DNA of 51,988 bases from a virus. Below, piece after piece: positions 1 through 51,988 of this stretch (the first letter of the stretch is position 1; every line of letters begins with the position of its first letter). The notes under the pieces are model-generated. The model saw nothing but the letters and a program-made list of their open reading frames with translations. It made no database searches and had not been told where the DNA came from. The position numbers and the translations under genes were made by a program. The stretch is taken from positions 1 through 51,988 of IMG/VR virus record IMGVR_UViG_3300006026_000020. One strand, written 5' to 3'.

Positions 1-1
1 C

Positions 2-64
2 ACGTCAAATCTTATCGCGCCATTCGGTAAAACAATCAAGGTAGTTGAAAATGAATCGCATTAA
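2..64 (+). CDS. C-terminal fragment of an upstream early gene (partial)
   Basis: An open frame enters from the left window edge and stops at the TAA at 62-64. It gives a 20-residue tail ending KVVENESH. It overlaps the start of the next small ORF by 14 nt, which matches the overlapping style of the operon. No function can be read from 20 residues. It is called only because the frame is open to the edge and fits the gene packing, so it could also be chance. Confidence 0.35.
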   Translation, partial: TSNLIAPFGKTIKVVENESH

Positions 65-197
65 TATAGCTAAAAATTATATAGATAAGTCCTTAACCTA
101 TATAGGCGCGCTGTTAGAAATTATAGGTAAATACACCATTTTGGGAATTTACAAAGCAGCTGTGTGGGTCGAAAAAACATTACGCCCTCATGTCTAA
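51..197 (+). CDS. Small ORF upstream of DNA polymerase (48 aa)
   Basis: ATG at 51 follows an AAGG ribosome-binding site at 39-42. The 48-residue product has a hydrophobic middle (YTILGIYKAAVWV) flanked by Lys/Arg, which could be a short amphipathic or membrane helix. Its stop overlaps the polymerase ATG by 8 nt, so translation is probably coupled, and the polymerase itself has no good ribosome-binding site. No family is recognised. A CCTATATAGG palindrome lies inside it at about 97-106, built from the same half-sites as the dispersed ATAGGT element. Confidence 0.4.
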   Translation: MNRINIAKNYIDKSLTYIGALLEIIGKYTILGIYKAAVWVEKTLRPHV

Positions 198-2043
198 TCT
201 CATAACTCTCGACTTCGAAACATACTTTGATAAAGACTACAGTCTGCGCAAGCAAAATATGACTTACGAACGCTACATCCAAGACAAGCGTTTCAAAGTT
301 CAAATGGTCGCTATCAAAGTGAACAATAACCCAACTGAAATTGTCACTAACAACATTAAGGAAGTGCTACAAAAAACAATCGGGCCAGAGGACATAGTAG
401 TTGCACATAACTATTTGTTTGATGGCGCAATTCTTTCATTTCATTTTGGAATAAAACCAAATACAGCCTTTTGCACGCAAGCAATGGGCCGTGCAATATT
501 TCCTTTCGGTAAAAACTCGCTTGATGGTTTAGCGCAACAATGTTTCCCTGACGGCACTCTCCGCAAAGGAGAAGGGTTAATGGACACCAAAGGAAAGGTT
601 GACCTGACTCCCGAAGAAATCTCGACACTCGGCACTTACGCAAAGCAAGATGTCGATGTTACCTTCGAAATATTTAGATACTTGTACAGTTTCTTCCCTC
701 CCAAAGAACTTGCTGTCATGAATCTAACGCTCCAGATGTATACGCATCGCGTAATGACTGTCGATCAACCCCTTGTCAAACAGTACTTATGTGACATAAA
801 AACACGTGCGGATACATACATTCGGGAGTCAGGTCTTGAAAAGTCGGTACTAAGTTCTAGTAAAAAGTTCTCAGAATGGGTACTATCCCAAGGTCTCGAA
901 TTCGAACAAATACCGTCACCGACGCTCAAAAACCCCCACAACATGAAGTGGCCGTTGAGCAAGAACGACCTAGAATTCATTCAATTACAAGAGCGCTATC
1001 CAGAATACAAACACGTTTGGGACGCACGCCTCGCAGTTGCAAGTAGGCAAGAAGAAACCCGCGCTGAAACATTTCTGGTCAACTCAAGTAATCCGCAAAG
1101 TTTGATTGGAGTTCCGTTGAACTACGCTGGTGCCCACACCCTTCGCTGGTCTGGCACCAACAAAGTCAACCTACAAAACTTAGGACGGGGATCACCGCTC
1201 CGGAATGCGTTAAAAGCGCAGCCAGGATACAAACTTGTCATCGCTGACAGCAGCAACATTGAAGCACGACTGCTTGCATGGTTCGCTGAAGAAACAAGAC
1301 TTCTGTATCTTTATTCCACTGGAGGCGATCCGTACTTAGATTTTGCTGGACAAATTTTTGGTCCAGGGTTGACTAAAGAACGGAACCCAACTGAACGTTT
1401 TATTGGCAAAACCTGCGTACTGGGCCTTGGCTACGGTATGGGTGCAGCCAAACTTCATAAAACATTCGCAACTGGAGCCTCGGGTAAAAGAGTTGATGTA
1501 TCACTTAACGAAGCAAAACATTACGTCAACACCTTCCGTAGCTTGTACCCAAATATCCCTAGGTATTGGGGCAGATGTGAACTTTTCATCAAGCAAATGC
1601 TACTTCCAGACTCAGACATCCCAGAGCGTGGCTTGTCAGTCAAAACAGGTGGCTTGCTAATGCCTGATGGTATGTACATGCGCTACCCCTCGTTAAAAGC
1701 GTATCACGACCACAGAACAGACAGGGACGTTAGCCATTATCACAATGGCAAACACATCGTTAACATCTATGGTGGAAAACTCACTGAAAACATTGTTCAA
1801 CGTGCAGCACGTTGCGTTCTTCGAGACATCATGCTTGATGTCCAAACCGAATGGTGCAAGAACAACGATGCAAGCATTGTTCTTCAAGTACATGACGAAA
1901 TCGTTGTACACACACGCGAAGACCAGGCAGAGCAATGTAAAGAAGTTGTATCAAACATCATGTGCCGAACACCTGCATGGGCAGACGACACGCTTGTACT
2001 AGATACGGAGGCTGAAATCAGTGATTACTACACCAAACCGTGA
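190..2043 (+). CDS. polA: Family A DNA polymerase with 3'-5' exonuclease
   Basis: This 617-aa replicative polymerase of the PolA family would copy phage DNA in the cytoplasm. The N-terminal DEDD proofreading domain shows LDFET (Exo I, residues 7-11), VVAHNYLFDG (Exo II, about 70-80) and YAKQDVDVT (Exo III, about 151-159). The polymerase domain has motif A, IADSSNIEAR, with D353 and E358; motif B with R403, K407 and Y415-G416; and motif C, QVHDEIV, with H568, D569 and E570. No 5'-3' exonuclease domain is present, as usual for phage PolA. The position aligned with E. coli Phe762 is Leu411 (codon CTG at 1420-1422). Marine virus surveys have linked Leu at this site with slower, often temperate phages, which fits the integrase and repressor here. 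The gene heads the recognisable replication block. Confidence 0.97.
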   Translation: MSNLITLDFETYFDKDYSLRKQNMTYERYIQDKRFKVQMVAIKVNNNPTEIVTNNIKEVLQKTIGPEDIVVAHNYLFDGAILSFHFGIKPNTAFCTQAMGRAIFPFGKNSLDGLAQQCFPDGTLRKGEGLMDTKGKVDLTPEEISTLGTYAKQDVDVTFEIFRYLYSFFPPKELAVMNLTLQMYTHRVMTVDQPLVKQYLCDIKTRADTYIRESGLEKSVLSSSKKFSEWVLSQGLEFEQIPSPTLKNPHNMKWPLSKNDLEFIQLQERYPEYKHVWDARLAVASRQEETRAETFLVNSSNPQSLIGVPLNYAGAHTLRWSGTNKVNLQNLGRGSPLRNALKAQPGYKLVIADSSNIEARLLAWFAEETRLLYLYSTGGDPYLDFAGQIFGPGLTKERNPTERFIGKTCVLGLGYGMGAAKLHKTFATGASGKRVDVSLNEAKHYVNTFRSLYPNIPRYWGRCELFIKQMLLPDSDIPERGLSVKTGGLLMPDGMYMRYPSLKAYHDHRTDRDVSHYHNGKHIVNIYGGKLTENIVQRAARCVLRDIMLDVQTEWCKNNDASIVLQVHDEIVVHTREDQAEQCKEVVSNIMCRTPAWADDTLVLDTEAEISDYYTKP

Positions 2044-2050
2044 GGTATCC

Positions 2051-2239
2051 ATGGCACGTAAGGGGTCATTACATTTAGCCCGACCAGTTGGTTCAAGCGT
2101 CATTATCGGTAAAGGGCAGGAAAAAGTCGTCGTCATTGTCGACAGCATAAAAGAAACAGACAAAGGGCTAATCGCAAATCTCATAATGAAAGCAGATAAG
2201 AGCGTGACCATTCAGCGGGGCGAACGGTCTACTCGATAG
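2051..2239 (+). CDS. csrA: CsrA/RsmA-like RNA-binding regulator
   Basis: The product has 62 aa. The start at ATG 2051 is set by GAGG at 2042-2045, which overlaps the polymerase stop. The sequence aligns along its length with carbon storage regulator CsrA. LHLARPVG at residues 7-14 matches the CsrA N-terminal strand LILTRRVG, keeping the Leu4 and Arg6 equivalents. VIIG matches LMIG. The strand VVVIVDSIK, the stretch NLIMKADKSVTI and RGE at 56-58 match the later strands and the RNA-contacting Arg44 region. CsrA is a dimer that binds GGA motifs in mRNA leaders and changes translation or stability. CsrA homologues are known in phages. The target here, host or phage mRNA, is unknown. A small unrelated beta protein is the alternative. 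Confidence 0.72.
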   Translation: MARKGSLHLARPVGSSVIIGKGQEKVVVIVDSIKETDKGLIANLIMKADKSVTIQRGERSTR

Positions 2240-2248
2240 GGAGGATAT

Positions 2249-4789
2249 ATGGAACTTACCTTTCTACGGTCAAGTATGCCGCTATCAAAGATTTTCAATG
2301 ATGGGCGGGTACAAAGCTATCCAAAGGGAAGTGAGTTTACGAGCAACACAGCAACAATTGCTTCAACTCAGGATTTACTCAATGAACTACAAACGCACGC
2401 AAGGTATGGATGTGCAATACACACAGGACGGCTAACCAGGCCTCTTGTAAACGAATCGAGAAAAGGCGCGCACGACAGGCAGGGCCATACCAAGTTTTTA
2501 ATCCTCGATATCGACGGGTTAGAGCTGCCTTACCAAATCGGCACTCAATGCTCGGCAATCGACGTAGAAAAAGCAGCAACTCGCATTGCAACTTATCTTC
2601 CTGAATGCTTACAAAACACATCGTTCGTAGCTCATGCCAGTTCGAGTTTTGGCTTGCACAAGTCGACAGTGTCGCTACACATGATGTACATGCTCGATAA
2701 AGCGCTGCCACCAAAGATCATAAAAGCTTGCCTCGAAGGGCTAAACGCAACTGTCCCTTACTTAAAGGAACGGTTAGCACTTAGCTCAAGCGGGTTTTCA
2801 CTCAAATATCCGCTTGACATAGTGGTTAATGACAATGGTCGTTTGATCTATGTTGCACCGCCTAGATTTATAGGTAATCCCTCTAACCCATTTGGTAACG
2901 ACGATGATCGCTTTTGCTTAGTGCAGAATAAAAACGACATTTTAAATACTGACGATTTTATCTACGCATCAAAAGCTAACGTCGCACAAAGAGAACTAGC
3001 TGCTGTACTTAAAACGCTGCGCAAAGAAGCTGGGTTACAAGCAAAACAGTGGAAAGAAAAAACAACAACTAGTTACGAAGGCGAGGTTACATACATCGCT
3101 AACCCTGACCGCGTCACCATCGTAATGAATGAAGAACGTGGCGACTTTGTAGGCTATAACGTACTTGGCCCCGGACGATCAGGCGACAGTGGCGCTTACT
3201 GGTGCCCACGTAACGATCCTAAAATCATGTTCAACTTCAAAGGAGAAACGCCGTTTGACTTTGAAAAAGCTGATCCTTCTGCTTACGCAGAACATGTTCA
3301 TAAATTTTGTAGCGTTGACACCTATCAATCAGATTCTGGTGAAGCTCCTCTTGTCTATCAAGATATTGAGACTGGTCATTGGTGCTATACGCTTATAAAT
3401 GATGTGGAAGATACGATTGCACTAGCTCCGGTTGACTGCCGAAACAATGTAGGACCAATCAAAAATTTTCTAGCAAACTATGGTTTGCAAATGCCTGAAG
3501 TACTCCCGCTATGGGAAATGACATTCGACCCAAGACCAACTTCTCGCGCTATCGATAGAGATAAAAAGTTACTTAATACTTTTAACGAACCAAAAATGCT
3601 GCGGAACATGGTTGATTTGCCCAACAAATACATCAACGCAACATTCGGACAAGGCGCTTACCTAAAAGAAATTTGCCCAACACTACACAACATCATTGCT
3701 TGTGCTTGCGGGCAAGATCTTAAAAACAAAAACACAGAAGGGCGGAATGAGTTTGAACATGTAATCAACTGGCTTGCGTGCATTGTTCAAAACAGAACAA
3801 AAACCAGGGTTGCTATGGTGTTTCAAGGCATACAGGGCACAGGTAAAGGCCAGCTTTTCAAACACATTCTGCAACCTATCTTTGGTAAGTATGCTAAACA
3901 AGTTCGCATTAATGATATGCGCGACAGGTTCAATGCTTTTCTTGATGAAAACATTATCTTAAACATTGATGAATTCAGTCTAAGTAGATCAAAAGACAAA
4001 ACAGTCTTAGAAAATTTAAAAGGCATCATCACCGAAGAAACACAACCCGTGCGCCGGATGCAACGTGTTGTTGAAGCAATGCCTAACTACACTAACGTAC
4101 TGATCTTTACTAACCAACGAGGTGCTATCCCGCTCGAAGAATCCAACAGACGTTTTCGTATTTGCCCATATCAAACTCGGCCAATGAAAGAACAAATGCC
4201 AGAGTTCGTATTCAAATCACAAGAAGAACAGACTCAACTTTGTAATACAGAATTACCGCGCCTGGTTACGTTCTTGTCTAAATTCATCGTCGACACTCGT
4301 GAATTGATAAACATCAATTTAACCGACGCAAACTTACAATCGTTCCTGGCAGCACAAAGTGTTGAAGAGGAGTTCTTCTACAACATAAGAGTAGGCAATC
4401 TTGATTTCTTCCTCGATGTGCTACTTGAAGACGACTACAAAAATGAATACGTATCGAGCGCTAAGACAGCCATTATAGATTGGATTAGGGCAGTAGATGG
4501 AGATCAACCATCACTCGTTTTAAATTCGCACACAATGGCGCTGTATAACACCATGGTTGGGTTCATTGATAAAGCAGGTGTGTTTGGCAAAAAGATGCGT
4601 AACGCTGGTATTGAAACCAAAGACATCAGACGCAAAAACGTGCACGGAACGGGTTACGAAATACGCATGACCACTAAGCTAACTGAAATTGAACGACGAG
4701 AATTACTCAATGCAGAAGCAGAACGGCTCAGAAAGAAAACAGGTATATCGTACAATATTTCGTCACAAACACACAAAAACGTTGATTAA
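2249..4789 (+). CDS. Primase-helicase: AEP primase fused to SF3 (D5-like) helicase
   Basis: The product has 846 aa, with ATG 2249 behind a strong GGAGG. The N-terminal half carries the archaeo-eukaryotic primase signature: hydrophobic-DxD at 85-90 (ILDIDG; D87, D89), SLH at 142-144, and a later acidic strand (LDIVVND). The C-terminal half is a superfamily 3 AAA+ helicase: Walker A GIQGTGKG at 527-534, Walker B NIDEF with D574-E575, motif C IFTN at 619-622 and an arginine-finger-like NRRF at 633-636. The fusion would both prime and unwind DNA at the fork beside the PolA enzyme. No separate DnaB- or DnaG-like gene is visible. It is followed by a 27-nt gap that holds a promoter/palindrome. Confidence 0.93.
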   Translation: MELTFLRSSMPLSKIFNDGRVQSYPKGSEFTSNTATIASTQDLLNELQTHARYGCAIHTGRLTRPLVNESRKGAHDRQGHTKFLILDIDGLELPYQIGTQCSAIDVEKAATRIATYLPECLQNTSFVAHASSSFGLHKSTVSLHMMYMLDKALPPKIIKACLEGLNATVPYLKERLALSSSGFSLKYPLDIVVNDNGRLIYVAPPRFIGNPSNPFGNDDDRFCLVQNKNDILNTDDFIYASKANVAQRELAAVLKTLRKEAGLQAKQWKEKTTTSYEGEVTYIANPDRVTIVMNEERGDFVGYNVLGPGRSGDSGAYWCPRNDPKIMFNFKGETPFDFEKADPSAYAEHVHKFCSVDTYQSDSGEAPLVYQDIETGHWCYTLINDVEDTIALAPVDCRNNVGPIKNFLANYGLQMPEVLPLWEMTFDPRPTSRAIDRDKKLLNTFNEPKMLRNMVDLPNKYINATFGQGAYLKEICPTLHNIIACACGQDLKNKNTEGRNEFEHVINWLACIVQNRTKTRVAMVFQGIQGTGKGQLFKHILQPIFGKYAKQVRINDMRDRFNAFLDENIILNIDEFSLSRSKDKTVLENLKGIITEETQPVRRMQRVVEAMPNYTNVLIFTNQRGAIPLEESNRRFRICPYQTRPMKEQMPEFVFKSQEEQTQLCNTELPRLVTFLSKFIVDTRELININLTDANLQSFLAAQSVEEEFFYNIRVGNLDFFLDVLLEDDYKNEYVSSAKTAIIDWIRAVDGDQPSLVLNSHTMALYNTMVGFIDKAGVFGKKMRNAGIETKDIRRKNVHGTGYEIRMTTKLTEIERRELLNAEAERLRKKTGISYNISSQTHKNVD

Positions 4790-4810
4790 AAAATAGGTAT
4801 CACCTATTAT
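4782..4810 (+). promoter_or_regulatory. Sigma70-like promoter overlapping the 15-bp palindrome (site a)
   Basis: A -35 TTGATT (4782-4787), a 17-nt spacer and a -10 TATTAT (4805-4810) are visible. The perfect palindrome ATAGGT-ATC-ACCTAT (4793-4807) fills the spacer and enters the -10, where a bound protein would block RNA polymerase. The expected start point is about 4816-4818, which is the ATG of the next gene. The transcript may therefore be leaderless; no ribosome-binding site precedes that ATG. Confidence 0.6.
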
Positions 4811-4816
4811 AATATT

Positions 4817-5566
4817 ATGAGCTTCGAATTTGACCCCCATCGAACGCAAGACCAATTAGACACGCTTCTAAAAGAGACAGCGCCAAAAGGTCTAGTACCT
4901 GCATGGTCGTACTCGTCACTCAAAAATTATGAAAGCTGTCCTCATCGGATCTTCCTATCTAAAGTAGAAAAACTACCTGAAGAGGCAGGTCCAGCAGCAG
5001 AGCGGGGTACACAAATCCACACGCTCGCTGAAGAATACGTTCAAGGCCATCTAGAAAAGATGCCTACCGAGCTTAAAAAATTCCAAGACGAATTTACCAA
5101 ACTCAAAGCAGCGTTTTTAGACGGACAAGTGATCCTCGAACAAGACTGGGGCTTCACCAACGCGTGGAATGCAACAGGTTGGGCAGCTCCAGATACTTGG
5201 CTTCGCATGAAACTCGATGCGTTCCATCATCACGATCAGTACAGCGCAACAGTCATTGATTACAAGACAGGTAAAAAGTTCGGCAATGAGATTGCACATT
5301 TACAGCAAGCTCAGCTCTATGCCATTGGTGCATTCGAACGTTTTAGCGATCTTGAATACATTAAATGTGAGTTCTGGTATCTCGATAAAGGCGAAACGCT
5401 AGAAAAAGAGTACACAAGAAGTAGCGCTGAACAATTCAAAAGATCCTGGGATAAACGTGCTTTACAGCTAACTAGTGATACTGAGTTCATCCCAAATCCA
5501 AGTAAAAACAACTGCCGCTGGTGCCCGCATCAAAAGTCTGAAAGTTGTAAGTGGGCTATCACTTGA
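4817..5566 (+). CDS. PD-(D/E)XK nuclease with Cas4/AddB-like iron-sulfur cysteines
   Basis: This 249-aa protein is of the RecB/Cas4-type nuclease superfamily (PDDEXK_1-like). YSSLKNYESCPHRIFL at the N-terminus and RGTQIHTLAEEYV supply the family helix and His. LDAF and VIDYKTGK (D148, K150) form the metal-binding core. C41 together with C233, C236 and C244 near the C-terminus (CRWCPHQ...C) are placed as in the 4Fe-4S 'staple' of AddB and Cas4. The likely role is exonuclease processing of DNA ends in phage recombination or replication. The ATG lies just behind promoter site a with no ribosome-binding site. The 3' end overlaps the next gene by 16 nt. Confidence 0.88.
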   Translation: MSFEFDPHRTQDQLDTLLKETAPKGLVPAWSYSSLKNYESCPHRIFLSKVEKLPEEAGPAAERGTQIHTLAEEYVQGHLEKMPTELKKFQDEFTKLKAAFLDGQVILEQDWGFTNAWNATGWAAPDTWLRMKLDAFHHHDQYSATVIDYKTGKKFGNEIAHLQQAQLYAIGAFERFSDLEYIKCEFWYLDKGETLEKEYTRSSAEQFKRSWDKRALQLTSDTEFIPNPSKNNCRWCPHQKSESCKWAIT

Positions 5567-6174
5567 TCGCAGTATCCATGGACATAGAAACACTCAGCAC
5601 TAGAGCCAATGCGGTCGTATTGTCCATGGGTATTTGCATTTTTGATTTAGAAAAAACTCAAACATTCAATGACATTGTAGAAGGAGGTATAGAAATATTT
5701 TTTGATCGTGACTGCCAGATAGAAGTTAGGCGCCATGTAGACGTTTCAACACAGCAATGGTGGGCACGACAAGGTAGCGAAGCACAACGCGTACTCGACG
5801 TTAAAAAAGAAGACTGCATACACCCCAGAGAATTTTACTCAGTGTTTACCAGCTTCTGCGAAAACAATGATGTACAAGTTGCTTTTTTACAAAATCAAGC
5901 AAGGTGGTTTGCTCGTGGACCAACCTTCGACATGTCCATTATGGATGACATGTTCCGTGACTTTAACGTCACAAGCCCCTGGAAGTACTGGCTTGTACGT
6001 GACATCCGAACATGGCTCGAAGCGTTAGGGCTGTCTACTAACTTACAGTTAAAGAGACCAGACAATATGGTGCATCACAACGCATTACACGACGCTGCAT
6101 ACGATGTATGGGCGCTCCAGCAAATGTTGCATGTACCCCACGATGAACTACCAATACAGGAGAAATACCGATGA
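5551..6174 (+). CDS. DEDDh 3'-5' exonuclease (Rv2179c-like exoribonuclease family)
   Basis: The GTG start at 5551 keeps the full first beta strand (HLIAVSMDIETLS); the alternative ATG at 5578 would remove it. Acidic pair D11/E13, PTFDMSIMDDMF in the middle and HNALHDAAYDVWAL near the end supply the DEDDh catalytic set with the HxxxxDA third motif. The length of 207 aa suits the small exonucleases common in phage replication blocks, which trim RNA or DNA 3' ends. It overlaps both neighbours (16 nt upstream, 4 nt downstream), so it is co-translated with the nuclease and membrane-protein genes. Confidence 0.85.
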   Translation: MGYHLIAVSMDIETLSTRANAVVLSMGICIFDLEKTQTFNDIVEGGIEIFFDRDCQIEVRRHVDVSTQQWWARQGSEAQRVLDVKKEDCIHPREFYSVFTSFCENNDVQVAFLQNQARWFARGPTFDMSIMDDMFRDFNVTSPWKYWLVRDIRTWLEALGLSTNLQLKRPDNMVHHNALHDAAYDVWALQQMLHVPHDELPIQEKYR

Positions 6175-6473
6175 GTTTTATGATCGCAGGTTTTATGGTT
6201 GTCGGCGCTATAGCATTCCTAGTCGCCAAGTTTGGTTCTAATTTCATTCGCAAAATGCTCGGCATGGACATAGTCGTTGACGTTGTTGTCACTGTACTAC
6301 TCTGCTGGATGTTCGCCATCACAGGCACCATCAGCGGTATGCTAACTGGCATATTTTGCGGTTTAATCATCAGCGCGCTGTTATTCTTCGGTAAAAAGCT
6401 GTTCACACATCAAAAATTCATGAAAGTAGGCGGCAAGTACCGCTGGGTTAACGTTCCTGGCGAGTGGCGTTAA
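6171..6473 (+). CDS. Small membrane protein (100 aa)
   Basis: ATG 6171 follows AGGAG. Two to three hydrophobic segments are visible: roughly residues 2-17 (FMIAGFMVVGAIAFLVAKF), 35-55 and 55-72. A basic/aromatic cytoplasmic tail ends YRWVNVPGEWR. No family is recognised. It is embedded between replication genes by overlaps on both sides, so it is expressed early. Anchoring of replication proteins or superinfection exclusion are possible roles, but both are guesses. Confidence 0.7.
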   Translation: MSFMIAGFMVVGAIAFLVAKFGSNFIRKMLGMDIVVDVVVTVLLCWMFAITGTISGMLTGIFCGLIISALLFFGKKLFTHQKFMKVGGKYRWVNVPGEWR

Positions 6474-7822
6474 TGAAAGCCTATACCCACCAACAAGCAA
6501 TGGCTGACTTTGCTGCGGCAAATGAGCTAGTGCTCAATACCTCTGACCCCGGTACTGGTAAAACACGGGGTACGCTCATGGGGTTCGAGGAACGGCATAA
6601 ACAACTTCAAGCTAAACGACTACTTGTTGTAGCGCCACTTTCTATCTTAAGGCCAAGCTGGGGCGATGACATTGAACGCTTTACAGCTTTTAGATATGCA
6701 ATTGCAATGCAGCCTGCTAAAAAAAGGTTACAAGCATTTGAAAGCGCCGCCGAGATTGTCTTGATAAATCATGATGGCGTTAACTGGCTGTCAAAACATT
6801 TAGATTTGCTAGACGGTTTTACTGATCTAGTAATTGACGAATTTACTGCGTTCAAAAACCGTACAACGCAACGCAGTAAAGCTATGCTGAAAGTGTCTAA
6901 ACATTTCCAGCATAAGACGCTGCTATCTGGTACGCCTATTCCAAATACCGTACTAGATTTGTGGCATCCGATGCTCATACTTGACGAAGGCCAACGGCTT
7001 GGGCGCAAGTTCTTTGAGTATCGGTCTCAAGTTTGCGTCCCTGAGTCTATCGGATACCAAGATCACGTACGGTGGGTCGATAAGCCGCACGCTCCCGCTG
7101 CTGTCGCTGACGCAGTAAGTGACTTATCAATCCGATTTGCATTCGAAGACTGTGTCGACATCCCCTCCACAAGAATCTCACACTTGTTGGTCGACATGCC
7201 TAAACAGGTCATGGACGCATATCTTGAGATGGAATCCGACTCGACACTCCGCAATCAAAAAGGAGAAATCAGCTTATCTGCTGTACACGCCGGAGCACGA
7301 GTCAAAAAAATGTTGCAGATACTGTCAGGCAGTGTCTACGACGAAAGTGGCAAGCCTGTACACGTACATAACGACCGCTACGAACTTGTAATGCAACTCG
7401 TTAAAGAACGTGCACACACGCTTGTCGCATTTAACTGGCAGCACGAACGATTAGCTCTTTGTGAACTCGCTGACACGTACGGAATTACGTACGCTTACAT
7501 CGACGGTACAGTTTCTCCTAATGATCGAGCAAAGATTGTCGAATCATTCCAGAAACGCGAGCTACAAGTTCTATTCTGCCACCCCCAAGCCACTAGCCAT
7601 GGCTTAACGCTAACTAAAGCAAACACAACAATCTGGTGTACCCCGACGTACTCAAGCGAGCAATTCTTGCAATTTAATCGTCGGATATACCGTATTGGTC
7701 AAACGCAGCGAACAGAAGTTATCTGTATAGCTGCCAGAGACACTAAGGAGATAGACGTATACGCCAAACTACAGGACAAAATATCTCGCTCCGAAGATTT
7801 GCTGGATGTTTTAGTAGCCTAA
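6473..7822 (+). CDS. SNF2-family (SF2) helicase/ATPase
   Basis: The start is taken as ATG 6473, in a TAATG overlap with the previous stop; a GTG at 6464 in the same frame is possible. The 449-aa product shows Walker A DPGTGKT (25-31), motif Ia-like VVAPLSIL, motif II IDEF (D122-E123), motif III LSGTPIPN, motif V-like ATSHGLTLTKANTTIW and motif VI QFNRRIYRIGQ (400-410). This is the phage SNF2-like helicase found beside PolA and primase genes. It probably remodels forks or recombination intermediates on double-stranded DNA. Two RecA-like lobes are present with no accessory domain. Confidence 0.93.
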   Translation: MKAYTHQQAMADFAAANELVLNTSDPGTGKTRGTLMGFEERHKQLQAKRLLVVAPLSILRPSWGDDIERFTAFRYAIAMQPAKKRLQAFESAAEIVLINHDGVNWLSKHLDLLDGFTDLVIDEFTAFKNRTTQRSKAMLKVSKHFQHKTLLSGTPIPNTVLDLWHPMLILDEGQRLGRKFFEYRSQVCVPESIGYQDHVRWVDKPHAPAAVADAVSDLSIRFAFEDCVDIPSTRISHLLVDMPKQVMDAYLEMESDSTLRNQKGEISLSAVHAGARVKKMLQILSGSVYDESGKPVHVHNDRYELVMQLVKERAHTLVAFNWQHERLALCELADTYGITYAYIDGTVSPNDRAKIVESFQKRELQVLFCHPQATSHGLTLTKANTTIWCTPTYSSEQFLQFNRRIYRIGQTQRTEVICIAARDTKEIDVYAKLQDKISRSEDLLDVLVA

Positions 7823-7824
7823 AT

Positions 7825-7839
7825 ATAGGTAACACCTAT
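7825..7839. promoter_or_regulatory. 15-bp palindrome, site b
   Basis: Perfect copy ATAGGT-AAC-ACCTAT in the 28-nt gap before the 141-aa gene. It is followed directly by GGAG (7840-7843), the ribosome-binding site of ATG 7851. No good -35 box is visible, so an operator or RNA-level role is as likely as a promoter. Confidence 0.6.
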
Positions 7840-7850
7840 GGAGTACCACA

Positions 7851-8276
7851 ATGAGTGAAGCAGTAATGCAGTTAGAACCACAAGAAAAGTCAATGGATGA
7901 TTTGCTTGCAGAATTGACCGTCGTTCGTACGTCAATTGATGAGCAAAACAAAACATTGAAAAACCTTAACGGTCAAAAAATGGCAATCGAAGCCAAACTC
8001 AAGGATGCAATGCGCGAGCACGGTATCCAAAACATGGGTAACGCAAGTTGCCAAGTCAGTGTGAAAGAAGAAACGTACTACCGCCCGAACCCAGAAGAGT
8101 GGGAAGACTTCCTCAAATGGATTTACGCAGAGGAACATCTCCACGTCCTTAAACGGGATTTCAACAACGCGGCAGTCAGAGAACTTGTTTCACACTTAAG
8201 TGAAGAGGGCAGTGACGTGCCACACATCATCGCTAACACGGTAGAGAAGCTCTCTTACCGCAAAGCGCGCAATTAA
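7851..8276 (+). CDS. Coiled-coil conserved phage protein (141 aa)
   Basis: ATG 7851 follows GGAG. Residues about 14-60 form a predicted coiled coil (LLAELTVVRTSIDEQNKTLK onward), followed by a compact alpha/beta part (VSVKEETYYRPNPEEWEDFL). The protein resembles small phage proteins that precede the SSB-like gene in PolA-containing podoviruses. A Gam-like or nuclease-partner role is possible but no diagnostic motif is seen. Its separation by palindrome b may give it and the next gene their own control. Confidence 0.75.
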   Translation: MSEAVMQLEPQEKSMDDLLAELTVVRTSIDEQNKTLKNLNGQKMAIEAKLKDAMREHGIQNMGNASCQVSVKEETYYRPNPEEWEDFLKWIYAEEHLHVLKRDFNNAAVRELVSHLSEEGSDVPHIIANTVEKLSYRKARN

Positions 8277-8296
8277 CTCAATAAGGATTTTTAAGT

Positions 8297-8986
8297 ATGT
8301 CAGATATCAATCTTCCCGGTTTTATCAAGCACGAAGAAGGTGCCGTTCCTGCTCACTTGCAGCAGTCAGGCAAAGGTAACGATAACGTCACAGCAAATGA
8401 CGTGGTTGTTCCAAAACTCAACCTTATCCAAGCTCTTTCGCCTCAAGTTAACTCTATTGGCGCAAAGCCTGGACAAATGCACTTAACATTAGACGACTCG
8501 TTAATGGACACAGTGTATGTTGTTAACGTCATGTACGACCGTACATTCAACGTGTTTAAAAAGCGTCAATTAGGTGGTGGCTTCTTCGGTATTTTTGACA
8601 CTCGTCAAGATGCTGAAAAAGCTGTTTACGAAGCTAATCCTAGCCATGCAGAAGACTACGACATCCAAGAAACTGGTACACACAGCGTTCTAGTTCTTGA
8701 TGATAACGGTGCCGTTAAGACACCTGCTCGTATCTACATGTCTGGATCAAAGCTTGCTGTTAGTAACGCTTGGAACTCATCCATCATTACTCGTAACGAA
8801 GGTCGAGATCGCTTCTCTTCAGTATGGCAACTCGGCACTACGCTCATGAAACAAAACAATCGTGAGTGGTTTAACTTCACTGTCGAGTTTGCAGGTTGGT
8901 GCAACGAAGCGTTGTACTACGAAGCTAATCAGCTCTACACCAGCATTAACGCTACAAAAAACTCACTTGATACGGAAGCAGCTTGA
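8297..8986 (+). CDS. Conserved phage replication protein, possible ssDNA-binding protein
   Basis: The product has 229 aa, with ATG 8297 behind AAGGA. The N-terminal tail is flexible, followed by a beta-rich body (VPKLNLIQALSPQVN, YVVNVMYDRTFNVFKKRQ, VLVLDDNGAVKTPARIYMSGSKLAVSNAWNSSI). Proteins of this type occur next to nucleases and primases in marine and BPP-1-like podoviruses and are often thought to coat single-stranded DNA. No OB-fold signature can be proved by eye. The codons look regular and well expressed (frequent GCT, GTT, CGT), which suits an abundant protein. Function is inferred from context only. Confidence 0.6.
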   Translation: MSDINLPGFIKHEEGAVPAHLQQSGKGNDNVTANDVVVPKLNLIQALSPQVNSIGAKPGQMHLTLDDSLMDTVYVVNVMYDRTFNVFKKRQLGGGFFGIFDTRQDAEKAVYEANPSHAEDYDIQETGTHSVLVLDDNGAVKTPARIYMSGSKLAVSNAWNSSIITRNEGRDRFSSVWQLGTTLMKQNNREWFNFTVEFAGWCNEALYYEANQLYTSINATKNSLDTEAA

Positions 8987-9069
8987 GTGGGTGGCGTAAA
9001 TTTCTTTGGTTCTTACTTATAGCAATTCTTCAGACTTTGGAAAAAGAAAAACAAGAACCTAAAGACTAA
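8983..9069 (+). CDS. Tiny membrane peptide (28 aa), TTG start
   Basis: TTG 8983 overlaps the preceding TGA and is preceded by GGAAG at spacing 7. The peptide has a positively charged start (SGWRK), one hydrophobic helix (FLWFLLIAIL) and a charged tail (EKEKQEPKD), the form of a single-pass micro-membrane protein. It would be coupled to the upstream gene. It is short and unrecognised, so it could be chance. Confidence 0.35.
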   Translation: MSGWRKFLWFLLIAILQTLEKEKQEPKD

Positions 9070-9077
9070 GTTTCACT

Positions 9078-9119
9078 AGGAGGTCGTTTGGCCCCTACGA
9101 CTCTTGAAGAAAGGGGCCA
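9078..9119 (+). promoter_or_regulatory. Detached Shine-Dalgarno plus stem-loop
   Basis: A strong AGGAGGT (9078-9084) is followed by a perfect 7-bp inverted repeat, TGGCCCC (9089-9095) and GGGGCCA (9113-9119), with a 17-nt loop. The next plausible gene starts at ATG 9128, 43 nt from the SD. Folding the hairpin would shorten the effective spacing to about 12 nt. There is no U-tract, so it is not a terminator. Confidence 0.45.
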
Positions 9120-9127
9120 CCCTAGCT

Positions 9128-9301
9128 ATGGAACTAAACGTGACTTTTACAAAAGAAGAAGCCAGAGCACTGCTCGCTGCAACGCGGACCATGCTCTACA
9201 ACTTAGACCAACGAAAAAACCCAGAAGCCTTTGACTCGTTACAAAGCAGCTTTGAAAAAATCCTACTAGAATTTGAAAAACATACGCAGGTGGTGCATTG
9301 A
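9128..9301 (+). CDS. Small helical protein (57 aa)
   Basis: Unrecognised. The acidic/helical sequence MELNVTFTKEEARALLAATR begins with a beta strand and then helices. ATG 9128 is preferred because the product begins with a clean strand. An in-frame TTG at 9104 would lie inside the loop of the upstream hairpin. The stop overlaps the TTG start of the DUF3310 gene (CATTGA), showing co-translation. Confidence 0.55.
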   Translation: MELNVTFTKEEARALLAATRTMLYNLDQRKNPEAFDSLQSSFEKILLEFEKHTQVVH

Positions 9302-9552
9302 ACGACAAAATCCTATCCCCCAGCCACTATCACCGTGATGGAATTGAATGTATTGACGCAATGAAACAAGTCTTTGGTGAAGACGCCATGAAACTATGGG
9401 GTCGAATGCAATGCTTCAAATATATGTGGAGACACCGTTACAAAGAAGACGAGGAATCCGACATGAAAAAGCATTTGTTCTACTCCCTCGTCGCGGCAGG
9501 TTACGACGCAAGAGAAGCTATCCCTTCGTTGGAAAAAATTTACGACAAATGA
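9298..9552 (+). CDS. DUF3310 (SaV-like) protein
   Basis: 84 aa with a TTG start overlapping the previous TGA and AGGTGG upstream. The sequence has the DUF3310 pattern: SPSHYH near the N-terminus, GIECIDAM, then LWGRMQCFKYMWRHRYK and a final helix. This small family is very common in phage early regions near nucleotide metabolism or replication genes. Its biochemical role is not established. The 3' end overlaps the next ATG (ATGA). Confidence 0.85.
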   Translation: MNDKILSPSHYHRDGIECIDAMKQVFGEDAMKLWGRMQCFKYMWRHRYKEDEESDMKKHLFYSLVAAGYDAREAIPSLEKIYDK

Positions 9553-9704
9553 AGCGCTTCATCGCTCAAGCTGTCATGACTGCACTTTGGTTTTGTTATT
9601 TTCCAATTGCAATCTTGGCACTTGTGTTCCTAGTTACCACTAAAGAACTGGGATACCTAATGGAAAAGCTTTGGAACAAATTCGAGAACTGGATAAATGA
9701 GTGA
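9549..9704 (+). CDS. Small single-pass membrane protein (51 aa)
   Basis: ATG 9549 lies in an ATGA overlap with the DUF3310 stop. One strong hydrophobic segment (VMTALWFCYFPIAILALVFL) is followed by an amphipathic charged tail (MEKLWNKFENWINE). This early-expressed micro membrane protein has no recognised family. Longer upstream in-frame starts would lie entirely within the DUF3310 gene. Confidence 0.55.
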   Translation: MKRFIAQAVMTALWFCYFPIAILALVFLVTTKELGYLMEKLWNKFENWINE

Positions 9705-9894
9705 CCTTGATTATCTTTTCGACGATCTACGGTACTACACCGAAAACCTTCACAAAAAACGCAAGTTAGCCCACTTCTATGACCAACATTACCTTCGCCG
9801 CCTCCGTAAACAACTCCTCGAAATCAATCGAGACTTTGAAATCCGATATAAAGAAGCAGTTAGTCGAGGAGTATGGTATGACGATGACAGTTGA
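9697..9894 (+). CDS. Small charged protein (65 aa)
   Basis: ATG 9697 overlaps the previous stop by 8 nt (ATGAGTGA). The product is rich in Tyr, Arg, Lys and Asp, predicted helical (HKKRKLAHFYDQHYLRRLRK), and ends in an acidic DDDS. Unrecognised. Its end overlaps the HTH gene by 17 nt and contains that gene's ribosome-binding site. Confidence 0.6.
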   Translation: MSDLDYLFDDLRYYTENLHKKRKLAHFYDQHYLRRLRKQLLEINRDFEIRYKEAVSRGVWYDDDS

Positions 9895-10036
9895 GCAGTT
9901 GTGTGACGTTTTAAAAATAAAACGAGGCACGCTGTATCATCAAATTGCTCAAGGAAGATTAGAAATTGCTCATAAAAAAATAGGCAAATCCTATATTTTC
10001 CTATCTCTTGATGTTGCAGAGTACTTAGTACCCTGA
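9878..10036 (+). CDS. Excisionase-like HTH protein (HTH_17/AlpA type)
   Basis: The product has 52 aa. ATG 9878 sits 6 nt behind GAGGAG. The winged-helix/MerR-like pattern is VEQLCDVLKIKRGTLYHQIAQGRL, then basic HKKIGKSYIF, then LDVAEYL, as in small excisionases and AlpA-like regulators. At the end of the early operon and 1.8 kb from attP, it is a good candidate for the recombination directionality factor. A Cro-like regulator is the alternative. Its last 12 bp overlap a convergent gene on the other strand. Confidence 0.7.
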   Translation: MTMTVEQLCDVLKIKRGTLYHQIAQGRLEIAHKKIGKSYIFLSLDVAEYLVP

Positions 10037-10126
10037 CTTCTTCATTTTTCGCTTGCCCTTTGGTGCTTTTTTAGGGGCAGCGTTAATCTTGCAATTTTTC
10101 TTACCTTTTGTACTTTTGCTGTGCAC
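10025..10126 (-). CDS. Lysine-rich peptide (33 aa) at the end of the lysis cassette
   Basis: GTG 10126 lies behind GAGGG, which overlaps the holin stop. The peptide has about a dozen Lys in 33 residues plus Cys12 and ends KMKKSGY; it is predicted unstructured and highly basic. It could bind nucleic acid or anionic lipid. No homology can be claimed. It is too short for most gene finders. It overlaps the excisionase-like gene tail-to-tail by 12 bp. Confidence 0.45.
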   Translation of the reverse strand: MHSKSTKGKKNCKINAAPKKAPKGKRKMKKSGY

Positions 10127-10129
10127 GGG

Positions 10130-10606
10130 TTAACCCTCATGTTTGTGTGATGCGCCGTAATAAAAACTTATAATTGAAGAAACAATGCCGCCAAGATAGC
10201 CCAAAACAAGATTGACAATGCCATCATCATTAGCAGCAGGATCTTGAATTGTGACCATGGCGATGTAGGCTCCAAAGAAAAAAACGCACGCAATAGCAAT
10301 AACACGTGGTGTCCAATCTCCACGCATACTCTCTCTAGCGTGTTGAATATCTTTTGTTTCCAGTGCGAAAACATCGACTTCAAGCTCCTTCATTCGAGTT
10401 TCAAACTCAATTTCCGCTTTTTTGATTTCAGTAAGTTGCTCAGGAGTAGCCTGAGCCAACGCTTTTTCTATATTTTTCTCATCAGGAGGGCATCCCAACA
10501 CGCCAGCGATTACTTGAGCTGCTGTGCCGCCCAATGGCCCACCCAACGCTTGCCCAATCGTAGGTGCTACAGCGCCAATAATGTTTTTAATTGCTGCAAA
10601 CTTCAT
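10130..10606 (-). CDS. Holin (GTA_holin_3TM-like)
   Basis: The 158-aa product begins with a Gly/Ala-rich amphipathic region (GAVAPTIGQALGGPLGGTAA), then a charged helical linker. Two C-terminal hydrophobic segments follow (VIAIACVFFFGAYIAMV and IVNLVLGYLGGIVSSIISFYYG) and a His/Lys tail. This is the layout of the 3-TM holins found in phages and gene-transfer agents, which open the inner membrane for lysis. ATG 10606 directly follows the stop of the upstream small membrane gene. No endolysin is adjacent; the only muralytic candidate is the M15 peptidase at 44754. Confidence 0.8.
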   Translation of the reverse strand: MKFAAIKNIIGAVAPTIGQALGGPLGGTAAQVIAGVLGCPPDEKNIEKALAQATPEQLTEIKKAEIEFETRMKELEVDVFALETKDIQHARESMRGDWTPRVIAIACVFFFGAYIAMVTIQDPAANDDGIVNLVLGYLGGIVSSIISFYYGASHKHEG

Positions 10607-10762
10607 TTAGTTCCCTTTGCCGTTGTTGTGTAAGTCAAAAAGAGCTTTCACCTTCTCTTCAAGCACTTCAACTCGTGTCATCAACTTGCTAATCGACATC
10701 ACCAAAACAATAAACCCTACAAATAGAGGCCAGATGTCTGATACAAGCCCTACATAATCCAC
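10607..10762 (-). CDS. Small membrane/coiled-coil protein (51 aa) of the lysis cassette
   Basis: GTG 10762 shares its first base with the TAG of integrase, and AGGGAGG lies 7 nt upstream inside the integrase 3' end and inside palindrome c. The peptide has one transmembrane helix (WPLFVGFIVLVMSI) followed by a charged coiled coil (MTRVEVLEEKVKALFDLH). This form is common for holin partners or antiholins placed before a holin. The role is inferred from position and shape. Confidence 0.65.
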   Translation of the reverse strand: MDYVGLVSDIWPLFVGFIVLVMSISKLMTRVEVLEEKVKALFDLHNNGKGN

Positions 10763-11781
10763 TATAGGTCCTCCCTATATTTTACACCTATTGTTGTAGC
10801 TTTTAAATTCGTGTAACGCTTCAGTTGCTTCCAGTCAGAATGCCCAGAAATGTGTGCAACCTCTTGAACTGCCATCCCCACTTCAAAAAAACGACTTATC
10901 GCCTCATGACGTGAATCATGGAACACCAGATCTTTTATACCGAGGCGGCGAGTTAGCTTTGCAAAGCTATCGCTGACCGAAGACGCCAGTTTAGGGTGTG
11001 TGAACACACATAAATCACCAGGTAAACGGTGTGTATACCACTCTTGCAGCAAGTTCTCTGCCGAAGGGAACATAGGAATAGTGCGATGGTTGCCAATCTT
11101 GCGTTTGTTATGCTTCGCATCCCTCACAGTGATTGTTTTCGCATCAAAATCAACATCCCCCCATTCCAACTTATGCAGTTCCCCTTGGCGCATTGCTGTT
11201 TCAAGTGCCAATTTAAAGTAGTCAATGACCCACTCGTCACTCGACAATAGTAAATCCAGCTCGTCACTCGTCACTCGACGATCACGCTGCTGCGATCCGC
11301 CTGTTAAGCCGTAGCTGTCTAGAAGGGGGAGGACTTGCCTTACGGGGTTGTCAAATTTCAATGAAGATAAGGCTGCTACGTCGTCCAGAGCGCGAGCAAA
11401 GATGTACATCTGCTTTGATAACGTACTTTGAGACACCTCTCCGCGCCGCTCTCGGGCAAATTTTAGCAGCTTGTCGACAGTCAAATTACGAACTGTGTCC
11501 CTACCAAATTTCCTGCGGCAAATGTCGAGTGCCGAGAGTTTTGATCGAGCAAATGGTTTGATCGGGTGAAAATGATCGATGTAGGTGGTTATAAAGTCAT
11601 CAATCGTGCGGTAGTTTAGTGTAACGGCATCCATGTAGCTGCCGCTGTCCATAGCCGCTTCAATTTTGCGTGCCCAAGCCTTCGCTTCGGTCTTAGTATC
11701 GAAGGTTTCAGCGACACGAGCGTAGCCATGACGCCTGACGATAGCCTGACAACGCCCACTTTGCTCCCGAAAAGTAGCCAT
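10762..11781 (-). CDS. int: Tyrosine site-specific integrase
   Basis: ATG 11781 follows AGGAG with good spacing and gives 339 aa beginning with an arm-binding region (FREQSGRCQAIVRRHGYARV). The catalytic domain shows R198 (AMRQGEL), a basic beta hairpin (DAKHNKRKIGNHRT), H288 and R291 (HDSRH), H314 (GHSDW) and the nucleophile Y323 (KRYTNL). All key residues of the recombinase are present. It would recombine attP, about 95 bp upstream, with a tRNA-Ser attB. The gene is followed with a one-base overlap by the lysis cassette, so integrase and holin are read in the same direction and probably on one transcript. Confidence 0.95.
   Translation of the reverse strand: MATFREQSGRCQAIVRRHGYARVAETFDTKTEAKAWARKIEAAMDSGSYMDAVTLNYRTIDDFITTYIDHFHPIKPFARSKLSALDICRRKFGRDTVRNLTVDKLLKFARERRGEVSQSTLSKQMYIFARALDDVAALSSLKFDNPVRQVLPLLDSYGLTGGSQQRDRRVTSDELDLLLSSDEWVIDYFKLALETAMRQGELHKLEWGDVDFDAKTITVRDAKHNKRKIGNHRTIPMFPSAENLLQEWYTHRLPGDLCVFTHPKLASSVSDSFAKLTRRLGIKDLVFHDSRHEAISRFFEVGMAVQEVAHISGHSDWKQLKRYTNLKATTIGVKYREDL
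10764..10778. promoter_or_regulatory. 15-bp palindrome, site c (one mismatch)
   Basis: Read on the coding (-) strand it is ATAGGG-AGG-ACCTAT, ending 1 nt before the GTG of the 51-aa gene. The left arm and centre contain that gene's Shine-Dalgarno, so protein binding to RNA, or hairpin formation, could also affect translation. Confidence 0.5.
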
Positions 11782-11808
11782 ACGAATCTCCTGTCTTGAA
11801 GACTCGAA

Positions 11809-11827
11809 TGTACTTATAATGTACTTA
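11809..11827. repeat. TGTACTTA direct repeats upstream of integrase
   Basis: Two copies of TGTACTTA begin at 11809 and 11820, exactly 11 bp apart (one helical turn). A third copy lies within the GTACTTAAAGTAC palindrome on the far side of attP (12013-12026). The phasing and placement suggest binding sites for integrase arms, an excisionase or the repressor. The function is inferred. Confidence 0.45.
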
Positions 11828-11857
11828 AGGCGCAACAGGCTATAAAAATAGTCTGTA

Positions 11858-11870
11858 AATCAATAACTTA
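11858..11870 (+). promoter_or_regulatory. IHF-consensus site in attP
   Basis: The 13-mer AATCAATAACTTA matches the IHF consensus WATCAANNNNTTR exactly and lies 5 bp from the attP core. IHF bends attP in lambda-type integration. Chance occurrence in AT-rich DNA is possible. Confidence 0.5.
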
Positions 11871-11875
11871 AAAAC

Positions 11876-11895
11876 TGGCGGAGAGAGAGGGATTC
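11876..11895. other. attP: attP core: 3' end of a tRNA-Ser gene
   Basis: The sequence TGGCGGAGAGAGAGGGATTC, read on the other strand, ends in CTCTCCGCCA, the acceptor end of a tRNA-Ser gene with encoded CCA. The match stops exactly where the T-loop GTTCGA should begin. No rest of a tRNA is present, so this is not a gene. It lies upstream of the integrase in an AT-rich, repeat-containing gap, as expected for attP. Phage genes on both sides show the free (or circularised) form. Confidence 0.8.
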
Positions 11896-11908
11896 CTACC
11901 GTCAAATT

Positions 11909-12009
11909 CGTAAATTGTTGTATTTATAGCGATTTATCACTATTTGCTCCCACAAATCGGCACTCGTAAATCGTTGATATATCTATTTATATCGATTTAT
12001 GCCTATTTG
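11909..12009 (+). repeat. Imperfect direct repeats beside attP
   Basis: A segment at 11909-11946 starting CGTAAATTGTTG and a segment at 11965-12009 starting CGTAAATCGTTG run in parallel through TTTAT, CGATTTAT and CTATTTG. They lie between the attP core and the repressor gene and may be integrase arm-type sites. The 247-nt gap 11782-12028 holds no gene that I can support. Confidence 0.5.
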
Positions 12010-12028
12010 TTTTGTACTTAAAGTACAG

Positions 12029-12697
12029 TCACTGTGGCAGCTGAATCGCGGTAACTTTACTAACCGAATGGACTCCCCCGTTCTTCGACTTAAAAACCGT
12101 TTTTTGAGTCTGTGTCACAGGGTCAATTGCCAGAAAACTATTCTTCTGAAGATTCAAAATTTGAAGCAGTTCATTGGGCTTTTGCTCGCCCGGATCTTTG
12201 TAAATTACCCACACAAAATCAGTTGGCCGTAACTCTTTAAAGTCAGTATGGCTGCAAATTAAATACGCCCCCGTTGGTATCAACGGAGATCTCATATTCT
12301 CATTAACAAAAACCGCAAAACTATTTTCAGAATTTTTTGCTTCTGCTGCTAAGTTCACTTTCACCTCTCCAACCGCTCCTCCAAAACTCCCGATAGCAAA
12401 CAATACGGGTACAAAAACGCTTTTTGTTTTAAGCGGTACATACTTGAACAATTCAGGAGATATTTGCCCCGGCACCACCTCCAATATTTCCGCAATTTTT
12501 AAAACGAAATTTGTGTTGAGAGGGATACGGCCATTGAGGTATTGGTTGAAAGAAGCTTGAGTAATACCTAGCGTTTGCGCAACCTTAACTTGCGTTAAGT
12601 TCAATTCGCGCTTTTTACTATCCCAGACTTTTCGTAATGTAGTGCGTGATTTTTCTTTATTTTTAATTATTGACGATGAGTTTTTGACTAATCGCAT
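12029..12697 (-). CDS. CI-like repressor: HTH plus degenerate S24 domain
   Basis: ATG 12697 sits behind AGGAG and gives 222 aa, overlapping the upstream gene by 35 nt. The N-terminal lambda-repressor-like HTH spans about residues 21-70, with the helix-turn-helix at about 35-54 (TQVKVAQTLGITQASFNQYL). The C-terminal half follows the LexA/CI S24 fold (SFAVFVNENMRSPLIPTGAY... FVWVIY...). The catalytic Ser of the usual SM pair is Asn134 (NM), and the Lys-bearing strand reads NELLQILNL without Lys. Self-cleavage therefore looks lost, and SOS induction must work differently or not at all. There is no divergent cro-like gene. It is read in the late direction towards integrase. Confidence 0.85.
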   Translation of the reverse strand: MRLVKNSSSIIKNKEKSRTTLRKVWDSKKRELNLTQVKVAQTLGITQASFNQYLNGRIPLNTNFVLKIAEILEVVPGQISPELFKYVPLKTKSVFVPVLFAIGSFGGAVGEVKVNLAAEAKNSENSFAVFVNENMRSPLIPTGAYLICSHTDFKELRPTDFVWVIYKDPGEQKPNELLQILNLQKNSFLAIDPVTQTQKTVFKSKNGGVHSVSKVTAIQLPQ

Positions 12698-13073
12698 TTG
12701 CGATCTCCTTGGGTGATAACCCATTGTCGAAAAAGGCTGATCGAACTAAGCCTTGCTCTGCTACTGCCTCAAAATCGTCTTCGATTAAGAGTCCTCCATA
12801 GGTAGTACCTATTACTAAGGCAACAGTAATACCTGCGACTTGGCGTTGTGTCAACCAATTTATTTGTAGTGGGGAAAGCTTTGGCTTGATTCGAGTAGAG
12901 GCGCGCTTAGGAAAAGTTGCCACATATTTGTATTCAACAAAAATTATCTTGCCGTCTGGCCCATGGTACCAAGCATCTGGAACACCACCTGCAAATTTGT
13001 CGCAGATCTTCCAGACAAAAACATCGTCTGGTAAATGGCGATGTATTGAACGTACGTAGCTATGTTCGTTCAT
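12663..13073 (-). CDS. VRR-NUC-like PD-(D/E)XK nuclease
   Basis: This 136-aa small nuclease fold has FAGGVPDAWY (catalytic Asp) followed by IIFVEYKYV (E-x-K), then the helix LSPLQINWLTQRQ and the strand TVALVIG. This is the order seen in VRR-NUC and Holliday-junction-resolvase-like domains. The probable role is cutting branched DNA or DNA ends, though location in the immunity region also allows a host-interaction role. ATG 13073 follows the lipoprotein stop with no gap (TAGATG). Its 3' half contains palindrome d, about 100 bp ahead of the repressor start. Confidence 0.75.
   Translation of the reverse strand: MNEHSYVRSIHRHLPDDVFVWKICDKFAGGVPDAWYHGPDGKIIFVEYKYVATFPKRASTRIKPKLSPLQINWLTQRQVAGITVALVIGTTYGGLLIEDDFEAVAEQGLVRSAFFDNGLSPKEIANAISQKLIVNN
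12798..12812. promoter_or_regulatory. 15-bp palindrome, site d (inside the nuclease gene)
   Basis: Perfect copy ATAGGT-AGT-ACCTAT. It lies inside the VRR-NUC gene and 101 bp upstream of the repressor start, the position expected for repressor autoregulation. It is the only full-strength copy inside a coding region. Confidence 0.5.
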
Positions 13074-13235
13074 CTAACTAGCTATTGCAGCGCAGTAGCA
13101 TCGCTTTTCAAAATGGAAATCACAGACACGAATCTCGCCAGCCCGACAATACGCTGTACGATGCTCGACAGGTACGTCGTCAAGTGATTGACAGCCGGAT
13201 AAAAAGCAGAGCACTAAAGCAAGAGTCTTCTTCAT
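13074..13235 (-). CDS. Small Cys-rich lipoprotein (53 aa)
   Basis: ATG 13235 gives a classic lipoprotein signal: MKKTLALVLCF then the lipobox LSGC with lipidated Cys15. The mature part is short and contains four further Cys. It would be anchored in the outer membrane or periplasm. Small phage lipoproteins can mask receptors (superinfection exclusion) or act as outer spanins. The position next to the repressor and nuclease favours lysogenic conversion or exclusion; the lack of a Pro-rich region and of a nearby inner spanin argues against Rz1. The role is inferred. Confidence 0.7.
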   Translation of the reverse strand: MKKTLALVLCFLSGCQSLDDVPVEHRTAYCRAGEIRVCDFHFEKRCYCAAIAS

Positions 13236-13247
13236 TCGCCTAACACT

Positions 13248-13262
13248 ATAGGCAATACCTAT
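13248..13262. promoter_or_regulatory. 15-bp palindrome, site e (one mismatch)
   Basis: Coding-strand reading ATAGGT-ATT-GCCTAT, 12 nt ahead of the lipoprotein ATG in a 37-nt gap, followed by TATAGT, which could serve as a -10. It may let the lipoprotein and repressor genes be transcribed separately from the tail genes. Confidence 0.55.
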
Positions 13263-13272
13263 ATTAGATGGC

Positions 13273-13620
13273 TTAGGGAACAGGCTCGCTCGATGTATCA
13301 ACTGCATCTACTTGCTCGTCAGAAGGAATCTCAGGCGGGGCGTAGCCGTCGTCTTCAGCATCGGTTTGTTGCTGCCCATCTCCTGAAAAAGTTTCTGGAT
13401 AATCTTGCGGGTCTTCATAATTAACCGTGTGGCTGTAACGATAGCTACCGTCTGGCTGCTTGTGAAAGAAGTCACCTTCGCCCATGAACATACCGTCTTT
13501 CCACAAAATGTAAGTTGCAAGATTCGGCTTCATGTTGAACTTTGGATACTGAGCGTGCCACGCTTCTATTTCAGCGTAGGTCATGTCAGGTAATGCTTCT
13601 TTTTGGATATTAATTGCCAT
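13273..13620 (-). CDS. Hypothetical acidic protein (115 aa)
   Basis: ATG 13620 follows GGAG. The N-terminal half is folded (MTYAEIEAWHAQYPKFNMKP, then a beta-rich FMGEGDFFHKQPDGSYRYSH). The last 45 residues are Pro/Asp/Glu/Gln-rich and probably disordered. Not recognised. It lies at the end of the tail-fibre accessory cluster, so it may be a tail or chaperone-type accessory protein. Confidence 0.7.
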   Translation of the reverse strand: MAINIQKEALPDMTYAEIEAWHAQYPKFNMKPNLATYILWKDGMFMGEGDFFHKQPDGSYRYSHTVNYEDPQDYPETFSGDGQQQTDAEDDGYAPPEIPSDEQVDAVDTSSEPVP

Positions 13621-13623
13621 TAG

Positions 13624-14211
13624 TTAGTCTCCATAAAGTTTGTTCACCGTGTCGGTGATGTTTGTTTGTGAAATAAGGTAGTCAAAAAACTGAGATGCTG
13701 AGGGCGCTGACGTGGATATAGTAGATACGTCTTGTTTGTGCGACGGGTAAAGATCCTCAAACCACAACAAGTCCAGCGAAGCGCCTCGATGATTAGCGAC
13801 ATCGCAGACAGTCACAAGGCCAAGGTAGTCATCAAACAGCATCTTACAGTACAGCAGTATTTGCTTCTCGTCGCATTGTGCGCTTGGATGGCTGAGTAAC
13901 TTGGCAAAACTCATCAGGCTCTGTTTTAGGTCTCTACGAAGTAACACGACATCAGCGTAAGGTATCAACCCAACAGCCGAACGGTTTGCTTGTACGATTT
14001 TGTCCGCGTTGTCGAACACCAAGTCGTAAAACTCATCAGGCGTATATGTGGGCTGGTAACCTGTTTCATGACTTTCGCTTTTCACTTTAGCGTATGGGTT
14101 GCTTTCAATGTTTGCTGGTGACATTTCGCCAACAAAAGGTAACCCCGTTTTTTCCGACATATCCATACAGTACCGCGTAGCGCCTGAACGTCCGTGCGTA
14201 ACAACCAGCAT
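13624..14211 (-). CDS. Sulfotransferase-like P-loop protein
   Basis: 195 aa. The N-terminus VVTHGRSGATRYCMD resembles the 5'-phosphosulfate-binding loop of PAPS-dependent sulfotransferases (xGRSGTT). YADVVLLRRDLKQSLMSFAK resembles the 3'-phosphate-binding strand (RxxxxSxxS). If active it would transfer sulfate from PAPS to a hydroxyl or amine. It is joined to the GNAT pair by a TAATG overlap and lies just after the fibre gene. The target could be fibre residues or host surface sugars. A nucleotide kinase-like P-loop protein is the alternative. Confidence 0.6.
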   Translation of the reverse strand: MLVVTHGRSGATRYCMDMSEKTGLPFVGEMSPANIESNPYAKVKSESHETGYQPTYTPDEFYDLVFDNADKIVQANRSAVGLIPYADVVLLRRDLKQSLMSFAKLLSHPSAQCDEKQILLYCKMLFDDYLGLVTVCDVANHRGASLDLLWFEDLYPSHKQDVSTISTSAPSASQFFDYLISQTNITDTVNKLYGD

Positions 14212-14831
14212 TAATACACCTCCTCAAACTCGTAGGTGTAGTTGTGGTACTGACTTGTAGGGTTTTGCTTTGCCGCTTGATACTGCTCTTTTGTGTAGTG
14301 AACGACGTTGTAATGTTCAAGAGCGCCACGACCAAATGATTGTTTATCGTCTAGTCGGGTGTACTCCATAAAACTTGGTAGCGGTACGTCTTTTGGCATT
14401 TCACCAACAAGCGCGTTATATCCTGCGTAATCAAAACAAAACGCAAGCCCGTTCCATCGAGATTCGTAAAGATATCCCTGACCCCTAAAGTCGGGGTGTA
14501 TCGCTCGGTAGCGGTGATAACAAACAAGATCCTGCACAGTAACGATACCAATAGCAATGCACTGATCAGTGTCGTTCAAGTGCATCGTTCTAATGGATTC
14601 ACCAGTAATAGCGCCTTGGTTAGCTACAAACGCGTCTATACCAAGCTGGTTGCTTTTGGCCCACGCAGGCATTGTTACGTTAACAAATCTGTCTCGTAGC
14701 TCAGGATCACTATCAATGTTGAATCCGTCACGGTAAAAATCAGCTAGGATTTCTTTAATAGCGTCTAAGTCGCTCAGGTCTACAACATACTTTGTATACA
14801 TAGTATTAGTGCGGCAGATAATGTTTTTCAT
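14211..14831 (-). CDS. GNAT-like acetyltransferase, paralogue 2
   Basis: 206 aa from ATG 14831, in a TGATG overlap with the previous stop. The acetyl-CoA-binding motif A appears as RAIHPDFRGQGYLYE, with the preceding strand IAIGIVTVQDLVCYHRY. The N-terminal segment LSDLDAIKEILADFYRDGF aligns with the start of the neighbouring GNAT gene (DDIDGLQGAIQGFWKDGR), so the two are tandem paralogues. Similar GNAT-like proteins often follow tail fibre genes in marine phages. The substrate is unknown. Confidence 0.7.
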   Translation of the reverse strand: MKNIICRTNTMYTKYVVDLSDLDAIKEILADFYRDGFNIDSDPELRDRFVNVTMPAWAKSNQLGIDAFVANQGAITGESIRTMHLNDTDQCIAIGIVTVQDLVCYHRYRAIHPDFRGQGYLYESRWNGLAFCFDYAGYNALVGEMPKDVPLPSFMEYTRLDDKQSFGRGALEHYNVVHYTKEQYQAAKQNPTSQYHNYTYEFEEVY

Positions 14832-15409
14832 CACCAACTAAAACTCCAGGTTGTGTTAGCAACTTCTGGGTTAGCGTCAAGATATGCTCGGTAGTGGGGC
14901 TCTATGAGTTCGCCAAGCCGCCATACGTCGTTCTGAAACTGAAACTCGTACACGCTGTCGCTGTACAAAGCATCGAGCACAGCCTGCATTGCCGAAGACC
15001 CCTCTATAGGAATTTTCATCAAGCTGCGCTCTGCGCCTAAAGCGTCAAAGCCCAAACGATGACGTAGGTAAATAACTTCACGGTAGTGGCCGTTGCTACG
15101 ATACTCAGGCAGAAATGCCGTCATCGTACTCTCCATCCGCTTACCCTCAAACAGCGTTATATTGTAGCCGATAACAGTATTATCCTGTAGGCATACCGCG
15201 AAGCAACACTCGTTTACATCGTCGTCTTCAAGCTGTCGGTTACTAAACATACCTTCTTTAGCTTGCTCGACACCGTACTTGAATCGGTATGTTTCTCGGA
15301 TACTTACCGTTCTACCGTCTTTCCAAAACCCTTGGATAGCGCCTTGTAATCCGTCGATATCGTCTTGGTTTAAATAACGCAAGTACAAGTTAGGGCCGTC
15401 AATCCTCAT
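14831..15409 (-). CDS. GNAT-like acetyltransferase, paralogue 1
   Basis: 192 aa, ATG 15409 behind AGGAG. It opens with LYLRYLNQDDIDGLQGAI, typical of GNAT beta1-alpha1. The central strand CCFAVCLQDNTVIGYNITLF leads to TAFLPEYRSNGHYRE, which matches motif A of its paralogue, although the R-x-x-G-x-G loop is weaker (RSNGHY). It may be less active or have a changed cofactor site. It is first in the three-gene accessory cluster after the giant fibre. Confidence 0.65.
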   Translation of the reverse strand: MRIDGPNLYLRYLNQDDIDGLQGAIQGFWKDGRTVSIRETYRFKYGVEQAKEGMFSNRQLEDDDVNECCFAVCLQDNTVIGYNITLFEGKRMESTMTAFLPEYRSNGHYREVIYLRHRLGFDALGAERSLMKIPIEGSSAMQAVLDALYSDSVYEFQFQNDVWRLGELIEPHYRAYLDANPEVANTTWSFSW

Positions 15410-15455
15410 GTCGTCTCCTTAGCTCTAGCTGGTTTTTAGTGAGGTTTGCCAGCCC

Positions 15456-18400
15456 TCATTTACTAAAAGTCCAACTTATCCCGTTAATCACCGAACTTTC
15501 TAACGTTACAGTAACGCTGTTTTTAGTAACTGTAGTTACTTTCCTACTCGATGTGTTTGTGCTGTTCAAACTGACACTAGCACTCGCTCCGTTAGACTGC
15601 TGTGTGTGTGATGTTGTGGAGATCGAAGTACCGCTGGCGCTGTAACTCATGCGAATGACAGTCGTACCTAACGACGTTCCAGAACCGTCGCGCCATTGAA
15701 TGGTTACATCGTAAGGCGCTGTCGGTCCACTAACCTGAGCATCACTTGATAATGCCGACCAGACTGCTGTAGGTGACCTGTCTAGCGTGTAAGTGGTTAC
15801 GTTAGTGTTCAGCGTACTTGCTGGAACCTGCGAGACTGTTACAGAGTTCTGTGTAGCTAAAGCTCCCTGATTTGCAATTCCGAGGGCATTGTTGGCTGAG
15901 GTTACGTCTGCATTATCGGCTGGTACACCTGTGCCACCTACTAGCTGCCAGTTTGCATTGCCACGCGTATCTGCAATTTCTTGGACTAGCGTTGCTGCTC
16001 CATTACCGTCAACAATGTTGCTAGTGTACATGTTGACAACCCAATTCGATGACCAGAGTTTTGCGTCGTAGTTAGCATAGCCAACCGTGACATTCCGAAC
16101 TCTAAGTTGAGGGTAGCTCCAAGAACTATTGGTATCGCCTATTTGAACAGCCCAGCGAGTATTCGCCAAGTTTCGTCCAAATCTCACTTTGTGATACAGA
16201 GCGCCGTAGGGATTACTAGCTGAGTATTCGTACCATCTGACACCTGAAGTGTGTCCCGTAATTCTGTAAGTTACCGATTTATTCGTCACATAGTTATAAA
16301 TGTCTACCTCAAATGAGATCATGGTAGTGACGTTGGCGGGTAACTCGATATGGAGACAGCCTGTTATGTTACCGTTAAAACCATAAATACCACCGCCTGG
16401 TGAGGCTATATTAGTGACTTGCCCTTCGGTATATGTGTCATTTGTCGCTCTTGGATCACCCTCGCGTATAGAGTATTCGGCTAAATATAGGGACGACGAT
16501 GTTGGACTTGTGACGCCAGTGGCTCTTAAAGCTAACAAGCCAATGCGTACAGTTACCGCTCCTGGTGGGATTTGAGTTACGTTAGCCCCGCCTATGCTAA
16601 TTTCGTATTTCGTCCATGTGCTTGGAAAAACGCTATTAACTACACCCCAATAATGATAAGTCCCAGCCGCGGGCCATCCAGTAGGACTATTAGACCCTAA
16701 TAATGTATTTTGGGATGCGTCTTCAAACCAGCAAGTGATGTAATTCCGTTTGTTTCCCGCTGCTTGTCGTGCCCACACTGTTATAGTGTAAGGCTGATCA
16801 GGATCAATCGGTATTCGGTCTGTAAAAAATGAATTATCACCTGAAGCATTATCTTGGTAATAGAAAACACTGTTTGACCCCGAAGGTGATGTGGTGTCCG
16901 TCGAATATACTATGCTTAAACCATTTCCTGGAGTGCCACTAGCAGGCCAGTCAACACCGTCATATTGGAAATATGGGTTTTTGTTTAGTGCTCCGGCTAA
17001 CGGCGCATATTGTGCCACGCCTGCTGCGGAATAACGACCATTAGGCAATGCGCCTGTTGATATGTTAGCTGCGTTTGTTGTGTCAGTTGTCGCAGACGCT
17101 GCTTGACCTGTAATTCCGAGGGCAATGTTTCCTGACGTTTGGTCAGCGTTGTTAGTGACGCCGCTCAGTCCGACGTTGCCTTGGTTTACGGTGTAAGACG
17201 TAGTGCCTGCACCGGATAGTCCAAAGGTTTGACCACTGATGCTTAGGTTGACGCCAGTATTACGCAAGCCAGTAGCAGCGTTACCTGTAGGTAATAATCC
17301 TGAGACACCACCAGCACCAGTAGTCTCTAAGTTCACCGTGTTGGCCGTTGCTAAAGCTCCCTGATTTGCAATTCCGAGGGCATTGTTGGCTGACGTTACG
17401 TCTGCGTTGTCTGCCGGTACTCCAGTTCCACCAACTAGCTGCCAATTTGCGTTAGCTCGTGAATCGGAGACCGTTCGAGTAACTCCTTCAATACTACTTG
17501 AGCTGATGTCTACCGCCCAGCCATCGTCCCAGTTATCTACGCCGTAAGAAGAGTATCCGAATGTGCAATTTCTTACGCGAATTTGTGGGTAAGACCATGT
17601 TGCATTTGTTGCCCCAATACCCACTTGCCAGCGAGACGATCCGTAACCAAAAGTGACTTGGCGAGCCAGACTTCCGTTAGGGCACGAGGCAGCTTCTTGG
17701 TACCAAGTTGTTCCTGATGTGTGCCCAGAAATTAGATATGTACTACTCGTGCCTGTTACGTAGTTGTAAATATCCACCTCAAAATTCATCATTGTTGATA
17801 GGTTACCAACGGCTGGTAAAAAAATACGAATCTGTCCAGTGATGTTACCGTTGTAGCTGTATGTTCCCCCTATCGGGACAGCGATGTTTGTAACCCCTCC
17901 TTTTTCGCTGTTGTTATAGTTAGGCGTTAGAGGGCCAAACTCTAGTGCGTTCACACGCGTGCCTGTGCTTCGATAGAAAGAACTGTCGAAGTACAGTGGG
18001 CTTGCTGAAACAAAGGGAACGTTTCGTTGCAAGACTCCATCTTTGTAGTATTTAACTTGCGACCCGTCCCATGTAATGCTTAAAACTGTAGAAGTTGAGT
18101 ACGACCCATAACTACCAATCGACGTTCCATTTTCGTAAATATTGAGAGACGCACTTTCTGCTGGATACCAAGCAAAATCTAGGTCATTATAATCGCCGCT
18201 TGTGCCTGGATCACTGTTTAGCCCTAGCATGTGAAATTTGTCAGTTTGCCCAGGCTTAAACTTGACATAGCAAGCCTGAAACCCATCAACAGAGTGAACG
18301 TCGTAGTTCCAGGTGCCATTTGTTCCACCGCTAACGTAAAGACTGTTCCCTTCCCAGGTGTAACTTCGGTTGCTATTAGTCTCCGTTATTGGGAAGGCTT

Positions 18401-21400
18401 GATAGCCTTTGTCATTGAGGAACGTATCAGACGCATAAGCAGCGGGTAGTTGCCCTGATACCCCGCCAGCAGCCGTAGTCGCTAAATTCACTGTATTAGA
18501 GGTAGCTAACGTACCCTGACCACTAATGTTGGCAGCAGTGTTTGCTGAGGTTTGGTCAGCATTGTTAGTGACGCCGCTGAGTCCGACGTTGCCTTGATCA
18601 AGTGTGGTATTACCGCCGCCGTTATTTAATTGCAGCGTCTGGCCGCTAGTGCTTAACGACAAATTGTTGTTTTGATATGCAGTAGTCGCAAAGAATGAAT
18701 TAAGCGGCGGCTCACTGCCATCTACAAGATGAATAATAGGCGGTGCAAATAGCTGTCGGTCTGCTGTGCTGGAGCAGTAATACATATAAGCACGGGTATT
18801 TACAGTACCTGGGGCGTTTATCCAATTAAAATTCAGGTATGTCGAAATCTGCGTTCCGGTAGCCATCTCGTAAACACCAGATCCGTCGTGTGTCCATCCT
18901 GTAGTGTTATAGGGGTAGACATAACCGACGAACAAATACCACTGACCTGTAGTCATACTGCTGCGGTTTATAACAGCAAAATAAGGGTTACCCTGCGTTG
19001 TAGTAGTGTTTAGATCAGCTACTTTATTAGCCTCGATTCCCCAATAAGCAGTTCCGGTTCTAGTGCTGCTACTAGCCTGGATGGGTACAACAAAACGATA
19101 AGTTTTAGTTTGGTCAGGCGTAAATCTAGGGGAACTGCCCCATCCTCCATTAGCAGTGTTAGCAACAGTCGATGTAGAATTAGCTTGCCAAAGTACCTGA
19201 TACCCGTATCGAGGCCCAAGGCCAACAATCATTTCATTTTGGGCTTCACCACCGTTAGTTCCCCATCCGCTCGCTACGGTGCTGCTGGCAGCGGTCCACC
19301 CACTAATGTCTTGTAGGTTGCCGCGCGAGTTCGCTGGTACTTGCTCAGTCGTTACAGAGTTTTGAGTTGCTAAAGCGCCTTGTCCAGTAATACCAGCAGC
19401 AGTGTTTGCTGACGTTACGTCTGCGTTGTCTGCCGGAGTTCCAGTACCAGCAATATCAGCCCATCGATTGGAACTAATTGGACCAAATGTCAAATTTTCG
19501 ATTGACCTAGCTGCGTTTTCATAGAACGCGCAGTCTAAATACAAAGCGTTGGTAATCTCCGTTGTTACTTCTCTTTCAAGCGATCCATTTAAATAATATT
19601 TGATAGCAGAACCTGTGTAGATAATAGTCGCCACAGTGCTTGAGTTATACGCTCCAGAGCTAAGGACTTGACTACCACTTTCATAAATATAAATGTTCCC
19701 GTTCGCCCAGTGCCACGCGTAGTCTAAGTTAGTCCAGCTTGCGGTTCCCGTAGGGTCGCTGTTCAACCCCATCATTAGGTTAACTGCCGATGTTGTTGGA
19801 CAAGTACCGCTACAAAAACAGCCAGAAACGTACCCTTCGTTTGAGTACCACGATTTATTCCAGCCATTCCCTAAACCAGACATTGTGAGCTTGTTGCCCG
19901 TGACGACTGCGGTTCCAGCTAATGCGGTTCCTACTAATGCTTTTACGCCTAATCCTGGTGCGGTAACTTGTCCAGCGCCTGCTCCGCCCAATGTTCCATC
20001 TGCGTTGATCGAAACGTTCACATTTTGAAGCGTACTAGTAGACGTTAATCCAGTTCCACCGCTACCTTCAGCCAACGTTCCAGACACTTGGCTACCAAGC
20101 GCTACGCTGCTTTGAGTTGCTAAAGCGCCTTGTCCACTAATCGATAAAGCTTGGTTGAGTGACGTTTGGTCAGCGTTATTTTGAACGCCGGTTAGTCCGA
20201 CATTAGATTGATCTAACGTGTAAGTCGTAGCGCCTGCACCAGATAAGCCAAAGGTTTGTCCGCTAATGTTTAGTTCTACGTTTACATTTTCAAGCGTGCT
20301 AGTAGATGTTAATCCAGTTCCACCTTGCGCTGCTGGAAGAGTACCTGAACCGTCGGAAGAGTAGTCGATGTTAGCGTTCTGGATTTCTTCTGTACCAGCA
20401 AGACCAGAAAGATTCGGTGGTAAGTTATCAACGTCAGTACCCCATGTTGCACCCGCTGTCGCCGCTAAATCGCCGCTGTACGTACCGCCGCCGCTGTACT
20501 GAAGCGCATTAGGAATTACAGTTATATCCGTTTGCGCTTCTTCAATCGTGTACTGCGCGAATTCAATAGTTGAAGAAGTCGGGCTTGTTACATTTGTTGA
20601 CCGTAAGCACAAAGCGCCGATACGCACATATCGAGCGCTAGTAGGGATGATAGGTCCGTGAGACCCGCCGAAATGTATTTCGTAACGCGTCCAAGCCGAC
20701 GGGAACTCATCATTGATAACACCCCAGTACCAATAAGTCCCAGCAGAGGGCCATCCCGTAGCGTTTCCAGATGTGTTTATAGTGCCTTCGTTTACGTCTA
20801 AAAATCTAACAGTCAAATAGTTATGTCTGTTTCCTGCGGTCTGCCTAGCCCATACCGTAATTTTGTAAGGTTTAGACGGATCTAACGGCATCACTTCAGA
20901 AAAGAATTCGTTATCTCCACCTGAAGCCCTAGTACCTTGCAGAATTGTGTTACCTGCTGCTGGAGACGAAGTGGTTGTCGTGTAGGTAAAATCTGAGTTT
21001 ATCGACCATGCTGCGCGATTATTGAAAAAAGGATCTTTGTTGATTGCGTTAGACGCAGTGCTGATCGTTGCGTAGTCTTGAACACCAGTGAGACCAACAT
21101 TGCTTTGATCTAGCGTGTAAGTCGTAGATCCTGCGCCTGATAACCCGAACGTAGTACCGCTGATGTCTAAATCTATAGCGCTGTTTTCAATGCCTTCTGT
21201 ACCAGTGAGACTAGAAAGATTCGGTGGTAAGTTATCAACATCCGTGCCCCAAGTCGCACCTGCCGTTGCTGCTAGGTCGCCCGTGTAAGTACCGCCGCCA
21301 GTACGGGCTAAAACGTTATCGACAATGGATGCGTCTAGCGTAACGGTTGCTGCATTACCGCCTGTCAGACTGAGCGTAGATCCTGAGTTAGTCAACGTTA

Positions 21401-24400
21401 CATTAGTGTTGATCAGCCCAGTGTCCGCATTAGCTGTACCTAGTGTTCCCGTTACTTCTGATGTTCCAAGATCAACAGCATCTTTGTCCGCAAGAGCACC
21501 ACTGTTAAATGTACTAACTGCGACCCATGCAGAGCCATCGTAGTATTTCCACTCTTTGTCAGCGGTGTTGTAATAAAACTCACCTGCTTGCCCCGTTGGG
21601 TCGGTCGCAGCGGAAGCTAGAATACTGTTGTGGGTTGCATCTATTTCGCCCGTAAACTCGGTCGCGCCAGCGGTGTAGTACAGAGCGTTGTCAATGTTTG
21701 AACTAGCATCAAGGTTAACTCCGGTGCTTGTGTTTGCGCCGTAAGTGACACTAAGCGTTGATCCGGTTGTTGATACGTCTAGCGCTGAGTTTCTTAGATC
21801 CTCATCAGATAAAAGCGTCGATCCATCTTCTGCTAGAACATTCGTTCCGAGCGTTGGTAGGGTCGCGCCAATGTTAATAAAGTTGATGTTTTTAATGATG
21901 GTCGTGTGTTGCGATCCGATACCATCAATTGAGGAGTCAAGCGCTAACGAGGATGGTTGAGTAGCTGGCACAACTGAGCGTTCTACAACTCCATTTAGCA
22001 TGTAGCGAATGGTTGTGCCGTCCCACGATATTGTTAAAACATCGCCTGCGGTAATAGAGCCGAAAAGGACTGTGGACCCGCCAGATTGAATAACCGATCC
22101 GCTTTCAAAAATTACATAATCGCCAGTATTGCCCCTCACATACCAGCAATAGTCAATAGTCGAATAACTAGCATTTGTAGCGGGGTCTGAATTTAAGCCA
22201 ATCATGTATCGGCTAGTGGTAGAACCGATGGTAAAAGATACCGCGCAACCGCCTACCGAAGCATCTTTTGAGTAGAACTGAGTTGACCAATTGCCAGTGC
22301 TTTGATTGCCAGAGGATTGGATATCAAGACCAACTTGGGTTACCGTCTGGTTATTGCCCGCTGGTATGACAAGAGGGATGCTCGTGATACTTTGTAGAGA
22401 CGAAAATTCTCCAATATTGATGTCAGTCAAGCTAGTCGGGGTGTTCGTGACCTCGCCAGTCGTGTAATCAACGCTATCTTTATCTGCTAATTCTCCGGTG
22501 TTCAGCGTTGCCCAGTTTTCCCAAGTTGAACCGTTGTATTCATAAAGTTTTTTTTCATCGGTACGGTAAAAAAGATCGCCTGCACTCGGTGCTGGATTTG
22601 TCGGAAAAGCCGTACCAGAACCCATAGTGTTATTTGTTGCGTCTAACGCCCCTCCGAAGCCAAGGCCAGAAAGAGATATGCCAGTGCCTGCTCCTGTATA
22701 ATCAAAACTTCCGTCATCGTTTAATGTGACATTAGTGTTGATTAAATCTACGTCAGTAAGATTCGTAGTTCCGTCTTCAGCAAAGATGTTTCCACCAGAT
22801 CCTAAAATCCCCCCAATTGTTGCAATTGCAACCCAACCTGAACCTGCCCCGTCCCAGAGCCATAAGGCACTAGTCTCTGTAACGAACGCGATCTCTCCAC
22901 CGCTAAAGGAAGTTGTACTAGCGTTAGTTCGTGCCAGCTCGGTTGCAAAGGTATAATCAATTACTAAATTCCTATTAGCATCGGCTGGAGGTTTAACCCC
23001 GCCAAGATCTGCGAAGTCAATGTCGCCAGCTTGAGGATTGATATCCCACGTTCTGAGTTCAGACCAGTAGCCAATGACAGGATACTCATCTCCATTTGTA
23101 TCGTTTGTTCTGATATAAAAACGGCCAGAACCAATAAAGCGCCAGGGTGCGGCACCTGACTGTAGCGCTGTTGCTGTACTTGAACCTGCGCTAAGACTAC
23201 CGACAAAAGCTTCCCCAATATCTGCACGCGTTGCATCTTCGAGGTCGTAGGTGGCATAAGAAGTCCAAGCTGTACCACTCCAATACTCAGCTTTAATTGT
23301 TGTTGCCTCTAGCGCAACAATTTGAAAACCAGCAATCGCGTGGTGGATGTAATAAGTATCCCCGAGGGCGTTAATAGGTACATAATGATCGGCATCCGAC
23401 CCGCTACCATCTTGATTGCTTATGGCCCCAATAGGTGATAGAGCGTAATAATATTTAGCTCCTTCAGTTGTTCCCGTTATCGAACTAACAGGATCGGCAG
23501 TAAAACTAGCAAAAGCTGCTGTTCGTGCGCCGACAACTTCGTTTTCAGTTCTAGGAACCCAAGCGAAGTCCTGATTATCAGTAGTCCACTTAACCATAAC
23601 GATTGGCGTATCACTGTAAAAAATGTGATAAATCGCTGTATTGTCAGTAGTACTAATGTCAATTGTCGTAACAGTCTTAAATGGTACGCCAGTCGACGAC
23701 CATGTAACCGTTCCGTTATTACCCGCCCAGTCGACATGGCTTCCAATGCTTTGGCCCCCCGGTGCTGCTTCTTGCGCATACTTAATAATCCCCGCAGCAA
23801 AAGGCGCGTAAATTTTGAAGCGTTGAGTCGTACCTCTGTTCGTGTGGGTAATAAATTTATAGCCAGTATGAGCTATGGAGGGAATCGGGTAGCCGCTTTC
23901 ATTATGCAAGCTGACAGGCCGATTAGATGTGATGATATCCCCGGCGGTAACAGATATTGTCCCGGTGTCAGCCGAGTCAGCCTGAGAAAGAGTTTTAGAT
24001 TGGTTGATGTAAAGATCAGTGCCGTCCTCGTGGGCAACGTAGCTAAGGCTCCCAGTTTCAAATGCAATCCGCTGTCCGAGGATACCTAATGCTTGCTGCT
24101 GCCTGTTAGTAGCTGTGGCATCAACAATCGGTACACCATTTTCATCAATTAAGTTACCGCTTGCCCCCGTTTGAGCGCCGACTGTAGACCCGATAACCCA
24201 AGCGGTGCCATTCCAATACTTAGACGTGTAAGGGATAGTAGAGGTATCAATCCAGATAGTAGCAGCGTACTCGTCTTCTGCTTGAGTAGTGGGGTTCGCT
24301 GGAGCAATTGGTCCCCAATAAACGCCTCCATACTGAGCTACCGCAGTAAAACCAACGGAATCCTCTGAAATTGTGGTAGTGCCCTCAACCAATCCAGTCC

Positions 24401-25721
24401 CTGCGTCAGCGCCGTCCTGTATATCTTGTGGAATGTTTTCAGCGGTAACGTCGCCCCACTTAACCCAAGTTTCGACCGGAGTAGGGGTCCCAACCAGCAA
24501 CAAAACATAGAACGCGTTATCGGTGGTGTTATACCAAAAGTCGCCTAACGAATAGTTAGAAGCAGTAGGATTAGTCGCTCCCTGACCTACAAGGTTTTCA
24601 GTTGGCAGGTTGTTACCGCCATTAAGTAGGACCTGTGCCCATGTCGTATTGGTATTTAGAACAGTAGTGTCGCTTAGTGCGTTACCACTTTCATCTTGTA
24701 AGACGTTTTCACCAGCGGCATTGGTAGTATTAAGGCGGATACCATTTACCGTCAGCTCGATTGTGCCGTTGTTGTCATAGGTGCCAAGAACAGCGCCATC
24801 TAAAATGATTCGATCTGCTTCGAGCGTGCCGACTGTAATCTTATTACCCGCAATCGTGTCGATTTGCGCAGTGCCGATTGTGGTATTGGCGATCTGCGCA
24901 TTAGTAACAGTTAGCGCTTTTATATAAGCGCCGTCCATAACCACTTGGTTATTTTGCGTATCTACAGCAAAGATCAAGTCGCCAATCGCGTTACCGCCAA
25001 CATCAGGAGAGCGAATCTTAAAAGTGTCAGCTTTAACTATAAACTCACTGATTTCGTCAAAAACCAGTGCATCATCAGCATCTGCTTCACTTAAAGCGGC
25101 AAGAAGATTAGCTGGATCAAGAGCAGGGATAACTGCGCCAGATTCTGCTGCTGCACCTGCGTTATCAGCGTAGGTGCGCCAACGAACAAAGTAGTAATAA
25201 CCTCCAGTTGGTGCGCTGCCTTGCTCGAAGTGATCAGCGAACCCATAGGCACCTGTACCTACGAATACGACATCGTTTGCGGTCGTTGACCCTGTATCTT
25301 CATTAGTTTCATAAACATCAAAGTCATCATTGATAGAGCGGAAGACTTCAGCGTACGCGATGTAATCTTGCGTATCGGTGGGTGGGTCCCAGTTCAAAAG
25401 AACTGTTGTGCTATCAGGAGTGCCAACGGTAAGACCAGTTGGTGCACTAGGCGTAGTTTGATCCGTAAACGCAGCTGAGTTACCGCCCGTAGTAACGACA
25501 TTCCCGTCGCCTGTTACAACACCCGCTGCGACATTAGAACCGTTACGAACAATAATACCAGTACCTTCCAACTCCCCGACTGTGACAGAACGATCCACTT
25601 CATTCTTAGTTTGTCCAAATCGAATACGGCAAGCGTCGGCCAACGCTTGTAAGAATCGAGTCTGCTCTGGAGGTAATCCTTTAGGGACTTGGGGAATCGA
25701 GGGTAACGATTGTCGTGGCAT
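15456..25721 (-). CDS. Giant modular tail fibre protein (3421 aa)
   Basis: ATG 25721 follows the preceding TAA directly, with GGAG upstream. The N-terminus (LPSIPQVPKGLPPEQTRFLQ...VTVGELE) looks like a virion-attachment part. A fibronectin type III domain follows at about residues 88-180 (TPSAPTGLTVGTPDSTTVLL). The rest is a long beta-rich shaft: repeated GNLIDENG/GNVLQDESG/GNIFAEDG-type turns, SLSGAG-TTYTLDQSNVGLTGVQNNADQT repeats, three lectin-like modules and two further pairs of duplicated modules. The C-terminal domain is a beta sandwich ending ISWTFSK. It should bind the host surface. At about 10.3 kb it is a fifth of the window. No frameshift is seen. Confidence 0.93.
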   Translation of the reverse strand: MPRQSLPSIPQVPKGLPPEQTRFLQALADACRIRFGQTKNEVDRSVTVGELEGTGIIVRNGSNVAAGVVTGDGNVVTTGGNSAAFTDQTTPSAPTGLTVGTPDSTTVLLNWDPPTDTQDYIAYAEVFRSINDDFDVYETNEDTGSTTANDVVFVGTGAYGFADHFEQGSAPTGGYYYFVRWRTYADNAGAAAESGAVIPALDPANLLAALSEADADDALVFDEISEFIVKADTFKIRSPDVGGNAIGDLIFAVDTQNNQVVMDGAYIKALTVTNAQIANTTIGTAQIDTIAGNKITVGTLEADRIILDGAVLGTYDNNGTIELTVNGIRLNTTNAAGENVLQDESGNALSDTTVLNTNTTWAQVLLNGGNNLPTENLVGQGATNPTASNYSLGDFWYNTTDNAFYVLLLVGTPTPVETWVKWGDVTAENIPQDIQDGADAGTGLVEGTTTISEDSVGFTAVAQYGGVYWGPIAPANPTTQAEDEYAATIWIDTSTIPYTSKYWNGTAWVIGSTVGAQTGASGNLIDENGVPIVDATATNRQQQALGILGQRIAFETGSLSYVAHEDGTDLYINQSKTLSQADSADTGTISVTAGDIITSNRPVSLHNESGYPIPSIAHTGYKFITHTNRGTTQRFKIYAPFAAGIIKYAQEAAPGGQSIGSHVDWAGNNGTVTWSSTGVPFKTVTTIDISTTDNTAIYHIFYSDTPIVMVKWTTDNQDFAWVPRTENEVVGARTAAFASFTADPVSSITGTTEGAKYYYALSPIGAISNQDGSGSDADHYVPINALGDTYYIHHAIAGFQIVALEATTIKAEYWSGTAWTSYATYDLEDATRADIGEAFVGSLSAGSSTATALQSGAAPWRFIGSGRFYIRTNDTNGDEYPVIGYWSELRTWDINPQAGDIDFADLGGVKPPADANRNLVIDYTFATELARTNASTTSFSGGEIAFVTETSALWLWDGAGSGWVAIATIGGILGSGGNIFAEDGTTNLTDVDLINTNVTLNDDGSFDYTGAGTGISLSGLGFGGALDATNNTMGSGTAFPTNPAPSAGDLFYRTDEKKLYEYNGSTWENWATLNTGELADKDSVDYTTGEVTNTPTSLTDINIGEFSSLQSITSIPLVIPAGNNQTVTQVGLDIQSSGNQSTGNWSTQFYSKDASVGGCAVSFTIGSTTSRYMIGLNSDPATNASYSTIDYCWYVRGNTGDYVIFESGSVIQSGGSTVLFGSITAGDVLTISWDGTTIRYMLNGVVERSVVPATQPSSLALDSSIDGIGSQHTTIIKNINFINIGATLPTLGTNVLAEDGSTLLSDEDLRNSALDVSTTGSTLSVTYGANTSTGVNLDASSNIDNALYYTAGATEFTGEIDATHNSILASAATDPTGQAGEFYYNTADKEWKYYDGSAWVAVSTFNSGALADKDAVDLGTSEVTGTLGTANADTGLINTNVTLTNSGSTLSLTGGNAATVTLDASIVDNVLARTGGGTYTGDLAATAGATWGTDVDNLPPNLSSLTGTEGIENSAIDLDISGTTFGLSGAGSTTYTLDQSNVGLTGVQDYATISTASNAINKDPFFNNRAAWSINSDFTYTTTTSSPAAGNTILQGTRASGGDNEFFSEVMPLDPSKPYKITVWARQTAGNRHNYLTVRFLDVNEGTINTSGNATGWPSAGTYWYWGVINDEFPSAWTRYEIHFGGSHGPIIPTSARYVRIGALCLRSTNVTSPTSSTIEFAQYTIEEAQTDITVIPNALQYSGGGTYSGDLAATAGATWGTDVDNLPPNLSGLAGTEEIQNANIDYSSDGSGTLPAAQGGTGLTSTSTLENVNVELNISGQTFGLSGAGATTYTLDQSNVGLTGVQNNADQTSLNQALSISGQGALATQSSVALGSQVSGTLAEGSGGTGLTSTSTLQNVNVSINADGTLGGAGAGQVTAPGLGVKALVGTALAGTAVVTGNKLTMSGLGNGWNKSWYSNEGYVSGCFCSGTCPTTSAVNLMMGLNSDPTGTASWTNLDYAWHWANGNIYIYESGSQVLSSGAYNSSTVATIIYTGSAIKYYLNGSLEREVTTEITNALYLDCAFYENAARSIENLTFGPISSNRWADIAGTGTPADNADVTSANTAAGITGQGALATQNSVTTEQVPANSRGNLQDISGWTAASSTVASGWGTNGGEAQNEMIVGLGPRYGYQVLWQANSTSTVANTANGGWGSSPRFTPDQTKTYRFVVPIQASSSTRTGTAYWGIEANKVADLNTTTTQGNPYFAVINRSSMTTGQWYLFVGYVYPYNTTGWTHDGSGVYEMATGTQISTYLNFNWINAPGTVNTRAYMYYCSSTADRQLFAPPIIHLVDGSEPPLNSFFATTAYQNNNLSLSTSGQTLQLNNGGGNTTLDQGNVGLSGVTNNADQTSANTAANISGQGTLATSNTVNLATTAAGGVSGQLPAAYASDTFLNDKGYQAFPITETNSNRSYTWEGNSLYVSGGTNGTWNYDVHSVDGFQACYVKFKPGQTDKFHMLGLNSDPGTSGDYNDLDFAWYPAESASLNIYENGTSIGSYGSYSTSTVLSITWDGSQVKYYKDGVLQRNVPFVSASPLYFDSSFYRSTGTRVNALEFGPLTPNYNNSEKGGVTNIAVPIGGTYSYNGNITGQIRIFLPAVGNLSTMMNFEVDIYNYVTGTSSTYLISGHTSGTTWYQEAASCPNGSLARQVTFGYGSSRWQVGIGATNATWSYPQIRVRNCTFGYSSYGVDNWDDGWAVDISSSSIEGVTRTVSDSRANANWQLVGGTGVPADNADVTSANNALGIANQGALATANTVNLETTGAGGVSGLLPTGNAATGLRNTGVNLSISGQTFGLSGAGTTSYTVNQGNVGLSGVTNNADQTSGNIALGITGQAASATTDTTNAANISTGALPNGRYSAAGVAQYAPLAGALNKNPYFQYDGVDWPASGTPGNGLSIVYSTDTTSPSGSNSVFYYQDNASGDNSFFTDRIPIDPDQPYTITVWARQAAGNKRNYITCWFEDASQNTLLGSNSPTGWPAAGTYHYWGVVNSVFPSTWTKYEISIGGANVTQIPPGAVTVRIGLLALRATGVTSPTSSSLYLAEYSIREGDPRATNDTYTEGQVTNIASPGGGIYGFNGNITGCLHIELPANVTTMISFEVDIYNYVTNKSVTYRITGHTSGVRWYEYSASNPYGALYHKVRFGRNLANTRWAVQIGDTNSSWSYPQLRVRNVTVGYANYDAKLWSSNWVVNMYTSNIVDGNGAATLVQEIADTRGNANWQLVGGTGVPADNADVTSANNALGIANQGALATQNSVTVSQVPASTLNTNVTTYTLDRSPTAVWSALSSDAQVSGPTAPYDVTIQWRDGSGTSLGTTVIRMSYSASGTSISTTSHTQQSNGASASVSLNSTNTSSRKVTTVTKNSVTVTLESSVINGISWTFSK
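15850..21050 (-). repeat. Two further duplicated module pairs in the fibre
   Basis: Pair 1, about 20530-21050 and 16450-16990: both read N-K-(D/N)-P-(F/Y)-F, then PYKITVWARQ/PYTITVWARQ, GTYWYWGV/GTYHYWGV and VTSPTSS, like a carbohydrate-binding jelly roll. Pair 2, about 17410-17900 and 15910-16420: both contain VTNIA, NGNITG, MxxFEVDIYNYVT, ITGHTSG/ISGHTSG and NWQLVGGTGVPADN. Near-identical DNA at 15857-15900 and 17347-17390 shows that pair 2 is a recent duplication. Confidence 0.7.
17930..22340 (-). repeat. Three copies of a lectin-like module in the fibre
   Basis: About 130-140 residues each, roughly at 21860-22340, 19480-19900 and 17930-18370. The shared pattern is M-x-GLNSDP, then LDY-x-WY, IYE-x-G, and a strand like ISWDGTTIRYMLNG-x-x-R-x-V. 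This resembles a concanavalin/SPRY-type beta sandwich. Boundaries are approximate. Confidence 0.7.
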
Positions 25722-27428
25722 TTATGTAAGCTCCTGCATAGAACTCGCAAGTACAATTCTGCTAATTTCATTTTCGGTAAACACTTCAACAGCGTAAGCG
25801 CGGTGCTTGCCAGTAGAGGGTAGGCGTAGAAATGATTGATCGTTCGTGTAGACGTTCGTCAGATCGTTATGCTGATAATCAAGAATGGGGTTAACGTAGT
25901 CTCCGTCTGCGAAGACCTTAATCGTTACTGGTTTAGTCGCTATGTCTTCGAGCGCATCGACCCGAACAACAGTCATGCACTCTGGCCTGGGCAAGACGAA
26001 CTCTTTACTGCGCCAGGTAAATTCCTCTGGCGCTAAGATCGACTGCGCAAACTTAAGTGGGTAAACATTTCCTGTACCGTTCCAATCGTCAAGTACAAAG
26101 AATGTAGTATCTGATTCAGCATCGTAGAAGCCAGCTGATGCAATTTGATGTGTGCCAAGCGTGACAAAATTAACATCGCCTTCGACGAGATTTAGCATGA
26201 ACCCTTTGGGGCCAGAAGCTATATCGCCATTGTAAGCAAGGTAGTAACCCTCCCAGTAAAACGCAATCAGATTGGAAGGCTCCCAAGCATCTTGCCACTG
26301 CTCACGGTTGTAATAGCCTTTAGTTAGTACTTCCGCACGAGTACCTGAAACGAGAACAAGTCCATCTGGGCTGGCGTATATACCGTACTCACCCATATCA
26401 ACCATCGACTTTTTACTCACGCAGCTTTGGTTTACATCGAGTTCGATCAAGGTCATAGCAGCAGGATCAACACCTGTTACCAAATAAGGCTTGCGTTTGG
26501 TTGTAACGACAAGCCCACTGGCGATTGCCATGATGCCGACAATTTCATCCTCAAGAGTAATACGATAGCTCGCAGGCCATGCGTGGTAGAGAAAAGGGTC
26601 TGTAAAGCAAACTGTTTTATGCGCAAAACCAGCAAGCACACCGTTAGGTAGGTTCACTACCTGTTCGAGTGGACCATTTGGGTAAAGCGTCGTGTCATCA
26701 TCTGGTGGCCCAATCCAATCGACAGAAGGGATTACTTCGCCAAGTAGTGCATTGACTTTTGTGTCGGTAACGTTCGCGCCAGCATTAGATACTGCAAACT
26801 CGCCAGCAAACTGATAAGAAGTACTGTCTGTACCGCTATTCGAGCGATACAGGCGGAACAGTGCTCCCGCACTAAAGTTGTACGAGCCAGACGGGAGTGA
26901 AGGTAGTAGCACCGTAACATCAGTGTCTATCTGCCGCTCCGTAATCGTAGCTGGGTCAGAAGGAGGACCTTCCGCACCCCATGCGTCAACCAGCGTTACG
27001 ACATACGTGATGTCTTCCGCGTCTAACCCATTAGGGTCAGAAGGCGCAGTTACTGAAACAATAGTAGGTACTCCCGGTTGTGGCATACCAAGCCGATATT
27101 CACTAGCGCCACTTTTTATAATGGGGTAGTTAGTTGTATGGGTGTGGTCAGTAACAACGATGCGGTCAAGGCTGTCATTCGCAATAGGAACTTTGGCGTA
27201 AGACTTATCTCGGGTCGATGCCTCAAAGTCGCCTTGATAAAGGAACATTGATTTTGCTCCTTTAGCTATTTGGGATTTACCACTATCTGAAGTTGCTGAT
27301 CGAAGAGGGGCAAGTGTCCCTGCTTTCAAGTAAGTTCGGTCGGCTGTCTGCGCGAATTTATCGGCTAGTTTTCTTGCGTTTATCGTAGGCGCGATCCCAC
27401 CGAAATCATCAATTACAATCCGTGTCAT
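25722..27428 (-). CDS. Tail hub/stabilisation-like structural protein
   Basis: 568 aa, ATG 27428 preceded by AGGTGAGAT that overlaps the end of palindrome f. It is rich in beta blades with recurring hydrophobic turns (GLVVTTKRKPYLVTG, YGIYASPDGLVLVSG, AFYWEGYYLAYNG, SAGFYDAESDTTFFVLDD), consistent with a beta-propeller body. Similar proteins sit beside fibre genes in podoviruses and recall P22 gp10-type tail hubs. It is directly followed by the giant fibre, for which it may form the attachment platform. The assignment rests on context and fold impression. Confidence 0.6.
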   Translation of the reverse strand: MTRIVIDDFGGIAPTINARKLADKFAQTADRTYLKAGTLAPLRSATSDSGKSQIAKGAKSMFLYQGDFEASTRDKSYAKVPIANDSLDRIVVTDHTHTTNYPIIKSGASEYRLGMPQPGVPTIVSVTAPSDPNGLDAEDITYVVTLVDAWGAEGPPSDPATITERQIDTDVTVLLPSLPSGSYNFSAGALFRLYRSNSGTDSTSYQFAGEFAVSNAGANVTDTKVNALLGEVIPSVDWIGPPDDDTTLYPNGPLEQVVNLPNGVLAGFAHKTVCFTDPFLYHAWPASYRITLEDEIVGIMAIASGLVVTTKRKPYLVTGVDPAAMTLIELDVNQSCVSKKSMVDMGEYGIYASPDGLVLVSGTRAEVLTKGYYNREQWQDAWEPSNLIAFYWEGYYLAYNGDIASGPKGFMLNLVEGDVNFVTLGTHQIASAGFYDAESDTTFFVLDDWNGTGNVYPLKFAQSILAPEEFTWRSKEFVLPRPECMTVVRVDALEDIATKPVTIKVFADGDYVNPILDYQHNDLTNVYTNDQSFLRLPSTGKHRAYAVEVFTENEISRIVLASSMQELT

Positions 27429-27437
27429 ATCTCACCT

Positions 27438-27452
27438 ATAGGTATCGCCTAT
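27438..27452. promoter_or_regulatory. 15-bp palindrome, site f (one mismatch)
   Basis: Coding-strand reading ATAGGC-GAT-ACCTAT, in the 28-nt gap before the 568-aa tail gene, ending 9 nt before its ATG. It is followed by TATAGG and preceded by an A-rich stretch (GATTAAAATT) as at sites a, c and g. Confidence 0.55.
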
Positions 27453-27456
27453 AATT

Positions 27457-27789
27457 TTAATCGTTTCTTTTTACAAGTGTTAGTACAGTATGGAACGCCT
27501 GTATTGTTGTTTGTAAAGACTCAAAAGCCCGAGTGTTGTCTTTGATCAGTTCATTGTTAGTTCTTAGCAATTCATGAGTGATGTCAACTTCATGTGATAG
27601 TTTCTTATTCACTTTTGCAATTTCTTCTACGCTCCGACTAATATCATCTAACTTGCCAGTGTTCTTCATTGAAAAAGACGCGGCTTGCTCGATACGTTGC
27701 CTTATATGGTAGATACCAAACATCAAAGTTGAGTAAGTGATTGCGATACCTATAAATCCAATCATTACTTCAAATGCTGACCATTCCAT
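27457..27789 (-). CDS. Membrane-anchored coiled-coil protein (110 aa)
   Basis: ATG 27789 lies 7 nt after GGAGG. One N-terminal transmembrane helix (FEVMIGFIGIAITYSTLMFGIY) is followed by about 75 residues of heptad-like coiled coil (IEQAASFSMKNTGKLDDISR... LLRTNNELIKDNTRAFESLQ). The shape resembles an inner-membrane spanin or a lysis-regulating protein, but it lies among tail genes. The role is unknown. Confidence 0.65.
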   Translation of the reverse strand: MEWSAFEVMIGFIGIAITYSTLMFGIYHIRQRIEQAASFSMKNTGKLDDISRSVEEIAKVNKKLSHEVDITHELLRTNNELIKDNTRAFESLQTTIQAFHTVLTLVKRND

Positions 27790-27790
27790 C

Positions 27791-28042
27791 TCATTCCACC
27801 TCCCAGGTTATTGTTGTTGTCGAAGGTGAAATCCTTACATTTGTAGCAGAAGAAGGGGTAGTGATAGGAGTAACTGGCGTGCCATCTCTTGTCAGACTGA
27901 CCAGATTGCTATCGGTTTTTACTGCTGTTTCCTCGACAACAGGATTCTTGCGAACGCTGTTATCCACCTCTCTATACCTTATTTCGCCATCGCTACCTCT
28001 AAAGCCGCGAGTGGCAAGTGCCAAGCGTCGTTGTACGCTCAC
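27791..28042 (-). CDS. Small tail-region protein (83 aa)
   Basis: GTG 28042 lies in a GTGA overlap with the previous stop. The N-terminal part is basic (VQRRLALATRGFRGSDGEIR). The C-terminal part is Ser/Thr-rich with beta strands and ends TITWEVE. It contains the ribosome-binding site of the next gene. Unrecognised; probably a minor tail component. Confidence 0.6.
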   Translation of the reverse strand: MSVQRRLALATRGFRGSDGEIRYREVDNSVRKNPVVEETAVKTDSNLVSLTRDGTPVTPITTPSSATNVRISPSTTTITWEVE

Positions 28043-28635
28043 TCTGAACGCTCGACCGTAGTTGTATCCTCATCTGTCTGCGAGATAGACAAGGTTATGT
28101 TTCCGACAGTAATGCTGCTGTCAGTAATGACCTGTGCTGCTGCGGCATCGAGGCCAAGGATTCTCCATATCTCGTAGAGGCGATTCTCAGTTGCTACGCC
28201 ACCTGCGATAGCTACTTCGGTGATGTTTGATCTAGTCAAACTGACCGATACGCCATCGACTTGGTTGACGGGCTTGCCACCCGGTTCACGGGTGTACAAG
28301 TTGCCATCAACGATCAGGTTATAGTCCCCAAACCAAGGCTGTATGCGCCAGCCATTTTCAAGAAAATAGGTCCTTCCTACCGAACGGCTCTCGTCAATTT
28401 CTTCGCCGCCGATAGCTGAGATGGCCGGAGGGTTGCCAGAGTTTGTTCGAGACGCAAACCATTCTTTCCATGCACTGTACAAATCTGTTTGCACATCGAG
28501 TTCTGTCTCGCCTTCGTTGATGTAAATAAGTCTAGTAGACGCATCAAATGTTACTTTCTGCGCACCATAGTGACTCTTGGAAGGATCGCGCTCCCAAAAG
28601 TCCCAGTGGCCGTAAAAAGTATGTAGCGAAGGCAT
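28039..28635 (-). CDS. Phage tail structural protein (198 aa)
   Basis: ATG 28635 lies in a TAATG overlap with the upstream stop. It contains VTFDASTRLIYINEGETELD and DLYSAWKEWF, a combination seen in minor tail proteins of marine podo- and siphoviruses, followed by beta strands and a helical ENRLYEIWRILGLDAAAAQ. It is probably part of the tail tip or fibre base; the exact role is not known. Confidence 0.65.
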   Translation of the reverse strand: MPSLHTFYGHWDFWERDPSKSHYGAQKVTFDASTRLIYINEGETELDVQTDLYSAWKEWFASRTNSGNPPAISAIGGEEIDESRSVGRTYFLENGWRIQPWFGDYNLIVDGNLYTREPGGKPVNQVDGVSVSLTRSNITEVAIAGGVATENRLYEIWRILGLDAAAAQVITDSSITVGNITLSISQTDEDTTTVERSE

Positions 28636-31118
28636 TACTGCGCAACCTCATTCCAGCTCAAAGCGAAGTGGCAGACAATGTCTCCGTGAGTTGCGTGGTA
28701 TGCGGATTGAGCGCTAAGGCCAATCGGTTTAGCAACAATCGCAAAATACAGGAATGGGCCATATCCGCTTCGTATCCAACCCCCATCTGAAAGTGGGACT
28801 GCTGTAGCGTTCCACGTATAACTGCCGCTATTAGTTGCTGTACTTAGTCCGCTTGTATCATACGGAGTCTGGAACTGCTCATCTAAATACAGTTCAGCTT
28901 TGTCTAAGCTGATCATGCGTAGATAAAAGTATCGGTTAGGATCTACATTGATATTCAAGCCATAGGTAGCATCACTACCAATCGCCCCCGGTATACCCTC
29001 GAACTGGATTGGATTTCCTTCTCGGTGCAGTGAGTAATCCACGCCTGTTGGCGGAGTATTAATCTCAATAATTGTTGCCCTACCAGCAGCAGGTGATTGA
29101 TGGATTTTAAGTAAAGGGCACCGATTATTGCCGCCATTGGCTGCTTTTAATTTAAAAGCTCCAGCCTGAAAGTTGGTGTACTGGCCCCCTAATTCCTCTC
29201 GACCTGTGTTCCCATCCACAAACGAAACAAGTTGATGGAACCCGCGCCCAAAGTAGTTAACTTGCCCAGAATCCTCATAAGAAGTGACTGCACAGTAAGG
29301 ATCATTCGGTTCAATTTTTGTCAGTGGCGCACTTGCACTTACAGATTCTTTTATCGGCATTGCGACTGAATTACCGCTGACGATAGGATCAGCGTATATC
29401 TCAATCTCAACCGTGGCGGGCGTACCATCGGTATGGTATGCAAAAGATCGCATCGCTTGTGGCAGATATAAAGTTCTGTTTTCGTGAGTAGCGGTTCCAA
29501 TATTTTTGACGGGAGACAGTATCCCCAGCAGTTGGTACTCGTCATTGACATGCAGGTGAAACATCACATTCTCTACGCCTGAAAAATCAGTTGTAGGGGC
29601 CTCAGTTAATACAATGTTAGTACCATCAATAATTTCACTGATATAAATGGCTTGTCCGGTAATGACCCCAGTGCCGCCATCTTGATCCATTAAATGTAGT
29701 TTATAGCCAGCTTTTAGAGATGCGGTCGAGGGTACAACTGCTGCTGTACCGTTTGTCGTAAACCCACTAGCAAATGTCGTAGGTATTCTGTCGCCTTTAC
29801 CCGTATCATTTAGCCCTTGCCAATCATTTAAATTAGTAGGGTCAAACTGAACTTCAAAAGACTCTAGTTGTCCTCGACCGATACCTTTTAAATCGATTTG
29901 TGACTCGGATACAACTGACGCGCACCACACACTTAGTGATGCTGTACCGCTTACACTTTCGCCAACTTTGTTGAATTGGCCGAAGCGTATGGGTAGCGCT
30001 CCTGTTTGTGAATGCGGTTTACCAGCGTTGAATGACCCTTCGTGGTAATACTCGTGTATTACAACTCGCTGCCCTCGGTGGTAGGTGCCAAATCGTACGC
30101 GTCCAGCTGATAGCCATTGAATATCAATCCAGTAAATGTTGTCGTCTATCAGTCGTAAGTTCATTCGACTGTCGCCAGTACCATCTACATGATCGCCTGT
30201 CCAAGACGTAATTTCTGTCGATTGCAAAATGCCGTTTGAGTAATACCTAGTCTCGTCTTTCTCAATTATTATTTCAGTTAAGACGCCAGTTGCCGATGAA
30301 CGAATGACAAGCTGGAGAGGGGAGTCCTCATCCTTCCTAAAGAAATAACCATTATTCTCGTCAAAATAACCCCATTCACGTACCGTGCCAGTAACGTCGA
30401 TGTTATCGAGCGCGGCAGTCATGATTGCCAGGTGTGAGAACCCAGGAAAGTAATGATGATACGTGTGACTAGTTAGATAGCATTCTTGAGCGCCGTACCC
30501 CGTTATAGCAGTAGCCTGCGTAGTGCCGCTTGAAAAAGTTACGCAGCGTTTATCTTCAGACCAAATAACCGATGCTGCGCCATTTCGAGTTTTTGCAAAA
30601 TCAAAAGGTCTATCGTTATCAGAGAAAACGTAGTCACCTAAAATCGTAGCGCCAGAAGTACGCAATTTTCCGAATGCGTCTAACTGAGGCAGTCCCTCAG
30701 AAAAACGGACATTCATGCTCCCTGTTGGGTCGACATCAACACCGTACTCGGGGTTGTCAAAGCCAACAATCTGCTGGGCAGGGATATAAACGTCATAGGT
30801 AGACGCAACTTTAGCTACTTGTGTTGTACCGTCAGGGTCAATAATGTTCTGGCCTAGCTGCGGTACAATGTTGTTATTCTTGTCATACTTTGAAAAATGA
30901 ACACTCAGGAAACCGTCTACGCCATTGTCTTGCACGCCGTGAACGTGGACTGACATTGTTGGTCCACCGTTGCCACTAATGGTGTACCTTTCGCCAACTT
31001 TCCAAGTGTAGGAATTGTCCGTCTGCTCATCGAAAAGGATTTCCGCAGTGTGGACCATAAAGATTCTGTCACCCGTTGACTCGGGAGGAATCCTCGTAAA
31101 TCTTTTTTCGCCGGGCAT
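28635..31118 (-). CDS. Large virion structural protein (827 aa)
   Basis: Beta-rich throughout. The region YDVYIPAQQIVGFDNPEYGVDVDPTG... LPQLDAFGKLRTS resembles structural proteins found in large marine phages, where the 'DAFGRLR' stretch is typical. A concanavalin-like central part (YGYFDENNGYFF... LIDDNIYWIDIQW... GTYHRG) may bind sugars. It is the first gene after the intrinsic terminator at 31131, so it may need its own promoter or antitermination. Likely tail or tailspike-associated. Confidence 0.7.
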   Translation of the reverse strand: MPGEKRFTRIPPESTGDRIFMVHTAEILFDEQTDNSYTWKVGERYTISGNGGPTMSVHVHGVQDNGVDGFLSVHFSKYDKNNNIVPQLGQNIIDPDGTTQVAKVASTYDVYIPAQQIVGFDNPEYGVDVDPTGSMNVRFSEGLPQLDAFGKLRTSGATILGDYVFSDNDRPFDFAKTRNGAASVIWSEDKRCVTFSSGTTQATAITGYGAQECYLTSHTYHHYFPGFSHLAIMTAALDNIDVTGTVREWGYFDENNGYFFRKDEDSPLQLVIRSSATGVLTEIIIEKDETRYYSNGILQSTEITSWTGDHVDGTGDSRMNLRLIDDNIYWIDIQWLSAGRVRFGTYHRGQRVVIHEYYHEGSFNAGKPHSQTGALPIRFGQFNKVGESVSGTASLSVWCASVVSESQIDLKGIGRGQLESFEVQFDPTNLNDWQGLNDTGKGDRIPTTFASGFTTNGTAAVVPSTASLKAGYKLHLMDQDGGTGVITGQAIYISEIIDGTNIVLTEAPTTDFSGVENVMFHLHVNDEYQLLGILSPVKNIGTATHENRTLYLPQAMRSFAYHTDGTPATVEIEIYADPIVSGNSVAMPIKESVSASAPLTKIEPNDPYCAVTSYEDSGQVNYFGRGFHQLVSFVDGNTGREELGGQYTNFQAGAFKLKAANGGNNRCPLLKIHQSPAAGRATIIEINTPPTGVDYSLHREGNPIQFEGIPGAIGSDATYGLNINVDPNRYFYLRMISLDKAELYLDEQFQTPYDTSGLSTATNSGSYTWNATAVPLSDGGWIRSGYGPFLYFAIVAKPIGLSAQSAYHATHGDIVCHFALSWNEVAQ

Positions 31119-31130
31119 TTAAGACTCCTT

Positions 31131-31160
31131 AAAAAGCGGGAGTCCCGAATTGGGACCCCC
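31131..31160 (-). terminator. Intrinsic terminator in the middle of the late region
   Basis: On the - strand the stem GGGGGTCCC / GGGACTCCC (9 bp with one G-T pair) closes the loop AATTC. It is followed by GC and five T (31135-31131). It lies in the 50-nt gap after the 639-aa gene and before the 827-aa gene. This is the clearest factor-independent terminator in the window. Confidence 0.8.
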
Positions 31161-31168
31161 TTAACCCA

Positions 31169-33088
31169 TTAAGCTGGATCAGCGTAGTTTCGTTCGAATG
31201 GTGCGTTGATCGGGAATGATTGGCCTGTCGCTTCGGTAATCGAAAATTCCGCTTCGGCGTACTGACCTTTGAAAAGTCCAATAACGCGAAGTACGACGGG
31301 TGCATCTACCCCACCACTTTGGTTATCAAGGCGACCGCCTTCGTTTTCAGTGTCATAAGCGAACGTGAAACCGATAGTCGAATTGCCATTGATCAAAGCA
31401 TTACCGATGTTGGTACCGTTAGAATTTTTAACGAGCTTGGCATCGGGGCTATTGATCGGATCTTGGAAAATAGTTCCGGTGAAGGTCTCATCGCTTGGAT
31501 TAGCGCCATTGACCTTTGTCACTTGAACACTTGAGGTGGATGGTGTGGTATCAGTAACCTGATAAATACCGTTGTTTGCAGCGGTACTCGCTCCCTCGAT
31601 TCGTACATAATCGTTCTGTGCAAGTGTTGGCAAAGCCGCACTTGAAGAAGTCAATTCGGTAGTGTTACCGGATGAATTCGAAAACGAGAAGTTAGCTGGC
31701 GTATCAACACGAGTGTGCTTGTAGTAGAGCCAGTACTTTGCTGCTGAGTCAGTCGTCAGGTTAGAGTTGAACACCAAGTCGCCTGATGCAACGAATGGGT
31801 ACTCTCGAACATTGCCACCGTTGTCCGTGAACTGAACTTCGTTGGTATCCGCAGTACGGAAACCTGAGATGTACACACCTGAGCCGCCTGTTGCGTCAGT
31901 TTGTGAATTCGTTCGAAGCTCGTCACCAATGAACGTAAGCAACGTATCGGCAGTTTTACCAGTAAGCGTGCCAACTTCATCAATATCTGATCCGAGTCGG
32001 AGCGAATATTGAATCTTCTCGTAAATTTGAGGAAGCGTAGCGACTATAGGTGTTGTCCTTTGCAGGATAAAGCTAATGCCTGTCTCAGTCGCAGTGAAGG
32101 AACCGTCGATAGTGACTGAGGTACTTGTCGTCCCAGTAACATTAAAAACAGTGCCCTTATCCGAACCTTCAGTAATAGTCAGTGTGCCACTGTCATATAT
32201 CGTAGTAGGGATCGTACTGCCACTTGTTGTGAGCACAGATCCCGACGCTGAAAATGAACCATCAACACCAGAGATTGTGCCTACATCGATGACTAAACCA
32301 AAGTTTGAATCAACGCCATCTGCAACTTCTGCGGTAAACGCACTGCCAAAGTAGCGAAGTTCGATTTCGGTGTAAGGTGATGACGAGCCAATTGTTGAAT
32401 CTGCGGTGGTGTATTTAATATCCGCTGCGTTAGTCAACGGAAAACGATACACCTGATAAGTCATGTTCGTTACACCGATAGCACTGATATCTGACTGAGC
32501 AAATGTCTTGTTTTCTTCTCGACAGAAAATTTTAAAGAAACTGCGGTAGTCGAAGTCGCCATCACCAGATTCAATTACGCCATCGCCGTCTACGTCGTTA
32601 TAAATTTGTACCGCTTCATTCACAACTCCGGGGAATTCGAAATCTGCGGGCGTTCCGCCGTCCACCTGCAAATAGTACGGTTGGTCTGCGGCCCCTATCG
32701 TACCCAGTGAGATAATACCTGCGTACTCTCGAAGTACTTGCGCACTAGCATTCAGCTCGCGCCATCCCCCCGTTCGGATATAGGTTCGAGTAGCAGCGTT
32801 TGCGGGTGCCCAGTCAGAGTAAACAGAACCATTGTTCCCCCATTCAAACTGCTCTTCCGTGATTGCCAGCATAGGGAAGATGAACTTACTTAGTCCTTTA
32901 CTGTTCGGATCACCCTGCCACTGGTCTTTCAAAAAACTATAAAGCGCTTTGTGCGTTACGCCATCAGCGCTCAGGTTGCCTGTAGCGTTAAGCTTGATGG
33001 TCTGGGCTGAGGTATTGATATATACCTCAGTAGAGCCATCGTCGCTGCTGCTATCAAACAACGCATCTGGATCGATAATTAAAGCCAT
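31169..33088 (-). CDS. Tail structural protein with Ca-binding-like loop (639 aa)
   Basis: The N-terminus (ALIIDPDALF, TIKLNATGNLSADGVTHKAL, YSFLKDQWQGDPN) is a recognisable phage tail-protein start. A dockerin/EF-hand-like acidic loop is visible (NDVDGDGVIESGDGDFD, about residues 167-183). The second half is Ser/Thr-rich beta structure resembling fibre or baseplate material. It ends in the intrinsic terminator, so it closes the preceding transcript group. It overlaps the upstream 142-aa gene by 10 nt. Confidence 0.7.
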   Translation of the reverse strand: MALIIDPDALFDSSSDDGSTEVYINTSAQTIKLNATGNLSADGVTHKALYSFLKDQWQGDPNSKGLSKFIFPMLAITEEQFEWGNNGSVYSDWAPANAATRTYIRTGGWRELNASAQVLREYAGIISLGTIGAADQPYYLQVDGGTPADFEFPGVVNEAVQIYNDVDGDGVIESGDGDFDYRSFFKIFCREENKTFAQSDISAIGVTNMTYQVYRFPLTNAADIKYTTADSTIGSSSPYTEIELRYFGSAFTAEVADGVDSNFGLVIDVGTISGVDGSFSASGSVLTTSGSTIPTTIYDSGTLTITEGSDKGTVFNVTGTTSTSVTIDGSFTATETGISFILQRTTPIVATLPQIYEKIQYSLRLGSDIDEVGTLTGKTADTLLTFIGDELRTNSQTDATGGSGVYISGFRTADTNEVQFTDNGGNVREYPFVASGDLVFNSNLTTDSAAKYWLYYKHTRVDTPANFSFSNSSGNTTELTSSSAALPTLAQNDYVRIEGASTAANNGIYQVTDTTPSTSSVQVTKVNGANPSDETFTGTIFQDPINSPDAKLVKNSNGTNIGNALINGNSTIGFTFAYDTENEGGRLDNQSGGVDAPVVLRVIGLFKGQYAEAEFSITEATGQSFPINAPFERNYADPA

Positions 33089-33507
33089 GCGTGTCGTCCC
33101 TCCATCGTTTCGACAATCTGTTTGTAGTTAAGGTCTAGCCCAATTTTTTGCCAGACAGTCCCACCAGTGGGATCTGGCTCTGTCTCCACGCCTGCTCCAG
33201 AAGCGAGGAAAACCTGTTTTGCTAGAGTTAAAGATTTCCGAAGAGATTCGTCGGGTACTTTTACTACGATGTCTTCGCTGATCCCGTATAGAAACCAGTC
33301 ATCTTGTCTGTCTAGCATGGTAGGAATATCGGCAATACCTATATCCCATTCCAAAGTAAATTTTTCAAATCCGGTAAATCCCGGTTGTACCATACAATGG
33401 TCTAGTACAGCTTGTTGCTCTGTATTTGGGCTGAAAGGTGTTTCTCGCTCTCCGCTCAGCTCATAAAACTTGGAATACAGCGCGTATCTTTTTGCACTTC
33501 TTTTCAT
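33079..33507 (-). CDS. Tail-region protein (142 aa)
   Basis: ATG 33507 is one base after the stop of the upstream gene; no strong ribosome-binding site is visible, so coupling is likely. The sequence is mixed alpha/beta (FTLEWDIGIADIPTMLDRQDDW, VKVPDESLRKSLTLAKQVFL). Unrecognised. By position it is a minor tail or fibre-base protein. Confidence 0.65.
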   Translation of the reverse strand: MKRSAKRYALYSKFYELSGERETPFSPNTEQQAVLDHCMVQPGFTGFEKFTLEWDIGIADIPTMLDRQDDWFLYGISEDIVVKVPDESLRKSLTLAKQVFLASGAGVETEPDPTGGTVWQKIGLDLNYKQIVETMEGRHAWL

Positions 33508-33508
33508 G

Positions 33509-35068
33509 TTAAGGGTCAAAAGCCGTTACTGGGTTTTCATAAACTCTGTCTACAACCTGGCTTACCGCTAAATCTTGGTTATTCGATGGCACAACAAAAT
33601 TGCGCCTGTAGTAAGGCAGGTATCCTAAATTTGTTACATGTATGTGTACTGTCGTGGCGGCACTGGTCTGGAACTGAAAACTTGTGCCACTGTTATTTGT
33701 TTCTGCAATAGTTGCATTGGTACTAGCGTTGAAGACGATTACGTCGCTGCCAGTCTTTAGCTCGGTAACAGTGATCGTTGTTAGTCCAGCAGTAACATTA
33801 ATTGTGGCTCCAGCGGATCTCACTGATGGAATGTTATTCGCCCCATCTCCGACCGTTATCTGTACAGTCCCGGTGGCGATGTTTACAAAGATGGTCTCAT
33901 TACCAGTTGGTGTAGCTACGGCAACATCATTCCCAGAGGTACCACTGTCGTAATTCGAATCATCCTCGTTATCCCAACTGAAATTTGCGGCTGTGCCCGT
34001 TACTTCAACAGCATGGTTAGAGTTACTGTAAAACGTGTTGCCAGTTATGTTAGCCATCTGTGCTGGAGTAGCAGTAACTGCCGCAGTACCAGTGCCTCCT
34101 TTGATAATGTTACCTGTGAAGGTAGCGCCTCCTGGCGTAATCAAAGTACACGCGTTAAAGGTGTTATTCGTCACTGAGTGTCCTGTGGCAAAATCTAAAC
34201 TGGCACCTTTATCGAATAGGCATCCTGTAACTGTGGCCGTAATCGCTGAATCGCTGAAATCTAAGTCGAACTTGTTATTAGCCACATTACCAGCGGTTTT
34301 TATTACCGAGCCATCGAGAAAGGCATTGCAACCTGAGCCAGCAGCAGTGATCGAGTAAAGCCCTGCTCTCGTGTAGGGGTTCTCCAGAAATACGATAAGG
34401 TCCCCGACAGAATCAAAGTCCGTAGTGGTAGCACCAGAGCCAAGGTCTAACGTCCCCGATCCGAAAATAACGCCGTCTATCTTCTCGAATATGCCATAAC
34501 CGTTCGAATTATCCGTAGTAGCAATAGTAGCTGGGGTAATAGGATCACCCGAGGTTCCACCTGTCGCTGTATAGCCATCGCCATAGCGCAGGTAGTCAAG
34601 CCAAGTATTATCGATGTTTCTCGGCGCAGCTGTACGTTGGAACCTAATACCAATTTCACTGACATTGTTAGTAGGCGTTACGCTCCCACTAGTGGGACTT
34701 ACACCTGTTGCTAACGTAACAGCCATGTTAAGCCAGCCGCCTTGATAGGTATCGAAACCAGCTATGGTGTAGTACCCGGTCGTCCCTGTGTTAATGAGGA
34801 AAGAAAACCCTTCATTAGCAAACGACTGCATATAAGGCGTTAACGTGTTGGTGCACCACATGCGTATCGTTTGGTTATTCAGGTTGGTCGGAAGCGGAGT
34901 TCCGCTGTAACTAAACGTCGCCCCGTTATTCCTCAAGCCATCCGTTACGCTGTTGTTCCCTTGACGCTTAATATCGGGATCAAGAACGATAGACACGGCA
35001 GACCAGTTAGTAACGGACTCCGCATCACTAATCGTTACCGGAGTATTTGTTAGCGTTGGCGTTGCCAC
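33509..35068 (-). CDS. Beta-helix-like virion protein (519 aa)
   Basis: GTG 35068 lies in a TAAGTG junction with the preceding small gene. The middle has parallel beta-helix periodicity (DLDFSDSAITATVTGCLFDK, VTNNTFNACTLITPGG, TGNIIKGGTG, ITGNTFYSNSNH), like pectate-lyase-type tailspikes. The end is a compact beta domain. No catalytic residues can be assigned. Probably a tailspike or capsid/tail decoration protein. Confidence 0.7.
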   Translation of the reverse strand: MATPTLTNTPVTISDAESVTNWSAVSIVLDPDIKRQGNNSVTDGLRNNGATFSYSGTPLPTNLNNQTIRMWCTNTLTPYMQSFANEGFSFLINTGTTGYYTIAGFDTYQGGWLNMAVTLATGVSPTSGSVTPTNNVSEIGIRFQRTAAPRNIDNTWLDYLRYGDGYTATGGTSGDPITPATIATTDNSNGYGIFEKIDGVIFGSGTLDLGSGATTTDFDSVGDLIVFLENPYTRAGLYSITAAGSGCNAFLDGSVIKTAGNVANNKFDLDFSDSAITATVTGCLFDKGASLDFATGHSVTNNTFNACTLITPGGATFTGNIIKGGTGTAAVTATPAQMANITGNTFYSNSNHAVEVTGTAANFSWDNEDDSNYDSGTSGNDVAVATPTGNETIFVNIATGTVQITVGDGANNIPSVRSAGATINVTAGLTTITVTELKTGSDVIVFNASTNATIAETNNSGTSFQFQTSAATTVHIHVTNLGYLPYYRRNFVVPSNNQDLAVSQVVDRVYENPVTAFDP

Positions 35069-35242
35069 TTACTTCACCACTGCTCGCAAAGAGTTAGATG
35101 TGGCACGAGTCGTTACATTCACTTGCTGGGTGCCGCCAACTTGTATTGCTACTGCCTGCGCACTAGGGTCTACCGCAACAGAAGTAGTCTGTACGGTAAC
35201 GCCATTTGCACGTGTGCTTGAGACTTTTACGTTCGTTGCCAT
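35069..35242 (-). CDS. Small beta-strand virion protein (57 aa)
   Basis: ATG 35242 lies in a TGATG overlap with the previous stop. Alternating hydrophobic/polar Thr/Val-rich strands (VKVSSTRANGVTVQTTSVAV, then AVAIQVGGTQQVNV) suggest a small beta-sheet adaptor. It is tightly coupled on both sides, which supports a real gene despite its size. Unrecognised. Confidence 0.65.
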   Translation of the reverse strand: MATNVKVSSTRANGVTVQTTSVAVDPSAQAVAIQVGGTQQVNVTTRATSNSLRAVVK

Positions 35243-35598
35243 CAGCTAATAGTCTTCGTGATATCCCGTAACACTTTGACCTTGCCAAGAAGCAAAGTCG
35301 TTACTTCTCCATTATTCACTTGCTGCAAATCGTAGTAATACTTCCCAGGCTGCAACGTTGCTGTTTCAGCCGCAGAGAAAGTGACATACACAATCCCGTT
35401 TTGCGCATCCGTACCTGTCGCCGTTACACTGGTTTGCGCTTCAGCTTCGACATCATCCTTCTCGGGATTTGATTTCAATGTCATCCAATAAACAAAGTTA
35501 GAGATGTCGATGACAGCACCGTTCGCATCAGTAAACGCGAACTTGTTCGTCCAAGTGTCCCCACGAACTAGGGGATTTAAGTCAACTTGCGAAACCAT
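35242..35598 (-). CDS. Ig-like BppU-type tail/baseplate protein (118 aa)
   Basis: The sequence pattern RGDTWTNKFAFTDANGAVID, WMTLKSNPEKDD, GIVYVTFSAAETATL and GKYYYDLQQ is that of the N-terminal Ig-like domain of phage baseplate upper proteins, usually an adaptor for a fibre or spike. Palindrome g ends 3 nt ahead of its ATG. It heads the tail-gene block after the 1975-aa ejection protein. Confidence 0.65.
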   Translation of the reverse strand: MVSQVDLNPLVRGDTWTNKFAFTDANGAVIDISNFVYWMTLKSNPEKDDVEAEAQTSVTATGTDAQNGIVYVTFSAAETATLQPGKYYYDLQQVNNGEVTTLLLGKVKVLRDITKTIS

Positions 35599-35601
35599 AA
35601 T

Positions 35602-35616
35602 ATATGTGCTACCTAT
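35602..35616. promoter_or_regulatory. 15-bp palindrome, site g (one mismatch)
   Basis: Coding-strand reading ATAGGT-AGC-ACATAT, in the 21-nt gap between the ejection protein and the 118-aa gene. The left flank GTTAAAAT resembles the other copies. TATATT follows, directly before ATG. Confidence 0.5.
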
Positions 35617-35619
35617 ATT

Positions 35620-38600
35620 TTAACTTAATTCTTCCACGATTGCCTTTTTTAGAACTGGTAACTGATTCACACCGGGTGTTGATTTCATCAGCTTCAACGC
35701 TTCGGTACGTTCACCGTAATTTTCGAAAAGAAGTTCATAGAAGTGGTGGGTGGTTGGCCCTAACGAGTATGCCACTCCTTCCGGTGAGGGGTTAGTTACT
35801 ATGTCTGAAAAAGGCAGGCTGAAAAATCCAGCCCTCGTAGCCCAGTTCTCCATCATTTGCCCCGTGTCGCCACGTGCTTTGTCTAGCGAGCCTTCTGTGC
35901 CAAAACTAAATAGTCGTGCCCTAAGCTCGTCAGTAATACCGCCGAGAAGTAAAAATACAGAGATTGCGCCGAACAGTTTTGGCATAAAGGCTTTTAGGTC
36001 TTCATTGCCTTCGATCTGATCGTTGATCTCTCGCGCAACCCCTCCAAGTATTCGCTTATTGTAAGAATAAGCGAAGGACTTGAGGTGGAAGACCATACCG
36101 CCTAGAGGATCTGTAGCCCAAAAAGTACGCTCGCTCGCATTAGGGCGCAGCACACTGTCAGTAACAAACTGATGTATGCCGAACAGTACTTGCTCAGTTG
36201 CAACCTTGTCAGCGCCTTGTAACCCTTGGGAAGTAGATGGCTCGCCAATGCGAACCCAACGCTGGACAGCTTGTGGGGTAAGCCCCAGTTCGCGCATCCG
36301 TCTGACGTTCTGCGCATCCATCTTCTGTGCTGCAATACGTTTGATGTATTGCCGCGCAGCCTGTGTCGCAACAACTCTCGTAAAGTCGGTTACAGCATTG
36401 TTACCGTTGTACTTAAAAAGGGAAGGGAGATGTTTTCTAAAGAATCCTTTGTTGCCGAGAGATGGATCGGCTGCAATGTCCTGCAACATCGCGCCTGTCG
36501 CAGCATTAGCAACAGCTCCCATGTCACGTGCAAAGTCATAAAGCTCTTCTTTAGTTCGGCCATCGAGAGATCGAGCGATGATCGTTCGGAATTCGCTTGT
36601 ATCTAACGTCCCGCGCAAACGGGAGAATATGCCACCTAACTCGGCTACCGAGGCAAGGCCGCTGCCGAGAAGTACCCTAAAACTTTCATAAGCCCGTAAC
36701 TCTCCTAGGAAATTGTGCCAAGGGTTATCTGGGTCAAGATGTTCAGGGAATATGCTCGCTTTGAAGTACTTGTTGAATTTGACTTTATCTTCCAGAGATA
36801 GATCTTTTGTCATCTCTTTAATGCGCTTATTGCTGTCCCACTTACCGCCCACAAAACCACCAAACAGTCGGTCATACTCACCGCGACTAGTAACTTGCTT
36901 AAAATAGTCGAGTAACGACACGGCTGGGCTTGCGTTGACAAACCCTCCGTCAACTAAGTCTTGTAGCAACGCTTGGTCTTTGAACACACGCTGCTGTTGC
37001 CAGCCTTGAATCATCGCACCCATTTCTGAGTCAGAGTAATCCCGGTCTTGCTCAGTCAGGTTCTTAATTACTTTGTCAGGATCTTTGATACCGTGCTTAT
37101 TCAGTATCGCTACGAAAGCATCTCGATCACCACTAATGGCAATCTTGTCAAAGACTCTGGGAAAATAATTCTCGACCTTACGGCCTTGCATCTGGGGCAT
37201 ACGTGGCGTTACGTAGTCATCCCAAAATTCATCTAGGAGCTGTCGGACCTGCACCGCTGCGTCAGTGCTTAGATCTTTAGTTGGAACTTCGCGTGATAGT
37301 TCGAACCACACCTTTTGTTGATCGGTTTCTGGTACATCGCGCAGAATCTGGTCCAATCGACCAATATATTTCTGAAGCTGGTATTCGCGGCCTTCGTGGT
37401 AGCTTCGGCCTCCCGGCACCACTGTCACGCCATCGCGGATTTCTATTGTGTCGCCAGCCTCATATCGCTCATTGACGTTACGATAAATTGCTCGGCCAAT
37501 TGGCTCATTCACAGATCGAAGCAGGGCGTCATTAGTCATGACGTAGCTGCCCACCTTAGTGTTTGTAAATGCCTTAAGGCCCTGTTTTACCTTAGAGGCC
37601 CCATAGCGCAATGTTCTAGGGGATACCACATCGCGGATTCGATCTGCTGGATTACCTAGCTGTATGTCAGAATAGCCCTGGGTTGTAGCCACCGCTTCAT
37701 TAATATCAAAGACGCCCTCTGTTGCCATGCTGTCCATGAACTTATTAAAGGCGTTGTTGTTAGCAAAGCGTCTAGGTACTCTTCCCTTAACAGCATTAAA
37801 TAACCTCTTTAGCTGGTTTACTACTTTGTCGAAAATGTTTTCAGCAAGGTTCTTTGGCTTAGCTTTTGGGTTCTGCACCTTATGCTTAGCCCAGCCAGCC
37901 ACCTTGTCAGAAAACCATTCTTGAAATCCGTTTTTTCCTTTCCACGCGGGGATGTCCCGCTCTTTGGATTCGTTATTCCATAATGTCTCTAGCCTACTGC
38001 GCTGCCCATCGCTGAGGTTCTTTCGTGCAGAGTCAAGCAGCACATGGCCTGCTTCATGGGCGAGCACCAACTTACGATTGGCAACCATCTCTTCAGTAGC
38101 ATTCTTACTGTTTGGCCGAATGACAATAAACCTACGGCCTTTAACTGCGAAGGTTGTGCCCTGTAAGTTTGGTTCATCAGCAAAACGCTTTTGGAGCGTT
38201 TGAGCGGTAGGAAGAAAATTAACAATCTCTGGGTCACTAAGGCTGTCAGCATCGATTATTGTGACTGCTGTTCCGAAGGGAGTGCTAGATTCTCCAGTAT
38301 TGAGTCCAGCTTGATTGAAGATAAAGCTAGTGAAATCCACATCCTCTTGCGAGATGTTTCGTCCGATTCCCTGGACAGAATCTTGTGGACCACGAGCGCG
38401 CCCTGCACGCGACGTAACTTTACGGTTCGTTTGTACCCACTCATCGAGCTGTCTCACCGAAGTTTCCCTCAGCTTAACTTGCTCTTGCTCTCGATTATAG
38501 GTATCAACTCTATTGCGTAAGCGGCTTAATTCTGTTTCTGCTTGCTCGCGTCCCGCAGCGGTATTGGGGTAGGGCACTTCATTCACACGAAAAGCTCTAT

Positions 38601-41547
38601 TCCCGTTTAATCCTTTCGCTAACTTTGCAATAGCATCTTGATCTTGTTTAAAGACGCGTTCGTTATAAACATCTGGCTGCGTCCCCTGTGGCTGTAGTTC
38701 AGCTACAGGCTCATCCATAAGGGTAGGGGAGGTGTAGTTGAAATCCCCACCTTGGTCACTGACTTCGGGCGTGTATTCTTGGACGGACAAAAGTTCCGCT
38801 TCTAACCCCGTTCCCCTAACAGCACTAGTAGAAGGGATTTGATCCATCGCCTCTTGCGATGTAGCTTCACGTAATTCGCGTTGCTTAATAGGTATTAAGT
38901 AACGATCTCTTGGGTCCCCTTGCTCGATGGCTTTCAGTTCGCGTTCGAGGCGATTGATCTTTGCGAATTGGCGTTGAACAATCATGTTTCCGCGCTCGAC
39001 ATCCTGTATAGAGAGCAATCCACCCTTATCAACTTTCTTACCAGATAGTTCCTTATGGTAGATAAGAGTGTCTTTGGCTGCTGGTTGGATCTGCCATCCA
39101 CGATTAGCAAGTTCGGCCTGCATACGTAAAAAGCCATCTAGCTGTAGCTGAGCCAGTGATCTTTCAGTAGATTGCTGCTCTGACATTAGCAAGTGCACAC
39201 CGCTATCTGCCAAAGCACGAGTGCCGAGTACTTGCCACTGACCTCGGGGGTCTTTAGCTCTTATAAAGCTGCGTGCTGCCAGCTTGTTCTTCTCCGCCCA
39301 CTTTTCGCGTCCCTTCGATACCGAGTTTTTTGCATTCTTAATTGCCGCACCAACAAGGAGATCTGGTGTGAGGTAGGGTAGTCCTCTAGTTAGATTTGTG
39401 TCTGGTGTTCTTATTGGGTCTTTTTCGATCTTCTGCGTTACAGCGGCAGATGGCGCAAACTCCAAACGTGCGGTGGAACCATCGCGTACCACTTCAGATA
39501 TAATCGGACTGCTTTCGCCAAGGTCTTTTTTAAGCTGGTTAACTTCCGTAATAATGTTTGCGTAAGTCTTATCCGCAAATTTTTCTGCGCCATTTACATT
39601 CCCGTAATCTAAGTCAATCTCAACCTGTATAGGTTGAGCGCTTTCTGGTTCAAGTTGGTCAATACTTCGATCAAATGTGCTTTCGCCTGTTGTATTTGGA
39701 CCAATATCCGCTATTTGTGCGTCACGTAATTCAGCAGCGTTTTGTGGGGTTGTCTCCACTGCTGAAACAGCGTCATCATCAACAAACTCTGCGATAAAAG
39801 CGGCCTGACCACGGGGTGACATCTTTGCAACGTCTGCGAGTATGTTTGCAGATTCAGTCGATCCGTTTTGGAATGCTGCTTGAAGCGTATCTTGAAATTT
39901 CTTCTTGCCGTTCTTACGCATCATTGCGTTATTGATTAGTGCGGCAATTCGAGTCTCTATGTCTGCCTGCGCGTTGGCTACATCTTGATCGGCTTGCTTT
40001 GCGATACGTGCGCCCACAGCAATTGCTGTTGCTGGTATACCGTTCGTTTCTTGGATAACGTTTACATCTCGGCCTGCGCCAGCTTGAAAACGTGCTTCCT
40101 CTAACGTGCGTCCGAGGTTCTCTTCATTTGTAAGTATTTCAGTAGTGACGCCACCTGTTTCGGGATCTGTCACCTGAACAACTAAGTTAGCGTCAGGTGC
40201 TTTGCCCCCAGGCATGTTGTACAGCACATCTCCGTAAAACTGATCAGAAGGGCCTTCCTCTGTAGCGCGTTGTGCTACATCTGTAGCGCGTTGTGCTACA
40301 TCTGCATCCTGCGTATAAATCACATCTCCGTTACCCATATCAACTCGCTCCATACCGGGAGGCATTGGGAGAGAATTGGCTGCGTAAGGATCAAAACTGC
40401 CGCTTGTTATAAGCATTGCTCTTTTGCTTGATGTTGGATCTTCGAGCGCACGGGCTTGTGCGACCATATCGGTCTGACCTTCGGGGACGGGTATAACATC
40501 CCCCGGATCTACACCTTGATAATCTGGTGCTGCATTTGCCGTCTGCTCAATATCGTTAAGAGCGAGATCCAGATCTAGTTGAGTGGGTTCTGGGTTCTCT
40601 GTGGCATAGGCTTCTGGTTCTGGGATCGGAAGGTTTTCTACGCCCGTTGGTTCACGGCCATAAAACTCTTGCTCCATCTGCGCTTGTGCTTCACGCGCCT
40701 TCGCCTTAGTGCGAGCAACTTCCATAAACTGTCCGGGGGCCTGGACACCAGCGGCAAATGTGCCACCGACGATGCTGCCTTTGAGCACCGAGTTAATCAG
40801 ATTGTCGACATTCTCAGCAGAGAAAAAATCCTTCCCTGCAACGTTCCCACTGACTACAGCTGCATCAACGATTGATTGCACGCCCTCTGTTAGTCCCTCA
40901 ACTGTACCTGCTTTTCCATAGGTGCCAGCAAGATTAACGGCTGCATCAAAAAAGTTTTTAGGCGAAGTGCCAGTAGCTCGTGCAGCACGTGTGATTGCCC
41001 CCAAACCAACTAAGTCGAAAGCTGACTTCACTGCGCCTGCTGTCAGAGCTGCGCCGGGGTTATTTACCCCTTCTGAAATCAAAGAAGTTTGAGTTTCGCC
41101 AGTGTTTAATGTGTAAGAAGAAGTCGCAGCGCCCGCGATTTGCCCGCGCCGTTTTGCTACTTGGTAGTTACGCATAGCCTGTTTGCCAAGCTTGCGCTTC
41201 ATTTGTTTGCCAAGTTGTGCGCGTGTAAGCGTACTGATCCCAGCGGCAGCACCACCTGCACCCGCAGTGCCTAGCACAGTTGCGAGCATAGGTGCGCCTT
41301 CACCAAGGGCTTCAATAAAGTAAGTGCCAAAGTCAGCTAGGCTATCGATATCGTCCCAGCTTTCTATTTTTGGAGGGTTGAGTCGAAGCTCTTCCATGTT
41401 GGCAGCAATGCCTTCTGCGCTCCACTCTTCAAGAGAATCCCACCCAACTAACGACCCAACGGCATTTGCAAAGCCATAGGCCATCATTTGTGTTTGGTCG
41501 ATGCCTCTTGCTAGGGCATTGCCAAAAGCGCTTCCATCTTGCGCCAT
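35620..41547 (-). CDS. Giant internal virion/ejection protein with zincin motif (1975 aa)
   Basis: The N-terminus has Gly/Ala-rich hydrophobic helices (MLATVLGTAGAGGAAAGIST), as in DNA-ejection proteins that insert into the host envelope. The middle is helical and charged. At residues 1164-1168 lies HEAGH in the context KLVLAHEAGHVLLD, followed about 40 residues later by a glutamate-containing QEWFSDK: the HExxH plus E pattern of gluzincins. The C-terminal 700 residues are helical, with one hydrophobic segment (LFGAISVFLLLGG) and a conserved-looking end (DPLGGMVFHLKSFAYSYNKR). It probably lies inside the capsid and is injected with DNA; the protease may process virion proteins or cut peptide cross-links. 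Confidence 0.8.
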   Translation of the reverse strand: MAQDGSAFGNALARGIDQTQMMAYGFANAVGSLVGWDSLEEWSAEGIAANMEELRLNPPKIESWDDIDSLADFGTYFIEALGEGAPMLATVLGTAGAGGAAAGISTLTRAQLGKQMKRKLGKQAMRNYQVAKRRGQIAGAATSSYTLNTGETQTSLISEGVNNPGAALTAGAVKSAFDLVGLGAITRAARATGTSPKNFFDAAVNLAGTYGKAGTVEGLTEGVQSIVDAAVVSGNVAGKDFFSAENVDNLINSVLKGSIVGGTFAAGVQAPGQFMEVARTKAKAREAQAQMEQEFYGREPTGVENLPIPEPEAYATENPEPTQLDLDLALNDIEQTANAAPDYQGVDPGDVIPVPEGQTDMVAQARALEDPTSSKRAMLITSGSFDPYAANSLPMPPGMERVDMGNGDVIYTQDADVAQRATDVAQRATEEGPSDQFYGDVLYNMPGGKAPDANLVVQVTDPETGGVTTEILTNEENLGRTLEEARFQAGAGRDVNVIQETNGIPATAIAVGARIAKQADQDVANAQADIETRIAALINNAMMRKNGKKKFQDTLQAAFQNGSTESANILADVAKMSPRGQAAFIAEFVDDDAVSAVETTPQNAAELRDAQIADIGPNTTGESTFDRSIDQLEPESAQPIQVEIDLDYGNVNGAEKFADKTYANIITEVNQLKKDLGESSPIISEVVRDGSTARLEFAPSAAVTQKIEKDPIRTPDTNLTRGLPYLTPDLLVGAAIKNAKNSVSKGREKWAEKNKLAARSFIRAKDPRGQWQVLGTRALADSGVHLLMSEQQSTERSLAQLQLDGFLRMQAELANRGWQIQPAAKDTLIYHKELSGKKVDKGGLLSIQDVERGNMIVQRQFAKINRLERELKAIEQGDPRDRYLIPIKQRELREATSQEAMDQIPSTSAVRGTGLEAELLSVQEYTPEVSDQGGDFNYTSPTLMDEPVAELQPQGTQPDVYNERVFKQDQDAIAKLAKGLNGNRAFRVNEVPYPNTAAGREQAETELSRLRNRVDTYNREQEQVKLRETSVRQLDEWVQTNRKVTSRAGRARGPQDSVQGIGRNISQEDVDFTSFIFNQAGLNTGESSTPFGTAVTIIDADSLSDPEIVNFLPTAQTLQKRFADEPNLQGTTFAVKGRRFIVIRPNSKNATEEMVANRKLVLAHEAGHVLLDSARKNLSDGQRSRLETLWNNESKERDIPAWKGKNGFQEWFSDKVAGWAKHKVQNPKAKPKNLAENIFDKVVNQLKRLFNAVKGRVPRRFANNNAFNKFMDSMATEGVFDINEAVATTQGYSDIQLGNPADRIRDVVSPRTLRYGASKVKQGLKAFTNTKVGSYVMTNDALLRSVNEPIGRAIYRNVNERYEAGDTIEIRDGVTVVPGGRSYHEGREYQLQKYIGRLDQILRDVPETDQQKVWFELSREVPTKDLSTDAAVQVRQLLDEFWDDYVTPRMPQMQGRKVENYFPRVFDKIAISGDRDAFVAILNKHGIKDPDKVIKNLTEQDRDYSDSEMGAMIQGWQQQRVFKDQALLQDLVDGGFVNASPAVSLLDYFKQVTSRGEYDRLFGGFVGGKWDSNKRIKEMTKDLSLEDKVKFNKYFKASIFPEHLDPDNPWHNFLGELRAYESFRVLLGSGLASVAELGGIFSRLRGTLDTSEFRTIIARSLDGRTKEELYDFARDMGAVANAATGAMLQDIAADPSLGNKGFFRKHLPSLFKYNGNNAVTDFTRVVATQAARQYIKRIAAQKMDAQNVRRMRELGLTPQAVQRWVRIGEPSTSQGLQGADKVATEQVLFGIHQFVTDSVLRPNASERTFWATDPLGGMVFHLKSFAYSYNKRILGGVAREINDQIEGNEDLKAFMPKLFGAISVFLLLGGITDELRARLFSFGTEGSLDKARGDTGQMMENWATRAGFFSLPFSDIVTNPSPEGVAYSLGPTTHHFYELLFENYGERTEALKLMKSTPGVNQLPVLKKAIVEELS
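40260..40301. repeat. 21-bp tandem duplication in the ejection protein gene
   Basis: Two exact adjacent copies of a 21-bp unit (CTGTAGCGCGTTG... on the + strand) give an in-frame seven-residue duplication, VAQRATD then VAQRATE. It is a recent slippage or duplication event in a non-essential-looking linker. Confidence 0.85.
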
Positions 41548-41560
41548 AGCTTTCCCCTAA

Positions 41561-43423
41561 TTAGCTGCGGTCCTTCAGTCTTTCAACGCCAGCCCTCAGT
41601 TCTGCTTCAGTTGGCTTACGCGATAAACGCGCATCCCCAGTATTGAAAAATCTCGTTACGAGATTTGTTTGAGCGGAGCCTTTAACCACAAGCGCAAGCC
41701 GTATTATTTCTTTTTGTTGTTCGGGCGAGTATCGCTCAAACGCTTTTTTACCGAAGCCCAGCGTTTCACCGTACTTTGGACCATAGTTAAAAAGAGTGTC
41801 GATAACTGCTTGCTTCAAGCTACCCGGCGTTGCCTCGAAACTCATAAACTCATCAGCGATATTTTGAGGGCCGCCAGGAAGTCCAAATTGACGGGTCTCT
41901 TTGTATGCTTCCCCAAATTCGGGATCGGTAATTCCAGCGCCCTGGTCAGTTAAAATATCATTGAGACTTGTTAGGTTATCTTCTAATGCTCTTGCGATAG
42001 CCTTCTCTCTGCCACTTTGACGCCTCCCCTCTTCGATAGCAGCTTTGGCACTAGCTTCGCCTGTCGTGGTTTCATACGCTTGTACAGCGGCTTGCGACTC
42101 GGCTGTCATTGCATCACTTAATTGTTTACTTTCTTGGTATGGTCGTAGTCGTTCTTGTTGCTGAGAGTTACGTTCTTGCGTCAAGCCTCTCTGGAACGCA
42201 TCGCGCATTTGCTGCGGTATCGCCTCTTGTTCTGCAAAGAACTTATCTACTACTTGTTGCTGCCCTCCAGGAGTATCAAGAGATTGGGCACGTATAAGTA
42301 ATGACTCTAACTCTTCTTCTGACACGCCACGTTGTATAGCATCGACGGCGTCTTCCATAACTTGTAGAGATCCTGCAACCGCAACATCTGGGTTTGTTGT
42401 TTGACGGGCCGCATTAATTACACGCATTGCCTGCCCGATATCTAACTGAAGAGGGGTTGCAGAAGGATCTGAGGCTGGGCCTGCACCGACTGTCAGAGGG
42501 ACATTGTTTGGTTTTTGATAGTCAGGAGGTGCAGTATCCCCAGGGCCAAGGTTAATTAGATCGCCCGTAGGAGACATCATATAATTATCTCTGGGCTGCG
42601 CGGCCATTAGCAATCGGTCCCCGTTAACTGCGGTAACTACTGAACTATCGTCTCTTACTCCGGGCCTTCCACGGATTTGGCTAAGAAGCGCTGGGTTATT
42701 AGCAAACATAGCATTCGCAGCTTCTGAAAATTTCTCTGGGTTTGCCCTCGCAATTTCAATTTGTTGCTCTATCGGCATGTCAGCGTTGACGCCAAGGGCT
42801 TTATCAAAAGCTGCGACAGAATTAACTGCTGGGGAAGCGGCTTTTCTTCCCGCAAGCTCTGCACTAGCAACTTGTGATTGGAGACCAGGAGCGCGATTTT
42901 GATTCGCTGCTGCCAGTCGCTCGTAATCATAATTATCCGTCAGCATCCCCAACCCGAAAGCTTGCCACGCTTCAGGCTGTGAAGTGTTGGCTAAAGCTTT
43001 CAGGTTTTCATCTTCAGGGTTCAGCCTGCTCAGCGTTGCAGCGTATCCTTGTGCTTGCGCAATTTGAGAAGGTGATGGCAGTCCTCCGCCGATTGACTTC
43101 CGTAATCCGATTGCACCCCTTAATGCCCTGTCCTGCTCTTGAGTATTCCGTGTAAATTGTTGCGCAGAGTTTTGCCGATCAAGCGCTGCCTGATTAGTTT
43201 TCTCATCTCTTTCTGCTAACGCTGCAATTTGAGCATTCACTCGCTCCATTGCCGCACTGTTAATAAGTCCTTGTTGCTCTAGCTGAGCAGCAATACGACT
43301 ATCTTGCAGTTGTTGCGCTGCCTGCCGCTGAAGCTCTGCCTCCCTTGCTGCGAATGCACGTTGGTCCCGTGCATTAGCCATTGCTAAGATAGTGCTAGGT
43401 AAGGAATCAAGTAATCCGGCCAT
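41561..43423 (-). CDS. Internal virion protein, coiled-coil (620 aa)
   Basis: A Gln/Ala/Arg-rich N-terminal coiled coil (ARDQRAFAAREAELQRQAAQ and following) precedes a long helical body and a C-terminal helical domain (FNYGPKYGETLGFGKKAFER). Composition and place between the MCGG-type protein and the giant ejection protein match podoviral internal core or ejection proteins. No enzymatic motif is seen. A half copy of the palindrome (CACCTATAG) lies at its start. Confidence 0.7.
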   Translation of the reverse strand: MAGLLDSLPSTILAMANARDQRAFAAREAELQRQAAQQLQDSRIAAQLEQQGLINSAAMERVNAQIAALAERDEKTNQAALDRQNSAQQFTRNTQEQDRALRGAIGLRKSIGGGLPSPSQIAQAQGYAATLSRLNPEDENLKALANTSQPEAWQAFGLGMLTDNYDYERLAAANQNRAPGLQSQVASAELAGRKAASPAVNSVAAFDKALGVNADMPIEQQIEIARANPEKFSEAANAMFANNPALLSQIRGRPGVRDDSSVVTAVNGDRLLMAAQPRDNYMMSPTGDLINLGPGDTAPPDYQKPNNVPLTVGAGPASDPSATPLQLDIGQAMRVINAARQTTNPDVAVAGSLQVMEDAVDAIQRGVSEEELESLLIRAQSLDTPGGQQQVVDKFFAEQEAIPQQMRDAFQRGLTQERNSQQQERLRPYQESKQLSDAMTAESQAAVQAYETTTGEASAKAAIEEGRRQSGREKAIARALEDNLTSLNDILTDQGAGITDPEFGEAYKETRQFGLPGGPQNIADEFMSFEATPGSLKQAVIDTLFNYGPKYGETLGFGKKAFERYSPEQQKEIIRLALVVKGSAQTNLVTRFFNTGDARLSRKPTEAELRAGVERLKDRS

Positions 43424-43430
43424 AAGTCAC

Positions 43431-44048
43431 CTATAGTAAGAATGCCATCATGAGCGCAGAGGCGGCGAGGCTACCGACCATTTGTGTTTGCTGCGCCCTA
43501 CGTGCCGCGTTTGCTTGGGATACTGCGTTCGCTCTGCTGACCTGAGAGTTAGCAGCTTCGCTAAGACCACTCATGGCATTGCCTTGAACGCCACGGTAGT
43601 AGTTGATCATTGACTGCTGGAGACCTTGGTCACGCTCATCTTGTGCGATGCGTGCATTGTTAACTAAGCCAGTAGCGGCTGTAGCATCACCAAGTTTTGC
43701 CTTACGCGAGAGTTCTGCCGCTTGTAATGGACTAGATAGACCACCGTACCTAGAAGCCATCCGCTCCGCTCGTTCGGCAGTACCGCCAAGGTTTTGCTTC
43801 GCAGCGTTTCTTGCTGCGTTGACAAGCGAACCATCACCAATTTGCGAAATAACATCCGTTTCAAGCGGTGTGTAAATTTGGTTACGGAACTGTTGCTGTC
43901 CACGGAGGATGTTCGCCATGGTTGCATCAGGGTCGCCGTAACTATAGCTAGAGCCAACACCGCCTAGCCCCATCATGGGACTCGAATATAGTGAACCTAG
44001 ACCGCTGTAGCGAATACTCCCATCGGGGTATACATTTGACTGGATCAT
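43431..44048 (-). CDS. Internal virion protein (205 aa)
   Basis: Gly/Ser/Tyr-rich start (SGLGSLYSSPMMGLGGVGSS) followed by Ala/Arg-rich amphipathic helices and a hydrophobic C-terminus (MVGSLAASALMMAFLL). The terminal segment could insert in a membrane on ejection. It overlaps the MCGG protein by 4 nt (ATGA) and shares its Ala-rich helical style, so the two may be partners in the ejection apparatus. Confidence 0.65.
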   Translation of the reverse strand: MIQSNVYPDGSIRYSGLGSLYSSPMMGLGGVGSSYSYGDPDATMANILRGQQQFRNQIYTPLETDVISQIGDGSLVNAARNAAKQNLGGTAERAERMASRYGGLSSPLQAAELSRKAKLGDATAATGLVNNARIAQDERDQGLQQSMINYYRGVQGNAMSGLSEAANSQVSRANAVSQANAARRAQQTQMVGSLAASALMMAFLL

Positions 44049-44749
44049 CCGTATAGCCCCCCGCTATAAGACATATCGTAGGGGCCGGGGTTCGAAGGAA
44101 TTTTTCCGTACTGGTTATATTCCTGCTGTAACCCAGTCATATAATCTTGTTCGGCCATCTCTGCGTTCTGTTTGCCAGAAAAATATTTTTGAGCGCCAAT
44201 AGTTAATGCAGCGCCTGCTACATCACCGAATGCTCTCATTCGAGCCTGCTGCCGCATTGCCTCGTTGGAAATGTCAGTAAGGTTTCTTGAATTGCCTCGA
44301 CGTGCTGCCGCCATCAACCCGCTGTACTGGTTTTGGGCAAGCCCTGCACCTGACTGAAGGGCGGTGACTTTTGCTCGGTCTTGGATCTGCCTTGCGTCGA
44401 CCGCTGCACGAGTAGCTGCTTTGGCCTGTGATACATTTGCCACCGCTGACGTTTGTGTCATCGGGATCATGTTCGAATTGCTACGAAGCCCGGCACCGGA
44501 GCGGAGTGCCGCTTGGCGAGCTGCGTACTGTGCGCCTACTTCTTGCTGCGCAATGTCAGCAGAAGAACGCCCACCTAGGATAGATTGCTGTGCTCGAAGC
44601 ACATTGGGATCACGTGCTCGTGCAACTGCCTGCCGTTCGAGAGGCATCCCGCGTTGTACCCAGCGATTATAGTCATCTTGACTAACCGCAGCTAAAGCAA
44701 TTTCTTGCTTTGATGGCCCTGGATCTTTGGGCTTACTTCCTCCACACAT
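44045..44749 (-). CDS. Internal virion protein with MCGG start (234 aa)
   Basis: ATG 44749 is chosen because AGGGG lies 8 nt upstream and the product starts MCGGSKPKDPG, a beginning typical of a family of marine podovirus internal proteins; longer in-frame starts overlap the peptidase gene. The body is Ala/Arg/Gln-rich helical, with a short hydrophobic piece (FGDVAGAALTIGAQKYF) and a Tyr/Gly-rich tail. It resembles T7 gp14-class ejection proteins in character, but homology is not shown. Confidence 0.7.
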   Translation of the reverse strand: MCGGSKPKDPGPSKQEIALAAVSQDDYNRWVQRGMPLERQAVARARDPNVLRAQQSILGGRSSADIAQQEVGAQYAARQAALRSGAGLRSNSNMIPMTQTSAVANVSQAKAATRAAVDARQIQDRAKVTALQSGAGLAQNQYSGLMAAARRGNSRNLTDISNEAMRQQARMRAFGDVAGAALTIGAQKYFSGKQNAEMAEQDYMTGLQQEYNQYGKIPSNPGPYDMSYSGGLYG

Positions 44750-44764
44750 ATAGTTATCCCCTAT
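44750..44764. promoter_or_regulatory. 15-bp palindrome, site h (degenerate)
   Basis: Coding-strand reading ATAGGG-GAT-AACTAT, two changes from the perfect palindrome, ending directly at the ATG of the MCGG protein. It contains that gene's AGGGG ribosome-binding site and the end of the peptidase gene. Confidence 0.35.
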
Positions 44765-45122
44765 ATTTTTCTGCACGAACATCAAAATGCACCCAGCCGG
44801 GATACAAAATGAGTCCGTATTGGTCTGGGAATACGCCATTGAGATGATCAAAAATCTCAGAAGGCTCTACTTCAGGAATCATAAAATCTACAGCGATCCC
44901 AAGCGTATGTTTACTTTTAGGAGCGCCGCCTACTTTTGCGTTGTGTTCGGCACACCGATTCCCGCTCGTAATGACGACAGGTAAAGCTTTGCCTTTCATT
45001 ACTTCGAACCTGTCTCTAACTTCTTGCAGAATTTCTACAAGCTGATGGTCAGCCGAAGTAAATCCGCACCCGCACTTACACGCAAACTCGCTTCTACTCA
45101 GATTTCTTGTTAGATCGCCCAT
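44754..45122 (-). CDS. M15-family peptidase (endolysin or virion peptidase)
   Basis: ATG 45122 gives 122 aa. The peptidase M15 signature is complete: SEFACKCGCGF at the N-terminus, SGNRCAEHN, then SKHTLGIAVDF (SxHxxGxAxD) and GWVHFDV (WVH). These supply the zinc ligands His, Asp and His. Such enzymes cut peptide links in peptidoglycan (D,D- or L,D-). It lies among head and ejection genes, far from the holin, so it may be a virion-associated enzyme for DNA entry, the lysis enzyme, or both. Confidence 0.88.
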   Translation of the reverse strand: MGDLTRNLSRSEFACKCGCGFTSADHQLVEILQEVRDRFEVMKGKALPVVITSGNRCAEHNAKVGGAPKSKHTLGIAVDFMIPEVEPSEIFDHLNGVFPDQYGLILYPGWVHFDVRAEKYRG

Positions 45123-45567
45123 CTCTGTAGTACACCTGTCCTGAATGTTCAAAACCAAGGTTCTGGACTACTTGCACGTATGCGTACGTGTTGATGCCCG
45201 TATTCGAACCTGTCCAGACTCTCTTACAGTCGTTTTCTTCAGCCCACTCAACAAACGCTTTCATCAGCGCTGAGCCTGCGTGTGTGCCGCGTTCATCTGG
45301 TAGGCAGTAAAGCGTTTCTTCATGAGCGTGTAGCTCTAAGCCAAAAAATACTGGGGCGTACATGCCCAGTATTGCGCCAACCATGCCTTGCTCGTTTTGA
45401 GCGACGAAGCAGCATTTATTTTCATCGTGGATATGGGAATAGATGAAAGCTGCCGCTTCTTGCTTCACGAAAGGGATATCTCTAAAAACAGGGCTTTCGG
45501 CGTGCATCACCTCGCCAGCCGCTACTAAGTTCCAGAGATCGTCTTCCGTGGCTTTATATACCTCCAT
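45094..45567 (-). CDS. GNAT acetyltransferase in the head gene block
   Basis: 157 aa, ATG 45567. KATEDDLWNLVAAGEVMHAE starts the fold. CCFVAQNEQGMVGAILGMYA is the central hairpin. TLYCLPDERGTHAGSALMKAFVEWA is the acetyl-CoA motif A (R-G-x-x-x-G-S/A). NLGFEHSG is the usual C-terminal strand. It overlaps both neighbours, so it belongs to the morphogenesis operon. GNAT genes at this place are frequent in marine podoviruses. The substrate, whether virion protein or host component, is unknown. It is unlike the two GNATs near the fibre. Confidence 0.88.
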   Translation of the reverse strand: MEVYKATEDDLWNLVAAGEVMHAESPVFRDIPFVKQEAAAFIYSHIHDENKCCFVAQNEQGMVGAILGMYAPVFFGLELHAHEETLYCLPDERGTHAGSALMKAFVEWAEENDCKRVWTGSNTGINTYAYVQVVQNLGFEHSGQVYYRDGRSNKKSE

Positions 45568-46195
45568 AAGCAACTACCCTTCGTTTTGGGGTGTTGTCGC
45601 CTTGGGCTTGGGATTTTGCACCCATAATGCCAGCAGCAAACGCTGCTTGATGCACACTAGCAATACTTGGGTTAAACCAAGGTGCGCTAGAGATCATAAG
45701 CAGATTCTTAATCGCCCCGTCGACAATAACTTGGTAGTACCTGTCTACAAAAACATCACTAATTGACGTTGCCGTCAGTGTTGGCTTTAACGCCACTTCC
45801 CCAATGAGTCCTGGGTTTGTGTATTCAATTTCTGGAATAGGATTGATCACGATCCCGTTTAACTCTTCTGTAGACCTCAGATAAAAACGAGGCGCACCGT
45901 TGCGAGTGCGCCATTCTGGATCTCGGTCGTTCATTAAGGTCACTGAAGATGCCTCTAGGTCTTTCCGCCCGATTGACAGCTTTATGACACGGTGTAATGA
46001 AGTATTTGAGGGAAGATCAAGCTCGATCTCGCTTACGCCCACTCTGACAGCAGAGTCATCTAGCGTGTAACGATAGCAATCGGCCTGTTCGCACAGTTCC
46101 CGAACTGCGGTCCTAACAGAACGAATAATCGTTGGGTTAGGGCAGTCCGGTGCTGCGCTAAGGACTTCTGGTACAAAGTCCGAAAAGTCTGCCAT
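45554..46195 (-). CDS. Head-tail connector/adaptor-type protein (213 aa)
   Basis: ATG 46195 overlaps the previous stop (TAATG). FVPEVLSAAPDCPNPTIIRSVRTAVRELCEQ is the helical start seen in phage connector proteins. Then come beta strands (AVRVGVSEIELDLPSNTSLH) and helices ending in a basic tail (NTPKRRVVAY). It follows the DUF6682-like gene, with which it probably forms the neck ring below the portal. Confidence 0.65.
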   Translation of the reverse strand: MADFSDFVPEVLSAAPDCPNPTIIRSVRTAVRELCEQADCYRYTLDDSAVRVGVSEIELDLPSNTSLHRVIKLSIGRKDLEASSVTLMNDRDPEWRTRNGAPRFYLRSTEELNGIVINPIPEIEYTNPGLIGEVALKPTLTATSISDVFVDRYYQVIVDGAIKNLLMISSAPWFNPSIASVHQAAFAAGIMGAKSQAQGDNTPKRRVVAYGGI

Positions 46196-46872
46196 TACCG
46201 CATCGCTCGGGTCGTATCCCAACGACCAGATTGATCTACGTTAGGCGTTGCAATTTGCTCAACCTGTACGCGATTGCCGAGGCTATTGTTAAACGCGGTG
46301 TAATGGTTCGCTGCACGTTGTGCGTTACCAGCGTAGTCACTGTCCTTAGAGTAAGCGCGATAAAGTACGTAGTCCAAAATGACATTTGCATAAATGTCAT
46401 TTAAGGCAATCGATGCGCCCGTGTTCACCAAATCCTGTGGTGCACCAGAGTACGATAGTTCAATCGAGTTAGGCGTAGCAGGCTTCGGTGGGTAGACGTA
46501 GTAAGTGTCTGGGTTGTCTTCGTCAAAGATGTAATGGATCGTAGTGTCTGAGGCGACATCTTCGTACCAGTTAGGATTTTCAGAATCCATAATGTTGCGG
46601 TCGATTCGACGGATGGCGGGGCCATCTGTGTTTCGGATTACCGCTAACAGTGTCAACCCACCTGAAGGAAGTGCTTGCTTCGACCCTTCCACAGTAGTCG
46701 CATCTGCAACGAGAGAATTTGAGTTTGGTTTTATCAGAACGATTTCACGCTGGGCATCGTTGATCCACCCGAGAAGCTCATCATCGAGCCAACGAGTACC
46801 GCCCGTAGTGGTGTCCTGAAGAATTCGACGGGCTTTTGAAATAATCTCCGACCCTAGGATTGTTCCTGACAT
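46195..46872 (-). CDS. Phage adaptor protein (DUF6682-like)
   Basis: 225 aa, ATG 46872 behind AAGGAGAG. The pattern is GSEIISKARRILQDTTTGGTRWLDDELLGWINDAQREIVLIKPN, then a beta domain (SGGLTLLAVIRN, IHYIFDEDNPDTYYVYPP) and helices with YRAYSKDSDYAGNAQRAANHY. This matches the adaptor family that docks under the portal in podoviruses (the T7 gp11-like role). It supports a short-tailed virion. Confidence 0.8.
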   Translation of the reverse strand: MSGTILGSEIISKARRILQDTTTGGTRWLDDELLGWINDAQREIVLIKPNSNSLVADATTVEGSKQALPSGGLTLLAVIRNTDGPAIRRIDRNIMDSENPNWYEDVASDTTIHYIFDEDNPDTYYVYPPKPATPNSIELSYSGAPQDLVNTGASIALNDIYANVILDYVLYRAYSKDSDYAGNAQRAANHYTAFNNSLGNRVQVEQIATPNVDQSGRWDTTRAMR

Positions 46873-46892
46873 GTTTTAGCTCTCCTTGAGCA

Positions 46893-47180
46893 TCACCATT
46901 TGGTTTTCATAGCCCAATAGCGAGCGCTGAGCTTGGAAGGTTTGGCATCTTGTGCTCGGTGCCTTGCGTAAAATGACCTGCGGCGAGCTTTGTCTTTCTC
47001 GCTCTTTGGATTCTTTCCAGCGCCTTTAACGCCTTGTTGTCCGAATCTAATGAGCTTTGTCGTATCCCCAACCTTCGCCACAACAACGTGACTTTTCTTG
47101 GGGTGCGATGGAGTCCGCCTGGGAGAGTTATATTTTGTAACTCCAGCCCTTGCTAACTTTGGATCTCGCCTTATAGCCAT
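46893..47180 (-). CDS. Basic conserved phage protein of the head block (95 aa)
   Basis: Highly basic: SPRRTPSHPKKSHVVVAKVG, then TTKLIRFGQQGVKGAGKNPKS, KARRRSFYARHRAQ and SARYWAMKTKW. This RFGxQG...GKNPKS...ARH...YWA pattern recurs next to capsid genes in many marine phages. Its function is unproven; charge and position suggest a DNA- or capsid-associated component. Confidence 0.75.
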   Translation of the reverse strand: MAIRRDPKLARAGVTKYNSPRRTPSHPKKSHVVVAKVGDTTKLIRFGQQGVKGAGKNPKSEKDKARRRSFYARHRAQDAKPSKLSARYWAMKTKW

Positions 47181-47536
47181 TAACTTTGAGAGACCTCGCG
47201 CATTGCTGCTTCCCTCAATTCAGCAGTTGCTTCTGGGACTAATTTTTTCAATACAGACATACGAGGCGTACCATCAGAAGCAAGGTCAGAACGATCTCCA
47301 GTTTCATAAACTGTTCGTACCGCATCGACAACTTGCTTTTGTAAGGTATCAGGTTCATCTACAGGTTCCGCAACAGGCTCAGGAGCGGGGGGAGCATCAG
47401 CTGCTCTGGCACCCATACCTAATGCCGCGTTAATCAGATCCTCTTGAAGAAGTTCCTTGGGTTCACCAGCACGTAGCCAAGTCATACGACCTGACAATGT
47501 GGCTACTCGAATATCTTTATCGCTTACCAGTTTCAT
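47180..47536 (-). CDS. Small head-region protein (118 aa)
   Basis: ATG 47536 lies 7 nt after AGGAG. The N-terminal beta part (VSDKDIRVATLSGRMTWLRA) is followed by a Pro/Glu/Ala-rich linker (APPAPEPVAEPVDEP) and a C-terminal helical domain. The first part resembles small capsid-accessory proteins. It is the first gene after the hairpin that follows the capsid gene. Confidence 0.65.
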   Translation of the reverse strand: MKLVSDKDIRVATLSGRMTWLRAGEPKELLQEDLINAALGMGARAADAPPAPEPVAEPVDEPDTLQKQVVDAVRTVYETGDRSDLASDGTPRMSVLKKLVPEATAELREAAMREVSQS

Positions 47537-47558
47537 CAATTAACTCCTAGTTGGGGGT

Positions 47559-47590
47559 GAGGCCCTACCTGCGTAGATTGGTAGGGCCTC
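47559..47590 (-). promoter_or_regulatory. Strong hairpin after the capsid gene
   Basis: Perfect 11-bp stem GAGGCCCTACC / GGTAGGGCCTC with a 10-nt loop, 19 nt past the capsid stop. No T-tract follows on either strand, so it is not a standard terminator. It may be a leaky or Rho-assisted terminator, a processing site or a 3'-end stabiliser that keeps capsid mRNA abundant. Confidence 0.65.
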
Positions 47591-47609
47591 AACTACTCGC
47601 TAAAGCGAT

Positions 47610-48722
47610 TTACTGAAGTACATCCAGACAGAAGACACCGAAGTCTTCATCTTGTCCGGTGTAGATGCTGTTGAACTGAGGCTTCAAGAAACCAAGCATT
47701 TTGCCGACAGAGATACCCATTTGGTTCTCATAGTCGAACAAATCTTCGTCATAGTACGGAGCACCAATGTCTGCCATACCCATAGCCTGAGCACCACACA
47801 TCAATACGCGGCAACCGTTCTCGGTTCCACTCGCGCCCCACTTATTACCACCAGTAAGACCAGTAGTGTTGTAGACGTGACGGAATTCGTGAACTACCAG
47901 ACCGTCAACCATGACGCTTGAAGTCCCTGCGAACAGTTCGTTCTTAGCACCACGAGGTCCAGCGTTACGTACGTTCTGGATGTAGTCTGAATCGAGCTTG
48001 AGGTCAGCCATGACTTGAGGAGTCACGAATACGTGATAGACCTCTTCGCCAGCGCCAGTACGAATGCCTCGTACATACTGATCCTTAGCAATAGCCTTCA
48101 TTCGAACGAGGGCTTTGTAAGAAATAGGAGCGTGGCCGTCAGTAGCGGTGTCGCCTGCAATGATGTCAGTACCGTTCCACTTATAGTGACGATTGGAAGT
48201 AGGAGCAGCTACGTCAGCAGCAAACTCAAGGTCGCTTAGGTTCTTACCAGTAGCAAGAACAGATCGAGCACCGCCGTTGTTCTTAGAAGTGTAAGCAATG
48301 CCTGAAAGCGTCAAGAAAGCGATCTGGTCCATACGATCAGCCATCCAATAGGCCAATACGTCGCGTGAAGTTTCACGGAAGTTAACGATGGACTTCTGAT
48401 CAGCAACTCGGCCAGCGATACGGTTAGCATTTCTCATCTGGTCGATGCGAATTACCTTGTCGGCGCTGGTGATAGCTTCTTCGCTATCTTCCAAGGTGTA
48501 ATCGCCAACAACACCGTCTCCAGTGAGGTCTGCGATCAAAGTCAGTACGGCGCGAGCGCCTTTTTCAGATTTTTTAAGTTCGGTTACACGCTGAACCATG
48601 GAATTTGGGCCAGAACCAGCGAACTGGTTAATGAAACTGTTGTTTCGGGCCATATGCCAAAAGTCGAGGCTCCAAGCAGTTTTCTGTTCCGTGGTTAGCG
48701 CAGCAAAATTAGTAAGAGCCAT
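47610..48722 (-). CDS. Major capsid protein (N4-gp56/DUF4043-like)
   Basis: 370 aa, ATG 48722 behind GGAGG. The sequence KTAWSLDFWHMARNNSFINQ, then VQRVTELKKSEKGARAVLTL, LEDSEEAITSADKVIRIDQM, SRDVLAYWMADRMDQIAFLT and a C-terminal GAQAMGMADIGAP... MGISVGKMLG follows the N4-gp56 family of HK97-fold capsid proteins. It has its own promoter 160 nt upstream with a structured leader, and a strong hairpin downstream, as expected for the most abundant virion protein. Confidence 0.9.
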   Translation of the reverse strand: MALTNFAALTTEQKTAWSLDFWHMARNNSFINQFAGSGPNSMVQRVTELKKSEKGARAVLTLIADLTGDGVVGDYTLEDSEEAITSADKVIRIDQMRNANRIAGRVADQKSIVNFRETSRDVLAYWMADRMDQIAFLTLSGIAYTSKNNGGARSVLATGKNLSDLEFAADVAAPTSNRHYKWNGTDIIAGDTATDGHAPISYKALVRMKAIAKDQYVRGIRTGAGEEVYHVFVTPQVMADLKLDSDYIQNVRNAGPRGAKNELFAGTSSVMVDGLVVHEFRHVYNTTGLTGGNKWGASGTENGCRVLMCGAQAMGMADIGAPYYDEDLFDYENQMGISVGKMLGFLKPQFNSIYTGQDEDFGVFCLDVLQ

Positions 48723-48877
48723 TAGGCTTCCTCCAATAATTTAAATGTCTGCACGTGGCCGTAATAACGTTTCGGCCTTACCTGAACGTCAGCCTTACGG
48801 AGCTGAAACCGAAGAAAACCGCCTTATTAGCTGGGCGTCAGCGTGGCACTATCGTAGAACCCACGTAGGTACAACAC

Positions 48878-48906
48878 ATTATAGGTAAAACCTATAAAGT
48901 AAACAA
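48878..48906 (-). promoter_or_regulatory. Capsid-gene promoter overlapping palindrome (site i)
   Basis: On the - strand: -35 TTGTTT (48906-48901), a spacer of exactly 17 nt, and -10 TATAAT (48883-48878). The perfect palindrome ATAGGT-TTT-ACCTAT (48895-48881 on the coding strand) fills the spacer and enters the -10, the same geometry as site a. The start point would be near 48871, leaving a leader of about 150 nt with several short inverted repeats before the capsid ATG. The 199-nt gap 48723-48921 holds no ORF that I can support. Confidence 0.7.
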
Positions 48907-48921
48907 CTCTCAAACTGCCTA

Positions 48922-49068
48922 CTATTCCTTAGCAGTTTTTTTAGAATTCTTGAATGCCTTAGCCGTAGGCGCACCTTTCGTGCCTGGCTTTCGCATCTTC
49001 TCATTAGATCCAGCTTTTATACGTTTTCGCTTAGCATGGATGTTTGCGTAAAGTCCTCTTGAAGCCAT
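48922..49068 (-). CDS. Small basic conserved phage protein (48 aa)
   Basis: ATG 49068 follows GAGGT. The peptide runs MASRGLYANIHAKRKRIKAG, then EKMRKPGTKGAPTAKAFKNS. This GLYANI-x-AKRKRI...MRKPG-x-KGAPTAKAF pattern is very conserved in head gene blocks of many marine and environmental phages, although its role is unknown. It lies between two RNA hairpin/promoter elements just before the capsid promoter. Confidence 0.8.
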   Translation of the reverse strand: MASRGLYANIHAKRKRIKAGSNEKMRKPGTKGAPTAKAFKNSKKTAKE

Positions 49069-49096
49069 CTACATACCTCAATAGTTAGAATAGGTT

Positions 49097-49122
49097 GGGA
49101 CCGGGGGCGAACCCCCAGTCCC
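49097..49122 (-). promoter_or_regulatory. UUCG-tetraloop hairpin after the scaffold gene
   Basis: On the - strand GGGACTGGGGG-TTCG-CCCCCGGTCCC: an 11-bp stem with one T-G pair and a UUCG tetraloop, 29 nt upstream of the 48-aa gene. No T-run follows. It may separate scaffold/portal mRNA from capsid mRNA as a weak terminator or a processing or stability element. Confidence 0.7.
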
Positions 49123-49150
49123 TGCGCCGACCCCCTCGACGCAAAACAGC

Positions 49151-50197
49151 CTAGACAAAGTCGCCACGTAACCGGGCTAGAGTCGCCTGTGGGAGAGCGG
49201 CGAACTCATCTTCCGACAAAGCGTTAATATCCACGCTTGCGGGAGGTTTAGTGCCCTGTGACGATTTTGGTAGTGTGGGCGGCTGTTGATTGGCGGCTGC
49301 TATGTTTTTCTCCACAGCCTCGGGGTTTCTCGTTTGTGCAACAGGTTCTCGCGCTGCCGTTGCCGCTCCTTGCGCCTGTGGCATATCTTCTGGCCTGTTT
49401 ACACGTACTACATAGTCAGCAGCCTGCCGCATGGCATCTGCTGGCTCGTATCCTCTTCCAATAAACCCATCCCTGATTGCCAACACCTCATCTACCAATC
49501 CTTGGTCGTAGGTCTCGCTTCCAGATCTGAAGAAGTCGTAGGTATTTTCAAGTTCTTCTGCAACCTCCTGCTCAGTCTGGGCACGATTAACTGTTCTAAC
49601 TTGGTCCTGCACACGTAAATCAATATTCTGAGTGGCAGTTTGTACGCCAGCTTTTACCGCGTCTTGCAGCATTGTTGCAAATAACTGATTCGCAGAATCA
49701 AGATCGCCTTCAAGCACCTTATCGAACATTTGCTTGGGGGCATCGCCAGGATCGAACGAAAATTCAGTTACTTCTGCTGGTTGACCTGATTCTTGCTGCT
49801 GAATCCGCTTCTGAAGCTCTTCTACTTGGTTTTGCAAGGCCTTTTTTCGAGCAATTTCCTTATCCAGACGGCTTTTCGGGATCTGGATAGGATCTTTACG
49901 CTCTGATTGGGCTTCTTGCACCGCCTCTTCAGTAGTTTCATCAGTAGTTTCCTCAGATTCAGCGGTAGTTTCTTCAGGTTCGGGCGTTTCGGTGCCCGTT
50001 TCTGCTACTTCTGCCTCTGGCTCGGGTTTTGATTCGGCTGATTCGGTTGTCTCGACCTGTGTCGGAGCGGATTCCTCGACGAAATCGCCTCTATCCACTT
50101 CTTCAACTTGCGCATTAGCGCTTCCGTCGCTTCCTGCAAATAGAAAGTCAGCATAATTTTCCTCTTGGTCTATGGCTTCAGCGGTGTTTTCACTCAT
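49151..50197 (-). CDS. Capsid scaffold protein
   Basis: 348 aa. The acidic, low-complexity N-terminal third (ETTESAESKPEPEAEVAETG and similar) precedes a coiled coil (LDKEIARKKALQNQVEELQK) and a helical C-terminus ending ALSEDEFAALPQATLARLRG, a common scaffold C-terminal docking motif. It lies between portal and capsid genes. It overlaps the portal stop by 8 nt (ATGAGTGA). It would direct procapsid assembly and then leave the shell. Confidence 0.85.
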   Translation of the reverse strand: MSENTAEAIDQEENYADFLFAGSDGSANAQVEEVDRGDFVEESAPTQVETTESAESKPEPEAEVAETGTETPEPEETTAESEETTDETTEEAVQEAQSERKDPIQIPKSRLDKEIARKKALQNQVEELQKRIQQQESGQPAEVTEFSFDPGDAPKQMFDKVLEGDLDSANQLFATMLQDAVKAGVQTATQNIDLRVQDQVRTVNRAQTEQEVAEELENTYDFFRSGSETYDQGLVDEVLAIRDGFIGRGYEPADAMRQAADYVVRVNRPEDMPQAQGAATAAREPVAQTRNPEAVEKNIAAANQQPPTLPKSSQGTKPPASVDINALSEDEFAALPQATLARLRGDFV

Positions 50198-51988
50198 TTA
50201 GGGGGTTCCTTTGTTGAACATTTGACTGGTAAGCGAGTTTTTCCCGCTCCATTTGGCGATTTAGCTCGCCCTTAACCAATTCCGTGCGGCGTTTTTCTGC
50301 TTGTGACGCACGATCTTGGATAATTTTGCCTTTGGTAGAGAGGACTGACTGGTCATAACGGCTTCGAGCGCTAAGTGCGGCAAGATCACGGCGCAGTTGT
50401 AGCTGTTCCCGTGCCTTCTGAAGCTCAACTTCAAGTTCTTCACGTCGCATTTGCATCGCTGGGCTATCAATACCGCCCTGATCCATAGATGCTTCGGCAG
50501 CGAGCTTCATGCTTTCGGCTTCCATCTTCATAACTTCAGCTTCTGCCTTCGCAACTTCTGCAACCATCATGCGAGCCTGCATCTCCTGCTGGAATTGCAT
50601 CTGCATCATCTGCTCTTCAGTCATCTCGCCACGGCCTGTCAGTGATCGAATCTCATCTGCAAGCTCGAACTTCTTAGCCAAATGGCTGTATTCGATAATG
50701 CGATCATCAGGAATTGCCACGCCAACCTGCCTAAGCGACAGTGCCTCTGCAAATTGCGAATCTTCGAAGCTGTCTTTAGCAGGCATAGTGGAAAGAGTGA
50801 CTTCGTACTTACCAACGGTAATATCGTTAACAACTTCTCCAGTAGCAGTTAGGAGATTTATAGCCAGCTCTTCATCCTTCTGCTCGAAGTTCATACCTTC
50901 TGTCGTAATACTGAATACCCGAGGTTCGGTATAAAACTGCTGAATAAGCTCTAGCAATTTTCGAGCGACGAAGTAGCGTGACCTTTGTAGATTGTCGAAT
51001 GGCACAGCGATCTGCACCTGTCCACGCATTGTCTTTTCTTGCAGCGCCACACCAGATACTTCAGCACCTTCCATACCGAGCATGGCTTCGTTGATGCCGC
51101 TGATCTCTTTGATGAACTGCGCGCTTTTTACAGCCGCTCGCTCGATGCCAGTCGGTGGACGGTTAGGCTCGATCTTCTGCAAACCGCCCATGCGCCCCGG
51201 ATTCATTTCGATAACAAGACCTGTTTCCGCGCCTTGGTCTCGAAGGTCATCGGCGTTCATGCCGTTTAGTGCACCTGCTTCAACAATCCACCCGCTGTTA
51301 GCTGTAGTGTTTAGGATGTGCAGCTCTTGAGATGACAGTTTGTTCAACTGCTCTTGCGGAGAGATAAGGTTACTTACAAGACCAAACGGCTTGCCGCGCC
51401 TGAAGTATGCAAAGTATGGAATCTTGGTAAAGGTAGCGTAGGGCGACCAATCATCGTGTAACACAACGCGGTCTGCTGTCGTCGTCCAACGTATTTTCTT
51501 TTCTACTTTCTGAACAACACCAACGCCAGTTCGAGCAGCGAACTCCTCGATCTTCTCCATGTCCCAGGTGTTAGGTGCACGCTTGGTGTCACCTGTCTGC
51601 AAATCGACAAATGAATAGCAGGGTTCGTAACGTACATGCTGTCGCTCGATTACGCGCACTTGTCGTACAGTGCGTTCCTCGTCATCAGACTGTCGCCATG
51701 CAGTGTGCTCTTCGTTATCCCGAGCATCACCAAAAGTATCTTCTTTTTCGTACTCAACTGAGTCTTGGGATAGACGATTATTGTTAATGCCTATATTTAC
51801 AATCGAATCAGCAGCGTCTTGTCCATAGATCTGCTCGATCTCATCGACACTCATCCATCGAGTCTCAAAGATTTCTTTCCAAGTTGTTGGGTCGTATTCT
51901 TTAGCGTCTGGATCGAGTATTACTTCACGCGGGTCATCAGACCTAATGACGATATCCCCAATTAGGTTGTCATCGAACTCAACACGGA
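50190..51988 (-). CDS. Portal protein (P22-type), N-terminus beyond the window
   Basis: The frame is open to the right edge. The segment before 51854 (IVIRSDDPREVILDPDAKEY, then WKEIFETRWMSVDEIEQIYG) is clearly part of the protein, so the Met at 51854 is internal. Further features are KIRWTTTADRVVLHDDWSPY, LVSNLISPQEQLNKLSSQEL, GISGINEAMLG-type loop and a long C-terminal coiled coil (MQFQQEMQARMMVAEVAKAE onward), the order seen in P22-type portals. The dodecameric ring forms the DNA entry vertex. A terminase gene is expected just outside the window. Confidence 0.88.
   Translation of the reverse strand, partial: RVEFDDNLIGDIVIRSDDPREVILDPDAKEYDPTTWKEIFETRWMSVDEIEQIYGQDAADSIVNIGINNNRLSQDSVEYEKEDTFGDARDNEEHTAWRQSDDEERTVRQVRVIERQHVRYEPCYSFVDLQTGDTKRAPNTWDMEKIEEFAARTGVGVVQKVEKKIRWTTTADRVVLHDDWSPYATFTKIPYFAYFRRGKPFGLVSNLISPQEQLNKLSSQELHILNTTANSGWIVEAGALNGMNADDLRDQGAETGLVIEMNPGRMGGLQKIEPNRPPTGIERAAVKSAQFIKEISGINEAMLGMEGAEVSGVALQEKTMRGQVQIAVPFDNLQRSRYFVARKLLELIQQFYTEPRVFSITTEGMNFEQKDEELAINLLTATGEVVNDITVGKYEVTLSTMPAKDSFEDSQFAEALSLRQVGVAIPDDRIIEYSHLAKKFELADEIRSLTGRGEMTEEQMMQMQFQQEMQARMMVAEVAKAEAEVMKMEAESMKLAAEASMDQGGIDSPAMQMRREELEVELQKAREQLQLRRDLAALSARSRYDQSVLSTKGKIIQDRASQAEKRRTELVKGELNRQMEREKLAYQSNVQQRNPLNE

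Follow-up and report, generated by a model that had tools for sequence, protein, structure and literature searches.

The 62-aa open reading frame at 2051-2239 (+ strand, ATG to TAG) of the IMG/VR record analysed here (51,988 bases, hereafter the window) encodes, as judged from its translation and from family profiles, a diverged phage-lineage homologue of CsrA and the most divergent member of its family. The translated product is MARKGSLHLARPVGSSVIIGKGQEKVVVIVDSIKETDKGLIANLIMKADKSVTIQRGERSTR. A sequence-only reading had placed a phage CsrA-like regulator in a replication operon at exactly these coordinates and with this length, and family profiles together with homologues in the same genomic slot support both the assignment and the setting. 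With a probability of about 0.7, the protein is a CsrA/RsmA homologue of a phage lineage that acts as a GGA-binding dimer and serves as a post-transcriptional switch made with the replication proteins. Phage CsrA proteins as such are already known, and the window protein is a new, highly diverged member of this group.

Gene order at the polymerase-primase junction

The csrA-like gene lies between two replication genes on the same strand. Upstream, a family A DNA polymerase with a 3'-5' exonuclease occupies 190-2043 (Pfam PF00476, E=1e-28), and downstream, a DUF5906/VapE-like primase-helicase occupies 2249-4789 (Pfam PF19263, E=2e-15), an order of neighbours that homologues share. The csrA-like frame starts 7 bases past the polymerase stop codon and ends 9 bases ahead of the primase gene. 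Its likely ribosome-binding site, read from the sequence as GAGGT at 2042-2046 (+), contains no GGA and shares bases with the polymerase stop codon (2041-2043). Beyond the primase-helicase gene lie those for an SNF2-type helicase and two nucleases, a PD-(D/E)XK nuclease and an exonuclease.

A tyrosine integrase (10762-11835, - strand) and a Cro/CI-type HTH protein (12029-12724, - strand) are also encoded in the window, and the phage is therefore probably temperate, despite having a replication operon of its own. The structural region includes a 3,421-aa frame with internal repeats (15456-25721, - strand), whose product is likely to be a giant fibre or to act in host specificity.

The only close copy of the window protein is carried by a contig that shares 99.97% identity with the window, so that selection cannot be measured on the window branch itself; the window primase, used as a lone query, recovered this same contig and nothing else. 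A search with the window helicase led to four loci (L035, L042, L045 and L046) that carry a small open reading frame between polymerase and primase, and an alignment of seven primases, used as the query, gave the best 80 of 481 relatives in IMG/VR and 16 in bacterial genomes. A CsrA-like frame is present at the junction of DNA polymerase A and DUF5906 primase in 84 of the 100 loci examined, a sample skewed to the best primase matches; because two locus pairs come from the same contigs, this corresponds to 82 of 98 distinct contigs. The csrA gene of many relatives begins immediately behind the polymerase stop codon or overlaps it, and in L040 and L043 the polymerase and primase frames abut with no gene between them. 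Since some eighty related phages share csrA at this site, the gene is a long-standing part of the replication operon. Its carriers are mostly uncultivated phages, and in the phage collection searched the CsrA form was not found at the polymerase-primase position of any cultured phage.

The phage csrA family is under purifying selection, with a median dN/dS of 0.14 over 55 family pairs. Distances between csrA genes follow those between the primases (r=0.87, compared with at most 0.16 in 2,000 permutations). Just past the csrA stop codon, two of the relatives carry a small inverted repeat in which the stem is kept and the loop differs (TTAGC-TTC-GCTAA in L042, 3990-4030; TTAGC-AAA-GCTAA in L045, 3988-4028).

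Descent from CsrA

Taken by itself, the window protein is too diverged to classify, and its syntenic relatives decide the matter. Its identity to any CsrA is roughly 25-35%, and it matches Pfam CsrA (PF02599) at E=0.056 and 13.8 bits, below the 27-bit cutoff, which is a curation threshold. The CsrA-like PHROG profile gives E=0.018, and Pfam T7 gp5.5 (PF11247) gives E=0.034, also below its cutoff. Direct BLAST and phmmer searches with the 62-aa protein gave no match, either among PDB sequences or in the 50,697 phage records of INPHARED, and the alignment of CsrA proteins varied too much to be of use in pattern scans. The claim of the sequence-only reading that the protein follows CsrA from the first strand to an RNA-contacting arginine nevertheless holds in alignment: residues 7-14 (LHLARPVG) correspond to CsrA 2-9 (LILTRRVG), and R56-G57-E58 corresponds to R44-E45-E46.

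The family gives a much clearer signal. Pfam CsrA matches all 43 aligned members, with a best E of 4.9e-14, and four of the five syntenic homologues tested exceed the Pfam cutoff; PHROG 9500, a CsrA-like regulator, matches 42 of the 43. A profile of known CsrA proteins scores the small frames of L035, L042, L045 and L046 at E=3e-6 to 3e-10 and, with the window protein left out, the window frame at E=1e-4. Likewise, a profile of 42 syntenic homologues from which the window protein was left out retrieves that protein at 24.6 bits (E=1.8e-5), compared with best scores of 12.5 bits among 20,000 shuffles and 9.7 bits among about 11,000 other open reading frames, and the resemblance to CsrA is therefore not due to chance. 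The family profile also matches E. coli CsrA at E=2e-12 and solved CsrA, RsmA and RsmE chains at E values down to 2e-12. Profile comparison with an alignment that includes the query is circular and forms no part of this evidence. In a tree that also includes CsrA proteins of hosts and of other phages, the family forms one cluster, save for one long-branched phage row, and lies away from bacterial CsrA. Because the alignment has few columns and the window protein has by far the longest branch, only the grouping apart from bacterial CsrA is used here.

Candidate RNA targets and the host as an alternative target

The likeliest fold of the window protein is that of the small beta dimer of CsrA, with the strand topology that is predicted for a sister protein. 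R11 and R56, at the positions of CsrA R6 and R44, would bind GGA-containing RNA, single-stranded or in hairpins, near ribosome-binding sites, and such binding may, by analogy with the family, block or alter translation. Because the gene keeps its place between those for DNA polymerase and primase, the protein would be made together with the replication proteins, as gene order suggests, and would probably work as a post-transcriptional switch in the replication phase. The early expression, the redirection of host translation and the control of the phage's own mRNAs that the sequence-only reading suggested are likewise inferences. Candidate actions are feedback on the phage's own mRNAs, for example at the primase leader, or a reprogramming effect on those host mRNAs that host CsrA already controls.

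For the first of these actions, the start region of the primase gene (2240-2253, + strand; GGAGGATATATGGA), which contains three GGA triplets, is a candidate CsrA target and at the same time simply a strong Shine-Dalgarno sequence. The sequence-only reading had pointed to GGA in several phage ribosome-binding regions, an argument that carries little weight because Shine-Dalgarno sequences contain GGA anyway; in the window, neither GGA nor ANGGA is over-represented relative to simulated sequence. Paired GGAs occur at the primase start in 66% of csrA-positive and 37% of csrA-negative phages as raw counts, and since this surplus over csrA-negative primases loses significance once relatives are clustered, no excess is claimed. 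An Rfam scan of the window yielded no CsrB- or RsmZ-like RNA.

It is possible, though unlikely, that the protein is instead a mimic directed at the host, which rivals or supplements host CsrA/RsmA and does not act on phage mRNAs. Such a mimic might redirect the metabolism of the host or keep down its defence genes, CRISPR-Cas for example. Host RsmA is known to repress cas genes, and an anti-CRISPR role has been proposed for phage RsmA homologues (PMC8450108); cultured hosts of related prophages do have a CsrA of their own. However, the phage RsmA proteins described by Campa et al. are host-like (PMC8450108), whereas the present family is distant from its bacterial counterparts and forms a separate group, and its gene is locked into the replication operon. 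Two csrA-positive metagenome bins that show no bacterial CsrA of their own also speak against a host mimic, with the caveat that the binning may be wrong.

A DksA-like gene at the same position

Among csrA-negative loci, the polymerase-primase junction can hold a different small gene. A DksA-like zinc-finger protein (PHROG 54) is encoded there in six such loci (L066, 3779-3991; L129, 7729-7992; L130, 7792-7995; L133, 7738-8004; L136, 7747-7962; L143, 7783-7986) and in Aeromonas phage phiA008 (L145, 4609-4797), in which the frame lies in an unannotated gap. In none of the loci seen do csrA and the DksA-like gene occur together at this position. One may speculate, tentatively and with some doubt, that the junction is a regulator slot that takes either a CsrA-like or a DksA/TraR-like protein, never both. 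The two would be translational and transcriptional mimics of host regulators, swapped to time replication, and the CsrA branch would control primase translation via the GGA sites at the primase start. Whatever its meaning, the exchange at one position offers a natural comparison for finding the role of csrA.

The contig that carries L143 (G010 contig 5), from a Motiliproteus prophage, also encodes a second, divergent CsrA-like protein (L156, 1501-1725). This gene, upstream of the primase by about 10 kb, marks a second location for a phage csrA, and the zinc-finger gene is at the junction.

RNA-contact residues and predicted fold

In CsrA, which folds with five strands as an interlocked dimer, R6, R7 and R44 contact RNA, and strands 1 and 5 pair across the dimer. 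In the phage family, L2 and R44 are invariant in all 43 sequences, and R6 is present in 41 of the 43. The window protein has L9 and R11 at the RNA-contact positions L4 and R6 of strand 1, and I54 and R56 at V42 and R44 of strand 5, whereas R7 of strand 1 is replaced by Pro12, and extra residues lie between strands 3 and 4. Because it ends 6 residues past R56, it lacks the C-terminal helix, and none is predicted in its AlphaFold model. Short tails are general in the phage family (9 residues is the commonest length), and the C-terminal helix is not strictly defining, as PDB entry 5z38 holds a 49-residue chain named truncated CsrA.

Comparison of predicted folds gave a divided answer. The AlphaFold model of the sister protein from L042, as a monomer (pLDDT 82), returns CsrA, RsmA and RsmE chains as its top 13 Foldseek matches, with a probability of 1.00 and rmsd from 1.2 Å. 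The window monomer (pLDDT 74, pTM 0.46) is modelled with strands 2-4 only, and no CsrA is found among its 50 best fold matches. The CsrA fold expected by the sequence-only reading is thus predicted for the sister and does not emerge from the window model, and, because the pairing of strands 1 and 5 in CsrA joins two subunits, modelling a single chain tests the fold only to a limited extent.

These departures could mean that the protein derives from CsrA but lost RNA binding in the window lineage and now works as a structural protein or as an accessory of the replisome, an improbable reading overall. The R7-to-Pro change, the missing helix, the insertion between strands 3 and 4 and the very long branch are consistent with it, as is the location of the gene between polymerase and primase, and the CsrA-like protein of phage JC1 yielded one peptide in virions (PMC9144972). 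Nevertheless, the window protein keeps R56 and R11, and the invariance of R44 and near-invariance of R6 in the family are hard to explain without RNA contact. That the frame is no CsrA at all and owes its likeness to chance, as a small beta-rich or spurious frame such as a T7 gene 5.5 relative might, is very improbable: the single sequence does score slightly better against T7 gp5.5 (E=0.034) than against CsrA (E=0.056), and its own model fails to retrieve CsrA, but its slot and gene order are those of clear CsrA homologues and the shuffle control is equally contrary. The gp5.5 identity was rejected, as that profile matches 1 of the 43 family members, the window protein only, compared with 43 of 43 for CsrA.

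Relation to known phage CsrA proteins

Phage csrA genes have been known since F116, and a survey from 2020 that listed 30 csrA-positive phages puts their share at about 1.2% of phage genomes (PMC7366521). From a search of GenBank and IMG/VR, Campa et al. suggested that phage homologues act against CRISPR (PMC8450108). Such genes are usually described as host-derived morons. The csrA of JC1 is carried as a moron (PMC9144972). The RsmM-type CsrA proteins of Pseudomonas phages (F116, H66 and others) and the CsrA of Vibrio phages are phage-borne like the window gene, and most of them share 55-70% identity with E. coli CsrA, which gives them a host-derived look; the window family, in contrast, stands apart. 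Its csrA has diverged, experiences purifying selection, is inherited along with the primase and keeps a set place inside the replication operon, all of which points to a core function in the life cycle of these phages. Neither the fixed polymerase-primase position nor the exchange with a DksA-like gene is described in the literature found, in a search mostly of journals outside subscription.

With CsrA, RsmA and RsmE (PF02599) at large, the window protein shares the alignment from strand 1 to R44, and its family has the invariant L2 and R44 and the near-invariant R6; it differs in its score below the Pfam cutoff, in proline at R7 and in the lack of a C-terminal helix. The CsrA-like proteins of PHROG 9500, 5527 and 8397 (for example BcepMigl gp50 of a Burkholderia phage and those of the Escherichia phages Pondi and PTXU04) are likewise small phage homologues of CsrA. 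Their genomic contexts are different, however: the BcepMigl gene lies between the portal and major capsid genes, and that of Pondi in another context, whereas the window family is found between polymerase and primase.
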